Part shown: piece by piece, positions 1-64,000 of the stretch
Numbering within the stretch: position 1 is the stretch's first letter
Layout of the letters: the number at the start of each line of letters is the position of its first letter
From: Bifidobacterium sp. WK012_4_13
GTDB taxonomy: Bacteria; Actinomycetota; Actinomycetes; Actinomycetales; Bifidobacteriaceae
Assembly: GCF_041080835.1 (NCBI RefSeq)
Contig: NZ_CP129683.1
Coordinates: 1 to 64,000, forward strand
Length of the DNA stretch: 64,000 bases
Direction of reading: 5' to 3'
Program-made: the position numbers and the translations under genes
Notes under the pieces: model-generated
The model's input: only the letters and a program-made list of their open reading frames with translations
What the model was told of the DNA's origin: nothing
Database searches by the model: none

Positions 1-2947
1 CCTTCGAAGACGATCCTGAAGCAAGGTGTTCGGTTTCGGTCAGCGAGGGTTTGACGAAGTCGATCGTCTCCACGGACAGGTCCTCAGATTTGTCGGTGCT
101 CCGATATGGGAAAACGCCTTCGAGCCGATTCTCCCAAGCTTCCTGAAGCACCGAAAGGTCGACGGTCTCATCGGCGACGGTTATGGAATAGTCCTCGGTG
201 GTCTCTCCGAAGTCCTGGACGACGGCCATGCCCGTGGATTGCGGGATTTCGGCATCCGATGCGACTTCGATGATGAAGCTGCCATACGCGGGCAGGAACA
301 GGGAGTCGGGCTGGATGCTGGGACTGAGACGCACGCCGATTCGGTTGCCGAGAGACATCTCGAAGAGCATCGCCGCCGTGCATCCGTAGCCAGGAGTGGA
401 GACTGCAAGTGCCTTGCCGTCGTCGATCAGCTTCTCGACAATGTCGATGGAGTCGGTCAGCCCCTTGATCTCAGGGGTCATGCTGTCGGGAAGATAGCGA
501 GGGGTCACTCGGATCAGTCTGCTTGCAGAGCTCTTGAATTCCGGAGACATCACATGCGAAAGCTTGCCGACGGCGACCGCAAAGCTGATGAGCGTCGGAG
601 GGACGTCGAGGTCCTCGAAGCTTCCGCTCATGGAATCCTTGCCGCCGATGGCGCCGACTCCAAGGTCAATCTGCGCGCTCAAGGCGCCCAGAACGGCTGC
701 GAATGGCTTGCCCCAGCGCTCTGGCACATCGCCGAGCTTCTCGAAGTATTCCTGCAGCGACAGATACATGTCGCTTTTGTGGAATCCTGCGGCAACGAGT
801 TTTGCGACGCTTTCGATCACAGACAGATAGGCGCCTGTGTATTGGTTCTTCTCGGTGATGTATGGGTTGAAGCCCCATGCCATGCCGCTCACAGTCGTCG
901 TCTCGCCGGTGACGGGGAACTTCGCGACCATGGCCATGCTGGTCGTGAGCTGTCTGCGTCCGCCAAAGGGCATCAGCACGGTCGAGGCACCTATGGTGCT
1001 GTCGAAGCGCTCCGAAAGACCCTTGTTGGAGCATACGTTCAGGTCGGTCACCAATGCATGCAAGCGTTCCTGCAGGTTTCGGCCATTCCAGGAGGTCTGG
1101 TATTCCTTGGGATGCTCGACATGAACGTCCGCCTGCTTCGCAGCGCCGTTCGAAGAGAGGAATTCACGGCTGATGTCAACTATGGTGTCGCCTCTCCATA
1201 CCATGCGCAGACGCTTTTCATCCGTGACCTTCGCCACGACGGTCGCCTCGAGGTTCTCCTCTTGGGCGTATCCCATGAACTCGTCGACATCGCTGGAATC
1301 GAGCGCCACGGCCATGCGCTCCTGACTTTCGGATATCGCCAGTTCCGTGCCATTCAATCCGGCGTATTTCTTCCTGACGCTATCGAGATCGATCAGAAGG
1401 CCGTCGGCCAGTTCGCCCGTTGCCACGGATACGCCGCCAGCTCCGAAGTCGTTGCAGCGCTTGATGAGTCGGGCGGCATCGCCGCGTCGGAACAGCCGCT
1501 GCAGCTTGCGCTCGACGATAGGGTTGCCTTTCTGCACTTCGGCACCGCAATCCTCAAGGCTTTCGGCATTCTGTGACTTCGATGCGCCGGTAGCCCCACC
1601 GATGCCGTCTCGGCCGGTTCGACCGCCGAGAAGAATGATGCTGTCGCCCGGTTCCGGTGTCTCGCGCCGGACGTGGTCGGCCGGTGTCGCGCCGACCACT
1701 GCGCCGACTTCCATGCGCTTGGCGACGTAGCCGGGATGATAGATTTCGTGGACCTGGCCGGTGGCGAGTCCGATCTGGTTGCCATATGACGAGTATCCAT
1801 CGGCCGCAGTGGTCACTATCTTGCGCTGTGGAAGCTTGCCTTGCAGGGTCTGGCTCACCGGTGTCCGTGGGTCTGCGGCACCCGTGACGCGCATTGCCTG
1901 ATAGACATAGCTTCTGCCAGAGAGCGGGTCGCGGATTGCGCCGCCGATGCATGTCGCTGCGCCGCCGAAGGGCTCGATTTCCGTCGGGTGGTTGTGAGTC
2001 TCGTTCTTGAAGAGGAAAAGCCAGTCCTGCTGCTCGCCGTCCACGTCGACGGTGGTCTTGACCGTGCAGGCATTGATTTCCTCTGATTCGTCGAGATTCC
2101 TCAGCACTCCCTTGGCCTTGAGATATTTCGCGCCTATGGTCGCCATGTCCATGAGGCAGCGTGGCTTGCCGTCGCGTCCCAGCTCGTGGCGCATCGACAG
2201 ATAGCGCCGGAAGGCGGCCTGGACGGTGGCGTCGTCGATGGTGATCGATTCAAGCTCGGTTCCAAAGGTCGTGTGACGGCAGTGGTCGGACCAATAGGTG
2301 TCGATGACCTTGATCTCGGTGATGCTCGGGTCGCGGCGCTCCTTTCGGAAATAATCCTGGCAGAACGCCAGATCTGCCATATCCATCGCCAGGTCGCGGG
2401 TTGCGATCAGGTCAAGCAGTCCTGCCTCGTCAAGCTCTCTGAAACCGGTAAGCGTCTCGACCTTGGAAGGCTGCGCCAGATGGAGGTCGAGCGAGTCACG
2501 TCTTTCGAGGGAGGCTTCGCGTGCCTCGACGGGATTGATGACATAGGATTTCACGCTCTCCATGTCCTGTGCCGTCAGGTCGCCGTCGAGCGCATAGATC
2601 GTCGCGGGACGGACCGTCGGACGCTCGCCCTGGCTGATCAGCTGGATGCATTCGCTTGCCGATTCGGCACGCTGATCGAACTGGCCGGGCAGATATTCGA
2701 CTGCGAAGGTGGTGGAAATCGGCAGGACCGGCAGCTGATATGAAACGTCGTCCGTCTGTGGCTCGCTGAATACGGTCGGAACGCAGGTGTCGAACAATTC
2801 CTGGGAAATGCCTTCAACGTCGTAGCGGTTGATGACGCGCAGGCTGCGCAGACCGGAAATTCCCAATATGGATGTCAGCTCATGCGCAAGATGCTGAGCC
2901 TGGACATCGAACCCAGAACTTTTCTCGACATACACTCGAAAGACCAA
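1..2947 (-). CDS. purL: Phosphoribosylformylglycinamidine synthase, long form (3' end outside window)
   Basis: This enzyme converts FGAR to FGAM with glutamine and ATP in de novo purine synthesis. About 982 codons are visible and the frame is still open at the left edge, so the C-terminal glutaminase domain of the long-form enzyme should lie outside. The reading begins MVFRVYVEKSSGFD, giving a PurS-like N-terminal region. It continues through SDHCRHTTF, KNETHNHPTEIEPFGGAATC and GGKDSMSG, which are signatures of the synthetase core. The start is TTG at 2947, preceded by GGAGGA with 7-base spacing. It lies 186 bases downstream of purC on the same strand. Identity is very likely; the fused glutaminase is inferred from the family. 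Confidence 0.95.
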   Translation of the reverse strand, partial: MVFRVYVEKSSGFDVQAQHLAHELTSILGISGLRSLRVINRYDVEGISQELFDTCVPTVFSEPQTDDVSYQLPVLPISTTFAVEYLPGQFDQRAESASECIQLISQGERPTVRPATIYALDGDLTAQDMESVKSYVINPVEAREASLERRDSLDLHLAQPSKVETLTGFRELDEAGLLDLIATRDLAMDMADLAFCQDYFRKERRDPSITEIKVIDTYWSDHCRHTTFGTELESITIDDATVQAAFRRYLSMRHELGRDGKPRCLMDMATIGAKYLKAKGVLRNLDESEEINACTVKTTVDVDGEQQDWLFLFKNETHNHPTEIEPFGGAATCIGGAIRDPLSGRSYVYQAMRVTGAADPRTPVSQTLQGKLPQRKIVTTAADGYSSYGNQIGLATGQVHEIYHPGYVAKRMEVGAVVGATPADHVRRETPEPGDSIILLGGRTGRDGIGGATGASKSQNAESLEDCGAEVQKGNPIVERKLQRLFRRGDAARLIKRCNDFGAGGVSVATGELADGLLIDLDSVRKKYAGLNGTELAISESQERMAVALDSSDVDEFMGYAQEENLEATVVAKVTDEKRLRMVWRGDTIVDISREFLSSNGAAKQADVHVEHPKEYQTSWNGRNLQERLHALVTDLNVCSNKGLSERFDSTIGASTVLMPFGGRRQLTTSMAMVAKFPVTGETTTVSGMAWGFNPYITEKNQYTGAYLSVIESVAKLVAAGFHKSDMYLSLQEYFEKLGDVPERWGKPFAAVLGALSAQIDLGVGAIGGKDSMSGSFEDLDVPPTLISFAVAVGKLSHVMSPEFKSSASRLIRVTPRYLPDSMTPEIKGLTDSIDIVEKLIDDGKALAVSTPGYGCTAAMLFEMSLGNRIGVRLSPSIQPDSLFLPAYGSFIIEVASDAEIPQSTGMAVVQDFGETTEDYSITVADETVDLSVLQEAWENRLEGVFPYRSTDKSEDLSVETIDFVKPSLTETEHLASGSSSK

Positions 2948-3133
2948 GGTAGATTCCTCCCATTGCGATTCCGTTCGAAGTGACGGAAATTGTTCCAAAG
3001 CCGGTTGCCAGTGACTGAAGCATAGGTGATTGAAACAGTAGATGTGTTAAAGAAGTGGCTGCAAACAGGCGGGAACGGTGAAGCGCCCAAGGTCGGCCTC
3101 ACCGCTCCGTAGATGTTCAGTGCATGGTGATGA

Positions 3134-3916
3134 TCAGTTTTCCGTGACGTCCGAGCCTGACTGCGACTCGTCCAGTTCCGTGAGCCTGTCAAGTATCTCC
3201 TCATAGGCGGGGATGATGCTTCCGAGATCCCTGCGGAAGATGTCCTTGTCAAGATGCTCGATGGACACGCCATCGCTCTCTTCGTTTGCGGTTCCAGCGT
3301 TTCTGGTGTCCCAGAGGCGGCATGTGTCAGGAGTGATTTCGTCGGCGAGCAGGATCATGCCATCGCTGGTCGTTCCCATCTCCACCTTGAAATCGACGAG
3401 TCTGACGTCGACGTCCGCGAATATCGAGCGCAGTGCCTTGTTGATCTCCCGTGCCTTGGCCGATATGATCTCCAACTCTTCCCAGCTTGCAAGCTTGAGT
3501 GCGAGAATGTCGTCATTGTTGATGAATGGGTCGTTCAGGGGGTCGCTCTTGTAGAAGAACTCAAGAACGGGGGAGGCCAGTTCCGTGCCTTCCTTGATGC
3601 CATATCGCTTCGCGAACGAGCCAGCGGCCACATTGCGCATGACGATCTCGAGTGGGAACATCGTCATCTTGCGAACGAGCTGATCGTTCTCGGAAAGGCG
3701 CTTTACGAAGTGGCTTGCGATGCCCTTTCTGGCAAGGAGCTTGAACACCATGGAAGTGATCGTGTTATTCAGCTGGCCCTTGCCGGCAATCTGCTCTTTC
3801 TTGGCTCCGTTGCCGGCGGTGGCCTGATTCATATATTCAACCCACAGGATGTCTGGGTCGTCGGTTGCATACAGTTTCTTTGCCTTACCTTCGTAAAGCA
3901 ACTCCCTTTTCTCCAT
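3134..3916 (-). CDS. purC: SAICAR synthetase
   Basis: Phosphoribosylaminoimidazole-succinocarboxamide synthase joins CAIR and aspartate in purine synthesis. The 260-residue product starts [16 protein letters not shown], the usual N-terminus of the family, and has the ATP-binding region ([17 protein letters not shown]) and the LVDFKVEMG and [14 protein letters not shown] motifs. The ATG at 3916 is chosen over an upstream in-frame codon because homologues begin here and AGAAAGG lies just upstream. It is followed by purL and preceded by purT, all on the minus strand, forming a purine cluster. The downstream gap holds an imperfect hairpin near 3070-3110 without a T-run. Confidence 0.95.
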
Positions 3917-4193
3917 TGCTAGCCTTTCTGATGCTGCGTGATCGGATATTCGGAGTGGATGAATGTTGAATGAACACAGCACAGACTATCAATGACGTGC
4001 TACAAGAATGTCACACGTTTGATGTGCAAATATCTGTGAACTTTCAAGTGAAAATTACAGTTTCGAACATGCTATTCAGACCTGGGCCTGGACGTGCTTG
4101 CACCAGGGAATGCTCGTTGTATCGATCGAGTGAATCGGGCAGGAAAATGTGTCGTGCCAGCAGTCGGTCAGTCGGTCAGACATGGGCATCGTC

Positions 4194-5459
4194 TCAATGC
4201 ACGCGGATCGTCAATGCATCCACGATTGTCTGTGTCTTATTCCTGGCATCCTGTATCGATGACGCAGTCGAAAGCGCGACGCCCATCCTTCTGTGCCCAT
4301 GAACGGAAGGCTTTCCAAAGAGTCTAAGCTCCGTGCCCTGCTCGGACAGTGCCCGTTCGACTCCGGTGAATGTCGCCTCGCCATCGCCTTCCACGACGAT
4401 CGCACGACTTGCGGCCGTCGAGGATTGCGGAATCGAGAGTCGGGTGTCCGATTGCGTCACGGGAATGCCAAGGACGGCACGGGCGTGAAGTGCGAATTCG
4501 CTCAGTCTTTGGGAGATCATCGTCACCATGCCGGTGTCATGAGGCCGGGGGGACACTTCGTTGAAAAGCAGCGATCCGTCCGTAAGCACGAAGAGTTCGA
4601 CACCGAAGACTCCCCAGCCCCGTTCGCCATTGCCGTGGGCGACGTCCACCAAGCCATCCACTATCTGGACGGCCAGCGCGCGTGCCTTCTCAAGCACGGA
4701 TGAGTCGAGGTCGACTGGCTGCCAGGATTCGCGGTAGTCGCCGTCCTCCTGCCTCTGTCCAATGGCTTCGCAGGTGACGGTTCCGGACGATGAACTCACG
4801 GTGAGCACCGTCAGTTCGGATTGCAGCGGTGCGAAGGCTTCCACGATCACGCGAGAGATTTCGCCATCGTCAGCAGATCTGCGCCCACGCTGTGCCTCGT
4901 CCCAGGAAGCTTCCAGATCGTCGGCGGAACGTGCCACGGATTGTCCGTGGCCGGAAGAACTCATGATCGGTTTGATGACGCAGGGGAATCCCACGGCTTG
5001 CGCACCCGCAAGCAACTCGTCGAGGCTGCCTGCAAATCGATATGGAGTGGTCGGCAGTCCCAGTGATTCGTGTGCCAGAACGCGCAGACGCTCGCGATCC
5101 ATGCAGATCGCTGCAATCTGCGAGCTTGGCGTGACCTGAATGCCTCGATCGGCCGCCTTCTGCAATTCCTGGGTGGCGATGGCCTCCACCTCCGGAATGA
5201 TGATGTCAGGTTGAATCTCGTCGATGAGCGCATCGAGCCTATCTGGATTGGCCATGTCAAGCACGCGCGATTCGTGCGCCACCTGGGCCGCAGGTGCGCC
5301 TTCATAACTGTCCGCGGCGCACACCCACGCTCCCAAACGCATGAGTTCGATCACTATCTCCCTGCCAAGCTCACCCGAACCGAGCATAAGGATTTTCGTG
5401 CGTTGCGTGCCTAATGGAGAACCGAGTGCATGATTGTTCACGATCTGAGCTGCTTTCAA
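4194..5459 (-). CDS. purT: Formate-dependent GAR transformylase (PurT)
   Basis: This ATP-grasp enzyme formylates GAR using free formate and ATP, an alternative to the folate-dependent PurN step. The protein (421 residues) shows the PurT pattern throughout: KILMLGSGELGREIVIELMR, PEVEAIATQEL, the ATP-grasp segment KPIMSSSGHGQS, GQRQEDGDYRESWQP and NEVSPRPHDTGMVTMISQ. The usual family length is near 390; the extra residues are mainly at the N-terminus and in an insert near residues 275-285. The start is uncertain: TTG at 5459 has no good ribosome site, and a GTG at 5441 is also possible. It is divergent from the dehydrogenase at 5600 and 277 bases upstream of purC. Confidence 0.92.
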   Translation of the reverse strand: MKAAQIVNNHALGSPLGTQRTKILMLGSGELGREIVIELMRLGAWVCAADSYEGAPAAQVAHESRVLDMANPDRLDALIDEIQPDIIIPEVEAIATQELQKAADRGIQVTPSSQIAAICMDRERLRVLAHESLGLPTTPYRFAGSLDELLAGAQAVGFPCVIKPIMSSSGHGQSVARSADDLEASWDEAQRGRRSADDGEISRVIVEAFAPLQSELTVLTVSSSSGTVTCEAIGQRQEDGDYRESWQPVDLDSSVLEKARALAVQIVDGLVDVAHGNGERGWGVFGVELFVLTDGSLLFNEVSPRPHDTGMVTMISQRLSEFALHARAVLGIPVTQSDTRLSIPQSSTAASRAIVVEGDGEATFTGVERALSEQGTELRLFGKPSVHGHRRMGVALSTASSIQDARNKTQTIVDALTIRVH

Positions 5460-5599
5460 AAGGGGAAGATGGTGAGTGTCGTCGCCTACGCTGCCATTAT
5501 GCCTTCGAGGGTCTATTTTCTGCGAGATGCTGCATGCAATCCGAAGCCTCGAACTCGATTCGCAATCTCCTCATCGCATCCATCAACTAGCATGGGGCC

Positions 5600-6559
5600 A
5601 TGATCAAAGCACAAGAAGCATTGAACATGGCGAGGAATCTGGGGACGCAGGCCGCAGACTATGCGACGAACTTCGTTGAGGAGCATGGTGTCGCATTGAA
5701 GCGAACGCAATCAGCTGCACGCTTCCAAGGCGCTCGCGTCGTGATAACCGGCGCAGGTTCAGGACTGGGCAAAGCCGTTGCCCGGCTTATCGTTGCCGAG
5801 GGCGGACGCGTGGCGCTCTGGGGACAGCATAAGACCAATATCCAGGAAGTCGCTGACGAGCTCAATGAGCAATATGGCACCGCGAGTCATCCGGTGGCAT
5901 TCCCTTTCAGGGTTGACGTGTCTCAGGCTCCTGCGGTGAACCGTACGGCACAGAAGACGATCGACGCACTGGGCGGGGTCAATGTCGTGATCAACAACGC
6001 AGGAATAATCAGCGGCAGACTCTTCAGGGAACTCGACGATAGAAGCATCCGTCAGACCTTCGCCGTGAACAGCATGGCCCTGTTCTGGGTCACGAAGGCG
6101 TTCCTGAACGAGCTTGAGAAGCATCGCCGAGCCCATATCGTCAATGTGGCCTCAATCGCAGGATACGTCTCCGTTGCAAGGCAGACTGATTATTCGGCAA
6201 GCAAGTGCGCTGCGGTAGGATTCACGAATGCGCTCAGGGCGGAATTGAAAAGCGAGCACAGTTCAGTCAAGACTCTGCTGGTGTGCCCCTATTATATTGA
6301 CACCGGCATGTTCTCGGGTGTGGATGCGGGTCTGCTCCGACGGGCGATGCGCATGCTCAGCACTGAAAAAGTGGCTGATGCGATCGTAGATGCCGTGGCG
6401 AACGGGAAGGAACGCCTGTTCGTCCCCAAGGTAGGCGAGCTCGGCACCCTGCTGGCAGCCTTGCCGGTTTCGCTTGCGGACCGTCTGCTCGATGTGATGC
6501 ATGCGAATGATGCGATGGCGCATTTTGTCGGCAAGGGCGAGACGAAACCGGCTGAATAG
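5600..6559 (+). CDS. Short-chain dehydrogenase/reductase
   Basis: An NAD(P)-dependent oxidoreductase of the classical SDR family, 319 residues, substrate unknown. The cofactor motif TGAGSGLG is at residues 50-57, NNAG at 132-135, the catalytic Ser in NVASIAGY near 185, and the YSASK active site at 198-202. About 40 residues precede the Rossmann fold, and a C-terminal tail (VSLADRLLDVMHANDAM) resembles membrane-associated retinol-dehydrogenase-like SDRs. That resemblance is a hint only. The next gene starts 45 bases downstream on the same strand, so the two may be co-transcribed. An alternative in-frame start lies at residue 10. Confidence 0.85.
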   Translation: MIKAQEALNMARNLGTQAADYATNFVEEHGVALKRTQSAARFQGARVVITGAGSGLGKAVARLIVAEGGRVALWGQHKTNIQEVADELNEQYGTASHPVAFPFRVDVSQAPAVNRTAQKTIDALGGVNVVINNAGIISGRLFRELDDRSIRQTFAVNSMALFWVTKAFLNELEKHRRAHIVNVASIAGYVSVARQTDYSASKCAAVGFTNALRAELKSEHSSVKTLLVCPYYIDTGMFSGVDAGLLRRAMRMLSTEKVADAIVDAVANGKERLFVPKVGELGTLLAALPVSLADRLLDVMHANDAMAHFVGKGETKPAE

Positions 6560-6604
6560 TCAGCAGTTCAGCTGATCTGGACTTTGGGGGAAGGATGATT
6601 GTCG

Positions 6605-7858
6605 ATGAGTGAGACGGCATTGAACGTGGAAGGAACGCCAGGCGCAGGGCAGGCACCGGAGAATCCGATAGATGGTGAATTCCAGCTCGACAGGATGATC
6701 GCAACGCGGGCGCAGCGCATTCCGGGCAATCCGTTCGCCATGGGTGATGCGCGAGTCGCGCGAGCCGTCGCGAACGGCGAAGATGTGATCGACCTGAGCA
6801 AGGGCAACCCAGACGGTCAGCCCCCTGACTTCATGGTGGACGAGGCAGTCCGTGCCAGCCATGACCCCGCAGATTTTCGCTACACTGCATTCAATGGAAA
6901 GCCTGCATTCCTGCAGGCGGCGGCATCTTGGTACAGGCGCGAACATGGGGTCGAGCTTGATCCGAAGACCCAGCTGCTTGCCGTAAGCGGTGCGTCGGTC
7001 GGCATCGGATTGGTGGCGCTTACCCTGATAGACCCCGGCGATCTCGTTGTGGTGCCCGGGCCATATTATCCACAGTATGAAGGCTCTACAGCCGTCGCAC
7101 AGGGCCGTTTGCATGCGTTGCCAACCGACGAGGAGCACGGCTTCCTTCCCGATCTGGATGCGGTCGATGAGTCGGTGTGGCGCGAAGCCAAACTGCTGAT
7201 ACTGAACTATCCGAACAATCCGACCGGTGCAGTAGCCAATCCTGAATTCTTTGCCAAGGCAGTCGCGCTCGCCAAGCGCTATCACTTCATCATCATGCAT
7301 GATTTCGCCTATGCCGGCATCGGATTTGATGATGCCGCGCCCATCAGTCTGCTTGAGACCCCTGGTGCGATGGACGTATCAGTGGAGCTATGCTCGCTTT
7401 CGAAGATGTATATGGTGGCAGGCTGGCGTGGCGGCTTCATTGCCGGGAACTCGGTGCTGGTGGATGCGATCAAGGCCCTGAACCAGCAGACCACGCTGCT
7501 CGTCACGTCGACGGTGCTGGATGCCGGAACCGTGGCTCTCAACAGCGATCAAGCCTCCGTCGGTGTGCTCGCAGCGAGGTACAGGAAGCGTTTTGAGACG
7601 CTTAAGGCAGGAATGGCACAGGCAGGGCTTCATCTGTGCGACGCCCACGGTGGCCTTTTCGCATGGATGCGCGTTCCGACAGGCACCAATGACCGTGACT
7701 TCACTACATGGCTGCTGCATAGTGCGGGTGTGGCGGTTCTTGCCGGGTCGGATTTCGGACCCACGGGTGAGGGCTTCGTGCGTCTGAGCCTACTGAAGCC
7801 CGAGTCCGAGCTTGACGAGGCGGCACGCCGCATCGGCGAGGCCATGAAGACACGGTAG
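6605..7858 (+). CDS. Class I/II PLP-dependent aminotransferase
   Basis: A fold-type I aminotransferase of 417 residues. Visible signatures are LSKGNPDGQPPDF at the substrate-entry strand, VSGASVGIGLVALTLIDPGD and NYPNNPTGA near the cofactor, HDFAYAGIGFDD with the PLP-ring Asp/Tyr, and SLSKMYMVAGWRGGF containing the Schiff-base lysine. The pattern is closest to the alanine/aspartate or LL-diaminopimelate-like subgroup, but substrate cannot be fixed from sequence. The start is ATG at 6605, 10 bases after GGGGGAAGGA; a TTG two codons upstream is less well placed. Downstream lies a four-copy 14-bp repeat. Confidence 0.88.
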   Translation: MSETALNVEGTPGAGQAPENPIDGEFQLDRMIATRAQRIPGNPFAMGDARVARAVANGEDVIDLSKGNPDGQPPDFMVDEAVRASHDPADFRYTAFNGKPAFLQAAASWYRREHGVELDPKTQLLAVSGASVGIGLVALTLIDPGDLVVVPGPYYPQYEGSTAVAQGRLHALPTDEEHGFLPDLDAVDESVWREAKLLILNYPNNPTGAVANPEFFAKAVALAKRYHFIIMHDFAYAGIGFDDAAPISLLETPGAMDVSVELCSLSKMYMVAGWRGGFIAGNSVLVDAIKALNQQTTLLVTSTVLDAGTVALNSDQASVGVLAARYRKRFETLKAGMAQAGLHLCDAHGGLFAWMRVPTGTNDRDFTTWLLHSAGVAVLAGSDFGPTGEGFVRLSLLKPESELDEAARRIGEAMKTR

Positions 7859-7908
7859 CCAAGCACTTCGGATGAGCTGCCTGCTTGTTCGGCAGTGCTT
7901 ATTTGGAG

Positions 7909-7964
7909 GCGCTCATTCTTCGGCGCTCATTCTTCAGCTCTTATTCTTGAGTGCTTATTCTTGA
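7909..7964. repeat. 14-bp degenerate tandem repeat, four copies
   Basis: Four consecutive 14-base units (7909-7922, 7923-7936, 7937-7950, 7951-7964) follow the pattern GYKCTYATTCTTSR. They fill the gap between the convergent aminotransferase and SRAP genes. No coding potential is apparent. Confidence 0.85.
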
Positions 7965-8011
7965 ATGATGAGAGAGTGCCGCAGCATGCTCGTAAAACGC
8001 AGCCAGGACGG

Positions 8012-8671
8012 TCATATGATGCTTTCGGTGAGCGTTGGGGCGTCGCCATGCAGCGGCTTGACCTGCCAGAACTGAAGGTCTTTCCCAAGCGACTCGCTTC
8101 GCGCCTGTGCGATGGGAAGAATGTCCTGTGCGGCGGTTTTGGGATCGAGCCAGTCGTCCAGCAGGTCATCTGCAATCAGGACGGGCATTCTGCCATGTAT
8201 TGATTCGACGTTGTCAGTCGCCTCTCTGGTGAGGATGGTGCTTGTCAGCGTCCAATGGTGCCGTGGTTGCGGCCGCCACCATCCATATAGCCCGGCGATT
8301 GACAGCGGAGCCACGTCCTGATTCGAGAAATAGAAAGGATCCCTGTGGTTGCGCCATTCGTAGTATCCAGAAGCCGGGATGACGCATCGCTGCAATTGCG
8401 CCGCATGCTGATATGTCGCTTTTTCAAGCACGGTTTCCAAGCGTGCATTGAATGTCGGATATTGCAAGGAAACCGTATTTGACCACGGTGGCACAAAGCT
8501 CCAATGTGACGGGGCAAGATGGCGGATGCTGTCCTTTCCGTCGAGAATCGTCGCAACCTCCTGGGTGGGCCTGATGTTCCATGACTTTCCAGGTAGCTTG
8601 CCTGTGGGAGTCGCCTGATAGAAATCAGCCAACTCGTCAATCACATAGTCCATCGCGAAGCATCCGCACAT
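8012..8671 (-). CDS. SRAP-family protein (HMCES/YedK-type abasic-site shield)
   Basis: SOS response-associated peptidase family: these proteins form a covalent thiazolidine link through Cys2 to abasic sites in single-stranded DNA. The 219-residue product starts MCGCF, giving the essential Cys2 after Met removal. It has NIRPTQEV, FNARLET, RCVIPASGYYEW (with the conserved Glu) and IHGRMPV (with the conserved His). These are all the family's active-site blocks, so it should be functional. No LexA box was seen upstream. The gene ends opposite the aminotransferase. Confidence 0.93.
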   Translation of the reverse strand: MCGCFAMDYVIDELADFYQATPTGKLPGKSWNIRPTQEVATILDGKDSIRHLAPSHWSFVPPWSNTVSLQYPTFNARLETVLEKATYQHAAQLQRCVIPASGYYEWRNHRDPFYFSNQDVAPLSIAGLYGWWRPQPRHHWTLTSTILTREATDNVESIHGRMPVLIADDLLDDWLDPKTAAQDILPIAQARSESLGKDLQFWQVKPLHGDAPTLTESII

Positions 8672-8796
8672 AGGTCAATCTTAAAGCCAGAATGGCATAT
8701 GTCCCAGTCTCGCTGGTGGAATCTCGTCGTTTTCCGTTCATGCACGGTGCGGGCACAGGACAGGCATCGCCGAGGCAGTCATCGGCTTGAGTATGG

Positions 8797-8840
8797 AAAA
8801 ATCCCCACAATCGTTGAGATTGCAAGGATTTCCTGTGGGG
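8797..8840 (-). terminator. Terminator-like hairpin beyond attL
   Basis: Read on the minus strand, CCCCACA (8834-8840) pairs with TGTGGGG (8803-8809) and is followed by ATTTTT. It lies directly past the partial tRNA-His copy. I infer that it was the original terminator of tRNA-His before the mini-island inserted. Confidence 0.6.
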
Positions 8841-8881
8841 TGGATAACGCGGCTCGAACGCGCGACCTTCTGAACCACAAT
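8835..8881. repeat. attL-like copy: 3' half of tRNA-His
   Basis: These 47 bases are identical to 9732-9778, which cover the 3' half of tRNA-His from the anticodon loop to past the CCA end. The truncated copy cannot form a tRNA. A perfect duplication of a tRNA 3' end is the classical footprint of site-specific integration by a tyrosine integrase. It marks the left boundary of an 850-base insertion (8882-9731). Confidence 0.9.
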
Positions 8882-8884
8882 GTG

Positions 8885-8979
8885 CCCCGTGTCCAGACTA
8901 CTGAATTGTGCCCCGTTTGTTGGACTGGAATATTCAGTTCAACGGATGGAGGTGCGGTTCAGTAGTCTGGGTGCGGGGC
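8885..8979. repeat. Nested inverted repeat just inside attL
   Basis: The outer arms are 8885-8905 and 8958-8979 and contain the complementary pair CCAGACTACTGAA / TTCAGTAGTCTGG. Inside them lies a second palindrome centred on GAATATTC (8919-8943). The segment TGTGCCCCGT also occurs twice in direct orientation (8881 and 8907). This looks like the remains of insertion-sequence ends, or a small non-autonomous element. No transposase is present. Confidence 0.6.
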
Positions 8980-8993
8980 TTTCTCTCGTTTCA

Positions 8994-9027
8994 ATGTTCA
9001 GTACTCGGTCATGTTCAGTACTCGGTC
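8994..9027. repeat. 17-bp perfect tandem duplication
   Basis: The 17-base unit ATGTTCAGTACTCGGTC occurs twice in a row (8994-9010 and 9011-9027), upstream of the guanidine-switch leader. Function unknown. Confidence 0.9.
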
Positions 9028-9039
9028 ATCTGCTGCTGA

Positions 9040-9068
9040 TTGAAGCGAGAACGACGTGCTAGGATATC
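9040..9068 (+). promoter_or_regulatory. Possible promoter for the Gdx transcript
   Basis: TTGAAG (9040-9045) and GATATC (9063-9068) are separated by 17 bases, upstream of the riboswitch. The match to the sigma-70 consensus is moderate only. Confidence 0.35.
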
Positions 9069-9090
9069 ATGCAGAATCCATTTTTGAATT

Positions 9091-9132
9091 CCCGGACGAT
9101 GGCCAAGTACCCGGACAGCGACAAGACTTGCC
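9091..9132 (+). ncRNA. Guanidine-III (ykkC-III, mini) riboswitch
   Basis: The segment has the compact guanidine-III layout. A 5' CCGGACGA block is followed by a P1 strand (9100-9108), then TACCCGG, then the conserved GACAAGAC block (9120-9127), then the P1 partner (9126-9133). CCGG at 9092-9095 can pair with CCGG at 9111-9114 to form the pseudoknot. P1 carries one bulged C. The ribosome site GGGAGG (9135-9140) starts immediately after P1, which suits translational control. The gene behind it is a Gdx-type small multidrug resistance transporter, the expected target. I recalled the consensus from memory; no covariance search was run. Confidence 0.85.
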
Positions 9133-9143
9133 AAGGGAGGACC

Positions 9144-9461
9144 ATGTTCGTTTGGCTGATTCTAGTTATTTCCGGCGTATCCGAATCTGTGTGGGCTACA
9201 GCCTTGGGCAAATCCGAAGGGCTTACTAAGCTGTGGCCAGACGTGGTGTTCGTTGTTGGCATGGTGATAAGCATGGCAGGCCTTGCTTATTCAATGCGCG
9301 AGATACCAACCAGCACTGCTTATGCGGTATGGGTAGGCATAGGGGCCGCATTGACGGTCACCTATGCGATGATCACGAAAACGGAACCAGTTTCGCTGGC
9401 ACGTATTTTGCTTATCATCGGTCTGGTCGCCTGTGTGGTAGGACTGAAAATCGTTCACTGA
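9144..9461 (+). CDS. gdx: Guanidinium exporter, SMR family (Gdx/SugE type)
   Basis: A 105-residue, four-helix small multidrug resistance protein that should export guanidinium in exchange for protons as a dual-topology homodimer. The N-terminus MFVWLILVISGVSESVWA has the essential membrane Glu (residue 14) and the Trp-Ala pair typical of the Gdx rather than the Qac branch. The segment TSTAYAVWVGIGA matches the family's third helix. The start is ATG at 9144, with GGGAGG four bases upstream; the riboswitch ends at that ribosome site. It is the only intact gene in the 850-base insertion at tRNA-His. A quaternary-ammonium role is less likely but not excluded. Confidence 0.9.
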   Translation: MFVWLILVISGVSESVWATALGKSEGLTKLWPDVVFVVGMVISMAGLAYSMREIPTSTAYAVWVGIGAALTVTYAMITKTEPVSLARILLIIGLVACVVGLKIVH

Positions 9462-9731
9462 GAATTTGTGGGGTAGCCCAGTATGTCAGTGCTCAGGAAC
9501 GCAGAGACTGGACATCAGCAGAGAAATCAAGACCGACATCGACCAAATCAGGCTCGGAGCGCCGCTGCGCGTGCTGCAGGAGTTGGACAGGAAGTAGCGG
9601 TAGTTCGTCCGTTAACGTCAAAATTCTATAAATTGCATCTTGGTGTACATTTGCTGTACATTTCCCACGAAATAATGCTGGAATTGAGAATTAAAGAAGC
9701 CCTACAACCTTTGCGGCTGTAGGGGTTTCAA
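9462..9731. other. Non-coding right part of the mini-island
   Basis: No convincing gene is seen. A short frame around 9508-9598 (ending VLQELDRK) could be the degraded end of a mobile-element protein, but it has no start or homology I recognise. The AT content is higher than in neighbouring DNA. Confidence 0.5.
9692..9726 (-). terminator. Terminator of tRNA-His
   Basis: On the minus strand CCCTACA and TGTAGGG (9718-9725 and 9700-9706) form a stem followed by CTTCTTT, just past the tRNA 3' end. It was brought in by the inserted element. Confidence 0.65.
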
Positions 9732-9778
9732 GTGGGGTGGATAACGCGGCTCGAACGCGCGACCTTCTGAACCACAAT
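9732..9778. repeat. attR-like repeat within tRNA-His
   Basis: The 47 bases are identical to 8835-8881. Here they complete the intact tRNA-His gene, so the insertion reconstituted the tRNA, as integrating elements usually do. Confidence 0.9.
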
Positions 9779-9809
9779 CAGATGCTCTACCGGCTGAGCT
9801 ATATCCACC
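9733..9809 (-). tRNA. tRNA-His (GTG)
   Basis: On the minus strand the acceptor strands GTGGATA and TATCCAC pair. The D-arm is GCTC/GAGC. The anticodon stem TCTGA/TCAGA closes a TTGTGGT loop with anticodon GTG, and the T-arm contains GTTCGA. The base before position 1 is G and the discriminator is C, the G-1:C73 pair expected for tRNA-His. CCA is encoded (9733-9735). Confidence 0.95.
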
Positions 9810-10116
9810 ATGTGCCGTGTGTGCTGCATAACGCACAACAGATGAATACTATACACTAAAACTCGTATGACCACGCCGGAGCGTTGGTCCGACATCGATC
9901 TGTCAGCATGTTCCTTCGCGCGTCGAGCCTGATCGGTCGCAAAGGGAAAGGCTCAGGGCTAGACTCAGGCATAGGCCATGAGTCTTAGTGATACGTGGCA
10001 TGCGCGGCCGAGGAGAAATGGTGGGCATGATGGCATTGCAAGGTCATTGCAAGGTCATGGACACCTTGCGATATCGACTGGAACATTCGAATTCCGATGG
10101 GGAAGGTGCTGAATAG
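9810..10116. other. Gap upstream of tRNA-His and the ketopantoate reductase-like gene
   Basis: It should contain the minus-strand promoter of tRNA-His (TATAGT near 9850-9855). A near-perfect direct duplication of GCAAGGTCATT lies around 10038-10060. Nothing else was recognised. Confidence 0.5.
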
Positions 10117-11076
10117 ATGAGATATGGCGTTATCGGAGCAGGCGGGATGGGGACGCAATATGGCGTTCTGCTTCAGGAATCTGCCGGCAAGCAGGTTGAT
10201 TTCATCGATACTTGGTCAGCCAACGTTGAGCAAATTCGTAACCAGGGCGGAGTCTACGTCTCCCAGGATGAGGAGAATCGTCATCTGGTTCCGATTCATG
10301 TCTTCTATCCGGAGGAATACGAAGGCGACCCCGACGTGTGGATCGTGTTCCTGAAGCAGATGCAGCTCGATGAGGTGCTTCCGCGGTGCGCGCATCTTTT
10401 CAAGGATCATCAGGTCATCTTCTCTGCGATGAACGGCTATGGTCATTTTGAGAAGTTCAGCCAATACTTTGACACATCACGGATCTATGGGGGAACGGCG
10501 CTCATCGGTGCGGAGGTCTATGGACCGGGAGATGTGAACTTCACTGGCGGGGCCAACGCCAAGGCAATGAACATGTGTGGCTATGACGAACAGGTCACCG
10601 ACGTCGAGCGTGAGATATTCGATGACTTCACGAAGGCTACCTTGAATCCGACCATCGTCAGCAACTTCATGGGCATGTGCATGGCGAAAATCGTGTTCAA
10701 CTCGGTCTTGAACACCCTGTGCACGATGTATCAGATACGGTTCGGCGAATTCATGCGTCATCCAGGCGCACGGTGGATGACTGAGAAGCTTGTGGACGAG
10801 GCATACACGGCTGCCGAGAAAGCTGGATTGCAGTTGCTGGAGACCCGTGAATCAGAGGTAGAAACCATCTGCCACACCGCGGGTGTCTCTCACCCGCTGC
10901 ACTACCCATCCATGTACCAGGACTTGACGAAGGGGCGTCCGACCGAGGTCGATTTCATCAATGGGTACATTGCAAAGATAGGTCGGGAGCATGGCTACGA
11001 ATGCACCCTGCATGAGTTCGTGACGCAGGAGCTGCATCTTGCGGAATTGGCATTCTCGATACATCATGCAAAGTGA
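10117..11076 (+). CDS. Ketopantoate reductase-family 2-hydroxyacid dehydrogenase
   Basis: A PanE/ApbA-family NAD(P)-dependent oxidoreductase of 319 residues. The N-terminal Rossmann motif is GVIGAGGMGTQYGVLL, and the C-terminal helical domain contains KIVFNSVLNTLCTMY with the family's catalytic Lys and Asn. HPLHYPSMYQDLTKGRPTEVDF matches the conserved SSMxQDxxxGRxTEID block. GGGGAAGG precedes the ATG by 10 bases. Some members of this family reduce branched-chain 2-oxoacids (D-hydroxyisocaproate dehydrogenases) rather than ketopantoate. The neighbouring LDH-like gene and methionine transporter favour that reading here, as an inference. Confidence 0.85.
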   Translation: MRYGVIGAGGMGTQYGVLLQESAGKQVDFIDTWSANVEQIRNQGGVYVSQDEENRHLVPIHVFYPEEYEGDPDVWIVFLKQMQLDEVLPRCAHLFKDHQVIFSAMNGYGHFEKFSQYFDTSRIYGGTALIGAEVYGPGDVNFTGGANAKAMNMCGYDEQVTDVEREIFDDFTKATLNPTIVSNFMGMCMAKIVFNSVLNTLCTMYQIRFGEFMRHPGARWMTEKLVDEAYTAAEKAGLQLLETRESEVETICHTAGVSHPLHYPSMYQDLTKGRPTEVDFINGYIAKIGREHGYECTLHEFVTQELHLAELAFSIHHAK

Positions 11077-11104
11077 AATATGCTGAAAATGGCTCCAACA
11101 AAGG

Positions 11105-11146
11105 GATGAGATCCTTGAGATGAGAGCGTTGAGATGAGAGTCTTCG
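11105..11146. repeat. 14-bp degenerate tandem repeat, three copies
   Basis: Units GATGAGATCCTTGA, GATGAGAGCGTTGA and GATGAGAGTCTTCG follow each other in the gap between the two dehydrogenase genes. Confidence 0.85.
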
Positions 11147-11269
11147 GAAGATTCCATGGAGGTGCGAATCCATCTGAAGGACGCCGCAAATGTGAAAACC
11201 GGTCGTAGCGGCAAGCAATGAATCATGGGGAAGACAGTTCGACGGCCCAAGGCCAAGGGGGGAACGACG

Positions 11270-12289
11270 ATGGGGTACCATCCAGTATCAATAGGCATTA
11301 TCGGCATGGGCCACGTTGGCCCTCACACGGCGAACAGCCTCATCCTTCAGGGCATCGCCGATGAGATTCTCGTCTGTGACGCCAATGAAGACAAGCTCGG
11401 CGCAGAGGTTCAGGATCTCAATGATTCCACAGTCTTCGCGCCACATCGAGTGGTGGTCACGAACTGCCACACCGACTACGAGAAGCTGGCACAATGCGAT
11501 GTCATCATCAATTCGTCGGGTCAGGTGACGCTGTCGGCGATAAGCAGGACGGGGGAGCTGTTCAAATCGGTGGATGATGCCCGGCTTTTTGCCGGACGCA
11601 TCGCTGCAGCGGGCTTTTCCGGCTATTACGTCAATGTGACCAACCCCTGCGATGTGGTTGCGAGGGAGATTCATCGGCTTTCCGGCCTGCCAGCATCGCA
11701 TGTCATTGGAACGGGCACCTGCCTTGATTCCGCCAGACTGCGTACGGTGATCGCCCTCAAGTCCAGGCTTGCCCCGGAATCGATTCAGGCCTATATGGTC
11801 GGGGAGCATGGGAACTCTCAGATTGCCGCCTGGTCAAGCGTGAGCATTGCAGGCAAGCCCCTCAGTGGGCTGTCCGATGACTCACGGTTCCAGATGGATG
11901 GAGCCGAGGCTGAGTCACTTGCCCGGAGAGGCGGATACATAGCATATAACGGCAAGCAATGCACCGAATATGCAATCGCCAATGCAGCGACCCGGATCGT
12001 GAGAGCCATAGTGCACGATGAGAAGGTCGTCATCGCTGCATCGGTTGAGCTGAATGGGGAATACGGCGAAAGCGGACTGTTCATATCGGTTCCCTGCATC
12101 ATTGGCAGTGACGGCGTTGAGAAAATCATCGAAATCGATATGAATGCCGCCGAGCGGCAGGGCTTCGCGGCATCCTGCGAGGTGGTTCGCAGCAACTATG
12201 CAAAGCTCGCGCCCTTCGGCATCGAAGCGTCACGAACCCTCCCGATCACGTTGCCGAAGCATGAAGGTGACGACCGCAAGCTCGACTGA
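11270..12289 (+). CDS. L-lactate/malate dehydrogenase-family protein (L-2-hydroxyacid dehydrogenase-like)
   Basis: An LDH/MDH-superfamily enzyme of 339 residues. It has the NAD motif GIIGMGHVGPHTANSL, the VTNPCDVV segment, SARLR with the substrate-binding Arg, and GEHGNSQ with the catalytic His. It differs clearly from the true ldh at 57067: the mobile loop region INSSGQVTL lacks the usual GxxxKPGxxR pattern, which is typical of L-2-hydroxyisocaproate dehydrogenases. The start is ATG at 11270, after AAGGGGGGA. It lies between the ketopantoate reductase-like gene and metQ and ends at a terminator hairpin. Substrate is inferred. Confidence 0.82.
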   Translation: MGYHPVSIGIIGMGHVGPHTANSLILQGIADEILVCDANEDKLGAEVQDLNDSTVFAPHRVVVTNCHTDYEKLAQCDVIINSSGQVTLSAISRTGELFKSVDDARLFAGRIAAAGFSGYYVNVTNPCDVVAREIHRLSGLPASHVIGTGTCLDSARLRTVIALKSRLAPESIQAYMVGEHGNSQIAAWSSVSIAGKPLSGLSDDSRFQMDGAEAESLARRGGYIAYNGKQCTEYAIANAATRIVRAIVHDEKVVIAASVELNGEYGESGLFISVPCIIGSDGVEKIIEIDMNAAERQGFAASCEVVRSNYAKLAPFGIEASRTLPITLPKHEGDDRKLD

Positions 12290-12324
12290 TGCATGGGGTG
12301 TGTTGTGCATCACATTTTGAGAAT

Positions 12325-12344
12325 CCTTGGAATGCCAAGGTTTT
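12325..12344 (+). terminator. Rho-independent terminator
   Basis: CCTTGG and CCAAGG form a six-pair stem with an AATG loop, followed by TTTT. It lies downstream of the LDH-like gene, so metQ probably has its own promoter. Confidence 0.6.
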
Positions 12345-12495
12345 CTATGCCGTTATCAGTAAAACTTAGCGTGACTCATAACTATTTCCATGAATGGGAC
12401 AGGTGTGTCTGTGAACCGTTGCTCTGTACCATGGCCGAGGGATTACATCAGATTTGGGGAATGAGCGCAGCGAGAGCTGCAGGGAAGTGGGACCA

Positions 12496-13308
12496 GTGAA
12501 GAAGAAAATCATCGCAGCCATCGTGGCCATTGCGGCAAGCTTCGGATTGGCGGCATGCGGGTCATCGTCGGCATCGGACGATCATAAGTACGTCGTCGGC
12601 GTCACAAGCGACCAGCAAAAGGAGATATGGGAGTATGTAGGCAAGCAGGTTGCAAAGGAGGGCATCACCATTGACGTGAAGCTGTTCTCGGGCTACACCG
12701 AGGAGAATCCGGCGCTTGTGGATGGAAGCCTGGATCTGAACAGTTTCCAGCACGTTGCGTTCCTGAACAACTTCAATGCTGAGAACAAGGCGGACCTGAC
12801 CTATATCGGATATACGATCATATCGCCGTTCGGTCTCTATTCAGACAAGATCAAGAGCTACAAGGACCTCAAGGATGGCGATACCATTGCCATTCCAAAC
12901 GACGTCACCAACGGTGGCCGGGCCCTGCAGCTGCTCGATGCCATAGGCGTCATCAAGTTGAAGGACGACGCACCTGACTCTCCCACGACGAAAGACATCA
13001 AGACCTATGTCAAGAAGGTCAAGATCGAAGAGCTGCAGGCCGATCAGATAGCACCGGCCCTCCAGGACGTGACCGCTGCAACGATCAATACGAACTATGT
13101 GACCGATCAGCTTCATACCACTCCCGAGAAGTCGGCGATCTACGTCGATACAGACCATATGAGCAAGGTGAGTGGCATATACAAGAATGTCATCGCAGTG
13201 CGCAAGGAAGACAAGAACAAGGCTGATTTCAAGAAGATAGTGAAGGCATACCAGACTGATGCCGTCGCGAAGATGATCAGGAAGACCAACGACATTCCTG
13301 CGTGGTGA
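12496..13308 (+). CDS. metQ: Methionine ABC transporter substrate-binding lipoprotein
   Basis: An NlpA/MetQ-family lipoprotein of 270 residues that captures D/L-methionine outside the membrane for MetNI. GTG at 12496 gives VKKKIIAAIVAIAASFGLAAC: a short positive stretch, a hydrophobic core and the lipobox LAAC with the lipidated Cys. The mature part has GYTEENPALVDGSLDLNSFQH and the IPNDVTNGGRALQLL region, typical of the family. Upstream codons in frame lack a signal peptide, so GTG is preferred. It is followed by metN and metI in the usual order. Confidence 0.9.
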   Translation: MKKKIIAAIVAIAASFGLAACGSSSASDDHKYVVGVTSDQQKEIWEYVGKQVAKEGITIDVKLFSGYTEENPALVDGSLDLNSFQHVAFLNNFNAENKADLTYIGYTIISPFGLYSDKIKSYKDLKDGDTIAIPNDVTNGGRALQLLDAIGVIKLKDDAPDSPTTKDIKTYVKKVKIEELQADQIAPALQDVTAATINTNYVTDQLHTTPEKSAIYVDTDHMSKVSGIYKNVIAVRKEDKNKADFKKIVKAYQTDAVAKMIRKTNDIPAW

Positions 13309-13419
13309 GGCCTTGATTCCCCGTGCCAGGGATTGCTGCTGCCGCAGGACCGGATCGTTCGGCGGCATCGCAGCGGCGAGAAGAAGGGTATGATCGAGCA
13401 ACGGAAATCTGTGATTCGA

Positions 13420-13445
13420 GCGCAGGCCGCATGTGCGGCCTGCGC
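13420..13445. promoter_or_regulatory. Strong hairpin between metQ and metN
   Basis: GCGCAGGCCGCA pairs perfectly with TGCGGCCTGCGC across a two-base gap, giving a 12-pair arm of almost pure GC. It lies 20 bases before the metN start, with only TCTT after it. It could partly stop transcription or protect the metQ message, setting more binding protein than ATPase. Confidence 0.6.
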
Positions 13446-13465
13446 TCTTGAGCGAATGGGACCCT

Positions 13466-14476
13466 ATGATAGAGCTTAACGACATTGTGGTGAAGTTCCC
13501 GCAAAAGGGACGTGTGGTGACGGCGGTTGACAATGTCTCGCTGCATGTCGATGATGGCAGCATATATGGCATCGTCGGATTCTCCGGGGCCGGAAAATCG
13601 ACTCTGGTCCGTGTCATGAATTTTCTGCAAAGGCCGACAAGCGGATCCGTCACGGTCAACGGCACCGATCTGCACACATTGTCCCAGCGCGATCTGCGCA
13701 AGGAACGCAGACATATTGGCATGATTTTCCAGCATTTCAACCTTATGGAATCGCGGACCATCTTCGACAATGTCGATTTCCCTCTCAAGGGTTCCGGAAT
13801 CGGACGGGCCGAGAGAAGAAAGCGAATCGAAAGGCTTCTTGAATTGGTGGGAATCCTTGAGAAGAAAGACGCCTACCCCTATCAGCTGTCAGGTGGGCAG
13901 AAGCAGCGTGTGGCAATCGCACGCGCTCTTGCAACGGATCCCAGCATTCTTCTGTGCGATGAGGCGACGAGCGCCTTGGATCCGAAGACCACCATCGCCG
14001 TGCTCCAGCTTTTGAAGGAAATCAACGCACGTCTCGGCATAACGATTGTGATCATCACGCACGAGATGCAGGTCGTCAAGGAAATCTGCGATCATGTCGC
14101 CGTTATGGAGAATGGCCAGATCATCGAACGTGGCGAGGTCGCTGACATCTTCAGCGATCCCCAGAAGGCGCTGACGCAGGATTTCATTCGCACTGCCAGC
14201 CATATCGACCAGGCAGAGGCGACCATTCTCGAGCATGCGGCGGGCAGCGACGTCTATGAGCTGCGTTTCTCCGGCAGCCGTGCCTCCGAACCGATCCTGA
14301 TTGACATATACAAGCGCTTTGGATTGACTGCGAACATTCTGTATGCAAACATCGAATATCTTCAGAACAAGCCGCTCGGAACGATGCTGGTGACCTTTGA
14401 CAGCTCCGATCAACTCGACGAGGTGCAGCTGCACCTTCGCAAGGACGGCATTTCAATGAGCAAGGTGGTGCGATGA
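13466..14476 (+). CDS. metN: Methionine ABC transporter ATPase
   Basis: The cytoplasmic ATPase of the methionine importer, 336 residues. It shows Walker A GFSGAGKST, Q-loop FQHFN, signature LSGGQKQRVAIARAL, Walker B ILLCDEATSALDP and the H-loop ITHEM. The region after about residue 260 fits the NIL regulatory domain, which binds methionine and causes trans-inhibition. The start is ATG at 13466 (MIELNDIVVKFPQ); the upstream in-frame codons fall in the hairpin. It overlaps metI by four bases. Confidence 0.93.
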   Translation: MIELNDIVVKFPQKGRVVTAVDNVSLHVDDGSIYGIVGFSGAGKSTLVRVMNFLQRPTSGSVTVNGTDLHTLSQRDLRKERRHIGMIFQHFNLMESRTIFDNVDFPLKGSGIGRAERRKRIERLLELVGILEKKDAYPYQLSGGQKQRVAIARALATDPSILLCDEATSALDPKTTIAVLQLLKEINARLGITIVIITHEMQVVKEICDHVAVMENGQIIERGEVADIFSDPQKALTQDFIRTASHIDQAEATILEHAAGSDVYELRFSGSRASEPILIDIYKRFGLTANILYANIEYLQNKPLGTMLVTFDSSDQLDEVQLHLRKDGISMSKVVR

Positions 14477-15168
14477 TGATTGGATCATTGATGGAGCATT
14501 ATTTCCCGTATGCGAGCCAGATGGGATCTGACTTTCTGCAGGCGACCCAGGAAACGGTGCTGATGACAGTCTCGGCGATGATCATCGCGGGCATCATTGG
14601 CCTGGCCATTGGCATTCTTCTGCTGATTACCGGCTCTCACGGACTCAGCCCCCAGGCTGCCGTGTATTGGCTGCTCGATCAGATCGTGAACATTGGCAGA
14701 TCCATTCCATTCATAATCCTGCTTGCCATAATCATGCCCTTCACGCGTCTCATAGTCGGTACCAGCATTGGGACCACGGCCGTGACCGTACCCATCGTCG
14801 TCGGAACCATCCCATTCTTTGCGCGACAGGTGCAGAATGCCTTGCTCGAGGTGGATCCAGGAGTCGTCGAAGCCGCTCAGGCGATGGGACTGAGCAACGC
14901 CGCAATCGTCTTTCGCGTGTATCTCAAGGAAGGCTTGGTCTCCCTGGTGCGTTCCGTCAATTTCACCATCATCAATCTCATTGGTCTGACCGCCATGGCG
15001 GGTGCGGTCGGTGGAGGCGGCCTTGGTGCGACCGCTCTGCAGGAGGGATATCAGCGTGGAAGGACGGATGTGACCTTCATGGCCATGATCCTCATTCTTG
15101 TGTTTGTCTTCATAACGCAGGTCATCGGCAACGCGATTCTGAAGATCGTCGCACACGGTAGAGCATGA
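14473..15168 (+). CDS. metI: Methionine ABC transporter permease
   Basis: The 231-residue membrane subunit, with about five hydrophobic segments. The coupling helix motif EAAQAMGLSNAAIVFRVYL sits near residues 135-153 and docks on MetN. The ATG overlaps the metN stop (ATGA), showing translational coupling. TAMAGAVGGGGLGATAL near the C-terminus is conserved in MetI. Substrate specificity rests on MetQ and context. Confidence 0.92.
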   Translation: MMIGSLMEHYFPYASQMGSDFLQATQETVLMTVSAMIIAGIIGLAIGILLLITGSHGLSPQAAVYWLLDQIVNIGRSIPFIILLAIIMPFTRLIVGTSIGTTAVTVPIVVGTIPFFARQVQNALLEVDPGVVEAAQAMGLSNAAIVFRVYLKEGLVSLVRSVNFTIINLIGLTAMAGAVGGGGLGATALQEGYQRGRTDVTFMAMILILVFVFITQVIGNAILKIVAHGRA

Positions 15169-15295
15169 TCCTACGATGAAGGGTTTCCTGAGCGACCAGC
15201 TTCATGAACTGCGCACCCGGAGTCTCCGATACTCGGACCGAGGTCCGGAGCGAACGGCATCCGCATGCTCGCATCTGGCACGCAGGGGCGTGTGC

Positions 15296-15350
15296 GAGAT
15301 ATCAGTGAGATATCAGTGAGACAACAGTGAGATGTCAGAGAGACATCAGC
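15296..15350. repeat. 11-bp degenerate tandem repeat, five copies
   Basis: Five consecutive 11-base units of the form GAGAYAWCAGT begin at 15296. The last one reaches the stop codon of the TetR gene on the other strand. Confidence 0.88.
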
Positions 15351-16027
15351 TATGGATGGGAAGTCGCTTCCTGCTCTCGCCTCACATCGAGATCTCCAAA
15401 AAGATAGTGTTCGAGCGTCGGAGCGATGAGTTCTGCAAGCTGTTCCACGGGCATGCCTGCCAGCGGTTCAAGCTTGAGCACATATCGCATGTTGGCCAAG
15501 CCGAGCAGCTGTGAGCCGAACAGCGTGGTTCTCAATTTCGCATTGTCCAACCGCAGCGTGTCACCCGTGAGAGCCATGATCTGCTCGTGCAGGAATTGCA
15601 GGAATATCGTCCTGACATGCTCGTTGCTCCCTATCCCTCGAATGAGTGCAATGTAGGCTTCCTGAATTCCCGGCATCTCGACGGTCCTCAAATATTCCCG
15701 GGCAAATTCTGTGGTGACATCCAGCGTGGTCCTCTCTGCGCTCTGTTGAAGTATGCCACCCAGATCCTGCTGCCTGTATATGTCGACGATGACCTGTGAG
15801 AACAGCTTTTCCTTGCTGCCGAAGTAGTAGTGGACCAGCTTTGGGTCGCAATTGGCGCTTTTCGCAATGGCGCGGATGGTCGCATCGTCATAGCCCCTGC
15901 GACCGAATTCGATGCGCGCTGCCTGAAGAATCTCGCGCTCGGCATCATCCGAGGAGTGGCCCAGAGGCCTGCCTCGGCGAGTCCTTCTGTCAGGGTTGCG
16001 GCTATGGTGTTCGTCGATCGTTGACAT
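15350..16027 (-). CDS. TetR-family transcriptional regulator
   Basis: A 225-residue repressor-type protein. After a basic N-terminal stretch (RRTRRGRPLG) the helix-turn-helix is clear: AAARIEFGRRGYDDATIRAIAKSA-like spacing, then CDPKLVHYYFGSKEKLF, near residues 35-80. The C-terminal domain resembles the TetR_C subgroup found next to ABC exporters. The start is ATG at 16027, after GGAAGGA; upstream ATGs overlap that ribosome site. It is divergent from the ABC-2 exporter genes. Two 19-base palindromes in the gap are its probable operators. The ligand is unknown. Confidence 0.88.
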   Translation of the reverse strand: MSTIDEHHSRNPDRRTRRGRPLGHSSDDAEREILQAARIEFGRRGYDDATIRAIAKSANCDPKLVHYYFGSKEKLFSQVIVDIYRQQDLGGILQQSAERTTLDVTTEFAREYLRTVEMPGIQEAYIALIRGIGSNEHVRTIFLQFLHEQIMALTGDTLRLDNAKLRTTLFGSQLLGLANMRYVLKLEPLAGMPVEQLAELIAPTLEHYLFGDLDVRREQEATSHP

Positions 16028-16375
16028 CGTCATCCTTCCCATGGTCGTAACTGAGTGATTCCATCATCTCTTGACATTGCTCTTGCCGATATGTTTCTTA
16101 GCATTTCTTGTCGGTCCATCTTTCGCCAGTGCGTCCTATCCGCTCTGTCATAGAGTGTCCCGAGGCAGAGCGGCATGGGCTCTCTCGTTGCATGGCTGGT
16201 AATGCGATTGCATGCCGTGCTTCGGGATCCAATGGTTTCAGTCTATTCATCAAGCGATGAATTCTATGATAGCATATATTCATCAGATGACGAATTTATG
16301 AATTCTGCGGATGCAGACCATGCCTGTTCGCATCTTGATTGCAAGCCCACGCAGGATCGGGGGAGGGAGACAGCA
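16028..16375. other. Divergent control region of the TetR and exporter genes
   Basis: This 348-base gap holds two matching palindromes (16245-16296) and a TATGAT -10-like hexamer between them. It is richer in A and T around the palindromes than the flanking genes. A weak in-frame extension of the permease gene passes through it, but it has no ribosome site and no membrane segment, so I treat the gap as non-coding. Confidence 0.6.
16245..16296. promoter_or_regulatory. Paired operator-like palindromes for the TetR regulator
   Basis: Two related 19-base sites start at 16245 and 16278 and share ATTCATCA-(4-5)-GAATT ends. Each contains an inverted repeat (TTCATC..GATGAA; TTCATCA..TGACGAA). Their starts are 33 bases apart, about three helical turns. 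TATGAT (16265-16270) lies between them, so binding would block the exporter promoter. Confidence 0.6.
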
Positions 16376-17668
16376 TTGAAAGCGCTGATCATAAAGGAAT
16401 TTCAAGAGTTGCTGAAAGACAGGCGCACTCTGGCGATGCTTGTTGTCATGCCTGTCTTGCTGCTCATAATATTCGGCTATGCCGCGAACTTCTCGGTTTC
16501 CAAGGTCTCGGTGTCGGTCATCGGAGCGCACTCTGAGACGCTGGCAGCTTCGATTCGCGGCTTCAAGGTCGCACGGGAAGACATGGACATCGTTGCCGTC
16601 GACGCATCGAAGTCAGGTCGCGCCGCTGCGGAGAATATTCTCAAGTCACAGTCCAGCGATGTGGTCATTCAAAGCATGGGCGCTGCCTCCGGCACTCCGC
16701 TGTCGGAACGCATGAAGGTGTACGTAGACGGATCGCAGCTGTTCACCGCCCAGGCTGCGAAGAAGACGATCCTGCAGCTGGTCGCGCAGGATGCCCAGAC
16801 GCGTATCGCGACGGTCACAAGCAAGGTCACGATGCTCTCCGAACTGTCTCAGAACAACGCCAGGGAATTCAAGGACTATGTCAGTCGACTTCAGGAGTGG
16901 AGAGTCGCCGTCTCAAACGCCATTGAAAGTGGAACGGTGCCGCCGGCGGCTCCGACGCCGCCTCAGATATCGCAGAGTGCCAGCATTCCCAAGATCTCCA
17001 TGTCTTCCTTCTCCGATGATTCGACGGTGACCGTGCTTTTCAATCCCGAGCTTGACACCTCATGGGTTATGGTTCCCGGCCTCATAGGACTTATCCTGAC
17101 GCTTATCGGAACGGTGATCACCAGCATCGGCCTTGTCCGCGAACGTGAGACAGGAACCCTTGAGCAGCTGGCTGTGATGCCCATACGCTCTGGGTCGATA
17201 ATCATGGGCAAGATCGTACCGTATTTCGTTCTGGCCATCATCGACATGCTCATCGTCACCTTCCTTGCCCGATGGCTGTTCGGCGTTCCCTTCGTGGGAG
17301 ACGTCGGAACATTCGTTCTGGCTGTCTTGCTGTTCCTCTTCGTGGTGCTCGGCCTTGGAGTCCTCATCTCCACCTTGTCCCAAACCAGCGGACAGGCAAT
17401 TCAGATGGCATTGATGATCACCATGCCTCAGATCCTTCTCAGCGGCATCATATTCCCCTTGAAGTCAATGGCTGCGGCAATCAGATGGATTGGCTACGCT
17501 CTTCCGTTGACATGGTTCAACAAGGTCTCGCAAGGCGTGATGCTCCGGGGAGCATCGTTGCAGGACCTGTGGCTGCCGCTGACGGTTCTGGCGCTGGAGG
17601 CGGTCGTCATCTTCGGCTTTGCGACCTTGCGCATGCGATATGTCCTCACCCATGGGGGTGCGCGATGA
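16376..17668 (+). CDS. ABC-2 type transporter permease
   Basis: A 430-residue membrane subunit of an ABC exporter, YhhJ/YbhR-like. One helix lies near the N-terminus (LVVMPVLLLIIFGYAANF), then an extracytoplasmic domain of about 200 residues, then five helices. VRERETGTLEQLAVMPI is the ABC-2 signature before the second helix. The start is TTG at 16376, 6-8 bases after GGGGGAGGGAGA; upstream codons in frame give a non-membrane, low-complexity stretch. It overlaps the following ATPase gene by four bases. The transported substrate is unknown; export of a drug or toxic compound is the usual role. Confidence 0.87.
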   Translation: MKALIIKEFQELLKDRRTLAMLVVMPVLLLIIFGYAANFSVSKVSVSVIGAHSETLAASIRGFKVAREDMDIVAVDASKSGRAAAENILKSQSSDVVIQSMGAASGTPLSERMKVYVDGSQLFTAQAAKKTILQLVAQDAQTRIATVTSKVTMLSELSQNNAREFKDYVSRLQEWRVAVSNAIESGTVPPAAPTPPQISQSASIPKISMSSFSDDSTVTVLFNPELDTSWVMVPGLIGLILTLIGTVITSIGLVRERETGTLEQLAVMPIRSGSIIMGKIVPYFVLAIIDMLIVTFLARWLFGVPFVGDVGTFVLAVLLFLFVVLGLGVLISTLSQTSGQAIQMALMITMPQILLSGIIFPLKSMAAAIRWIGYALPLTWFNKVSQGVMLRGASLQDLWLPLTVLALEAVVIFGFATLRMRYVLTHGGAR

Positions 17669-19494
17669 ACGTCATCATGGACCATGTGAGTGTGAACTAT
17701 GGCTCGGTGAAGGCATTGTCGGAATTCTCTGCAAGTTTCAAATCCGGCGAGGTGACTGTCATCGTAGGGGGAGACGGTGCGGGGAAGTCGACCCTGCTGA
17801 GACTGCTCGCCGGTGAAATCACGATGGGTTCTGGGAGCGTGGTCGGGCTCCCGGATTCCTGCGGCATCGGATACCAATCTGCAGATAGTGGAACATGGGC
17901 TGACCTTTCGGTTCTTGGCAACATGAATTTCGTCGGCAAAATATTTGGAATGGACATGAGGCAGCGGCAGCGGCGCATTGATTACCTCCTCGAGCGGGCT
18001 AATCTGCAGGATGCACGCCACAGGAGCGCCCGCGATCTCTCCGGTGGCATGCGTCAGAAACTTGGATGCATCATGGCGTCTCTTCATGAGCCTGACTTGC
18101 TTCTGCTGGACGAGCCGACGACAGGGGTGGATCCGATAAGCCGCGAAGAACTGTGGCATCTGATTGATGACGAAGCGAAGCTTGGGAGGACCGTCGTCGT
18201 GGCCACGACCTATGTCGATGAGGCGATGCGCGGTTCGTCGATGATATTGCTCAATCACGGCAGGAGCCTGGCTCAGGGGAATCCCGCAGACGTTATGGCA
18301 CAGGTCCCTGGGAGGCTTTTCTGCAGGCCCGTCCGTGCAGGTGTGAAGGCTGCTGTAAAGGTTGATGTGCAGGCTCCCGCGCAGGGCGCAGTACAGGGCG
18401 CAGTACAGAGTGCAGTACAGGATTCGACCGGACAGACGAGTCCTGAATCGAGCGAACCGGCGAAAGCGATGCAGACCTGGCGTCGAGGAAACACCCAGTT
18501 CGTCTGGGTTCCAGCAGAGAATCCGATATATCCCGAAGGCTGTCAGCCGGCACGGATGGATATTGAAAATGCCTGCATCATACTTCTTAAATCGACCGGA
18601 TCCGGATCTGATCGATTCTCGCTTGAGCCGACGAAAGATGCGCGGGTGCGAGTTTCAGGCACTGGGGCCATGCGCACCGAGCTGGTGAGGGCAAATTCGA
18701 TCACGAAGCGATTTGGCAGGCATGCTGCGCTGTCCGATGTGTCCATCGATGTCAACGCCGGAGAAATAGTTGGACTCATCGGAAGCAATGGTGCGGGAAA
18801 GACAACGCTGATGCGCGTGCTGCTCGGTCTTGAAGTGCCGGATGAGGGTACGGCGACACTGTTCGGCGAGGGGCCGAGCCTTCAGTCCCGCGAAGGAATC
18901 GGCTACGTTCCGCAAGGGCTGGGACTCTACCCAACGCTCGATGCGGAGCAGAATCTCATCTTTGCCCATTCCATATATTCCAGGGTCTCAGAGCTTCTTC
19001 CTCGAGGCGCTGTGAAACGACATGGCTTCAGACGTGAGGGTGCCATTCGACGGCTTGGAGATCGAAGCCATGCCGTTCATGAGAAGCGACACGATGATTC
19101 GTCGGCGCGCGATCCCAGTCCGAGCGCATATGGCAAGGCACTGGAGTTTGCCCGCTCACTCGGGAAGACGCCAGTCCAACGGCTCGCACTTGGGACCCGG
19201 CGGATGCTGGCCTATGCCATCGCAACCGCACATGATCCGGAATTGCTGATACTCGATGAACCGACTTCGGGAGTGGATCCAGTGGCGCGGATGGAATTAT
19301 GGAACCAACTGCACGGGTCTGCAGACAACGGTGCCGGGGTGCTGATCACGACGCATTACATGAGCGAGGCCGTTCAATGCGACCGGTGCGTACTGCTGTC
19401 CCAAGGCAAGGTCGTTGCCTCAGGCACAGTGGATGACATGATCAAAGACCATGAGAATCCCTATATTTCGAGTCTCTTCAAAAACCGTACATGA
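17665..19494 (+). CDS. ABC transporter ATPase with two fused nucleotide-binding domains
   Basis: A 609-residue twin ATPase that should power the adjacent ABC-2 permease. The first domain has Walker A GGDGAGKST, signature LSGGMRQKLG and Walker B LLLLDEPTTGVD. The second, from about residue 335, has Walker A GSNGAGKTT and Walker B LLILDEPTSGVD, but its signature reads LALGTRRML instead of LSGGxxxR. It also carries a polar insert of about 65 residues before that point. The linker contains QGAVQGAVQSAVQ, encoded by a 12-base tandem repeat. The start codon overlaps the permease stop (ATGA). The layout resembles the first half of RbbA/YhiH proteins. Confidence 0.87.
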   Translation: MNVIMDHVSVNYGSVKALSEFSASFKSGEVTVIVGGDGAGKSTLLRLLAGEITMGSGSVVGLPDSCGIGYQSADSGTWADLSVLGNMNFVGKIFGMDMRQRQRRIDYLLERANLQDARHRSARDLSGGMRQKLGCIMASLHEPDLLLLDEPTTGVDPISREELWHLIDDEAKLGRTVVVATTYVDEAMRGSSMILLNHGRSLAQGNPADVMAQVPGRLFCRPVRAGVKAAVKVDVQAPAQGAVQGAVQSAVQDSTGQTSPESSEPAKAMQTWRRGNTQFVWVPAENPIYPEGCQPARMDIENACIILLKSTGSGSDRFSLEPTKDARVRVSGTGAMRTELVRANSITKRFGRHAALSDVSIDVNAGEIVGLIGSNGAGKTTLMRVLLGLEVPDEGTATLFGEGPSLQSREGIGYVPQGLGLYPTLDAEQNLIFAHSIYSRVSELLPRGAVKRHGFRREGAIRRLGDRSHAVHEKRHDDSSARDPSPSAYGKALEFARSLGKTPVQRLALGTRRMLAYAIATAHDPELLILDEPTSGVDPVARMELWNQLHGSADNGAGVLITTHYMSEAVQCDRCVLLSQGKVVASGTVDDMIKDHENPYISSLFKNRT

Positions 19495-19595
19495 AGGTGT
19501 GCCTTATCCGGGATGCAGGTTCCATTCGGGACACAGGTCACGCAGAGCGCGCAAAATCCATGGAATGCAGGTCATAAGCAGATAGAATCGCAGAC

Positions 19596-20591
19596 ATGGG
19601 GACAATGAAAGCAATGTTGGAGAGAATCGTCACTGCCTGGCAGAGATCCCTGCCCGGGCGGATATTGGCTCGATATGGGCGAAACAATGGGGGTCTTCTC
19701 GCTGGTGGACTTGCATATGGTCTTCTTTTCGCGTTCTTTGCCGGTGTCTGGACCGCGTTCAGCATTGCCGGACTGATTTTCTCCAACGACGAGAGCGTCA
19801 GAGAGACGTTGCTGAATGCGGTCGCGAGCTTCATTCCAAGCCTGCAATCAAGTTCGGGGAAGTCAATACTCTCAGAGAAGGCGCTGTCGTCCATTTCTAC
19901 GACCTTCACCGTGACCGGCCTATTCACTCTTCTGGCATTCCTCTGGCAGATCATAGGCTGGCTCGGATCGGTCAGGTCTGCGGTGCGAACCATGGTCGAT
20001 GCCGGGCAGCAGAATGCCGATGCCATTCGTTCCAAGCTCCGCGATGCCGTGGCTGTCATGCTCATCATGATTCTGTTCGTGCTTTCCAGCGTCGCCGCGG
20101 TCATATCTGGCGGAACCATCCGCTATGTTCTGGAATTTCTGAGGATCCCGCAATCTGCATGGGGCTTTTCGAGCATCGTTGATATCTCGGGCTTTCTGCT
20201 GACTGTCATATTCAACTTCCTGCTTCTGCTGGTTGTCTTTTGGCTAGTCGCCGAGCTGCGGGAGAGATCAGCGATAGTTCGCGCATGCGTCTTTGGCTCC
20301 CTGTGTCTCTCCATCATTCAGATGCTCGGTACCAGACTCGTCGGAGGAGCATCGTCCAATCCCTTGCTTGCGCCATTCGCTGCGATCCTTGCCGTGCTCA
20401 TCTGGTTCAACCTGATTGCACAGGTATTGATGTATTGTGCGTCGCTGCTTGGGGAAACCCTCGGCAGGCCATCTTCGACAGCTGCCGAACCGCCGTTCAC
20501 GACTCTGACGGGCAGCGAAGGCGATTCCTCAGATACGACTTCAGTTCAGGAGGCGGCACGCGCGGCGGCTTCCACCGTCAGCGACGCATGA
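19596..20591 (+). CDS. YihY/BrkB-family inner membrane protein
   Basis: A 331-residue polytopic protein with six hydrophobic segments, starting around GGLLAGGLAYGLLFAFFAGVW and ending near LNPL-like APFAAILAVLIWFNLIAQVL. These segments match the YihY/BrkB family (once mis-described as RNase BN). The molecular role is unsettled; transport or envelope functions have been proposed. The C-terminal 50 residues are polar, rich in Ser, Thr and Ala. Alternative ATG codons lie at residues 4 and 7; no ribosome site decides between them. Confidence 0.85.
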   Translation: MGTMKAMLERIVTAWQRSLPGRILARYGRNNGGLLAGGLAYGLLFAFFAGVWTAFSIAGLIFSNDESVRETLLNAVASFIPSLQSSSGKSILSEKALSSISTTFTVTGLFTLLAFLWQIIGWLGSVRSAVRTMVDAGQQNADAIRSKLRDAVAVMLIMILFVLSSVAAVISGGTIRYVLEFLRIPQSAWGFSSIVDISGFLLTVIFNFLLLLVVFWLVAELRERSAIVRACVFGSLCLSIIQMLGTRLVGGASSNPLLAPFAAILAVLIWFNLIAQVLMYCASLLGETLGRPSSTAAEPPFTTLTGSEGDSSDTTSVQEAARAAASTVSDA

Positions 20592-20819
20592 AGCCGCGGA
20601 TTCAGGCAGTGCCGTAGAGGCTGCTCTTCGGGGCTATCCAGATTCAGACAAGCCTAGGCCCATTCGAAGCTATCCAGACCTTTTCGAGCATATCCAGAGC
20701 CATGCGAAGCTATCCGCCCGCTGGTGTCGTCTCATTCGCACACTCTGAACCGCTTCCGACCCGCTCACTCCGGCCCGCTCACTCCGACTCTCCTAGTCGA
20801 TGCGGTCCTTCGATCGATG

Positions 20820-20828
20820 TGATATACT
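20820..20828 (+). promoter_or_regulatory. Extended -10 promoter element of the str operon
   Basis: TGATATACT fits the extended -10 consensus (TGnTATAAT). It lies about 215 bases before rpsL, leaving a long leader. No good -35 is visible, as is common with extended -10 promoters. Confidence 0.5.
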
Positions 20829-20843
20829 GAATATTTGTGTGTG

Positions 20844-20881
20844 CCGCTGGCATGTCTTATGTGATAGACGTGTGGCAGCGG
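20844..20881 (+). promoter_or_regulatory. Hairpin in the rpsL leader
   Basis: CCGCTG pairs with CAGCGG, and CATGTCT pairs with AGACGTG (one G-T pair) inside it, leaving an eight-base loop and a small internal loop. It starts about 15 bases past the predicted transcription start. It could be a control or stability element. Confidence 0.5.
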
Positions 20882-21043
20882 GATATCCTCGTCTTCGTGA
20901 TGCGATGGTCATTCGCTCAATGCAAGATCGGGGCCATCGGGCCGGTGGACAGTGGCTGACTTTCCGATTGTTCGGGATTGTGCGGTCGCGGTGCTGCGGC
21001 TTCACGAAGACTGAACATTAACTATCGAATCGGAGAGAGTCAG

Positions 21044-21415
21044 TTGCCAACGATTGAACAGCTCGTCCGTAAGGGACGTAAGGCCAAGCCTCGCAAGTCG
21101 AAGACCTTGGCATTGAAGGGAAGCCCACTGCGTCGCGGTGTGTGCACCCGTGTTTACACCACAACCCCAAAGAAGCCAAACTCGGCTTTGCGTAAGGTCG
21201 CGCGTGTCCGCCTGAGCTCAGGCATCGAAGTCACCGCCTACATTCCTGGCGAGGGGCACAACCTTCAGGAACACTCCATCGTGCTCGTTCGCGGTGGTCG
21301 TGTGAAGGATCTTCCTGGCGTCCGCTACCACATCGTTCGTGGTGCGTTGGATACGCAGGGTGTCAAGGATCGCAAGCAGGGTCGTTCCCTGTACGGAGCA
21401 AAGAAGGCGAAGTAA
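21044..21415 (+). CDS. rpsL: 30S ribosomal protein S12
   Basis: S12 lines the decoding centre of the small subunit. The 123-residue product reads [12 protein letters not shown] at the start and contains [13 protein letters not shown] and the [11 protein letters not shown] loop, where streptomycin-resistance changes arise in other species. The start is TTG at 21044, preceded by GGAGAGAG. It is the first gene of the str operon, four bases ahead of rpsG. Confidence 0.97.
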
Positions 21416-21419
21416 GACA

Positions 21420-21890
21420 ATGTCACGCAAAGGACCAGCTAAGAAGCACCAGCTCCTGCCAGATCCAATCTATGGTTCGACAGTCGTAGCTCAGCTCATC
21501 AACAAGATTCTTCTCGATGGCAAGAAGTCCATCGCCGAAGACATCGTCTACACCGCCCTTGAGCAGGTCAAGGAAAAGACGGATCAGGAGCCAGTCGCCG
21601 TGCTGAAGCGCGCCCTGGACAACATCCGTCCAAGCCTTGAGGTTCGTTCCCGCCGTGTCGGCGGTGCGACCTACCAGGTTCCTGTGGGAGTCAAGCCCGC
21701 ACGCGCGAACACGCTTTCCCTGCGTTGGCTGACTGACTTCAGCCGTGCACGTCGTGAGAAGACCATGGCAGAGCGTCTCGCCAACGAGATTCTCGATGCC
21801 TCCAACGGTCTCGGCGCTTCGGTGAAGCGTCGCGAAGATACCCATAAGATGGCAGAGGCCAACAAGGCCTTTGCTCACTATCGCTGGTAA
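21420..21890 (+). CDS. rpsG: 30S ribosomal protein S7
   Basis: S7 nucleates assembly of the 30S head. The 156-residue protein has the usual bacterial length, begins [20 protein letters not shown] and includes the conserved [12 protein letters not shown] and [20 protein letters not shown] blocks. The start ATG at 21420 is only four bases after the rpsL stop. In E. coli S7 represses its own operon; whether that holds here is not visible. Confidence 0.97.
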
Positions 21891-21919
21891 TAGCAGAGAT
21901 TAGAAGAGCTGAGGATAAC

Positions 21920-24046
21920 ATGGCACAAGATGTGCTTTCCGACCTGACGAAGGTCCGCAACATCGGCATCATGGCTCATATTGATGCTGGCAAGACAACA
22001 ACGACAGAACGCATTCTGTACTACACCGGTGTGAACTACAAGATCGGCGAAGTCCACGATGGCGCTGCGACCATGGATTGGATGGCTCAGGAGCAGGAGC
22101 GAGGCATCACCATCACCTCCGCCGCAACGACATGCTTCTGGAACCGCCAGACCCATGACGACAAGGACAAGTTCCAGATCAACATCATCGACACGCCAGG
22201 CCACGTCGACTTCACCGCTGAGGTGGAGCGTTCGCTTCGTGTCCTCGATGGCGCCGTCGCCGTCTTCGATGGCAAGGAAGGCGTGGAGCCACAGTCCGAA
22301 ACCGTGTGGCGTCAGGCTGATAAGTATGGAGTTCCGCGTATCTGCTTCATCAACAAGATGGACAAGCTCGGAGCCAACTTCTATTACTCGGTAGACACCA
22401 TCAAGGAAAAGCTCGGTGCAAAGCCAATCGTCATGCAGCTCCCCATCGGCGCTGAGAACGACTTCCGCGGCGTCGTCGACCTTGTTCGCATGGTCGCATA
22501 CTACTGGGAAGACGGTGCGGATCTCGGTGCTCATTACAACACCATCGAGATTCCGGACGACTTGAAGGACAAGGCAAAGCAATATCGTGAGCAGCTGCTC
22601 GACACCGTTGCCGAAACCGACGAGACCCTTCTCGAGAAGTATCTGGAAAGCGGAGACCTTGACGAGGACGAAATCCGCGGTGCCGTGCGCAAGCTCACCG
22701 TCACCAAGGAAGCCTACCCAGTGTTCTGCGGTTCGGCGTTCAAGGACAAGGGCGTGCAGCCCATGCTCGATGCCGTCATCGACTACCTTCCCTCACCCGA
22801 AGACGTTCCTGCAATCAAGGGATACGAACCGGGAGATGAATCCAAGGAAATCGATCGCAAGCCGAGCACCGACGAGCCATTCTCAGCCCTCGCGTTCAAG
22901 ATTGCAACCCATCCCTTCTACGGCAAGCTCATCTATGTGCGCGTCTATTCAGGAAAGGTCTCCCAGGGCGACAACGTCCTCGACTCCACCAAGGGCCGCA
23001 AGGAGCGCATCGGCAAGCTCTTCCAGATGCATTCCAACAAGGAGAACCCCGTCGACGAGGCGATCGCAGGCAACATCTATGCCTTCGTCGGTCTGAAGAA
23101 CGTCACCACCGGTGACACGCTCTGCGACGAGAAGTCGCCTGTCGCACTCGAATCCATGACATTCCCCGATCCCGTCATCGAGGTTGCGGTCGAGCCTAAG
23201 ACCAAGGCCGATCAGGAGAAGATGGGCCTCGCGCTTCAGAAGCTTTCTGAAGAGGACCCCACATTCCAGGTGAAGACTGACGAGGAATCAGGCCAGACGC
23301 TGATCTCAGGCATGGGCGAGCTTCAGCTCGACATCCTGATCGACCGCATGCGTCGCGAATTCCATGTGGACTGCAACGTCGGCAAGCCTCAGGTCGCCTA
23401 CCGCGAGACCATCCGCAAGGCTGTCATGAACCAGGAATACACCCACAAGAAGCAGACCGGTGGTTCTGGTCAGTTCGCAAAGGTCCTGATGAACTTCGAG
23501 CCTCTGGAACCGACAGACAGCGAGACCTACCAGTTCGAGAACAAGGTCACTGGCGGCCATATCACGAAGGAATTCATTCCTTCCGTCGATGCGGGCGTCC
23601 AGGAGGCCATGCAGTCGGGCATTCTTGCAGGCTTCCCGGTCGTCAACGTCAAGGCGACATTGACCGATGGTCAGATCCACGATGTCGATTCTTCGGAAAT
23701 GGCATTCAAGATCGCCGGTTCGATGTGCTTCAAGGAAGCCGCTCCCAAGGCCAAGCCGGTCATTCTCGAGCCGATCATGGCTGTCGAGGTGCGTACGCCT
23801 GAGGAATACATGGGTGAAGTCATGGGAGACCTGAACTCTCGTCGTGGCAACATTCAGTCGATGACCGATGCCACCGGCGTCAAGGTCATCGATGCGAAGG
23901 TGCCTCTTTCGGAGATGTTCGGCTACATCGGAGACCTGCGTTCAAAGACTCAGGGCCGTGCAATGTTCACCATGCAGATGGACTCATATGCAGAGGTTCC
24001 ACGCGCAGTATCCGAAGAGATCATCAAAGCTCAGCGTGGCGAGTAA
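21920..24046 (+). CDS. fusA: Elongation factor G
   Basis: This GTPase moves tRNAs and mRNA through the ribosome and helps recycle it. The 708-residue protein has G1 [11 protein letters not shown]3 DTPGHVDF, G4 NKMD and the C-terminal domain IV/V blocks RETIRKAV and [16 protein letters not shown] lies at a good distance before the ATG. It is the third gene of the str operon, 29 bases after rpsG. Confidence 0.98.
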
Positions 24047-24097
24047 GCGGCTTCCGCTCGACTCAACACACCATACAAACCAAGGTTTTCTCTGTCT

Positions 24098-24131
24098 CCA
24101 GTCAGCGCTAGACTCGTTTAGCGCTGACTGG
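24098..24131. promoter_or_regulatory. 13-bp perfect inverted repeat between fusA and tuf
   Basis: CCAGTCAGCGCTA (24098-24110) pairs with TAGCGCTGACTGG (24119-24131) around an eight-base loop. No T-run follows. It may be a processing site, partial terminator or protein-binding palindrome before tuf, which lies 108 bases further on. Confidence 0.65.
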
Positions 24132-24238
24132 GCGGAGGATACCAAGTGGCAAATAAACCAATTACCCAGTAATATGTAGCGAGTGTCTTGTGCGTGGTTC
24201 GCACAGGCAAACTACGAGACGTCCAGGAGGACATACAC

Positions 24239-25438
24239 ATGGCAAAGGAAAAGTACGAACGTACTAAGCCGCACGTTAACATCGGTACCATTGGCCACGT
24301 CGATCACGGCAAGACAACCCTGACCGCCGCCATCTCCAAGGTGCTGCATGAGGAATACCCTGATCTCAATCCTGAGTATGATTTCGACCAGATCGATTCT
24401 GCCCCAGAAGAGAAGCAGCGCGGCATCACCATCAACATCGCCCACATCGAGTACCAGACGGAAAAGCGCCATTACGCGCACGTCGATGCTCCAGGCCACG
24501 CCGACTATGTCAAGAACATGATCACCGGCGCCGCTCAGATGGATGGTGCAATCCTCGTGGTTGCCGCCACCGATGGACCTATGGCCCAGACGCGTGAGCA
24601 CGTTCTGCTCGCCAAGCAGGTCGGCGTCCCGAAGATTCTCGTCGCCCTCAACAAGTGCGACATGGTCGACGATGACGAACTCATCGAGCTCGTCGAAGAA
24701 GAGGTCCGCGACCTCCTCGACGAAAACGGCTTCGACCGCGACTGCCCAGTGATCCGCACCTCAGCCTACGGTGCACTTCACGACGATGCTCCAGACCACG
24801 CAAAGTGGGAGCAGACCGTCAAGGATCTCATGGATGCTGTCGATGACTACATTCCAACCCCAGTTCACGATCTCGACAAGCCATTCCTGATGCCAATCGA
24901 GGATGTCTTCACCATTTCCGGTCGTGGAACCGTCGTCACCGGTCGTGTCGAGCGCGGCAAGCTTGCCGTCAACAGCAACGTCGAGATCGTTGGTCTGCGT
25001 GCAACCCAGGCAACGACCTGCACCTCGATCGAAACCTTCCACAAGCAGATGGACGAGGCCGAGGCTGGCGATAACACCGGTCTGCTGCTTCGCGGCATCA
25101 ACCGCGATCAGGTCGAGCGTGGCCAGGTCGTCGCAGCTCCAGGAACCGTTACACCTCACCACAAGTTCGAAGGTGAAGTCTACGTGCTGACCAAGGATGA
25201 GGGTGGCCGTCATTCGCCATTCTTCTCCAACTACCGTCCTCAGTTCTACTTCCGCACCACCGATGTCACCGGCGTCATCACGCTGCCAGAGGGCATCGAA
25301 ATGGTTCAGCCTGGCGATCACGCAACCTTCTCGGTTGAGCTGATCCAGCCAATCGCCATGGAAGAGGGCCTGACCTTCGCAGTCCGTGAAGGCGGTCACA
25401 CCGTCGGCTCAGGCCGTGTCACCAAGGTCGTTGAGTAA
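24239..25438 (+). CDS. tuf: Elongation factor Tu
   Basis: EF-Tu delivers aminoacyl-tRNA to the ribosome. The 399-residue protein starts [20 protein letters not shown] and has [19 protein letters not shown] and NKCD. CAGGAGGA precedes the ATG. Codon use is strongly biased, as expected for a highly expressed gene. The gene ends the str operon and is followed by a strong terminator. Confidence 0.98.
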
Positions 25439-25456
25439 TCTTCATTGCTCATGAGC

Positions 25457-25494
25457 AAGAAGCTCGGGATTCTTCCCGGGCTTCTTTGCTTTTC
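25457..25494 (+). terminator. Rho-independent terminator after tuf
   Basis: AAGAAGC-T-CGGGA pairs with TCCCG-G-GCTTCTT around TTCT and is followed by TTTGCTTTT. It closes the str operon. Confidence 0.88.
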
Positions 25495-25616
25495 TGAATG
25501 ATTTCCGGGAGGAAACTCATGCCAATGCCAACTGTTTAGACACTGTGGCATAATGAACAAGGCATTTTTCGCCGCTTGCTCGAGCGGCTTCTATACATAC
25601 GAATAGGTGAGTGAAC

Positions 25617-26183
25617 GTGGCACAGACTACAAACGATATCAAGAACGGTTCGGTTCTGAACCTGGACGGCAAACTGTGGACCGTCACGAAATTCCAGCAC
25701 GTCAAGCCCGGCAAGGGCCCGGCTTTCGTGCGAACCACGATCAAGGACGTCCTTACCGGAAAAATCGTAGACAAGACCTTCAATGCCGGCATGAAGATGG
25801 AATTCGAAACGGTCGATAACCGCACCATGCAATATTCATACCGTGAGGCGGACTCGTTCGTGTTCATGGACATGACGAATTTCGAACAGGTCAACATTCC
25901 CGAGAATCTGATCGCCGACCAGGAGCGTTTCCTTCTGGAAGGCACCGACTGCATAATCAGCTTCCATGATGGCAACGCGCTTTCGGTAGAGCTTCCCGCT
26001 TCCGTTACCTTGAAGGTCGAGCACACGGAGCCTGGCCTCCAGGGGAACCGTTCGAATGCCGGAACCAAGCCAGCGACTGTCGAGACCGGTGCCGAGATTC
26101 AGGTCCCGCTCTTCATCAACGAAGGCGAAAGGGTCAAGGTCGATACACGCGATGGTTCGTATCTTGGTCGTGAAAATTCCTGA
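25617..26183 (+). CDS. efp: Elongation factor P
   Basis: EF-P relieves ribosomes stalled at consecutive prolines. The 188-residue protein begins [17 protein letters not shown] after its start codon. It carries [10 protein letters not shown], the domain I loop whose tip residue is modified in many bacteria. [24 protein letters not shown] is the C-terminal signature. GTG at 25617 is chosen because homologues start MAQTTND; a GTG two codons earlier is possible. nusB follows 13 bases later. Confidence 0.96.
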
Positions 26184-26196
26184 GGCACGTTGACGA

Positions 26197-26991
26197 ATGG
26201 CACGATCTACCGCCCGTAAGAGGGCTCTCAATACGCTATATGAGGCGGACGAAAAAGGACAGGACATTCCTTCGCTTCTTGCGGAGCGGATTCTTCGCCC
26301 AGGGGCGCAGACGCCGCTGCCTGACTATGCGATCGATCTGGTTCGGGGAGTCTCGGATCATCTCCGCCTGATCGACATCACACTCGATGAGCATTCCACC
26401 GGCTGGAAGCTCAGTCGAATGGCAGTCGTCGACAGGAACATCCTCAGAATCGCCGCTTGGGAAATCATATATAATCCCGATGTCCCCGAAAGAGTCGCCA
26501 TAGACGAGGCATTGTCGTTGGCCAAGACCCTTTCGGATTCCGACGCACCGCCATTCATCCATGGTCTGCTCAGTGCTGTCGCCGTCGACAGGGAACAGGC
26601 ACTCATCGATGAGGCATCCGCCAAGACTGCGGAACGCGAGGAAGCCCAGGCCGTCGAGACCGAGGCTGCGCGAACCGATGCTGCCCGAAACGAGGAAGAA
26701 CTCGATGAGGCCACTCCCACCGAGGAAGTCCAGCATCAGGACAGCAAGCTCGATGGGTTCGGTGCCGACGTTGAGAGGGATGCTCCGGCGAAAGTCGAAG
26801 ATCCGACGGCTACTGCGTCACCTGATTGCGCTGAAGGCGTTGCAAATGAGAGCAATGCCACAGTGGGTCCGACGGCTGAACTGTCTGAAACGCCTGAAGG
26901 CGAGGTCTCTGACATGACGAATCCTGCGGATGATGCAGGGAGCGTTTCGGCTCTGGCATCTGCCGATGGAGAGAATGTGGAGAAAGGCTGA
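26197..26991 (+). CDS. nusB: Transcription antitermination protein NusB with long acidic tail
   Basis: NusB binds boxA RNA with S10 (NusE) in rRNA antitermination. Residues 1-135 form the NusB domain: ARSTARKRALNTLYEADEKG, VVDRNILRIAAWEI and VAIDEALSLAKTLSD. The remaining 130 residues are an acidic, low-complexity tail rich in Glu, Ala and Asp. Ordinary NusB is 130-160 residues long. The efp-nusB pair is closely spaced, suggesting co-transcription, and a strong terminator follows. Confidence 0.93.
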   Translation: MARSTARKRALNTLYEADEKGQDIPSLLAERILRPGAQTPLPDYAIDLVRGVSDHLRLIDITLDEHSTGWKLSRMAVVDRNILRIAAWEIIYNPDVPERVAIDEALSLAKTLSDSDAPPFIHGLLSAVAVDREQALIDEASAKTAEREEAQAVETEAARTDAARNEEELDEATPTEEVQHQDSKLDGFGADVERDAPAKVEDPTATASPDCAEGVANESNATVGPTAELSETPEGEVSDMTNPADDAGSVSALASADGENVEKG

Positions 26992-27025
26992 GTGCAGCTG
27001 CCTCCATGCATGGGGAATCTGACCG

Positions 27026-27059
27026 CCCGTCCATATCGCAAGTGATATGGACGGGTTTT
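27026..27059 (+). terminator. Rho-independent terminator after nusB
   Basis: CCCGTCCATATC pairs perfectly with GATATGGACGGG around GCAAGT and is followed by TTTTC. Confidence 0.9.
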
Positions 27060-27184
27060 CGTTTCTTTGGACATGTCGTGGCATGAATTGCCATCGCATG
27101 GCGAAGACTTGCGTAACGTAAAATTATCCACGGTGATGGATACTGTAGTTACGACTATCCGCTGTATAAGGGGGTTTGGTAAAC

Positions 27185-28438
27185 TTGTACGATTCCGACG
27201 CCACAGCAGTTGAGAGCTTTTCCCCAAAAGACGCAGTCCTCGTTCTCGAGGATGGGCAGGTGTATGTGGGGAAGCCCTTTGGCGCATTAGGGCAGACCAC
27301 TGCTGAGATTGTTTTCACGACTGGCATGACTGGGTATCAGGAGACGATAACCGATCCGAGTTATGACCGCCAGATATTGATACAGACTTTTCCACATATT
27401 GGAAATACCGGTGTCAATGGGGAGGATAACGAGTCCTCCAGAATATGGGTCGCCGGATATGTCGTCCGCGAACCCAGTCCGAATGTGAGCAACTGGCGCG
27501 CGACGGGCAGCCTGCAGGACGATCTGATCGGTCAGGACATCGTCGGAATCAGCGGGATCGATACTCGTAAGCTTGTGCGCCACCTGCGTTCCGTGGGTGT
27601 GATGCGCGCCGGCATTTTCTCGGGGAATGCTCTGACTCAGGGCAATGGCGAACTTCTGACGGCTGAGATGATGCGCACCATCGTCGAGCAGGCGCCTCAG
27701 ATGGCTGGGGCGCATCTCATGGACGAGGTCAGCACCGAGGCGGAGGAAGTCATCGCGCCCCGTGGCGAATTCGAAGGGAAAGAGCCACTCTTCAAGGTCG
27801 CTGCACTGGACCTTGGCATCAAGAGCATGACTCCTCAGCGGCTTGCCGAACGTGGCTGCGAGGTTCATATTCTTCCGCAGCGCACCACCTTCGAGGAGCT
27901 TGAGGCCTTGAATCCCGACGGCGTCTTCTTCTCGAACGGTCCTGGCGATCCTGCGACGGCCCATAAGGAGGTGGCGCTGCTGCGTGAGGTTCTTGACAGG
28001 GGATACCCATTCTTCGGCATCTGCCTCGGCAACCAGCTGCTGGGAAGGGCTCTTGGATTTGGAACGTACAAGCTCAAATTTGGTCATCGTGGCATAAATC
28101 AGCCCGTGAAGGATGTGGATACGGACAAGGTGTCCATCACATCCCAGAACCATGGCTTCGCCGTGGATGCACCCCTTGGCACCGATATAGCATCGCCATT
28201 CGATGGCTCTCGCTTCGGGAAGGTACGGGTTTCGCAGATAGGGCTCAACGACGATGTCGTCGAGGGGTTGCAATGTCTCGACATTCCAGCGTTCTCAGTG
28301 CAATATCATCCGGAGGCGTCGGCTGGGCCGCATGATGCGACGTATCTGTTCGACCGGTTCATCGCCTTGATGAGAACATCTCAGGAAGCTCACGATTCTC
28401 AGGAACACAACGAGACAGAGGGGGAGAGGAATGCCTAA
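27185..28438 (+). CDS. carA: Carbamoyl-phosphate synthase small chain
   Basis: This is the glutaminase subunit feeding ammonia to CarB for arginine and pyrimidine synthesis. The 417-residue product has the N-terminal small domain ([32 protein letters not shown]) and a class I amidotransferase domain. [13 protein letters not shown] holds the nucleophile Cys, and [11 protein letters not shown] the His and Glu. The start TTG at 27185 has AAGGGGG about 10 bases upstream; an earlier TTG at 27176 is too close to it. The stop overlaps carB by eight bases. Confidence 0.95.
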
Positions 28439-31400
28439 GCGCTCCGACATCCATTCGGTTATGGTCATTGGCTCAGGGCCAATCGTCATTGGTCAGGCAG
28501 CAGAGTTCGACTATTCAGGAACGCAGGCATGTCGTGTGTTGCGCGAAGAGGGAATCCGCGTGATTCTGGTCAATTCCAATCCTGCAACGATCATGACTGA
28601 CCCTGAAATGGCAGATGCCACATACATCGAGCCAATCGACACATCCATACTTGAGAAGATCATCGCTAAGGAGCGGCCAGATGCGCTTCTGCCGACACTT
28701 GGTGGACAGACCGCGCTGAATGCCGCGATGGCTCTGGGCGAGGCAGGAATTCTCAAGAAGTATGACGTCGAGCTCATAGGCGCATCGCTTGACGCGATCG
28801 ATCGTGGCGAGGATCGCGACCTGTTCAAGAAGGTCGTCGACAAGGCTGGTGCGGAGTCGGCCCGCTCACTCATCGCCCACAGCATGGATGAGGCGGAGGC
28901 AGCTGCCGATGACCTTGGCTATCCCTTGGTGGTTCGCCCAAGCTTTACGATGGGCGGTCTCGGATCGGGCATCGCCCACAACGTCGAGGAGCTTCATCGC
29001 ATAGCGGGTGCAGGCATGCATTACTCACCAACCCACGAGATACTCTTGGAAGAGGGCATCGAGGGCTGGAAGGAATATGAGCTTGAGCTGATGCGCGACA
29101 AGAACGACAACGTCGTGGTGATCTGCCCCATAGAGAATGTCGATCCTGTCGGCGTCCACACCGGGGATTCGACGACCGTTGCCCCCATCCTCACGCTTAC
29201 GGACCGTGAATATCAGAAGATGCGCGATGTCGGCATCAAGATCATCCGTGGCGTAGGCGTCGACACTGGCGGCTGCAACATACAGTTCGCCGTTCATCCG
29301 GAGACCGGCCGACTTATCGTCATAGAGATGAACCCACGCGTGTCACGCTCCTCCGCACTCGCTTCGAAGGCGACCGGATTCCCCATAGCAAAGATCGCCA
29401 CCAAGCTCGCCCTTGGCTATACCTTGGACGAAATCCAGAACGATATCACGCAGTCGACCCCGGCGAGCTTCGAACCGACCATAGACTATGTCGTGACCAA
29501 GATTCCGCGCTTCACCTTTGAGAAATTCCCAAATGCCGACACGACGCTCACCACTTCGATGAAATCCGTTGGTGAGGCAATGGCACTTGCAGGTAATTTC
29601 CGCGAGTCTCTGGGCAAGGCGCTACGCTCGATTGACAAGCGCCACATGAACTTTTCATGGGATGGCGGCAAGCCCTCGGCCGATGAGGTCAGTCAGCTGC
29701 TGAGAGACATGAGTCGGCCAACCGAACATCGCTATCTGCAGGTGCAGCGCGCGATGTGGGGCGGTGCGAGCGTCGAGCAGATCTATGCTGCGACCAAGAT
29801 CGACCGTTGGTTCCTTGAACAGATCAGGGAAATGAATGAAGTCGCCATGCGCGTGCAGCAGGCCGAAAGCCTTGGCGGCCCTCTGCTCCGGGAGGCCAAG
29901 CAATCGGGTCTCAGCGACCTGCAGATCGCCCATCTGAGGAATCTTGGGGATGAGGGTGAGAACGCGGTCCGCGAATTGCGGTGGAACTATGGCCTGCGAC
30001 CGGTATACAAGACCGTCGACACATGTGCCGCGGAATTCGACGCAGTCACGCCATATTACTATTCATGCTACGCCGACGAGTCGGAGATTCGTCCAAGAAG
30101 CCGCGAGGCGGTCATAATCCTTGGATCCGGTCCCAACAGAATCGGGCAGGGCATCGAGTTCGACTACACATGCGTCCATGCCGTTCAGGAACTCGGCAAG
30201 AAATATGACACGATCATGATCAACTGCAATCCTGAGACCGTTTCGACGGATTACGACATGTCAGACCGGCTGTATTTCGAGCCACTTACCTTCGAAGACG
30301 TTCTTGAAGTGTATGCAGCCGAAAAGAAGATGGGTCCCATCAAGGGAGTCATCGTGCAGCTCGGAGGTCAGACGCCGCTTTCCCTCGCTGCCAGACTCAA
30401 GGCTGCCGGCGTTCCGATTCTCGGCACGTCCCCGGAGGCGATCGATCTGGCTGAGAACCGTGAGCTTTTCGGCGAGGTGCTCAAGCGTGAAGGCCTGAAC
30501 GCCCCACGCTATGGAACGGCCCTGTCCTTCGAGGAAGCTCAGGATGCCGCTCACAGCATCGGGTATCCGGTCCTGGTGAGGCCATCCTATGTTCTCGGCG
30601 GCCGTGGTATGGAGATCGTGTATGACGATTCCCAGCTGAAGACCTACGTCAACAAGGCGCTCGATGAGGCAAAGGCGGATACGGTCGTGTCCGGGCGACT
30701 GCCATCGCCGCTGCTCATCGACAAGTTCCTTCAGGATGCGATCGAAATCGATGTCGATGCGATATATGACGGAACCGACCTCTATATCGGGGGCATCATG
30801 GAGCATGTCGAGGAAGCGGGCGTCCATTCGGGCGATGCGGCCTGCACATTGCCGCCAAGCACGCTTTCCGACGACCAGATGGAACGGCTGCGCGAGGCCA
30901 CGCTCTCCATTGCGCGTGGATGCGACGTTCGTGGGCTGATCAACGTTCAGTATGCGTACATGGCGAACACCCTGTATGTCATCGAGGCGAATCCACGCGC
31001 ATCCAGAACTGTCCCATTCGCATCAAAGGCGACCGGGACCGCTCTCGCGAAGGCTGCCGCGCGCATCATGACCGGGGAGACCATCGAGGACCAGCGCAGG
31101 AACGGCTTGCTGCTGCCAGTAGGGGATGGCGGCATGATTCGTCGCGGCCAGCCGGTTGCGGTCAAGGAATCGGTATTGCCGTTCAAGCGATTCAGAACGA
31201 CGGTCGGACGAACGGTCGATATCATCCTCGGACCTGAGATGCGTTCGACTGGTGAGGTCATGGGCTTCGACCGTGACTTCCCCCACGCCTTCGCCAAGAG
31301 CCAGCTCGCAGCATACGCTGGCGGTCTGGTCACCGAGGGGAATGTATTCCTGTCCGTGAATGACAGCGACAAGCGTCAGCTCCCATTGATGGCACAGCGT

Positions 31401-31823
31401 CTGCATGAGTTTGGCTTCAATCTCTATGCGACCGAGGGCACGGCATCGGTGCTGCGCAGGTATGGCCTGGAGGCGAATGTCGTTGCGAAGCTGGGCACGC
31501 GCGTCGACACGCCGCAGCCCATGACTGACGGCTCGAAGGATTCCGAGGGCTCCTCTGACAAGGGTGAGAAGAACGTCGTCGATTTGATCGAGGATGGCAC
31601 CATCAACATGATTCTCAACACCCCGAATTCAAAGGGGTCGAGATCTGATGGCTATTCCATTCGTGCCGCTGCAATCGCGGCCGACCTGCCACATTTCACC
31701 ACGATAACCGAATTCTCCGCCGCGCTGATGGCAATCGAGGCAGTGCGCAGGAACGACTATCAGATTGAGAGCATCCAGGAACGCGCGGAGCAGATTCATG
31801 AGCTCGAGAGGCAGGACAGCTGA
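28431..31823 (+). CDS. carB: Carbamoyl-phosphate synthase large chain
   Basis: This subunit makes carbamoyl phosphate from bicarbonate, two ATP and ammonia. The 1130-residue protein has the two tandem ATP-grasp halves. The first starts at [20 protein letters not shown] and the second at [21 protein letters not shown]-terminal MGS-like regulatory domain ([20 protein letters not shown]) follows. A polar insert near residues 1025-1050 ([16 protein letters not shown]) makes it longer than the usual 1070. It overlaps carA by eight bases and pyrF by one base. Confidence 0.97.
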
Positions 31824-32884
31824 TGTCAGAAGCAACCCGAGAAGAGGAGATCAAGGCGCGACGATCGGATTTCGGTCTTCGCTTAAGTTCTTCGATGTCA
31901 AAATTCGGGCCGCTCTGCGTTGGCATAGATCCGCATCGAAAGATTCTCAGCGAGTGGGGATACCAGGTCGATGCCGATGGAGCGGAGATGTTCTCCATGC
32001 GAATGCTTCAGGCCGCCCACGGCCGGGCGGCTGCGGTGAAGTTTCAGACACCGATGTTCGAAAGATACGGATCCAAGGGCTATGCGGCTCTTGAACGCGT
32101 GCTGTACGCCGCGCGGCAGATGGGAATCATCACCATCGTCGACTGTTTGCGCGGAGGTCTTTCGACAACCATCTCGGCAATCGCCGATGCGTATTTCAAG
32201 CCTGACGCGCCCTTGAAGGCAGATGCCATAACCTTGCTTCCATACTATGGTGCACGTTCGCTGAACAATCTCACCAACGAGGCTCTCGATTATGGGCGAG
32301 GGGTTTTCATCGCTTCCATCACATCCAACAGCGAGGGAACGAGTCTGCAATCCGCAATTCGCCAGAGCGGTTCTTACAAGGGCAGAACGGTTGCGTATGG
32401 CATCGCAGGAACCGCGCAGAAGTTCAATCAGAGCATGGACGGCATGGGATCGGTCGGCCTGATCATCGGTGCGACGATAGGGCAGTGGATAGATACCGGT
32501 GGCGTCGATCCCTCCCGGTTCACGGGCCCGATACTTTCACCGGGATATGGCTGGCAGGGCGCAGACGCACAGGATTTGAAAACGGTTTTCGCAGGGACTC
32601 AGGGTAATGTTCTGGTAACGGTTTCCCGTTCCATTGCAATTCATGGCCCGCAGATCGACAAGCTCTCACATGCGACGAAGAGCATAGCGCTGGAAGTCAG
32701 ACAGGCATTGTCGGAGGCGACGAAAGAGGCCGTGACCGGCAATCTGGCTGGTGACTACAGCGTGAAGCAGGGTGTGGTCGAAGACGGTTCCATCGTCGCA
32801 GATGCAGACCTTGCGAAGAGACCGGCTGCAACGACGGCGGTAAAGGCGACGAAGGAAGCCAGAAGCGGAGGAAATCAGTCGTGA
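31823..32884 (+). CDS. pyrF: Orotidine 5'-phosphate decarboxylase-family protein with altered active site
   Basis: The fold and position fit a type 2 OMP decarboxylase, which makes UMP. FGPLCVGIDPH, AAVKFQTPMFE, DAITLLPYYGARSLN, GRGVFIASITSNSEG and VLVTVSRSI are all present over 353 residues. However, the catalytic block normally reading DAKRGD here reads DCLRGG (VDCLRGGLSTT): the catalytic Lys is Leu and the second Asp is Gly. Ligand-binding parts, including the phosphate-contacting Arg, are kept. It may bind OMP/UMP without decarboxylation, or the gene may be redundant to another copy. It overlaps gmk by four bases. Confidence 0.85.
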   Translation: MSEATREEEIKARRSDFGLRLSSSMSKFGPLCVGIDPHRKILSEWGYQVDADGAEMFSMRMLQAAHGRAAAVKFQTPMFERYGSKGYAALERVLYAARQMGIITIVDCLRGGLSTTISAIADAYFKPDAPLKADAITLLPYYGARSLNNLTNEALDYGRGVFIASITSNSEGTSLQSAIRQSGSYKGRTVAYGIAGTAQKFNQSMDGMGSVGLIIGATIGQWIDTGGVDPSRFTGPILSPGYGWQGADAQDLKTVFAGTQGNVLVTVSRSIAIHGPQIDKLSHATKSIALEVRQALSEATKEAVTGNLAGDYSVKQGVVEDGSIVADADLAKRPAATTAVKATKEARSGGNQS

Positions 32885-33576
32885 CAGTCACTGAATCCAT
32901 GTCAATGGAATCGAAGGATCTCTCCCCGACTGTTTCGGGCGAGTCCGATGTCTTGGATGCAGGCCGCGAAGATTCTAAGGCCATAGGCAATCTGCACGGC
33001 CGCCAACGGCTCATCGTGCTTACGGGGCCGACCGCCGTGGGAAAGGGAACCGTCGAGGCGAAGCTCAGGTCGAAGCATCCCAATGTGTGGGTTTCGGTTT
33101 CGGCTACCACGCGTGAGGCTCGCCCTGGCGAACGAGACGGAATCAACTATTGGTTCGTCTCGGAAGACGAATTCACTGCCATGGAACGACGTGGCGAATT
33201 CCTGGAGACGGCGCTCGTGCACAACATGGCACACTACGGGACTCCGCTGCAACCTGTGCTTGATCACATGGCACAGGGCATACCGACGATTCTTGAGATT
33301 GACCTTCAGGGCGCTCATCGCGTTCGCGAACGGGCTCGGGAGCTGAATCTCGATGTGGTATACGTCTTTCTGGCACCCCCGAGCTTTGACGATCTTATCC
33401 GCCGCCTCGCGTCACGTGGCACTGAGAACGAGGAACAGCGCAAGAAGCGTCTTGCGACCGCCCGCATAGAGCTTGCGAGCGAAGGGGAGTTCGATGTCGT
33501 AATAGTCAATGACACCGTCGAGAATGCCGCCGATGCAATGTGGAACGTCATTGCGAAGGAATATGACCTCGAATAG
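32881..33576 (+). CDS. gmk: Guanylate kinase
   Basis: It phosphorylates GMP to GDP. The 231-residue protein has the P-loop LTGPTAVGKGT near residues 45-55, SVSATTREARPGERDGINY in the GMP-binding region, and the C-terminal VIVNDTVENAADAM block. About 40 residues precede the kinase core, an extension of unknown role. GTG at 32881 overlaps the pyrF stop (GTGA), which implies translational coupling. Confidence 0.94.
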   Translation: MTVTESMSMESKDLSPTVSGESDVLDAGREDSKAIGNLHGRQRLIVLTGPTAVGKGTVEAKLRSKHPNVWVSVSATTREARPGERDGINYWFVSEDEFTAMERRGEFLETALVHNMAHYGTPLQPVLDHMAQGIPTILEIDLQGAHRVRERARELNLDVVYVFLAPPSFDDLIRRLASRGTENEEQRKKRLATARIELASEGEFDVVIVNDTVENAADAMWNVIAKEYDLE

Positions 33577-33618
33577 AGCATTATTGGATGGTATAGGGCA
33601 TGTGATTGCCGAGTTTTT

Positions 33619-33732
33619 GAGTTTTGCGGCAATTCCACAGTATCTTGGTCGAAAAACCGCATTGTGCCAACGGCCATTGCAGCGATTTTCGGGCCGTGTA
33701 CTCTGCAATTGCCGCAAAACTCGGAATTTCAG
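33619..33732. repeat. Long hairpin element (family copy 1) downstream of gmk
   Basis: GAGTTTTGCGGCAATT (33619-33634) is a perfect 16-base inverted match to 33717-33732. Pairing continues inward (CA, AGTA) past two C-C mismatches. The roughly 66-base loop includes GAAAAACCG. A related, diverged element lies at 45479-45604. It starts 42 bases after the gmk stop. Structured RNA or miniature mobile element are both possible. Confidence 0.7.
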
Positions 33733-33789
33733 TCAAGGAGGAGTGTCAAATTCATTGCGAATGCCTGAAACCGGCTGAATTGCCGTTCA

Positions 33790-33841
33790 GTTATGGAAAT
33801 GCCGTCATGCATCATACGATGCATGACGGCATTTCCATAAC
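33790..33841. terminator. Bidirectional hairpin between gmk and ilvD
   Basis: A perfect 24-pair palindrome with an ATAC loop separates the convergent gmk and ilvD genes. The outer bases GTTATGG and CCATAAC are followed by few T residues. It most likely serves as a two-way transcription barrier. Confidence 0.75.
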
Positions 33842-33872
33842 TGGTGGCCGGTTGAAGCCGAAGCATGCTGAT

Positions 33873-35741
33873 CTATGCGAGACCGGAAAGCTTGTTGATA
33901 AGGTCTGGATCGCGGGTTGCGCCCTTGTCTGCCGAACGCGCGAAGGCCGCGTATGCTTTCAGAGCGAGAGATACATGGCGGTTGCGATGTGCGACATATC
34001 CATCTCCTGCCTCAAGCTCGGCCCTGCGCTGCGCCAATTCCTCGTCGCTCAATTCCACGTTCACGGTGCGGTTTGGAATGTCTATGACGATCATGTCGCC
34101 ATTCCTGACGAGCGCTATGGGTCCCTTGCTGGCGGCTTCTGGGGCGATATGGCCTATTGACAGGCCCGATGAACCTCCGGAATACCTGCCATCGGTGAGC
34201 AGCGCCACTTCCTTGCCGATGCCCTTGCCCTTGACGAAGGACGTTGGATAGAGCATCTCCTGCATGCCAGGACCGCCCTTTGGACCCTCATATCTGATGA
34301 TGAGTGCCTGACCGGGCTTCAATGTTCCGTCGAGAATGACCTTCACAGCCTGCTCCTGCGATTCCACGACCAGCGCAGGTCCACGGAAGTTCCAGATTTC
34401 CTTGGGGACGCCAGCTGTCTTCACGACGCACCCATCAGGTGCGAGGTTGCCATGGAGGATGGCAAGTCCGCCTTCATTCACAGCAGGATGCTGCAGGTCG
34501 TGTATCGCGCCGTTCACGCGGTCTGTGTCGAGATCCGGGAATTCCTCCGACTGATTCCATGGCTTCGGGGAACGAATGTGCCCAGGAGCGGCATGATACA
34601 GTTTCTTCGCCTCATCCAGGCAGGTCGGGCGCATGATGTCCCAGTCGGCGAGCTTGGCTTCGAGGCTTGGATAATCGATTGAATGCGTGTCCTGATGAAG
34701 CACCCCGCCACGATCGAGCTCGCCAAGGATGCCGCAGATGCCGCCGGCGCGGTGAACGTCCGAGATCTCCCAATTGCCTGAAGGAGAGGCCTTGCAGATG
34801 CACGGTACGGTATGTGAGATGCGTTCGATGTCATCGAGTGTGAAATCGACATCCGCTGACTGCGCTGCTGCCAGAATATGGAGAACGGTGTTCGAGGAAC
34901 CGCCCATGGCCACGTCCATGGTCATGGCGTTTTCGAATGCGTGCTTCGTCGCGATCGCGCGCGGGAGCACCGATGCGTCATCGTCGTCGTAATAGCGCTT
35001 GGCGATGTCGATGATCGTCTTGCCTGCCTTGGTGAACAGCGAACGGCGCGCAGTGTGCGATGCGAGAGTCGTGCCATTGCCAGGAAGCGCCAAGCCGAGA
35101 GCCTCGGTAAGGCAGTTCATCGAATTCGCTGTGAACATGCCCGCGCATGATCCGCATGTCGGACACACGGACTTTTCCAGTGCAAGCACATCCTCGTCGT
35201 CCATGCTGTCATCCGCCGAGGCATACATGACATCGATGAGATCGGTGTTCTCCTTGACTTCACCGTCAGGCATGACCGTGGTTCCGGCTTCCATCGGGCC
35301 ACCGGAGACGAACACTGTCGGAATGTTCAGTCGCAAGGCGGCGAGCAGCATTCCAGGCGTGATCTTGTCGCAGTTCGAGATGCAGATCAGCGCATCGGCG
35401 CAGTGGGCGTTCACTGAATACTCCACCGCATCGGCGATCACGTCGCGGCTGGGCAGCGAATACAGCATGCCGGTGTGTCCCATCGCAATGCCGTCATCGA
35501 CTGCGATGGTGTTGAACTCGCGTGGAATTCCACCGGCCTGCTTCACGGCCTGAGATACCAGGCGTCCGACCTGGTTCAGATGGACATGCCCCGGAACGAA
35601 TTCGGAGAATGAGTTTGCTATCGCGACGATGGGTTTGCCGAAATCGTTGCCGGACACACCGGCAGCACGATAGAGGGCGCGAGCCCCGGCGAACATTCGT
35701 CCGTTCATTAGTTTTGCTGACCTCATTTGCATAGTGACCAT
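33873..35741 (-). CDS. ilvD: Dihydroxy-acid dehydratase
   Basis: This enzyme dehydrates 2,3-dihydroxy acids to 2-oxoacids in isoleucine and valine synthesis. The 622-residue protein has the iron-sulfur cysteines in [12 protein letters not shown] and [14 protein letters not shown]. It also has [20 protein letters not shown] near the C-terminus, the IlvD/Edd signature. The start is uncertain: ATG at 35741 has no clear ribosome site, and two in-frame ATGs follow at residues 4 and 6 ([10 protein letters not shown] is the conserved beginning). It stands alone between a bidirectional hairpin and the rpoZ promoter region. Confidence 0.96.
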
Positions 35742-35901
35742 TCAAGCGGGAAGGCTGGGCAAATGAGTGCTGACGGTCATATAGTGGAATATCCGGCTGC
35801 GGATTCGAAGCCTTGGCATTCACAAAATCGCAGTAATGCGATATAATCGCGAAGATTGCAAGGCTGATGCAGCCATCAGCATTATTCGCATTGGAGACTA
35901 T

Positions 35902-36186
35902 ATGCCACTCGGTACCGAACCAACACCAACAGGATTTGCAAAACCAACCATCGACGAACTCATGCAGCACGCCGATTCCAAATATGCGCTTTCCATTTTC
36001 GCCGCTAAGCGCGCACGCCAGATCAACTCGTATTTCACTCAGCTCAACGAGGGACTGCTGCAGAACGTCGGACCGCTGGTCGAATATCAGAATCAGGAAA
36101 AGCCGCTGTCCATCGCTTTCCGCGAAATCAACGAGGGACTCCTCGAAGAGAAGCTCGGCGATGATGATCTGAGCGAAGGCAACTGA
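35902..36186 (+). CDS. rpoZ: RNA polymerase omega subunit
   Basis: Omega helps fold and assemble the beta' subunit. The 94-residue protein has [19 protein letters not shown] and [12 protein letters not shown], the conserved N-terminal helix block. The ATG at 35902 follows TTGGAGA. Unlike most actinobacteria, the preceding gene is ilvD rather than gmk, although gmk lies only 2.3 kb away with ilvD between. Confidence 0.93.
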
Positions 36187-36199
36187 TTCTCGCAGCAGG

Positions 36200-36360
36200 C
36201 AACCCTATGCCCGGTAAGCTCAAGTCGTTCAGAATTTTCTCTGGCAATTGACCTACCTAAGGCATAGGGTTGTTGTCGTATTTGATGGAAGGAATCAGAC
36301 AGGTCAGCTGGCTTGGCTGCCTGTCAAGGGGAGAGGACTCACGAAAGTGGTCCTTTCCTC
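36200..36360 (+). promoter_or_regulatory. Structured leader before metK (three hairpins)
   Basis: Three consecutive inverted repeats lie between rpoZ and metK. CAACCCTATGCC (36200) pairs with GGCATAGGGTTG (36261-36272), 12 bp. GACAGG-CAGC (36298-36308, bulged T) pairs with GCTG-CCTGTC (36316-36325). A GGACTCAC-GAAA-GTGGTCC hairpin follows near 36336-36354. The first may end rpoZ transcription. I do not recognise a known SAM riboswitch class. Confidence 0.5.
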
Positions 36361-36394
36361 ATAATTATGGTTTGTATTGGGGGTATCGCGAATA

Positions 36395-37606
36395 ATGGCA
36401 GAGCGAAAACTTATTTCGGCGGAATCGGTCACCGAAGGTCATCCAGACAAGGTCTGCGACCAGATTTCAGACGAAGTGCTGGATGACCTTCTGGCGCAGG
36501 ATCCCTATTCGCATGTCGCTGTCGAAACGTCGGCAACCACCGGTCAGTTTTTCGTCTTCGGCGAGGTGACATCCAAGGGCTACACGGACATTCAGCATGA
36601 GGTTCGCACCGTCCTGCGCAGGATCGGCTACACCAGTTCGGATATCGGACTGGACGCGGATTCATGCGGTGTTCTCGTGGCACTTGGCGAGCAGAGCGCC
36701 GAGATCAATCAGGGCGTCGACCGTCTCAGCCGCGAGCAGGAGAGCGCAGCGACCCGTGAGGAACGCTATGAGGCCCAGGGCGCAGGAGACCAAGGCGTCA
36801 TGTTCGGATACGCGACCGATGAGACCGATGTGCTGATGCCATTGCCGATCCATCTTGCACACCGCCTGGCATATCGGTTGGCCGAGGTGCGCAAGCAGGG
36901 AATCATCCCGCATCTTCGTCCTGACGGCAAGACTCAGGTCACCATCGAATATGACGAGAATGACGTCCCGCTTCGCGTCAACACCGTTCTGATCTCGACG
37001 CAGCACGATCCTGACGTCGATCGCGATTGGCTCACGAATGAGCTTGCGGAGCATGTCATCAAGCCGGTTCTTGAAGAGGTCTGCGGCGACAGGGTGGAGC
37101 ACGAAGGGTATCGGCTTCTGGTGAACCCGACCGGATCCTTCATACTCGGCGGTCCTGCGGCAGACGCAGGTCTGACCGGACGCAAGATCATCGTGGACAC
37201 CTATGGTGGCGCCGCGCATCACGGTGGCGGTGCGTTCTCGGGCAAGGATCCGAGCAAGGTAGACCGTTCCGCGGCATACGCCGCTCGCTGGGTCGCGAAG
37301 AATATCGTTGCTGCCGGTCTGGCACACCGCGTAGAGGTGCAGATCGCCTACGCCATCGGGGTCGCCGACCCGGTGAGCATCAACGTCGAAAGCTATGGAA
37401 CCGAAACCGGTGTGACTCGCGATCAGATTCAGGATGCCGTTCGCAAGGTCTTCGATCTGCGCCCTGCAGCAATCATCGACGAGCTCGACCTGCTTCGTCC
37501 CATCTATGCGAAGACCGCCGCATATGGGCACTTTGGCCGCGAGGATCCTGATTTTACTTGGGAGGCCACCGATAAGGTCGATGAATTGAAGGCTGCAATA
37601 GCCTGA
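36395..37606 (+). CDS. metK: S-adenosylmethionine synthetase
   Basis: It makes SAM from methionine and ATP. The 403-residue protein starts [19 protein letters not shown] and has the hexapeptide-type motif [12 protein letters not shown] and the P-loop-like [16 protein letters not shown]. The start ATG at 36395 matches homologues; GGGGG lies 13 bases upstream, rather far. It may be transcribed from its own structured leader. Confidence 0.97.
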
Positions 37607-37628
37607 TTTCAGTCCGACCTCGCTATTC

Positions 37629-37751
37629 TGTGGCCTGATGATGAGAAGACAGAGAAATTAGAGAAATTAGAGAAATCAGATACAGTCGGGGATTTTCCCG
37701 ACGCCACTGCAATGCAGTGTTTCTCGAAGCTCGCTTCTCAATCAGGCCACA
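37629..37751. repeat. Branched inverted-repeat element between metK and hisD
   Basis: TGTGGCCTGAT (37629) pairs with ATCAGGCCACA (37741-37751), and TGAGAAG (37642-37648) pairs with CTTCTCA (37734-37740), an 18-bp stem with a two-base bulge. Inside lie two perfect hairpins, GTCGGG/CCCGAC (37685-37702) and CACTGC/GCAGTG (37705-37719). Folded RNA would form a multi-branch junction. It could be a metK terminator, a hisD leader or a small mobile element. Confidence 0.65.
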
Positions 37752-37755
37752 AATT

Positions 37756-37815
37756 GCACAATAGTAAATAGCACAATAGTAAATAGCGCAATAGCGAAAT
37801 TGCACAATAGCCTCG
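37756..37815. repeat. 15-16 bp degenerate tandem repeat
   Basis: GCACAATAGTAAATA occurs twice in a row (37756 and 37771), followed by GCGCAATAGCGAAATT and a partial fourth copy. Confidence 0.85.
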
Positions 37816-37914
37816 GATGCTCCCAAGCTGGGAGGAAGAACGGATGTTCTCACCATCTGGGACAATTCGTCTCATATTCTGCACTCGTCATCGGTGGAAT
37901 CTACCATCGAAGTC

Positions 37915-39312
37915 ATGACAGACAACATTATGCATGTAATCGACTTGCGCGGCAGAAATCTCAGCCGCGCCGATCTGCTCAAAGCCATGCCGCGCGCCGA
38001 TATGGGCACCCATGAGGCCACCGAATTGGTGCTTCCGATCCTCGAGGACGTGCGCAAGCGCGGCGCTGCCGCGCTGCGTGACTTCGAAGAGCGATTCGAC
38101 CATGTTCGTCCGATCGATCTCAGAGTTCCGAAGCAGCGCCTGCAGGAGGCTCTCGAGGCTCTCGATCCCAAGGTCCGTGAGGCGATAGAGGAGTCCGTGC
38201 ACCGTTGTCGTGCAGTCAGCGCATCGCAGGTACCGAGCGGATTCCATACCGATTTGGCTGATGGGGCCCGTGTTTCCGAACGATGGATTCCCATCGAGCG
38301 CGTCGGCCTCTATGTTCCCGGCGGAAAGGCGGTATATCCGAGCTCCGTCATCATGAATGTCGTTCCAGCCCAGACCGCTGGCGTCGAGTCGCTTGCGATC
38401 GCCACCCCGCCATCGAAGTCCTCGGCTGAGGGGCTGCCCGATCCCACCATCATGGCGACCTGCGCGATTCTTGGCGTCGATGAGGTCTATGCGGTTGGCG
38501 GCGCCCAGGCCATCGCCATGTTCGCTTACGGTGCGGCCGGCAGCGAGGAGCAGGATGGCGAGATCCTGTGCGACCCGGTCGACAAGATAACTGGCCCTGG
38601 CAACATCTTCGTGGCCACGGCAAAGAGTCTGGTCTCGGGAGTCGTCGGTATCGATGCCGTCGCCGGTCCTACGGAAATCGCCATATTGGCCGATTCGAGC
38701 GCCAATCCTGAGTATTTGGCCGCAGACCTGATAGGTCAGGCTGAGCATGACGAACTCGCGGGATCCGTACTCATCACCGATGACGAGTCGCAGATCCAGA
38801 AAGTCCAGGACAGCCTCAACGCAAGGGTTCCACGCACCGAACACTCCGAGCGTGTCCACACCTCGCTGAGCGGCTCGCAGTCAGGAATCATTCTCACTGA
38901 CGGCCTGGAGCAGTCGATCGCCGCGGCGAACGCCTACGCGGCAGAGCATCTTGAGATCCAGACCTCGGATCCCGACTCCGCGATTTCCCACATCCGCAAT
39001 GCGGGTGCCATATTCCGTGGCTCATACTCACCGGTTCCGCTCGGCGATTACATGTCCGGCTCCAACCACGTATTGCCAACCGGTGGAACGGCGCGCTTCG
39101 CAAGCGGCTTGGGAGTCCATACTTTCATGAAGCCCGTTGAAGTGATCGAATACGACGAAGAGGGTCTGAAGGCTCTTGCCGATAAGATCAACACCTTCGC
39201 CGTCAGCGAGGATCTGCCCGGGCACGGGGAGTGCGTGCTCACGCGCTTCGTTGACGATCCCTATGACAAGCAAAGCCTGCAGGAGCAGGAGCGAAAGGCT
39301 GGTCTGCTATGA
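37915..39312 (+). CDS. hisD: Histidinol dehydrogenase
   Basis: It carries out the last two oxidations of histidine synthesis with NAD and zinc. The protein (about 465 residues) has GLYVPGGKAVYPSSVIMN, AVAGPTEIAILAD, GQAEHDE with the catalytic Glu-His, and GSNHVLPTGGTARFASGL. The start is uncertain. ATG at 37915 is annotated; ATG at 37930 (MHVIDLRG) fits homologues equally, and none has a good ribosome site. It overlaps hisC by four bases and leads the his gene cluster. Confidence 0.95.
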   Translation: MTDNIMHVIDLRGRNLSRADLLKAMPRADMGTHEATELVLPILEDVRKRGAAALRDFEERFDHVRPIDLRVPKQRLQEALEALDPKVREAIEESVHRCRAVSASQVPSGFHTDLADGARVSERWIPIERVGLYVPGGKAVYPSSVIMNVVPAQTAGVESLAIATPPSKSSAEGLPDPTIMATCAILGVDEVYAVGGAQAIAMFAYGAAGSEEQDGEILCDPVDKITGPGNIFVATAKSLVSGVVGIDAVAGPTEIAILADSSANPEYLAADLIGQAEHDELAGSVLITDDESQIQKVQDSLNARVPRTEHSERVHTSLSGSQSGIILTDGLEQSIAAANAYAAEHLEIQTSDPDSAISHIRNAGAIFRGSYSPVPLGDYMSGSNHVLPTGGTARFASGLGVHTFMKPVEVIEYDEEGLKALADKINTFAVSEDLPGHGECVLTRFVDDPYDKQSLQEQERKAGLL

Positions 39313-40463
39313 CATCGATTCCCGCATCATTGCCTCTGCGCAACGATCTCATAGGCGAGGAGCCATACGGCGCCCCGCAGCTTGACGTTCCTGTGTGCCT
39401 GAATGTCAACGAGAATCCCTATCCGCTCGATGAGCAGGTCGCCGATTCGATAGCGCGGCGAGTCAGAGAGGTCGCCCAGACCCTGAACCGATACCCGGAC
39501 CGTGAGCATGTGCAGCTGCGACAGGCATTCTGCGACTATCTCGCCCATGAGTCGGGCACCCGTCTCGGCGTCGAACAGCTCTGGGGCGCCAACGGCTCGA
39601 ACGAGATCATGCTGCAGATATTCCAGGCCTTCGGAGGTCCCGGCAGAACCGCGCTTGGATGTGACCCGACCTACTCCATGTATCCCGAATATGCAAGGGA
39701 CACCTTCACCGAGTGGAAGGTCATTCATCGCAGGGACGATTTCACGATTGACCTCGATGCCACCCTGGAAGGCATAGCGGATATCAGGCCTTCGATCGTA
39801 CTGCTTACGAGTCCGAACAACCCGACGGGCACGAATCTGCCGCTTGAAGATGTCAGGACGCTGCTCGATGCCTGCGGGCGCATCCAGGTCGCCGGTGCCG
39901 CAGAGGGTACGCATCCGGTTGTGGTCATAGACGAGGCATATGTCGAGTTCCGCAATCCAGGAACGCCATCTGCCGTATCCCTGATTCCTGCATACCGTAA
40001 CCTGGCGGTGTCTCGCACGATGTCCAAGGCATTCGCCTTTGCAGGTGCACGTGTCGGATATCTCGCCGCGGACAGGGGCATAGTGGATTGCCTGCGGATC
40101 GTTCGCATGCCCTATCATCTCAGCGCCATCACACAGGCCAGCGCCTTGGCTGCATTCGAGCATACCGACCTGCAGCTCAGGCGTGTGGCGAAGCTTCGCG
40201 AGACACGCGATGAAACGGCGGCGTGGCTGAAACGGCAGCGTTACCACGGCGCTTCGTTGCAGGTTGCCGATTCCGAATCCAACTTCCTGCTGTTCGGCAA
40301 ATTCGACGATCGTCAGAAGGTGTTCGACATGCTTCTCGACCGCGGCATCCTGATCCGTGTTGTCGGACCGGATCATTGGCTGCGAGTCTGCATGGGAACT
40401 GACGAGGAAATGGCGGCGTTCAGATCGGCTTTCACCGAGGTGCTCTCGCAGATCGATGACTAG
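39309..40463 (+). CDS. hisC: Histidinol-phosphate aminotransferase
   Basis: A PLP enzyme converting imidazole-acetol phosphate and glutamate to histidinol phosphate. The 384-residue protein has NENPYPLDEQV at the start of the fold, SPNNPTGTNLP, DEAYVEF, and SRTMSKAFAFAGARVGYLAA with the Schiff-base lysine. The ATG overlaps the hisD stop (ATGA), so the two are coupled. Confidence 0.95.
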   Translation: MTSIPASLPLRNDLIGEEPYGAPQLDVPVCLNVNENPYPLDEQVADSIARRVREVAQTLNRYPDREHVQLRQAFCDYLAHESGTRLGVEQLWGANGSNEIMLQIFQAFGGPGRTALGCDPTYSMYPEYARDTFTEWKVIHRRDDFTIDLDATLEGIADIRPSIVLLTSPNNPTGTNLPLEDVRTLLDACGRIQVAGAAEGTHPVVVIDEAYVEFRNPGTPSAVSLIPAYRNLAVSRTMSKAFAFAGARVGYLAADRGIVDCLRIVRMPYHLSAITQASALAAFEHTDLQLRRVAKLRETRDETAAWLKRQRYHGASLQVADSESNFLLFGKFDDRQKVFDMLLDRGILIRVVGPDHWLRVCMGTDEEMAAFRSAFTEVLSQIDD

Positions 40464-40513
40464 TTCGGCGGATCTGGCCGCAGACCTCAGGACAGTTCCC
40501 GAGACATGGGACT

Positions 40514-40581
40514 TGATGGTTCCTTCAATCTGACGGTTCCTTCAATCCGATGGTTCTGTCAGTCTGATGGTTCCGTCAAGG
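40514..40581. repeat. 17-bp degenerate tandem repeat, four copies
   Basis: Four consecutive 17-base units (starts 40514, 40531, 40548, 40565) follow the pattern YGAYGGTTCYKTCARTC. They lie between hisC and hisB, a 249-base gap that is otherwise unremarkable apart from TATAAT near 40603. Confidence 0.9.
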
Positions 40582-40712
40582 CAGCGGGGTTGAAAGAGTC
40601 CCCTATAATCGTAATCGTCTAGCTATCCTCCGACACAAGACCCTGCACGGTTGGCATGGGTGCATGGTGCGTCGAGTCGGGGGATGGGGCATCTTCATGA
40701 AGGAGCAGCGGC

Positions 40713-41312
40713 ATGGATCGCACAGCATCGATAACCCGCAAGACAAGCGAATCAAGCGTTTCGCTCAGTCTCAACCTTGACGGCACCGGCATCACGCATA
40801 TCGATACCAGCGTGCCGTTCTACAACCATATGATGACCGCACTTGGCAAGCATTCCCTGATCGATCTGGACATCAAGGCAAGCGGCGATACCGATATTGA
40901 CGTCCATCACACCGTCGAGGACATCGCCATCGTTTTCGGTGAGGCGTTGAACAAGGCGCTCGGAGACAAGCGGGGCATCCGACGTTTCGCGGATGTGACG
41001 GTTCCCTTGGATGAGGCCCTGGCCCGGGCGGTCATCGATATCTCTGGCAGGCCATACGTGGTCTGCACCGGTGAGCCAGAAGGCTTCGAGTTCGCTCTGA
41101 TCGGTGGGCATTTCACCGGCTCGCTGGTACGGCATGTGATGGAATCAATCGCGCTGCATGCCGGAATCTGCCTGCATCTCACACTGCTTGCAGGACGCGA
41201 TCCGCACCATATCGCCGAGGCTGAATTCAAGGCGCTTGCCCGTGCCTTGCGCTTCGCGGTGGAATCCGATCCACGCGTCACCGGCATTCCGAGCACGAAG
41301 GGAGCGCTGTGA
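40713..41312 (+). CDS. hisB: Imidazoleglycerol-phosphate dehydratase
   Basis: A manganese enzyme making imidazole-acetol phosphate. The 199-residue monofunctional protein has [15 protein letters not shown] and [17 protein letters not shown], the metal-binding repeats, and no phosphatase domain. AAGGAG precedes the ATG by 7 bases. The gap from hisC suggests its own promoter. The last gene base pairs overlap the next gene (GTGA). Confidence 0.95.
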
Positions 41313-42469
41313 TCGATCCTTCAACCAATGACGGCGCTTCAGACCGTGATGACGAAAGATCCGATAAATCCGATTGTGGGAGTCAGGGCACACCAGACAG
41401 CACGTCAGAGCATGCATCAGGCAGTGGAATGAAGCCCCAGAAAGGTCACGGTTCTTCTGAGAACGATGGCGTTGCTGCTGAGAACGATGGCGTTGCTGAG
41501 AACGATGGCGCTCAAGGCATGCGTTCCGGGCAAGACAAGGCGCGGAATAAGGCGCGCGATGATGCAGAGGAATCGGTCTCGCAGCACGACGGCGGACTGT
41601 CTGACAAAGCGAATGACACATCCGTCGATGCGCTGAGCGACGAGGAGATCGATGCCGCGTTCGCCAGCTTCGAAGAGGACTTCAGCAAGGGGAGCGATGC
41701 CGATCTGACCTTTCCCAACGATGATTCGATGCATCCTGCCGGCACCCATCGTGGCGGACATCCGGGCGACGACGCTGCATTGAATGGCTCGGTCCGTGAC
41801 AGCTCAGACTCCGGCGACGGCGGGGGACAGGGCGGTGCCGGAAATTCCAACGACGGCGCCGGTGCAGCCGGTGCTGCCGATGCCGGTGCTGCCAGTGCGA
41901 ATGGCTCGGATAATGTCTCGGGCAGTTCCCCAGACGGTCTTTCGGACGACGAGCTTGATCTTGATGCGGATTTCCAGAATGAGCTCGAGGGACTGATCGG
42001 TGACAGGGTCAAGATTGCCGTCATCATCACACGCATATCGTCAGCGGAACTGCTTGCCGCATTCTGTCAGATTTCCGACATCTCCGCCCGTTGCATCGAT
42101 TCATCCGAGGGTGCCGTGGCTGTGCTGAACACGCATGATGCAGATGGTCCGCAGAACGCTGCACAGGATCTGACCGATGTCGTGTCAGGCCTTTCCGTCG
42201 TCCTGGCAGTGAACAAGGCCAACAAGCTTGAGGCGAAGCTATGGATGCGCGGGCAATCCGGAGAGGAATTTGCCCCACCGATTCTCTTTGCGTCAAGCGC
42301 GCCTTTCGTCGAAGACCTCATGATTGGCACGGTCAGTGTCGATTCCTTGAAAAACAACGGTATTACCGTGGTCAACAGCGATGACCTCGATCATGACCGG
42401 GCAATGGGCATCATTGCGCGGCACATGCGTCTCGGCCCGGATTCATCCTCCGACGAGACCGGGGAATGA
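41309..42469 (+). CDS. Unknown acidic protein inside the his cluster
   Basis: I do not recognise this 386-residue protein. Residues 1-230 are a disordered-looking acidic stretch rich in Ser, Asp, Gly and Glu, with repeats such as ENDGVA (three copies) and a Gly/Ala-rich segment. Two similar motifs, [18 protein letters not shown] and [18 protein letters not shown], bracket it. Residues 235-375 look folded ([38 protein letters not shown]). GTG at 41309 overlaps the hisB stop, and hisH starts 70 bases later. No signal peptide or membrane helix is seen. A regulatory or assembly role for histidine enzymes is only a guess. Confidence 0.8.
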
Positions 42470-42539
42470 AAGGGTCCAGGACCGCGTACAGTGATTCTAG
42501 AGATGAGCAGACGTCCGTTTGCCTATGTGAGGAGTACAT

Positions 42540-43184
42540 ATGACTTCCATCGTTGTTTTTGATTATGGCTTTGGCAATGTCCGCTCGATGGTGCGTGCAC
42601 TTGCAAACATCGGAGCCGATGTGACGCTCACATCTGACCATCATGCCTCGATGGAGGCAGATGGGCTTGTGGTGCCGGGAGTCGGCGCATTCGCAGCATG
42701 CCTCGAAGGCCTGAGAGACTGTGGTGGCGAACAGGTGATTCGCGAGCGCATCGCCGATGGCAGGCCAGTGCTTGGCGTATGCGTGGGCGAGCAGATCATG
42801 TTCGAGTCCGGCATAGAGCATGGGACTCATGCTCGCGGGCTTGGCCTGATAGGCGGCACGGTCGCGAGACTCGATGCCGATGTGGTTCCCCACACAGGGT
42901 GGAACACGATTCATGCTGCGGAAGGCTCGATGCTGCTGCAGGGTGTCGAGAATGAAAGATTCTATTTCGTCCATTCATATGCAGCCATCGACGCGAACGA
43001 TGTCGCTGTCGAAGGTCTGGGTGACCGTGCGGGGAACGTGTCCAGGTGCTCCTATGGGAACAGCGATTTCGTCGCGGCCTATGAGCGTGGGCCTCTTGCC
43101 GCGACGCAGTTCCATCCTGAGAAATCGGCCGAGGCTGGTGCTCGACTGCTCAGGAACTGGGTGGCTGCTTTCCCGAAGCTGTGA
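42540..43184 (+). CDS. hisH: Imidazole glycerol phosphate synthase, glutaminase subunit
   Basis: It releases ammonia from glutamine for HisF. The 214-residue protein has DYGFGNVRSMVRAL, PGVGAFAACLEGL, the nucleophile in GVCVGEQIMF, and the His-Glu pair in QFHPEKS. AGGAG lies before the ATG at 42540. hisF is not in this window. priA follows 48 bases later. Confidence 0.95.
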   Translation: MTSIVVFDYGFGNVRSMVRALANIGADVTLTSDHHASMEADGLVVPGVGAFAACLEGLRDCGGEQVIRERIADGRPVLGVCVGEQIMFESGIEHGTHARGLGLIGGTVARLDADVVPHTGWNTIHAAEGSMLLQGVENERFYFVHSYAAIDANDVAVEGLGDRAGNVSRCSYGNSDFVAAYERGPLAATQFHPEKSAEAGARLLRNWVAAFPKL

Positions 43185-43232
43185 CCAGACGTTACAATGG
43201 CAATCTCACTGATGTGTTGAAAGGATCTATCC

Positions 43233-43955
43233 ATGCTTACTCTTCTTCCTGCGGTTGATGTGAGGAATGGCAAGGCCGTGCGCCTGAGGCAGGGTGCCTC
43301 GGGTTCGGAAACCGACTATGGCAGCCCTCTGGAGGCCGCGACGACATGGGTCGAGGAAGGTGCCGAGTGGATTCATCTTGTCGATTTGGATGCCGCTTTC
43401 GGAACTGGAAACAACCGCGATCAGCTCAAGGGCATCGCGAAGGAATTGGGTGCTCGCGTCCACATCGAGATGAGTGGTGGCATTCGCGATGATGAAAGTC
43501 TTGACGAGGCGCTTGATGCGGGTGCGGCGCGTGTGAACATAGGCACTGCAGCCCTTGAGGATCCTGAGTGGACTGCTGGCGTGATCGGCCGCTATGGAGA
43601 CTGCGTCGCCGTGGGATTGGATGTGAGAGGCCATACGCTTGCAGCTCGGGGCTGGACGCGTGAGGGTGGCGACTTGTTCGAGACGATTCGCTTCCTCGAT
43701 TCGGTCGGCTGCGAACGCTATGTCGTGACCGATGTGGCACGCGACGGCATGATGAGTGGTCCAAACATCGATTTGCTGCGCGAGGTCGCGGAATGCACCT
43801 CCGCGAGCGTCACTGCTTCGGGGGGCATCTCCTCATTGCAGGACATCGAGCGCATAGCCGGATTGGAGGCATTGGGCGTTGACTCTGCGATACTTGGCAA
43901 GTCCCTCTACGCTGGTGCATTCAGCCTTGGGGAGGCCCTGAGCCTGACTCGCTAG
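43233..43955 (+). CDS. priA: Phosphoribosyl isomerase A (HisA/TrpF dual)
   Basis: In actinobacteria PriA isomerises both ProFAR (histidine) and PRA (tryptophan). The 240-residue TIM barrel has [15 protein letters not shown] with the first catalytic Asp, [18 protein letters not shown], and [14 protein letters not shown] with the second Asp. Dual activity is inferred from the phylum; a separate trpF elsewhere cannot be excluded. It follows hisH. Confidence 0.9.
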
Positions 43956-44041
43956 GGCTGAGACTCCTGTGCTTGGAGTCACCGGTACACGCCAGTTTGG
44001 AAGCATAGGCATACCGAACGTTAGTATTAAATAGGAAATAA

Positions 44042-45400
44042 ATGCATGGGAGCATGGCAGGCATGGATAAACAGCAGGAGTTTGCGTTACGCACCGTTGA
44101 GGAACGCGATGTACGTTTCATTCGTCTATGGTTCACCGACGTATTGGGGACTCTCAAGTCCGTGGCAATAGCGCCGGCGGAGTTGGAGGCGGCCTTCGAG
44201 GAGGGACTGGGCTTCGACGGATCGGCCATCGAAGGCATGACCCGCGTGTCGGAAGACGACATGATCGTCAAGCCCGATCCTTCGACCTTCCAGATTCTGC
44301 CGTGGCGCGGCGGCCCTCAGGGCACCGCCCGCATGTTCTGCGACATTCTTACGCCAGACGGCGAGCCGAGCCTCGGCGATCCTCGCCACGTTCTCAAAAG
44401 AGCGCTTTCCAAGGCCAAGGACAAGGGATTCACCTTCTATGTGCATCCCGAGATCGAATTCTATCTTTTTGAACATCAGGACGATTGGTCAAAGGCTCCG
44501 ACGCCTATCGACCATGGCGGTTACTTTGACCATGTCCCGCGCAGTCCAGGGATGGACTTCCGCCGTGCGACCGTGAACATGCTTGAGCAGATGGGGATTT
44601 CCGTCGAATATTCGCATCACGAGGCAGGTCCTGGACAGAATGAGATCGATCTGCGCTATGCGGATGCACTGACCACCGCCGACAACATCATGACTTTCAG
44701 GACAGTCGTGAAGGAGGTCTCGCTTGAACGAGGCATTCACGCCAGCTTCATGCCGAAGCCGTTGTCGGATCAGCCAGGTTCTGGAATGCATACGCATCTG
44801 AGTCTTTTCGAAGGGGATGCCAACGCCTTCTACGAGGCTGGTCAGGAATTCAACATGTCGCTCACGGCGCGTCAGTTCGCTGCGGGAATTCTCTATCATG
44901 CGGCCGAGATCACTGCCGTCACGGACCAGTATGTGAACTCGTACAAGCGTCTGTGGGGAGGGAACGAGGCTCCGAGCTATGTGTGCTGGGGTCATAACAA
45001 CCGCTCCGCTTTGCTCAGAATTCCCCAGTACAAGCCAGGCAAGGGCAATTCCGCACGCATGGAGTTCCGTGCGCTCGATCCCGTGACCAATCCATACTTG
45101 GCTTATTCCGTTCTTTTGGCGGCAGGTCTTGACGGTGTCGAACAGCAGATGACACTCTGCGAGCCCACCAGCGACGATGTGTGGGAGCTCACCGATGCGG
45201 AACGTCAGTCCATGGGCATACAGCCATTGCCGGACTCATTGGACGCCGCATTGAAGATCATGGAGAAGTCTGAATTCGTGGCCAACGTCCTCGGCGAGCA
45301 CGCCTTCGAGTATTTCCTGCGCAACAAGCGCAAGGAATGGGATGAATACCGTCTTCAGGTCACGCCATACGAGCTTCAGAAATACCTGCCCACCCTCTGA
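44042..45400 (+). CDS. glnA: Glutamine synthetase type I, alpha-like
   Basis: It makes glutamine from glutamate, ammonia and ATP, and feeds HisH, CarA and PurL. The protein (about 450 residues) has GLGFDGSAIEGM, HPEIEFYLF, GPGQNEIDLRYADAL, FMPKPL and KPGKGNSARMEFRALD. The usual adenylylation loop (NLYDLPPEE) here reads DDVWELTDAE, so the regulatory Tyr is Trp and adenylylation is unlikely. ATG at 44042 has AGGA upstream; ATG at 44063 (MDKQQEF) is where homologues usually start. A long hairpin element follows. Confidence 0.95.
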   Translation: MHGSMAGMDKQQEFALRTVEERDVRFIRLWFTDVLGTLKSVAIAPAELEAAFEEGLGFDGSAIEGMTRVSEDDMIVKPDPSTFQILPWRGGPQGTARMFCDILTPDGEPSLGDPRHVLKRALSKAKDKGFTFYVHPEIEFYLFEHQDDWSKAPTPIDHGGYFDHVPRSPGMDFRRATVNMLEQMGISVEYSHHEAGPGQNEIDLRYADALTTADNIMTFRTVVKEVSLERGIHASFMPKPLSDQPGSGMHTHLSLFEGDANAFYEAGQEFNMSLTARQFAAGILYHAAEITAVTDQYVNSYKRLWGGNEAPSYVCWGHNNRSALLRIPQYKPGKGNSARMEFRALDPVTNPYLAYSVLLAAGLDGVEQQMTLCEPTSDDVWELTDAERQSMGIQPLPDSLDAALKIMEKSEFVANVLGEHAFEYFLRNKRKEWDEYRLQVTPYELQKYLPTL

Positions 45401-45776
45401 CGATCAGCACAGTGACGATCAGCACAGTTGACGATCCACCCTGTGAGATCCACACGGTGACAATCAACCCCTGTGACGATCGAGATTGTAAGTTTTGAGA
45501 ACTCACAGAAGTATGCAAGCCCGGAATCGTTGAAAAACCGACCGGCAGCAAGCCAAAAACAGCTGTCTATACTTCTGCGAGTTCCCAAAACTTACAATCT
45601 CGATGGATTGCTGCGTGAATCCGTCCAACAAGGCCCTCAAGAGGGCAATGATTCTCAACTTTTTTGTTCAGACAAGGATGTCTTAATAAAAATCCAACAA
45701 TTCTCGAACGATTGACCAACGCACATTCCATAGATTCTTGATTGTCAACGAAGCTTAGATAGTCAAGGAGTGGATT
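45401..45776. other. Gap between glnA and the peptide cassette
   Basis: This 376-base region holds degenerate GTGACGATC-type repeats (45399-45480), the long hairpin (45479-45604) and an AT-rich stretch with poly-T (45659-45665). The cassette promoter should lie between 45605 and 45760; TTGACC at 45713 is a possible -35. No other gene is seen. Confidence 0.6.
45479..45604. repeat. Long hairpin element (family copy 2) downstream of glnA
   Basis: ATCGAGATTGTAAGTTTTG (45479-45497) pairs perfectly with 45586-45604. After one A-C mismatch GAACTC pairs with GAGTTC, and after another CAGAAGTAT pairs with ATACTTCTG. That gives 34 pairs across 36 positions, with a 54-base loop containing GAAAAACCG. 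It resembles the element at 33619-33732 in its AGTTTTG arms, CACAG..GTAT inner arm and GAAAAACCG loop. Confidence 0.75.
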
Positions 45777-45845
45777 ATGTCAATCAACATGTGCAGCGAC
45801 ATCGGTGGTGCGGCGGCCGCATCAGTGTGTGAGATCCTGCTATGA
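45777..45845 (+). CDS. 22-residue peptide gene leading the ABC/acyltransferase cassette
   Basis: A short frame, ATG at 45777 to TGA at 45845, has an ideal ribosome site (AAGGAG, 45765-45770, six-base spacing). Its stop overlaps the ATPase start (ATGA), and the ATPase lacks a good ribosome site of its own. The peptide begins MSINMC, has a Gly-Gly followed by four Ala in the middle, and ends SVCEILL, giving two Cys. It may be a small precursor or signal peptide handled by the neighbouring proteins, or only a leader for translational coupling. I know of no matching family. Confidence 0.6.
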   Translation: MSINMCSDIGGAAAASVCEILL

Positions 45846-46741
45846 ATGCGATAGAGACACAGGGACTGTCAAAGTCATTCAGAAGAATTCCCGCGGTGCA
45901 GGATCTGACCATGCACGTTCCCGAGGCATCGATCTATGGATTCATCGGTGAGAACGGGTCAGGAAAGTCAACCACGGAAAAGCTGCTGTGTGGCTTGCTC
46001 ATTCCATCCCAAGGCAGCATCGAACTTTTCGGAAAGTCATACAAGGATGCAGGAATCCGCTCGCAGATGGGCGTTCTCATCGAGAATCCAGGATGTTTCC
46101 CCAACAGCACCGTATATCAGAATCTGATGATGCAGGCGCTGAACCTTGGCATTCGAAAGCCCAAGGAAGAGGTCATCCGGGTTCTGACGATGGTGAGCAT
46201 GTCGGGCGCTGCGGGCCGCAAGTTCAAGGAGTGCTCCCTCGGCATGAAGCAGCGCCTTGGTCTGGCCCAGGCGCTGATGGGACGTCCGCGTCTGCTCATC
46301 CTCGACGAGCCGATCAATGGACTCGATGCCGATGGCATGCGCATCGTCCGAGAGACGCTTGTCAACCTCAACCGTCAGGAAGGCGTGACCATCCTGATCA
46401 GTTCGCACATACTTGGCGAACTCGGCAAGATCGCGACGCATTATGGCATCATCCGTCAGGGCAAGCTCATCCGTGAGCTTGAGTCCAGGGAAATGTCCGA
46501 GGAATGCAAGGACTTCGTATTCGTCACGACGAACAATGATGCAGCCGCAATAGGCGCACTGAGCAAGCGATACCGTCAGGTCGAGATCAAGGGACGGGGC
46601 ATTCGCGTCTATGACGAGACCGAGAGCTCCACGGTTTCGCGCTTCCTCTACGAAGAGGGATTCGGAATCAATGAGATTTCATTCAACAGGATCGGGCTTG
46701 AGGAGTATTACGAGCGCGTGATGAGTAGAGAGGCACGATGA
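45842..46741 (+). CDS. Bcr-type ABC transporter ATPase
   Basis: A 299-residue ATPase of the bacitracin/lantibiotic-immunity type. It has Walker A GENGSGKST, the Q-loop region ENPGCFP, signature CSLGMKQRLGLAQAL, Walker B LLILDEPINGLD and H-loop ISSHIL. The start overlaps the 22-residue peptide stop, and the end overlaps the permease start by four bases, so translation of the three is coupled. Such transporters usually remove peptides or antibiotics from the membrane. The substrate here is unknown. Confidence 0.88.
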   Translation: MNAIETQGLSKSFRRIPAVQDLTMHVPEASIYGFIGENGSGKSTTEKLLCGLLIPSQGSIELFGKSYKDAGIRSQMGVLIENPGCFPNSTVYQNLMMQALNLGIRKPKEEVIRVLTMVSMSGAAGRKFKECSLGMKQRLGLAQALMGRPRLLILDEPINGLDADGMRIVRETLVNLNRQEGVTILISSHILGELGKIATHYGIIRQGKLIRELESREMSEECKDFVFVTTNNDAAAIGALSKRYRQVEIKGRGIRVYDETESSTVSRFLYEEGFGINEISFNRIGLEEYYERVMSREAR

Positions 46742-47592
46742 GCATGTCAGCCACAACCGTTTCGCAGCCAAAGACCATTGCCATGAACCGCATCTCGCCG
46801 ATGCTCAGGCTTGACTTCTACAGGCTGTTCCACACCCCGCTGCTCTACATCATGATGGCGGTCGCGGCAGTGATTCCCGCCTTGGTCATGACGATGTCGG
46901 GAGCGAGCACGACGGACGCATCGGGCAAGGTCGTCGAACCCACGATCGTATACACCAACGCGTTTCAGCTTATCGCTCCGCAGCATCCCCAGTATGTCAT
47001 TTCGGATTTCGGGGATTACGCCAACATCAACATGGTCTACATCTTCGGAGGCATGCTGCTGGCCATCTTCATCGGACATGATTACATGTCAGGCTTCGTG
47101 AAGAACGTGTTCACGGTGCATTCCAAGAAGCGCGACTATGTGATCTCGAAGATAGCCATCGGCACCTTCTCGATGATCTGCATGATCGGCACCTATGTTC
47201 TCGGCTCGATGGTTTCCGGCCTTCTCAACGGAAAGTCCTTCAGCGTCTCGATCGTCGGACTCCTGCTCTGCCTGGTGGCAAAGGTGATACTCGCGCTCGG
47301 CTTCAGCTCGCTCTTCGTCCTGATAAGCGTCCTGTTCCGCAGGCTGCTGGGCATCAGCATCGTCGGATCCTTCTTCTTCGGAACCGGCATGCTCGTGATG
47401 GGCGCCGCCGCGGTCCTCGCCTCGATGGGACTTGAATCGCTGATGGGTGTGTTCCTCTATGGTGCGGCCTCTGGAGCATCGCTCTCATCGACATGGATAA
47501 CCGTCATCGTGAGCCTGGCGTGCTCGGCAGCATGGGCACTGATCTATACGCAGCTTTCAACATTCATCCTCAACCATAGGGACTTGGCATAG
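46738..47592 (+). CDS. ABC-2 family permease
   Basis: A 284-residue membrane subunit with six hydrophobic stretches, including PLLYIMMAVAAVIPALVM near residue 35 and VSLACSAAWALIYTQLSTFI at the end. DYMSGFVKNVFTVHSKKRDY lies between helices 2 and 3, as in lantibiotic-immunity permeases of the BcrB/MutE type. It overlaps the ATPase gene and lies two bases before the acyltransferase-like gene. Confidence 0.85.
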   Translation: MSMSATTVSQPKTIAMNRISPMLRLDFYRLFHTPLLYIMMAVAAVIPALVMTMSGASTTDASGKVVEPTIVYTNAFQLIAPQHPQYVISDFGDYANINMVYIFGGMLLAIFIGHDYMSGFVKNVFTVHSKKRDYVISKIAIGTFSMICMIGTYVLGSMVSGLLNGKSFSVSIVGLLLCLVAKVILALGFSSLFVLISVLFRRLLGISIVGSFFFGTGMLVMGAAAVLASMGLESLMGVFLYGAASGASLSSTWITVIVSLACSAAWALIYTQLSTFILNHRDLA

Positions 47593-47594
47593 AT

Positions 47595-48881
47595 ATGAAA
47601 AAGATATATTCCGGACAATCATTCCTTTACAGGGCGAATGGCTACAACAGCACCGTATTCGAGGCCCGCATGACACAGAGGATCCGTGGGGACAGCCTGG
47701 AGACCGCGGTCAGGAACACGGCCAAGCGCTTTCCCGACATGACGCAGAAGCTCGTGGAGAAGGATGGAAGCTATTACCTTCATCCCGATTCGGTCTCGCT
47801 GAATGCGGTCCCGACCAAGAGACTGAGAACCTTGGGAAGCATGGAGACCGGCTATCATCTGATCGACGTCACCTTCACCGGCAACATCATCAGGGTTGCA
47901 TTCCATCACGCACTGTGCGATGGAATGGGTGCCAAGGACTTCCTGCAGACGCTGCTGTATTACTACTGCACCGAACGCTATCAGAGGCAGTTCAACAACG
48001 AGGGGATCCATACCCTCGACGAGGTCATCGACCCGAGGGAATTCCAGGAGCCACTGCCATCGCAGCCGTATCAGGTCGATAGGGATGCGATCAAGCCGAT
48101 GACCACGGATGGCTTCCAGCTTCCAGAGAGCACGCCGGGGGCGGTCGAATGCTGCAGGACCGAGATAACCGTCGATCAGAAGGAGTTCGTCACGCTGTCG
48201 AAGAACCATGGCGCGACGCCTGCGATCATGGCGGCCATGCTGTTCTCACGAAGCGTGCTTCGACAGTTCCCCGAGGCCGACAAGCCAATACTGTGCAACA
48301 TGGCTGCGGACATGCGGTTCGCAATCGACGGCGCGATAACCCGACGCAACTGCACCGGTTCGTTCTATCTGCCATATTCCAAGGATGACGAGGCCTCCGG
48401 CATGGCTCAGGTGGCGGCAAACCATCGCAGACTCATCGCCGAGCAGAGGAGCGAGGATGCGGCGCATCAGAGCGTGAACAATCAGATTGGACTGTTCACG
48501 AAGCTTGAATCGATGCCGAGCCTGGAAGCGAAGCGGCAGATGATGTCGATGTTCGACCACTTGCTGCTGAACACCTATGTGCTCAGCTACGTCGGACGGA
48601 TGAGATTCAACGATTTCGGACGCTTCGTGAAGTCGGTGCATATGTACAGCGGCGGCATCAAGGGCCTAACCATTAACATGGTGGCTGCCGGCGATTCGAT
48701 GACCTTCGATGTGCTTCAGGGCTTTGAAGGCGAAAGGTATGTCCAGGGATTCGTTCGTGAACTGCAGGAGCAGGGCCTCGGCTGCAGGGTGGGCGACACG
48801 CTGCCTTGCGAGACGGGGGCGGATCGGAGCCATGTCACTGCTCGTCGACAGGCCGAACGCTGGTATGCGGTCGCCCAATGA
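47595..48881 (+). CDS. HHxxxDG acyltransferase-like protein (condensation-domain superfamily)
   Basis: A 428-residue protein of the chloramphenicol acetyltransferase/condensation fold. The catalytic motif HHALCDG lies at residues 104-110, in the right place. The closest remembered relatives are stand-alone acyl- or alcohol acetyltransferases and PapA-type proteins. No carrier-protein or adenylation domain is present here. It is two bases behind the permease, so it belongs to the same operon as the small peptide and ABC transporter. It may acylate the transported compound. The substrate is unknown. Confidence 0.75.
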   Translation: MKKIYSGQSFLYRANGYNSTVFEARMTQRIRGDSLETAVRNTAKRFPDMTQKLVEKDGSYYLHPDSVSLNAVPTKRLRTLGSMETGYHLIDVTFTGNIIRVAFHHALCDGMGAKDFLQTLLYYYCTERYQRQFNNEGIHTLDEVIDPREFQEPLPSQPYQVDRDAIKPMTTDGFQLPESTPGAVECCRTEITVDQKEFVTLSKNHGATPAIMAAMLFSRSVLRQFPEADKPILCNMAADMRFAIDGAITRRNCTGSFYLPYSKDDEASGMAQVAANHRRLIAEQRSEDAAHQSVNNQIGLFTKLESMPSLEAKRQMMSMFDHLLLNTYVLSYVGRMRFNDFGRFVKSVHMYSGGIKGLTINMVAAGDSMTFDVLQGFEGERYVQGFVRELQEQGLGCRVGDTLPCETGADRSHVTARRQAERWYAVAQ

Positions 48882-48946
48882 GCGCTTGATTCATCCGATG
48901 TGGCGCGCCTGTGCAGGATATTAGGCGTACGGCATCGGGGTCGGAA

Positions 48947-49873
48947 CTATTGCCTGTTCGAAGTCACAGGAAACCAATGCTTGTAGATGTACGAGAAATT
49001 GCGATTGCCATAGCTCGAGCACGCGTTGCCTTCGCCGACGACTGCAGCAAGGGCTGCGCCGTTCGGCTGATAGGGTGTGTAGATGTAGAGCAGCGCCGTC
49101 GCACGGTTTTCGATGTAGACCTTCGTCCCGCCGCATGAGGCGGTCGGACTGTAGGCGATGTAGTTCAGCTGACCTGAATGGTATGAATATTCGGAAGCGT
49201 GGGCGAGATAGTATCTGAATCGCTTGGCCGACCCATACACCTGCTTGAAGAATCCTGCGTAGGCTGGATCGCAGTCAGCGTCATCGGGGCATGACAGGCC
49301 CATGGCCGACTTGTACTGCCAGGCGGTCGGACTGGTTGACGTGACGAGCTGCTGCTCCTTCTGCAGCAGCGTGATCAGGACCTTCTGGCTTATGCCGCAG
49401 GACCGGGCGACTCCGTCGATGATCGTCGCGGCGGATTGGCCTTTCCCGCCCTTGTATGCCTTGCATAGGGAATCGGCCGCGATGTCCGTGGTGTTCTGCG
49501 TATAGTTCCTCAGACATGAGCTGCCCTGGCATGCGCTGTTTCTCTCGTCGAGGAAGGTCTTCACGGATGAGGCGGTCATCGTCGTGCTGTCGAAGAACTG
49601 GGAATCGCTGACGATCTTTCCTGGGTTGAAGTCGTAGCGTGTGCTGAACTGTTCCTGCCGCTGCTGGGCCTGCTGCACGGCAAGCTCATATTGCCACCAA
49701 CGAATTCCCAGCATGATCAGCGTCATGGCAACGATGACCGCAATCGTCGAGCTTGAGCACAGTACGATCCTCTTGGCGAAGGACATGCGGCGCCATCGCC
49801 GTACGATGGCGTTCCCGCGCTGTCTGCGTGGCGATTCGTGCTTGTGTCTGGATTGGTGCTTAGTGGCTTTCAT
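48947..49873 (-). CDS. Secreted or membrane-anchored Cys-rich protein, actinobacterial hemagglutinin-like
   Basis: A 308-residue protein with a basic cytoplasmic start (HQSRHKHESPRRQRGN), one membrane helix near residues 37-60 and an outside domain. The domain has paired Cys residues (SACQGSSC, SCPDDADC) and the blocks ISQKVLITLLQKEQQLVTS, YIYTPYQPN and CSSYGNRNFSYIYKHWF. These blocks recur in secreted actinobacterial proteins sometimes labelled hemagglutinin. A cell-wall role is plausible, but the activity is not known. It is convergent with the acyltransferase-like gene and runs in the same direction as hrpA. Confidence 0.7.
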   Translation of the reverse strand: MKATKHQSRHKHESPRRQRGNAIVRRWRRMSFAKRIVLCSSSTIAVIVAMTLIMLGIRWWQYELAVQQAQQRQEQFSTRYDFNPGKIVSDSQFFDSTTMTASSVKTFLDERNSACQGSSCLRNYTQNTTDIAADSLCKAYKGGKGQSAATIIDGVARSCGISQKVLITLLQKEQQLVTSTSPTAWQYKSAMGLSCPDDADCDPAYAGFFKQVYGSAKRFRYYLAHASEYSYHSGQLNYIAYSPTASCGGTKVYIENRATALLYIYTPYQPNGAALAAVVGEGNACSSYGNRNFSYIYKHWFPVTSNRQ

Positions 49874-49961
49874 CGCTCTCCATACTAGCGAGACCCTTGT
49901 GGAAAAGGCTGAAAGCGTCTGTGACGCCCACTATGCCTTTGCTCCTTATCTTGCCCGTCCC

Positions 49962-52900
49962 CTATGCCTGCAGCTGTTTGCGGATGCGCTGCAGGCTCAC
50001 CGCCTGGGCGGTTCCCAGCTCCTGCGCCCAGAGGGAAACGAAGAATTCCTCAAGCAGCCAGCGTGAGAGTTCGGCGTCTGTCATCAGCCGATCCCTTCGA
50101 GCCCCTGCGGGCTCGCCCGCAGCGCTCTTCTGAGCTGCGACGACCAGCTGCCTTGCTTCGTCCGCCTGCCAGGCCCAGCGGACATCACGCGACTTGTCCT
50201 TCTTCGCCTTGTCCAGACGGATGATGTCGGCATGGAGGAAGCGTTCGATATGTGGCAGCTCCTCGCCCGGGGTGTCATGCAGAAAGGCCGGATGAACCAG
50301 GCCTGACATATGCTCACGGATCGACTGCAGCACGGCCAGCAGCGGAAGGTCGGCAGGCCCTGAGATCGCAGCGTCCAACTGGGCGTATCGCTTCATGATG
50401 CGAATCACATCGTGTGCGACGGCATACACCGTGTCCTCATAGACCTCGCGAACGTCATCGATCGACTGTGCCAGGGTCTGATCGGAACTGACGCCATCGA
50501 TGCGGGGGAGCAGTCGCTTGACCGCGGCATATTGCAGATCCCGTGTCAATGCCTTCGTGCTCGGGTATGGTGTGGCGGCGAGCATCAGCGCCTCCTCTCC
50601 CAGCCATCGAGACGATATGCGTTCAGGTGGCATCCGCAGGGCTTCGAATGCGGCATCCCACAGCATTTCGCGATGCGATATGGTCGTCGCTCCTGCCTGA
50701 TGCAGCAGCTTGCTCTGCTCGACGGGCTTGCCCTTGCTCGCCGCTTCCGCGGCCCGCCTGCCCACCTGCCTTCTGGCAGCGGCCTTGGATTCGTCGGCGA
50801 AGCGATGCTGCAGCTCAGTCAACGACTTTCCTGAGCCAAGTACACGAATGCCTCGCTTGCGGCGATGGTGCGAATGATGGCTGCGAGACCGGTTGTCGAC
50901 TGAGCCGGAATCCGCGCCGGCGCCTTTGCCTCCCTCATTGTCACCGGCAGGTGCTTCGACGACGAAGGTCATCCTCGTGTAGTCGGGCATGCGTCCGCGC
51001 TGCTCGTCGTTGAAGATGCCTGGATGAATCTGTGCATCCGATATCTCTATGGCCGCCTCGGTGAAGGCCTGCGTGAATTCTGGCCACTGGCTCGTTCCAC
51101 CGAGGGAAGGGCTTTCAGAGCTTTCCCTGGGCATCTCGGCGTGTGGGCTTGTGGCTGAGGCCGTTCCCGATGCTGAACTCAACGCTGCTCCCGATGCCAG
51201 GTCGTCCGGCGACGCGTCGACCCCGGGGAGCTGCGGGTAGTGAAGCCCTATCCAGCGCCGAATCGACTGCGCCGTGTCGGGGGCCGGGACGAACTGGACC
51301 CTCAGCGCCTTTGGCAGCGACTTGATCGTCGAAAGAATCACATCGTCCAGGAATCCCGGAACGTTCCATGTGAATTCCTGCGGACTCAGACGTGCGAGCA
51401 GCTTCACGGGAACATGAACGCTCACGCCGTCGTCCTTCGCCTGCGGGTTGTATACGTAGCTCAGACGAAGCGTGTAGGGGGAGCCATCACTGGCAATTCC
51501 ACTCCAATGGTCTGGGTAATCGGCAAGATCCTGTGCAGTCGAGTCCTGCAGACGCTCGATGCTGTCAGGGTCGAAGTCGAGCAGATGGGGATGCTGCTGA
51601 TGCTCGTGCTTCCACCAGCTGCCCAGAGCCGCGACCGAGGTGATGTCATCCGGGAGGACGCGGTCATAGAAGTCGTGGAGATCCTCGTCGCTCACGCTTT
51701 CGCCGATGTTACGGGTGCGGCTGCTCTCGTCATCGGCCTGCGCCAGGATAGACCGGTTGACTTCGATGAATCGGTCATAGGGGAACCGCTGCTGGATATC
51801 TCCCTCGACCAGACCCTGCCGTATCAGGAAGTCTCGCGCCTCGACCGGATTGATGGAACCCCATTGCACGGTTTTTCCCTGCACGATGGGCAGACCATAG
51901 AGCAGGACCTTCGCGCTTGCTATCGCGCTGCCATGCGAAGCCGCCCAATGAGGCTCGGCATAGGTCGTGCGGGTCAGCGGACCTGCAAGCGATTCCGCCC
52001 ACTCCGGATTGATGTTCGCGGCATAGCGGGCCCAAAGCCGTGAGGTTTCGACCAGACCGGTCACCATGACCCACGGCGGTGGCGTCTTGGCCACTCCTGA
52101 GGCGGGAAACAGGGCGAAATGAGTGTTCCTGGCACCCTGATACTCATTGTGGGACATCTTCTGCGCCCGTTTCATCGCCCGGGCGCGCGCCGCCCCACTG
52201 AGGCCTGCGAAGTCGGATGCCTTGGGCTCACGGATGACCTGCATGCCCATATTCGACAGCAGTCCGGCGAGCATCGAACGGTGGATGCCCTCATCATCCC
52301 ATGAGCATATGAGGCTATGCGCGGCCTGCCTGCCCATCTCAAGCTCTCGAACCGCGAGCTCTGGCCTTGATGACGGCAGTGGCTCGCCAACCTTGAACTT
52401 CAGCTCATGACACATCTGTGCCAGCTGACGGAAGAGGTCACGCCACTGGCGCATGCGTACATAGCTCATCATCTCCGACTTGCACAGACGTCGCAGGGTC
52501 CCGTTTCCCGGATCGCCATCGGCCTGGAAGAAGCGGTCCCAGATGTTCAGTGCGGTCAGAAAATCGCTGCTCCGATCGACATAGCGATTATGGATGCGGT
52601 CCGATTCCTCACGCTTGTCCTGCGGGCGCTCGCGCGGATCCTGCAGGCTGAGGAATGCCACGATCACCAGCACGGCGGCAAGGGTGTTCGGAGTGTTGCC
52701 GGCGGCTTCCACGACCATTCTGCCAAGGCGGATGTCTATGGGGATCCTGGCAAGCCTGCGACCCACAGCCGTAAGCCGAACCTCAGCGTGAGAGCCCTTG
52801 TTCGGTGCGATGGCCTTCAGCTCCGTCAGCTCATTGAAGCCGTCAGAGACCGCACGCATGTCAGGAGGGTCGATGAAGCCGAAGTCCGTCACGTCGCTTG

Positions 52901-54179
52901 CCGTCTTCGCGACGCCGACCGAAAGCATGTGCAGGACGACAGCCCCCAGAGAGGTACGAAGAATCTCGGGTTCGGTGAACTTCGGACGCGTCTCGTAATC
53001 CTCGGAGGAATAGAGGCGAATGGCAATGCCATCGGCGATACGGCCGCAACGGCCTGAGCGCTGGTCGGCGCTCGCCTGCGAAATGTCCTCGATGGGCAGA
53101 CGCTGCACCTTCGCCGACTTCGAGTATCTGCTGATACGGGCAGTGCCCGGATCGACGACATATCGAATGCCTGGAACGGTGAGCGAGGTCTCGGCGACAT
53201 TCGTCGCTATCACGATGCGCTGATGCTGGTGATGCTCGAAGACCCTGTGCTGATCCTTCGATGACAGCCGTGCGAACAATGGCAGTATCTCGATCGCATC
53301 GGGTCGGCGCATGCCTGAGGTGCGTGGGCCGAAGTGCCTGTTCAGAGCGGTTTCGAACTCATGGATGTCACGCTCGCCGGATGCGAAGACCAGTATGTCC
53401 CTCGCACCCTGGTCGTGGGACGATATCGTGACCAATTCGGTGCATGCGCGTGCCACGCCGTCCGGAACGTCAAGCGCGTCATCGTCGTCGCTTGAACTTC
53501 GTGGGCCTGCCAGGCCTGACATGCGGTGGTTGCCGGCGAACCCATCGACGTGATTCATCAATGCCGGGGGAGAGTCCAGCGGCTCATAGACGATCTGAAC
53601 CGGATACGTCCGCCCGGACACTTCGATGATGGGCACCTTGGCGTGCAGGGCCTTGGAGAAATGCTTCTGGAACTTTTGCGAATCGATCGTGGCAGAGGTG
53701 ATGACGAGCTTCAGCTCGCGGCGCTGGGGGAGCAAGGCGGTCAGATATCCGAGAAGGAAGTCGATGTTCAGGCTGCGTTCATGGGCTTCATCGATGACGA
53801 TCGTGTCATAGGCAGTCAGCTTCGGATCGCGTTGAATCTGAGCCAGCAGTATGCCGTCGGTGACGACGCGCAGACGGGTCTGCGGGGAGCTTTCGTCGGT
53901 GAACCTAACCTGGAAACCCACTTCGCCGCCAAGGTGAACGCCGAGTTCGCCTGCGATGCGCTCTGCCACGGTTCGGGCGGCGATTCTGCGGGGCTGCGTA
54001 TGGACGATCTGGTGGCCGTGGGTCCCACGCCCCATCTGCAGCAGTATCTTTGGTATCTGCGTGGTCTTTCCCGAACCGGTCTGTCCGGAGACGATGACCA
54101 CCTGTGACTTGCGAACCGCCTGCTCGATCTCGTTTCGAGCGGCGCTGACCGGAAGTTCCTGAGGATAATTAAATCTCAT
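49962..54179 (-). CDS. hrpA: ATP-dependent RNA helicase HrpA
   Basis: A large DEAH-box RNA helicase, 1405 residues. Motif I is GQTGSGKTTQIP, motif II DEAH in VIDEAHERS, motif III SATI, and motif VI QRSGRCGR. The C-terminal HrpA-specific region follows. It contains a basic, His-rich insert (RSRSHHSHHRRKRG) near residues 1150-1170. In E. coli HrpA helps resolve stalled translation. The start ATG overlaps the methyltransferase stop by three bases. Confidence 0.94.
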   Translation of the reverse strand: MRFNYPQELPVSAARNEIEQAVRKSQVVIVSGQTGSGKTTQIPKILLQMGRGTHGHQIVHTQPRRIAARTVAERIAGELGVHLGGEVGFQVRFTDESSPQTRLRVVTDGILLAQIQRDPKLTAYDTIVIDEAHERSLNIDFLLGYLTALLPQRRELKLVITSATIDSQKFQKHFSKALHAKVPIIEVSGRTYPVQIVYEPLDSPPALMNHVDGFAGNHRMSGLAGPRSSSDDDDALDVPDGVARACTELVTISSHDQGARDILVFASGERDIHEFETALNRHFGPRTSGMRRPDAIEILPLFARLSSKDQHRVFEHHQHQRIVIATNVAETSLTVPGIRYVVDPGTARISRYSKSAKVQRLPIEDISQASADQRSGRCGRIADGIAIRLYSSEDYETRPKFTEPEILRTSLGAVVLHMLSVGVAKTASDVTDFGFIDPPDMRAVSDGFNELTELKAIAPNKGSHAEVRLTAVGRRLARIPIDIRLGRMVVEAAGNTPNTLAAVLVIVAFLSLQDPRERPQDKREESDRIHNRYVDRSSDFLTALNIWDRFFQADGDPGNGTLRRLCKSEMMSYVRMRQWRDLFRQLAQMCHELKFKVGEPLPSSRPELAVRELEMGRQAAHSLICSWDDEGIHRSMLAGLLSNMGMQVIREPKASDFAGLSGAARARAMKRAQKMSHNEYQGARNTHFALFPASGVAKTPPPWVMVTGLVETSRLWARYAANINPEWAESLAGPLTRTTYAEPHWAASHGSAIASAKVLLYGLPIVQGKTVQWGSINPVEARDFLIRQGLVEGDIQQRFPYDRFIEVNRSILAQADDESSRTRNIGESVSDEDLHDFYDRVLPDDITSVAALGSWWKHEHQQHPHLLDFDPDSIERLQDSTAQDLADYPDHWSGIASDGSPYTLRLSYVYNPQAKDDGVSVHVPVKLLARLSPQEFTWNVPGFLDDVILSTIKSLPKALRVQFVPAPDTAQSIRRWIGLHYPQLPGVDASPDDLASGAALSSASGTASATSPHAEMPRESSESPSLGGTSQWPEFTQAFTEAAIEISDAQIHPGIFNDEQRGRMPDYTRMTFVVEAPAGDNEGGKGAGADSGSVDNRSRSHHSHHRRKRGIRVLGSGKSLTELQHRFADESKAAARRQVGRRAAEAASKGKPVEQSKLLHQAGATTISHREMLWDAAFEALRMPPERISSRWLGEEALMLAATPYPSTKALTRDLQYAAVKRLLPRIDGVSSDQTLAQSIDDVREVYEDTVYAVAHDVIRIMKRYAQLDAAISGPADLPLLAVLQSIREHMSGLVHPAFLHDTPGEELPHIERFLHADIIRLDKAKKDKSRDVRWAWQADEARQLVVAAQKSAAGEPAGARRDRLMTDAELSRWLLEEFFVSLWAQELGTAQAVSLQRIRKQLQA

Positions 54180-54904
54180 ATAGCGAGATGCTCCGTCTCA
54201 TGTTTCTGGCTTTGCGATGAGGTGACCTCGGCCTCGCGTCCATCGTCGCCAGCGGCGTTGCGATGAAGATGAAGTATTCTGAAGCCCTTTGAGGATGCCG
54301 TCTTCTCAATGTCCCACTCTGGCGGGGCATCCGCGCGCTCTCGCGGGTTGAGGGTCTGCTCGAGCCAGGATTTCAAGGAATCGGCTCCAAGGTTCTTCTG
54401 CACGACAAGATATGCGTCGCCATCGGCATTCAGCAGAGCCAGATAGCGCAGCAGCAAGGCATGCAGCTCGGCCTTTCCGACGCGGATGGGAGGATTGGAC
54501 CATATCAGATCGAATGTCAGGCCCTCGGGAAGTCCATCTGGTGTGAATGCGAATACATTCTTGCAATCATTGCGCTGAGCATTGCTCACTGTCAGTTCGA
54601 CGGCTCGTTCATTGACGTCCACACCCACTACCTGCGCGTCAGGAGACTCCTTGGACAAGGTAAGCGCTATGGGTCCCCACCCACAGCCCAGGTCGAGGAA
54701 TCGGCCGTGCGCTGGGGGAAGTGGCGCATGTCTGAGCAAAACCGACGTACCCAGGTCCACGCGGTTCATCGAGAAGACCCCGTGCGAGCTTTCCACATCC
54801 ATCTCATGGCCGCGCAGGGTCACGTGCAGCGCTCGCCGCACATCCGGGGTCTGCGGATGTGCGGAAAAGTACTGTCCATGTGATGCATTCTCTGGTGTAA
54901 CCAT
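54176..54904 (-). CDS. Class I SAM-dependent methyltransferase (RsmC/RlmG type)
   Basis: A 242-residue methyltransferase. The SAM-binding block is FLDLGCGWGPIALTL, and the catalytic block SNPPIRVGKAELHALL is the NPP motif of N2-guanine rRNA methyltransferases. It resembles the C-terminal half of RsmC; the target base is not certain. ATG at 54904 (MVTPENASHGQYF) has GGCAGGG upstream. The upstream open frame is Arg- and His-rich and does not look like protein. Its end overlaps hrpA. Confidence 0.82.
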   Translation of the reverse strand: MVTPENASHGQYFSAHPQTPDVRRALHVTLRGHEMDVESSHGVFSMNRVDLGTSVLLRHAPLPPAHGRFLDLGCGWGPIALTLSKESPDAQVVGVDVNERAVELTVSNAQRNDCKNVFAFTPDGLPEGLTFDLIWSNPPIRVGKAELHALLLRYLALLNADGDAYLVVQKNLGADSLKSWLEQTLNPRERADAPPEWDIEKTASSKGFRILHLHRNAAGDDGREAEVTSSQSQKHETEHLAI

Positions 54905-55289
54905 GCCAACCCTGCCCTTTGCTCGCTGCGTCCCTATCATGCGTTCCGCATGATTTCGCCTATCATGTACATGCTCGTTGATCCGTCTGCCCACACAGTG
55001 CCTGTACAATGTCCACACAGTGTCCACGTACTTCCCCACATAGTGTCTGCACGGCGCTGAGCCGGAGGCGTGCGTAGACCTCGTCAGGCCGTTCGGTGGA
55101 TACGGCAATCGCATGCCGTGTGACCGTCGCATGGCGAGGATTCCATCGCCAGTGAACTTGTCGCAACACGTGATGATAATACATGGAATATGGTAAGCGA
55201 TGCGCGGATTTCCAATCTCATAATCCTACCCGCATGGCATAACCAGAGCATAATTTCATCGTGAACCAACAATAGCGTGTGCAGCAGAG
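54905..55289. other. Divergent gap between the methyltransferase and hflX
   Basis: A degenerate CACACAGTG/GTCCACA-type repeat occupies 54991-55050. The rest, down to hflX, shows ATAATACATGG and ATAATTTCATC stretches that could hold promoters. No gene is supported. Confidence 0.55.
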
Positions 55290-56981
55290 GTGCAATTGAA
55301 GCATTTTTTCGAAGAGAATCCAACACAGCGGCAGACTGTGCCATCGACCGTCCGAACGGATGACGAGATGGAGGCCGCGGATCTGAATCATCGCTCAGAT
55401 GAAGTCCGGCATGGAAGCGGGAATCATGATGCAGGGGCGGCGCGCTTATCCGGTGGGCCAGTCGACACAGCTTCGACTGTGCAATCCCATCGTGATGAAC
55501 TGGATGACCAGGATTCCCATCTGAACGATTCCACGGCTGCCGATGGATCCGAAATTCTCGCTGGGCGTTCCGAAGTGCTCCACGATGACCGTGGCGTGCA
55601 AGGACTGCCAGAGGAATGGCAGGAACGCGAACAGCGCAATGAACTGCGTCATGTTGCGGGCATCGGAGAGCTTGAGGACGTCACCGAGGTCGAATATCGC
55701 AAGGTTCGCCTTGAACGGGTCGTTCTGGCAGGAGTGTGGTCCAGCGCGGAGACAAGCTTTGCGAAGGCCGAGGAATCCCTCCGGGAGCTTGCCGCCCTGG
55801 CGGAGACAGCCGGCGCCCAGGTGCTCGATGGTGTGCTGCAGCAGAGAACGAAGCCTGACTCCGCGACGTATCTAGGCTCGGGGAAGGCGTATGAACTTGC
55901 AGGACTGGTGGCTGGGATCGAGGCCGACACGATAATCGTGGACGATGACCTCCACCCTTCACAGCGACGTGCATTGGAAGACGTTACGAAGGTCAAGGTC
56001 GTCGACCGGACTGCGGTCATTCTCGACATCTTCGCCCAGCATGCGACCAGCCGTGAGGGAAAGGCCCAGATAGAGCTCGCACAGCTTGAATACATGCTCC
56101 CCCGGCTGCGTGGCTGGGGTGGTTCGCTGTCCAGGCAGGCTGGCGGGCAGGCAGCTGGACAGGCTGGTGGCATCGGTTCGAGAGGCCCTGGCGAGACCAA
56201 GATCGAAATGGACCGTCGTGTGATTCGCACGCGCATCGCCAAGCTGCGCCGACAGATAGCGAGGATGGAACCGGCGCGAAACGTGAAGCGGGGCTCTCGC
56301 AGAAGATACGACATGCCAACCGTCGCCGTCGTCGGATACACCAACGCAGGAAAGTCCTCACTGACCAACAGGCTCACCGGATCTGGCGAACTTGTCGAAA
56401 ATGCCTTGTTCGCGACCTTGGACACTGCCGTGCGCCGCGCTGAGACGCACGACGGGCGCGTCTACGCATATGTGGATACGGTCGGCTTCGTCCGGCGCCT
56501 GCCGACGCAGCTGGTCGAAGCGTTCAAATCGACCTTGGAGGAGGTGGGGTTCGCCGACATCATCATCCATATCGTCGATGGGTCTCACCCCGATCCCTTC
56601 TCGCAGATCGATGCGGTCAATGCAGTGCTTGAGGATATTCCGGGAACGGCATCGATACCCCGCATCATCGTGTTCAACAAGGTGGATTCGATCACGGACG
56701 TGGTGCGGCAGCGGCTCCGTCAGCTCATGCCTTCGGCATATCTGGTCTCTGCCAGAACCGGCGAGGGTCTGGATGAGCTCAAGGAGGCGATCGAGAGCAT
56801 GCTTCCCGTTCCGGACGTTCACGTCGATGCGGTGCTTCCCTATGCGAGTGGTTCGCTGATTTCCGAAATACGCGAACGTGGCAGGGTCATGTCAGTCGAC
56901 TATCTCGACCGGGGAGTGCGAATACAGGCTGATGTCGATAACAGACTTGCGGCCCGCGTCGTGGACCAGGCGGTTGGCTAA
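55290..56981 (+). CDS. hflX: GTPase HflX
   Basis: A ribosome-associated GTPase that splits stalled ribosomes under stress. The 563-residue protein has the HflX N-terminal domain (LERVVLAGVW, LAALAETAGAQVLD, YLGSGKAYEL). A Gly/Gln-rich linker (GGQAAGQAGG) leads to RGPGETKIE and the GTPase core: GYTNAGKSSLTNRL, DTVGFV, FNKVD. The first 115 residues are variable and acidic. The start GTG at 55290 is not well supported; ATG at 55368 is an alternative. Confidence 0.93.
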   Translation: MQLKHFFEENPTQRQTVPSTVRTDDEMEAADLNHRSDEVRHGSGNHDAGAARLSGGPVDTASTVQSHRDELDDQDSHLNDSTAADGSEILAGRSEVLHDDRGVQGLPEEWQEREQRNELRHVAGIGELEDVTEVEYRKVRLERVVLAGVWSSAETSFAKAEESLRELAALAETAGAQVLDGVLQQRTKPDSATYLGSGKAYELAGLVAGIEADTIIVDDDLHPSQRRALEDVTKVKVVDRTAVILDIFAQHATSREGKAQIELAQLEYMLPRLRGWGGSLSRQAGGQAAGQAGGIGSRGPGETKIEMDRRVIRTRIAKLRRQIARMEPARNVKRGSRRRYDMPTVAVVGYTNAGKSSLTNRLTGSGELVENALFATLDTAVRRAETHDGRVYAYVDTVGFVRRLPTQLVEAFKSTLEEVGFADIIIHIVDGSHPDPFSQIDAVNAVLEDIPGTASIPRIIVFNKVDSITDVVRQRLRQLMPSAYLVSARTGEGLDELKEAIESMLPVPDVHVDAVLPYASGSLISEIRERGRVMSVDYLDRGVRIQADVDNRLAARVVDQAVG

Positions 56982-57054
56982 ACGTCAACTCGTCTCGTTA
57001 GAGTGGGACTGAAATATCATCACGAGAGCCCGGCCAGTCTTCGGGTCATTCTAG

Positions 57055-58029
<975 letters not shown>

Positions 58030-58049
58030 TTCCTTTCGCCAAGGCGATG

Positions 58050-58083
58050 GTGGGGATTCCCTCTAGGGGGAGTCCCCACTTTC
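58050..58083 (+). terminator. Rho-independent terminator after ldh
   Basis: GTGGGGATTCCC pairs with GGGGGAGTCCCCAC around a TCTA loop and is followed by TTTCATT. Confidence 0.85.
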
Positions 58084-58224
58084 ATTGTTGCGCGCAGGAG
58101 CTCCGATGATCTTGGTCCTTCGTGACCTATGGAGAAGCGCCGTCAGACTCGCCATATGACAACGATTGGGCTGGTAAATGGCCAACCAAGCCTGTATCGT
58201 GGGCAGTCCAGGGATTGGAGTGGC

Positions 58225-59163
58225 ATGGAATCGGCACGTGAGCGGACAGATGAAAGACAGGCCAGACAGCATCAGCGAACGTTGAGCCTTACCCTCGGTC
58301 TGACCTTCACCGTATTCATTGCAGAATTCGTTGGCGTTGTACTTACCGGCAGCCTTGCCCTGCTCGTTGACGTCGGCCATATGCTGACCGACGTGTCCGT
58401 ACTGATAGCATCCACCATAACCGCCGCATTGATGCGTCGGCGTCCAACCGAAAACAAGACCTGGGGCTGGGCCCGTCTTGAAGTGATCACTGCCGCTGCA
58501 GGGTCCACCGTATTGCTCCTCGTCGGCATATATGCACTCGTGGAATCGGCTTTGCGCCTGATCGGAGTCCAGACAGCCGAAGTGCGCGATATAGATCTGA
58601 TGCTGGTGTTCGGCGTGATCGGTCTGCTCGCGAACATCGCGTCGCTGTTTATCCTGCAATCGTCACACAACGATAATCTGAACATGCGCGCAGCCTTTCT
58701 CGAGGTGACGAACGATGCATTGGGATCGGTTGGCGTCATCGTTGCAGCGCTCGTCGTGATCTTCACTGGATGGACGGACGCCGATGCGCTCGCCGGTGGC
58801 GTCATCGCCTTGCTCATGATTCCACGCGCGCTTCGACTGATTACGAAAAGTCTCAAGGTTCTTCTTGAGGAGACGCCACGAGGGCTGGATCTGAAGGCGG
58901 TCCGCGATCATCTTGACCGTGTGCCCGGCGTCGTGGCGGTTCATGATTTGCATGCCAGCACGGTTGCCACCGGCATGACACAGCTGAGTGCCCACGTCGT
59001 GGTGCATGGCGACCTTAGCGATGGTCAGCGAGCCGAGATACTCCGAAGCATGCAAGTCTGCCTAAGAACTCACTTTCCAGTGAGCATCGACCACACCACC
59101 TTCCAGATCGAGCCTGAAGGCTACGAGCAGCGATATGAGGCGACGATGCAGATTCACGTCTGA
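58225..59163 (+). CDS. Cation diffusion facilitator (zinc efflux type)
   Basis: A six-helix metal/proton antiporter of 312 residues. The helix 2 metal motif is DVGHMLTDV (HxxxD). The matching helix 5 motif is LEVTNDALGS, where the usual His is Glu. The cytoplasmic C-terminal domain includes VPGVVAVHDLHASTV. Zinc is the likely substrate, but the Glu could alter preference. ATG at 58225 has GGAG upstream; the longer frame before it contains no membrane segment. Confidence 0.87.
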   Translation: MESARERTDERQARQHQRTLSLTLGLTFTVFIAEFVGVVLTGSLALLVDVGHMLTDVSVLIASTITAALMRRRPTENKTWGWARLEVITAAAGSTVLLLVGIYALVESALRLIGVQTAEVRDIDLMLVFGVIGLLANIASLFILQSSHNDNLNMRAAFLEVTNDALGSVGVIVAALVVIFTGWTDADALAGGVIALLMIPRALRLITKSLKVLLEETPRGLDLKAVRDHLDRVPGVVAVHDLHASTVATGMTQLSAHVVVHGDLSDGQRAEILRSMQVCLRTHFPVSIDHTTFQIEPEGYEQRYEATMQIHV

Positions 59164-59203
59164 GTGCGGATCGTTTCTATTGCCTGATTCCATGTGAGCA
59201 TGG

Positions 59204-59246
59204 GTCTGTCGTCTGTCATCTGTCATCTGCCGCATGTCATCTGTCG
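59204..59246. repeat. Short TCTGTCA-type tandem repeat
   Basis: Several degenerate copies of TCTGTCR/ATGTCATC lie in the gap between the convergent cation-transporter and lexA genes. The rest of that 229-base gap has more degenerate words (ATCGAGAT, TTGTGGCC). Confidence 0.7.
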
Positions 59247-59392
59247 TCGGAGGGGAGTGCCGTCTGCGTCACGGTTCCTACGTTGCCATTGAGATAGGAA
59301 AGAATCGAGATAGAAAATAATCGAGGCAGGAATAATTGTGGCCAGACTATTTGTGGCCGGAGATAAAGGAAGAGACGAAGGAAGAGGAAGCC

Positions 59393-60403
59393 TCATACCT
59401 TACGCAATACGGTGACCACAATGCCCATGATTCTGGCATGCGTGCCATCGATGGGTGAATAGGCAGGGTTGTGGGGCATCAGCCAGACGTGTCCATGATC
59501 CTGACGGAAGGTCTTGACCGTGGCCTCATCATCAAGAAGCGCAGCGACGATCTCGCCCGTCTGCGCGGTGCTCTGTTCTCGAACCACGACAAAGTCACCA
59601 TCGCATATTGCGGCATCGATCATCGAGTCTCCATGGACTTCGAGCATGAACAGATTTCCGTTGCCGGTAAGGCGTTGCGGCAGACGCATCACATCGTCGA
59701 CATGCTGCTCCGCGGTTATCGGGGCGCCTGCGGCGATGCGGCCTACGAGTGGGACATCGCGGGATTCGGCTATGGAAGAGCTTTCGGATTCCATCGAGGG
59801 GAAGGGAAAGATCGTTGCTGTTCGAGGGAATTCGGGTGATTCGGTGTTGGCTGATGACTTGGTGCTGGCTGATGACTCGCTGTTGCCCGAACCCATCTGT
59901 GAAGCGTGGCGCGTCTGAACAAACCTGCCGTATTGAGAATCATCCGATTTGCCACCGCGGAGAGCACCATCGCTGGATCGGCGATTGGCTTCATCGATGT
60001 CGTGGCTTGGCGACTCGACAAGTTCGATTGCGCGACCCTTGTTCGCGCTGATTCGGATGAGGCCTCTTTCCTCAAGTGCTCCTAGCTGGTGTTTCACGGA
60101 GGAAGTGCTTTTCAGCCCTGCGGCATCGCCTATCTCTCTGAATGATGGAGCGAAGCCATGCTCGCTCACATGCTTGCGGATTGCCTGCAGCACCATTCGC
60201 TGCCGCTTCGAAAGCATGCTCTCGTCTACTGTGCCATGTTCGGCCTTGTTTTCGACAGCTTTGTTCTCGGACACTGTCTTCTCGACCACTGTGCCATGCG
60301 TCGGCATCTCTGGCATCGAGCCCGCTTCGTTCGCAGCGCGCGTCGCGAAGTTCTTCTTGGACACCGCTTCGTTGGTTTGCGGACGGAACGGGATGGTGCT
60401 CAC
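59393..60403 (-). CDS. lexA: LexA repressor with extended N-terminus and linker
   Basis: The SOS repressor. The winged helix region runs from LSKRQRMVLQAIRKHV (about residue 64) to SSVKHQLGALEERGLI. The cleavage site is AAG in VGRIAAGAP, the catalytic Ser is in VHGDSMID and the Lys in EATVKTFRQD. At 336 residues it is much longer than the usual 200-240: 63 extra residues at the N-terminus and a Ser-rich linker of about 75 residues. GTG at 60403 has AAAGGAG with six-base spacing, so the extension is probably translated. Three LexA boxes lie upstream. Confidence 0.94.
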   Translation of the reverse strand: MSTIPFRPQTNEAVSKKNFATRAANEAGSMPEMPTHGTVVEKTVSENKAVENKAEHGTVDESMLSKRQRMVLQAIRKHVSEHGFAPSFREIGDAAGLKSTSSVKHQLGALEERGLIRISANKGRAIELVESPSHDIDEANRRSSDGALRGGKSDDSQYGRFVQTRHASQMGSGNSESSASTKSSANTESPEFPRTATIFPFPSMESESSSIAESRDVPLVGRIAAGAPITAEQHVDDVMRLPQRLTGNGNLFMLEVHGDSMIDAAICDGDFVVVREQSTAQTGEIVAALLDDEATVKTFRQDHGHVWLMPHNPAYSPIDGTHARIMGIVVTVLRKV

Positions 60404-60458
60404 AAGGGGCTCCTTTCGATTGACACTCCCGAGTCTACCGTGTCAATTCTGTGAAATC

Positions 60459-60541
60459 AAACATATGTTCGAAATAGTGCTTGGAAAAATCCCTGTCGTA
60501 TGCCACAATGAGAACATACGTTCGATAGAACAAATGTTCGA
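60459..60541. promoter_or_regulatory. Three LexA (SOS) boxes
   Basis: AAACATATGTTCGA (60459-60472), GAACATACGTTCGA (60512-60525) and GAACAAATGTTCGA (60528-60541) match the actinobacterial SOS box GAACNNNNGTTC, with one deviation in the first. They lie between lexA and the divergent LysM gene; the last two are directly before the latter's ribosome site. Confidence 0.9.
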
Positions 60542-60551
60542 AGGAGTCAAG

Positions 60552-61010
60552 ATGTCCATGACTATGCAATCAGGAGAACTTCTCCCATCCTCCAATGGAT
60601 CCAGATACGTGTCCAGGTATGGATCGAGCAATGCATCGAGCCACGTATTGAGCCAAGCATCTGGAAACGGTCCGAGATTTCGAAGCGATGCGCGCGCTGC
60701 TGCAGGTCGCACCCGCATGAGGCTGACTCTCCGAGGAAAGATTGTGACAGGGTTGCTCGCAGCATTGATGTGCTTTGCAGGATTGACTGTCGGCGTTCGT
60801 CAGGCACAGTCCTCGACCCTTCCTCAGCAGGTTACAAGCTACACGGTTCGACCGGGTGAAACGATGTGGTCCTATGCCTCTGACATCACCCCGGCAGGTG
60901 GCAACGTCAATGAAACCATCGACAGACTTGTCAGGCTGAACAAATTGCATTCCACCAATCTGCAGGTTGGTCAGAGGATTATCGTTCCGCAGCAGGATGC
61001 TGAAGGCTAG
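60552..61010 (+). CDS. LysM protein under LexA control (probable SOS division regulator)
   Basis: A 152-residue protein with a polar N-terminal part, one membrane helix near residues 62-80 (IVTGLLAALMCFAGLTVGV) and an outside LysM domain (SYTVRPGETMWSYAS to LQVGQRIIVP). The ATG at 60552 follows AAGGAG. Its place opposite lexA with LysM resembles Rv2719c/ChiZ of mycobacteria and YneA of Bacillus, SOS-induced inhibitors of cell division. The function here is inferred from that position and domain. Confidence 0.85.
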   Translation: MSMTMQSGELLPSSNGSRYVSRYGSSNASSHVLSQASGNGPRFRSDARAAAGRTRMRLTLRGKIVTGLLAALMCFAGLTVGVRQAQSSTLPQQVTSYTVRPGETMWSYASDITPAGGNVNETIDRLVRLNKLHSTNLQVGQRIIVPQQDAEG

Positions 61011-61219
61011 AACGAAGCGATAAGTATGGAACGAAGCGAAAATGCAGCGACACACGAAGCGATCTCAGCTTCTTGAACCACTCCCTGGTATATGCGGGCT
61101 CTGCAAACGCATGATGCCCATCATGCAGAGCAGCACATTAGGGGAGCATCACATTAGGGGGATCGTTATCGTGAATCCAGTGAGCAGGTACTCAACGCCA
61201 CAGTGTTGTTATTGATACA

Positions 61220-61270
61220 GTGATGTTCTTGATTCAGTGATGTTCGTGATACAGGGATGCTCTTGATAGG
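61220..61270. repeat. 17-bp degenerate tandem repeat
   Basis: Three 17-base units (61220, 61237, 61254) of form GTGATGTTCKTGATWCA follow a shorter partial unit. Confidence 0.88.
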
Positions 61271-61320
61271 AGGTCGGCCGATCGAAAGGCGTGTGCAACG
61301 GCGCGGTCGGACTTATTGAG

Positions 61321-61380
61321 CTTGCTTGACCTTTCACGACCTTGCCTGACTCTTCACTACATTGCCTGACTCTTCACGAC
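61321..61380. repeat. 20-bp tandem repeat, three copies
   Basis: Three 20-base units start at 61321, 61341 and 61361, pattern MTTGCYTGACYYTTCACKAC. Confidence 0.9.
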
Positions 61381-61457
61381 AGTGTTTGGTCTGCGCTGCG
61401 ATGGCTGGATTGGCATGATGCCATATGAAGCAATCCGTCGGAACTACTCGGTTCTAT

Positions 61458-61491
61458 GACATCTTCACCATAGAGACATCTTCACCATAGA
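61458..61491. repeat. 17-bp perfect tandem duplication
   Basis: GACATCTTCACCATAGA occurs twice in a row (61458-61474, 61475-61491), 50 bases before nrdR. Confidence 0.9.
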
Positions 61492-61540
61492 ATTTCATTC
61501 ACAGTGATGATTATTCGAGCTGTGGGTTACTCTTGTATCT

Positions 61541-62017
61541 ATGCATTGTCCTTTTTGCCAGAATTCCGAAACAAAAGTAGTCGATACGCGAATCAGCGAT
61601 GACGGTTTTGCGATTCGTCGTCGGCGCGAATGTCCAAAATGCGGGAGAAGATTCACCACAGTCGAAACCGCCAGCCTCATGGTGGTCAAGCGTTCCGGTA
61701 ATTCCGAGGCATTCAACAGGGACAAGGTCATCTCCGGTGTGCGTAAGGCATGCCAGGGTAGGCCCATCAATGAAGATGATCTGAAGGCCCTTGGGCAGAA
61801 GGTCGAAGAGGACCTACGTGCCAGTGGAGCCGCGCAGGTCAATTCTGACGAGGTGGGCAAGGCGATCCTCAAGCCGCTTCGCAAGCTTGATGAAGTGGCG
61901 TATCTGCGGTTCGCGAGTGTGTATCAGAACTTCGATGGTCTTGCGGACTTCGAGCATGCCATCGATGACCTGCGAAGCGAAGACCGTTCGGAAAGGCATG
62001 ATACGGAAATCGCCTGA
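61541..62017 (+). CDS. nrdR: Transcriptional repressor NrdR
   Basis: It represses ribonucleotide reductase genes according to ATP/dATP levels. The 158-residue protein has the zinc ribbon (HCPFC and CPKC), [17 protein letters not shown] and the ATP-cone domain ([20 protein letters not shown]). The start ATG is at 61541. In many actinobacteria nrdR is next to lexA, as here. Confidence 0.95.
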
Positions 62018-62128
62018 TGCTTCCGTCACTGATCCTGCGTCGCCATGATCGATGGCTGGAAGAGATCATATGGCAGGAAAAAATCAAGTTCCTGGAAAGC
62101 ACCAATTGAAGCGGCGCAATCCCAGGGA

Positions 62129-63328
62129 CTATTTCAGCGTTCTCATGCGAACCCTGCCATAAAGATTCTGCAATGATTCGAATGCGGCCTTGCTTGGCAT
62201 GCTGGAGACATCGGTGACGACATAGCCCAATTCGTCTTCGGTGGCGAGGGATTGTGCGTTCACGTTGATGTTCTCCTCTCCGAGTATGCGATTTACCTGT
62301 GCGAGCACTCCCGGAAGGTTCTTGTGGAGGTGTGCTATGCGGACAACTCCTGAAATGGGTCCGAGCGTCAGTTCTGGCAAGTTGACGGACAGCGTTGTGG
62401 AACCCTTCTCCCAGTAGTCCAGGAGTCGCTGGGAGACAAAGTGGCCTATGGATTCCTGAGCTTCCAGTGTGGAGCCACCGATGTGTGGCGTCAGAATGAT
62501 GTTGTCCTCAGTGTTGAGCGAGGACTCGAATGAGTCACCGCTCCTGCGTGGCTCACTTGGGAAGACGTCGATCGCCGCTCCCGAAAGGTGTCCGGACTCC
62601 AGATGACGTTTCAAGGCATCCAGATCCGCAACGAATCCGCGAGAGATATTGATGAAGATGGCGCCCTGCTTCATATGGGAGAACTGATCCTCGCCAAAGA
62701 AACCAGTGTTCGACTTTCTCCCGTCGACATGGAGCGTCACCGCATCCGATTGCAGCAGAAGCTCTTCCAGACTTCCTGCCCTGTGGGCATTGCCAAGTGC
62801 CAGCTTCTCGTCAAGGTCATAGAACACGACGCGCATCCCCAGGGCCTCTGCCAATACGGAAAGCTGGGCGCCTATGTTTCCATAGCCTATGATTCCCAGT
62901 GTCTTCCCTCGGACTTCGTGGGATCCTGCTGCAGACTTGTCCCACACGCCGTCGCGCATGCGATGCGAGTGGGCCGGAATTCTTCTCATCAGGCTGATGA
63001 TGTCACTGATGACCAGTTCGACGACGGAGCGTGTGTTCGAATACGGCGCATTGAAGACGCCGATGCCCTGAGTCCCGGCATATCCGAGGTCGACCTGGTT
63101 GGTTCCGATGCAGAAGCAGCCAATCGAAGTCAGATTGGGTCTGGCGTCGAGAACACGCCTCGTGACATTGGTCTTCGAGCGGATTCCCAGAACGTCGACG
63201 CCGTCCAATGCTGCGATCAGATCCTTCTCATCGAGCGCGCCGGATTGCGTGAGAACCTCGAATCCATGATTGCGCAAGGATTCGGCTGCAAACGGATGAA
63301 TGTTTTCAAGTAACAGAGCTGTAGGCAT
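62129..63328 (-). CDS. serA: D-3-phosphoglycerate dehydrogenase
   Basis: First step of serine synthesis. The 399-residue protein has IGYGNIGAQLSVLAEALGM (NAD motif), NISRGFVADLDAL with the catalytic region, and TPHIGGSTLEAQESIG with the catalytic His. A C-terminal ACT domain (GVLAQVNRILGEENINVNAQ) senses serine in this family. ATG at 63328 (MPTALLLENIHPF) follows AAGG. It starts 10 bases after the helD-like gene. Confidence 0.95.
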   Translation of the reverse strand: MPTALLLENIHPFAAESLRNHGFEVLTQSGALDEKDLIAALDGVDVLGIRSKTNVTRRVLDARPNLTSIGCFCIGTNQVDLGYAGTQGIGVFNAPYSNTRSVVELVISDIISLMRRIPAHSHRMRDGVWDKSAAGSHEVRGKTLGIIGYGNIGAQLSVLAEALGMRVVFYDLDEKLALGNAHRAGSLEELLLQSDAVTLHVDGRKSNTGFFGEDQFSHMKQGAIFINISRGFVADLDALKRHLESGHLSGAAIDVFPSEPRRSGDSFESSLNTEDNIILTPHIGGSTLEAQESIGHFVSQRLLDYWEKGSTTLSVNLPELTLGPISGVVRIAHLHKNLPGVLAQVNRILGEENINVNAQSLATEDELGYVVTDVSSMPSKAAFESLQNLYGRVRMRTLK

Positions 63329-63338
63329 ATCACATACC

Positions 63339-64000
63339 TTATAGTGGGAGGTCGTCAGTATCTTGTTGTGTTCGAATGATGACAAGTCTCTGCGTCGGAC
63401 GAGTCATTGAAACGTACAGGTCGGAAGCGGCAACGATCCTTGAAGGCGCTCCGTTTTCCATCAGACCTGGTTCGACGAGGACGACGGCATCGAATTCGAG
63501 ACCCTTGACCTCGTCGGTGGTGTACACGTTGATCTGTCTGTCCCACGAATGCTGAGACTGCAGACGGGAACGATCGTCGTCGCTGATTCTTGTGGCGATA
63601 TAGGCATCCAGAAGGTCTGTGAGGTCTTTGACCATGCTGCCGTCGGCAATGATGGCGATTCGACCGCTGCCGTCAGAGGAGACGAATTCCGGCATCAGCC
63701 CGTCCAATGCTTCGAGAATGCGCGTGCCCAGACTTGATCTGTCTGGAACCGCGATCCTCTGCACCGAATCTGGAATTGCGCGCACTGCGTTGACCGTTGA
63801 GATGTAGAGCCCTTCCTGCCTTGCGAAACCGGATGAGAGCTCGGACACTTCCTTCGGGTTCCTATAGTTGATGGTGAGCTCGTTGAGCGTCCAATTGCGT
63901 TCGCCAAAGAGCGGGTTCATCGTTTTCTGCCAGGATCTTGAACCACCCAGTGCCGAAGTCTGCGCGATGTCACCCACGATGGTGAATGAGCGCGAAGGGC
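63339..64000 (-). CDS. HelD-like helicase/ATPase, C-terminal part (5' end outside window)
   Basis: The open frame runs off the right edge, so only about 220 C-terminal residues are seen. RSFTIVGDIAQT (motif III-like), LTINYRNPKEV (motif IV), TDEVKGLEFDAVVLVEP (motif V) and LYVSMTRPTQRLVII (motif VI) are UvrD-superfamily 1A motifs. The spacing and sequence best fit HelD, which recycles stalled RNA polymerase; a UvrD-type DNA helicase is the alternative. serA follows closely on the same strand. Confidence 0.82.
   Translation of the reverse strand, partial: PSRSFTIVGDIAQTSALGGSRSWQKTMNPLFGERNWTLNELTINYRNPKEVSELSSGFARQEGLYISTVNAVRAIPDSVQRIAVPDRSSLGTRILEALDGLMPEFVSSDGSGRIAIIADGSMVKDLTDLLDAYIATRISDDDRSRLQSQHSWDRQINVYTTDEVKGLEFDAVVLVEPGLMENGAPSRIVAASDLYVSMTRPTQRLVIIRTQQDTDDLPL

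Follow-up and report, generated by a model that had tools for sequence, protein, structure and literature searches.

Known systems related to the locus

The BcrAB and LanFE(G) exporters resemble the transporter described here in the architecture of the ATPase, in the best curated subfamily match of that protein, and in having a small ABC-2 type permease. They differ from it in that the cassette at our locus is without a recognized second permease, lipoprotein or lantibiotic genes, that an acyltransferase-like gene follows, and that the ATPase scores 194.6 bits against the TIGR03740 cut-off of 309.75. PapA5 acts in building mycobacterial lipids. The 428-aa product of our acyltransferase-like gene is set apart from PapA5 and from the stand-alone condensation, BAHD, and CAT acyltransferases by 8-15% identity among the matches listed and by the lack of a PF00668 match; unlike for the PapA5-type enzymes, no PKS or NRPS genes were recognized near it.

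For a short reading frame ahead of an exporter, the nearest precedent found is BmrB, a sensing leader located directly ahead of the ABC exporter genes bmrCD of Bacillus subtilis. According to PMC4191407, translation of this small frame upstream of the ABC gene is required for drug induction; BmrB, at 53 aa, carries terminator stems and stops 119 bp short of bmrC. Our frame differs in having 22 codons and a 4-nt overlap, and no + strand terminator was found. Among the papers listed by literature searches, none describes the gene set in its title or the opening lines of its abstract, an absence that is not proof of novelty.

Layout of the gene block

The window, by which we mean the whole stretch of 64,000 nucleotides from Bifidobacterium sp. 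WK012_4_13 analyzed here, contains an operon-like block of three genes, which encode a BcrA/LanF-like ATPase, an ABC-2 permease, and a stand-alone condensation-fold protein. The features of the block and of the short frame ahead of it are:

45765..45770, + strand: Shine-Dalgarno sequence AAGGAG, 6 nt upstream of the leader ATG (from the sequence)
45777..45845, + strand: 22-codon frame whose TGA overlaps the ATPase ATG, read as a translational-coupling leader
45842..46741, + strand: ABC ATPase, BcrA/LanF-like (PF00005, 103.1 bits; TIGR03740, 194.6 bits, cut-off 309.75)
46738..47592, + strand: ABC-2 type permease, 284 aa (PF12730, 22.9 bits, cut-off 27)
47595..48881, + strand: stand-alone condensation/PapA-fold acyltransferase-like protein, 428 aa
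47904..47924, + strand: HHALCDG, residues 104-110 of the 428-aa protein (33-sequence alignment)

All four frames are open, with overlaps of 4 nt at the first two junctions and a gap of 2 nt at the third, arranged as the first-pass annotation had described them. A scan of the block for Shine-Dalgarno sequences found a single strong site, the AAGGAG ahead of the 22-codon frame; the permease gene has GAGG 4 nt upstream of its start, and the same scan found none for the ATPase and 428-aa genes. Between positions 45300 and 49100 there was no sigma-70-like promoter match (2.1 expected), and a simple scan for terminator-like sites gave two, both on the - strand and none on the + strand, against 2.9 expected; the locus has no Rfam match. 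Among the other frames of the window, his genes, glnA, and hrpA were recognized by eye.

The ABC transporter

The nucleotide-binding domain of the ATPase is complete (PF00005 at residues 20-159, covering profile positions 2-137 of 137), and the Walker A (GENGSGKST), signature (SLGMKQ), Walker B (LLILDEP), and H-loop (SSH) motifs were located by eye. The best curated subfamily is TIGR03740 (galliderm_ABC), which supports the initial assignment of the protein to the Bcr type as Bcr/LanF-like, though the score lies below the cut-off. The permease match to PF12730 (ABC2_membrane_4) is likewise under its gathering cut-off; several permease homologues at about 50% identity do carry this domain. A second ABC2_membrane_4 match in the window, at 17039-17377 inside a 497-aa frame, scores 35.1 bits, above the cut-off.

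Close homologues of the exporter are abundant, the source names shown including Oscillospiraceae, Lachnospiraceae, and other Clostridia. For the ATPase, the nearest cluster (98% identity) is source-labelled Bifidobacterium sp. Within the family the permease was detected in 2 of 189 genomes, this one counted; the order sample gave 3/297 and the phylum sample 3/396, two of those weak. At least 5000 plasmid records match the ATPase, the top-ranked at 42.5% identity, and its matches among PDB sequences are generic ABC ATPases, with NosF first at 9.6e-37. The permease profile has no PDB match at 0.01, and the permease has no phage homologue; comparison with PHROGs gave one weak, holin-labelled match (E 0.0062).

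The 428-residue acyltransferase-like protein

The condensation/PapA/BAHD fold covers most of the 428-aa protein, and residues H104, H105, C108, D109, and G110 are invariant in 33 of 33 aligned sequences. This agrees with the first reading of the gene as a stand-alone condensation-fold protein with HHALCDG; both the fold and the HHxxxDG motif are intact. The fold matches (PapA5 and the condensation/BAHD/CAT superfamily) lie at the low identities given above. Tri101/Tri3 and plant BAHD enzymes were rejected as its identity, since such matches indicate a common fold only. PF00668 gave no match to the protein at E up to 0.1 and matched 2 of 33 family members, with a best E of 0.0075. A single PDB sequence matched the acyltransferase profile (E 0.045), and nothing in PHROGs matched the protein.

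The named sources of the 199 homologues found belong to Actinomycetota and Bacillota; the scan of genome contigs provided a sole locus, that of B. psychraerophilum, with a homologue at 66%. A tree of 121 acyltransferases, built by a quick method, places the window protein among rows from its own genus with support of 100. The gene may therefore have been in the genus for long, though its present site is new. Three rows taken as ABC-linked do not form one clade in this tree (3 changes, shuffled mean 3.0).

The 22-codon frame

The translation of 45777-45845 is MSINMCSDIGGAAAASVCEILL. The ribosome site attributed to it is indeed good, being AAGGAG at 6 nt from the ATG; of the peptide features reported at first, the two Cys and the Gly-Gly are present, and the tail called hydrophobic also contains a Glu. 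In 20000 dinucleotide shuffles of the 240 nt upstream, with the ATPase ATGA held fixed, a coupled frame with a Shine-Dalgarno match of at least 6 nt arose 129 times (668 times with at least 5 nt). The frame is thus unusual at one gene, and one such case among the several dozen genes of the window is not very surprising.

That the 22-residue peptide is itself a product, either a pheromone or a small bacteriocin that its neighbours modify or export, seems very improbable. Its two Cys and Gly-Gly would suit such a role, and the codon score of the frame, 0.116 bits per codon, is the best of the three (-0.868 and -0.195 in the others), but that value is well below the 0.361-0.437 of the three cassette genes. 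No peptide-modifying or maturation enzyme was recognized in the cassette, C39 peptidase (PF03412) was found in 0/1 in this genome (8/14 in the control rings), and a loose tblastn of the peptide in ten fetched loci gave matches at chance level only (best E 0.17). Conservation was assessed indirectly through the closest other ATPase (P0242, 78%), which is annotated with 15 extra N-side residues that constrain an overlapping frame. There the frame ending at the shared TGA is open, and 3 of 15 positions are compatible with the window peptide against a shuffled mean of 2.57 (sd 1.29), a codon-degenerate, indirect, and weak comparison that presumes the extension to be genomic sequence. This chance-level agreement points weakly to the outcome that the first-pass annotation had named as refuting its peptide product.

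Four other loci with related ATPases (L037, L038, L090, and L043) were compared, and none has a separate short frame like the 22 codons of the window, which also speaks against a peptide product. The gene upstream of the L038 ATPase, which encodes the end of a CDF-like membrane protein, terminates in the same CTATGA overlap, and in L037 a 176-aa gene ends 9 nt upstream of the ATPase. In both L090 and L043 the ATPase has a GGAGG-type site of its own; an upstream frame of the coupling kind is absent from L090, and L043 has one 12-codon frame without a clear site. The start of the window ATPase, MNAIET, is the start in homologues. As the ATPase is coupled variously to the preceding sequence, in the window the 22 codons may serve that role. 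A coupling leader, put forward at first as the alternative to a peptide, is the reading that fits best, the coupling being deduced from layout only.

Instead of merely coupling, the 22 codons could form a sensing leader, in which ribosome stalling caused by a drug or by a shortage of aminoacyl-tRNA, or the opening of a hairpin over the ribosome site, alters expression of the exporter. This appears unlikely to us, despite the strong Shine-Dalgarno sequence, the coupled stop, and the precedent of BmrB ahead of BmrCD (PMC4191407). A predicted fold of 45716-45900 shows the Shine-Dalgarno sequence base-paired within a 12-bp stem (45735-45746 with 45758-45769) that could hide it; the stem, which has no shuffle control, occurs in one of three folds and is missing from two shorter ones that lack its 5' arm. 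The 22 codons contain no obvious run of regulatory codons, and the scans of 45300-49100 and of Rfam, described above, gave neither a + strand terminator-like site nor a match. Within the stem, at 45738-45748 and 16 nt before the Shine-Dalgarno sequence, TTGATTGTCAA is an 11-bp palindrome by eye and a possible operator.

Recurrence of the gene set

Joint occurrence of the cassette genes was assessed by seeking contigs of the same size across the best 120 matches of each cassette protein. A contig of 12,708 bp is present in all three lists (P0242, 78%; P0122, 67%; P0008, 57%), each time as one contig and always from the same source, and 14,277-bp contigs are shared by the ATPase P0257 and the acyltransferase P0083, both with two contigs from the same two sources. 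For contigs of at least 5 kb, chance alone should give 0.11-0.16 equalities of size per pair of lists; two short coincidences (1658 and 1776) occur at the chance rate. Judged by shared contig sizes, there are thus very probably two or more further cases of exporter and acyltransferase paired outside this genome. The presence of the cassette beyond this strain, raised in the first reading, is upheld in this sense for joint presence and not for the order of genes.

The association is loose and not obligatory, since a permease homologue was not found in any of the four other genus genomes that carry the acyltransferase. No acyltransferase was found in the stretches seen around the ABC pairs of genomes G571, G621, and G740. 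Plasmids contained no acyltransferase or permease homologue at 1e-5. Viral contigs searched with both alignments (A1 and A2) gave pattern matches and no relatives.

The acyltransferase gene could have come to lie beside the ABC genes by an accident of insertion, and its product could act alone. The four genus genomes in which no permease homologue was found agree with this, as does the lack of a permease relative in the fetched stretches around the acyltransferase. The 2-bp spacing in the window and the joint presence deduced for the 12,708-bp and 14,277-bp contigs count against such an accident, and we regard it as improbable.

Neighbourhoods of relatives and proposed function

In genome G015 the acyltransferase gene lies downstream of a DHA2-type MFS gene, near a kinase/LuxR pair; the best matches of the MFS protein are Lmr(B) (129.5 bits) and EmrB (119.7 bits), neither of which reaches its cut-off. 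A TetR gene precedes the acyltransferase gene in G009. The ABC pair of G571 adjoins a HisKA_3/LuxR two-component pair, and relatives of the G015 kinase/LuxR pair and of two further proteins lie on its flanks.

In locus L011 (7188-13506), genes for the acyltransferase, a DHA2-type MFS protein, a CDF-like membrane protein, and a 188-aa protein are divergent from those for a histidine kinase and a LuxR-type regulator. The ABC pair of L037 is flanked by relatives of the CDF-like, 188-aa, kinase, and LuxR-type proteins of L011. The 176/188-aa and CDF-like proteins match no family above cut-off, and plasmids contained no homologue of the 188-aa or CDF-like proteins at 1e-3. The ABC pair of G621 (L038, 3384-10384) shares its contig with ArdC-N, Prim-Pol, ParB-like, and M23 peptidase genes, and the ArdC-N, primase-polymerase, and ParB-like genes suggest that this pair is on a mobile element.

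The PapA5-like fold leaves room for a lipid-making role of the 428-aa protein. The enzyme would then build an acylated lipid or envelope component that the ABC pair carries across the membrane, a matter of synthesis and export and not of protection. We consider this somewhat unlikely: no carrier-protein, ketosynthase, adenylation, or glycosyltransferase gene was recognized in the cassette, and some relatives have the acyltransferase gene near drug-type MFS or TetR genes.

Neighbouring exporter and regulator genes favour a protection module. To our preferred reading, in which a coupling leader, export, and acyl transfer make up a small efflux-plus-modification module, we give about an even chance. 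Ribosomes would load at the sole strong Shine-Dalgarno sequence, translate the short frame as far as its TGA, which overlaps the ATPase ATG, and then re-initiate; the 22 codons would be a coupling leader and their peptide a by-product. The ABC pair would export or extrude a membrane-active compound, and the 428-aa protein may transfer an acyl group, probably from acyl-CoA, onto the exported compound or a related lipid. Of these steps, export and acyl transfer are, like the coupling, what we infer.

More tentatively, and with less than even confidence, we propose that the stand-alone HHxxxDG acyltransferase-like family is a recurrent partner of antimicrobial-type exporters, in an undescribed protection or lipid-remodelling module moving between gut and dairy bacteria. 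A functional pairing would connect exporter operons with a large acyltransferase-like family that lacks annotation, and the substrate of the acyltransferase could first be approached through the lipid profiles or resistance phenotypes of simple deletions. Reading the 22 codons as a leader also cautions against calling a peptide gene wherever a short frame has a good ribosome site.

Insertion between glnA and the 308-aa gene

The three-gene block is an insertion, flanked in the window by glnA (44042-45400) on one side and on the other by a 308-aa gene (48947-49873) that runs on the opposite strand. The glnA region was compared in six relatives, out of 27 genomes of the genus. Each of them has the 308-aa gene on the same stretch as glnA, at a distance of about 0.03, 0.21, 0.22, 0.87, 0.89, and 0.90 kb, respectively, and none of the cassette genes was found in this region (0/6). 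In particular, the gap is about 0.21 kb in G018, the closest relative (glnA 97% identical), versus 3.5 kb in the window; the three relatives with a longer gap have an intervening frame, of endonuclease III type by eye. No target-site duplication was seen at the insertion; the intergenic sequence has diverged too far for a clear verdict. A foreign origin by composition was rejected, since the GC content of the cassette (0.548-0.574) is similar to that of neighbouring genes, and the GC3 of the permease gene (0.789), the highest among 21 frames measured, does not mark the block as foreign.

The gap between glnA and the cassette contains two repeated elements of its own. At 45479-45604 lies an imperfect palindrome with 36-nt arms, 94% complementary, and a 54-nt spacer (-59.9 kcal/mol for 45478-45620). 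A search of the genome with it returned 17 rows, which comprise 12 distinct other places, the remainder being the palindrome and its arms and the second arms of copies elsewhere; three copies are nearly full length at 76-78% identity, and the element looks like a dispersed palindromic repeat. Other inverted repeats were seen by eye in the same gap of some relatives. A tandem array of about 15-nt units, TGACGATCAGCACAG, begins at the glnA stop codon and occupies 45398-45470, with two exact copies and, by eye, several degenerate ones.
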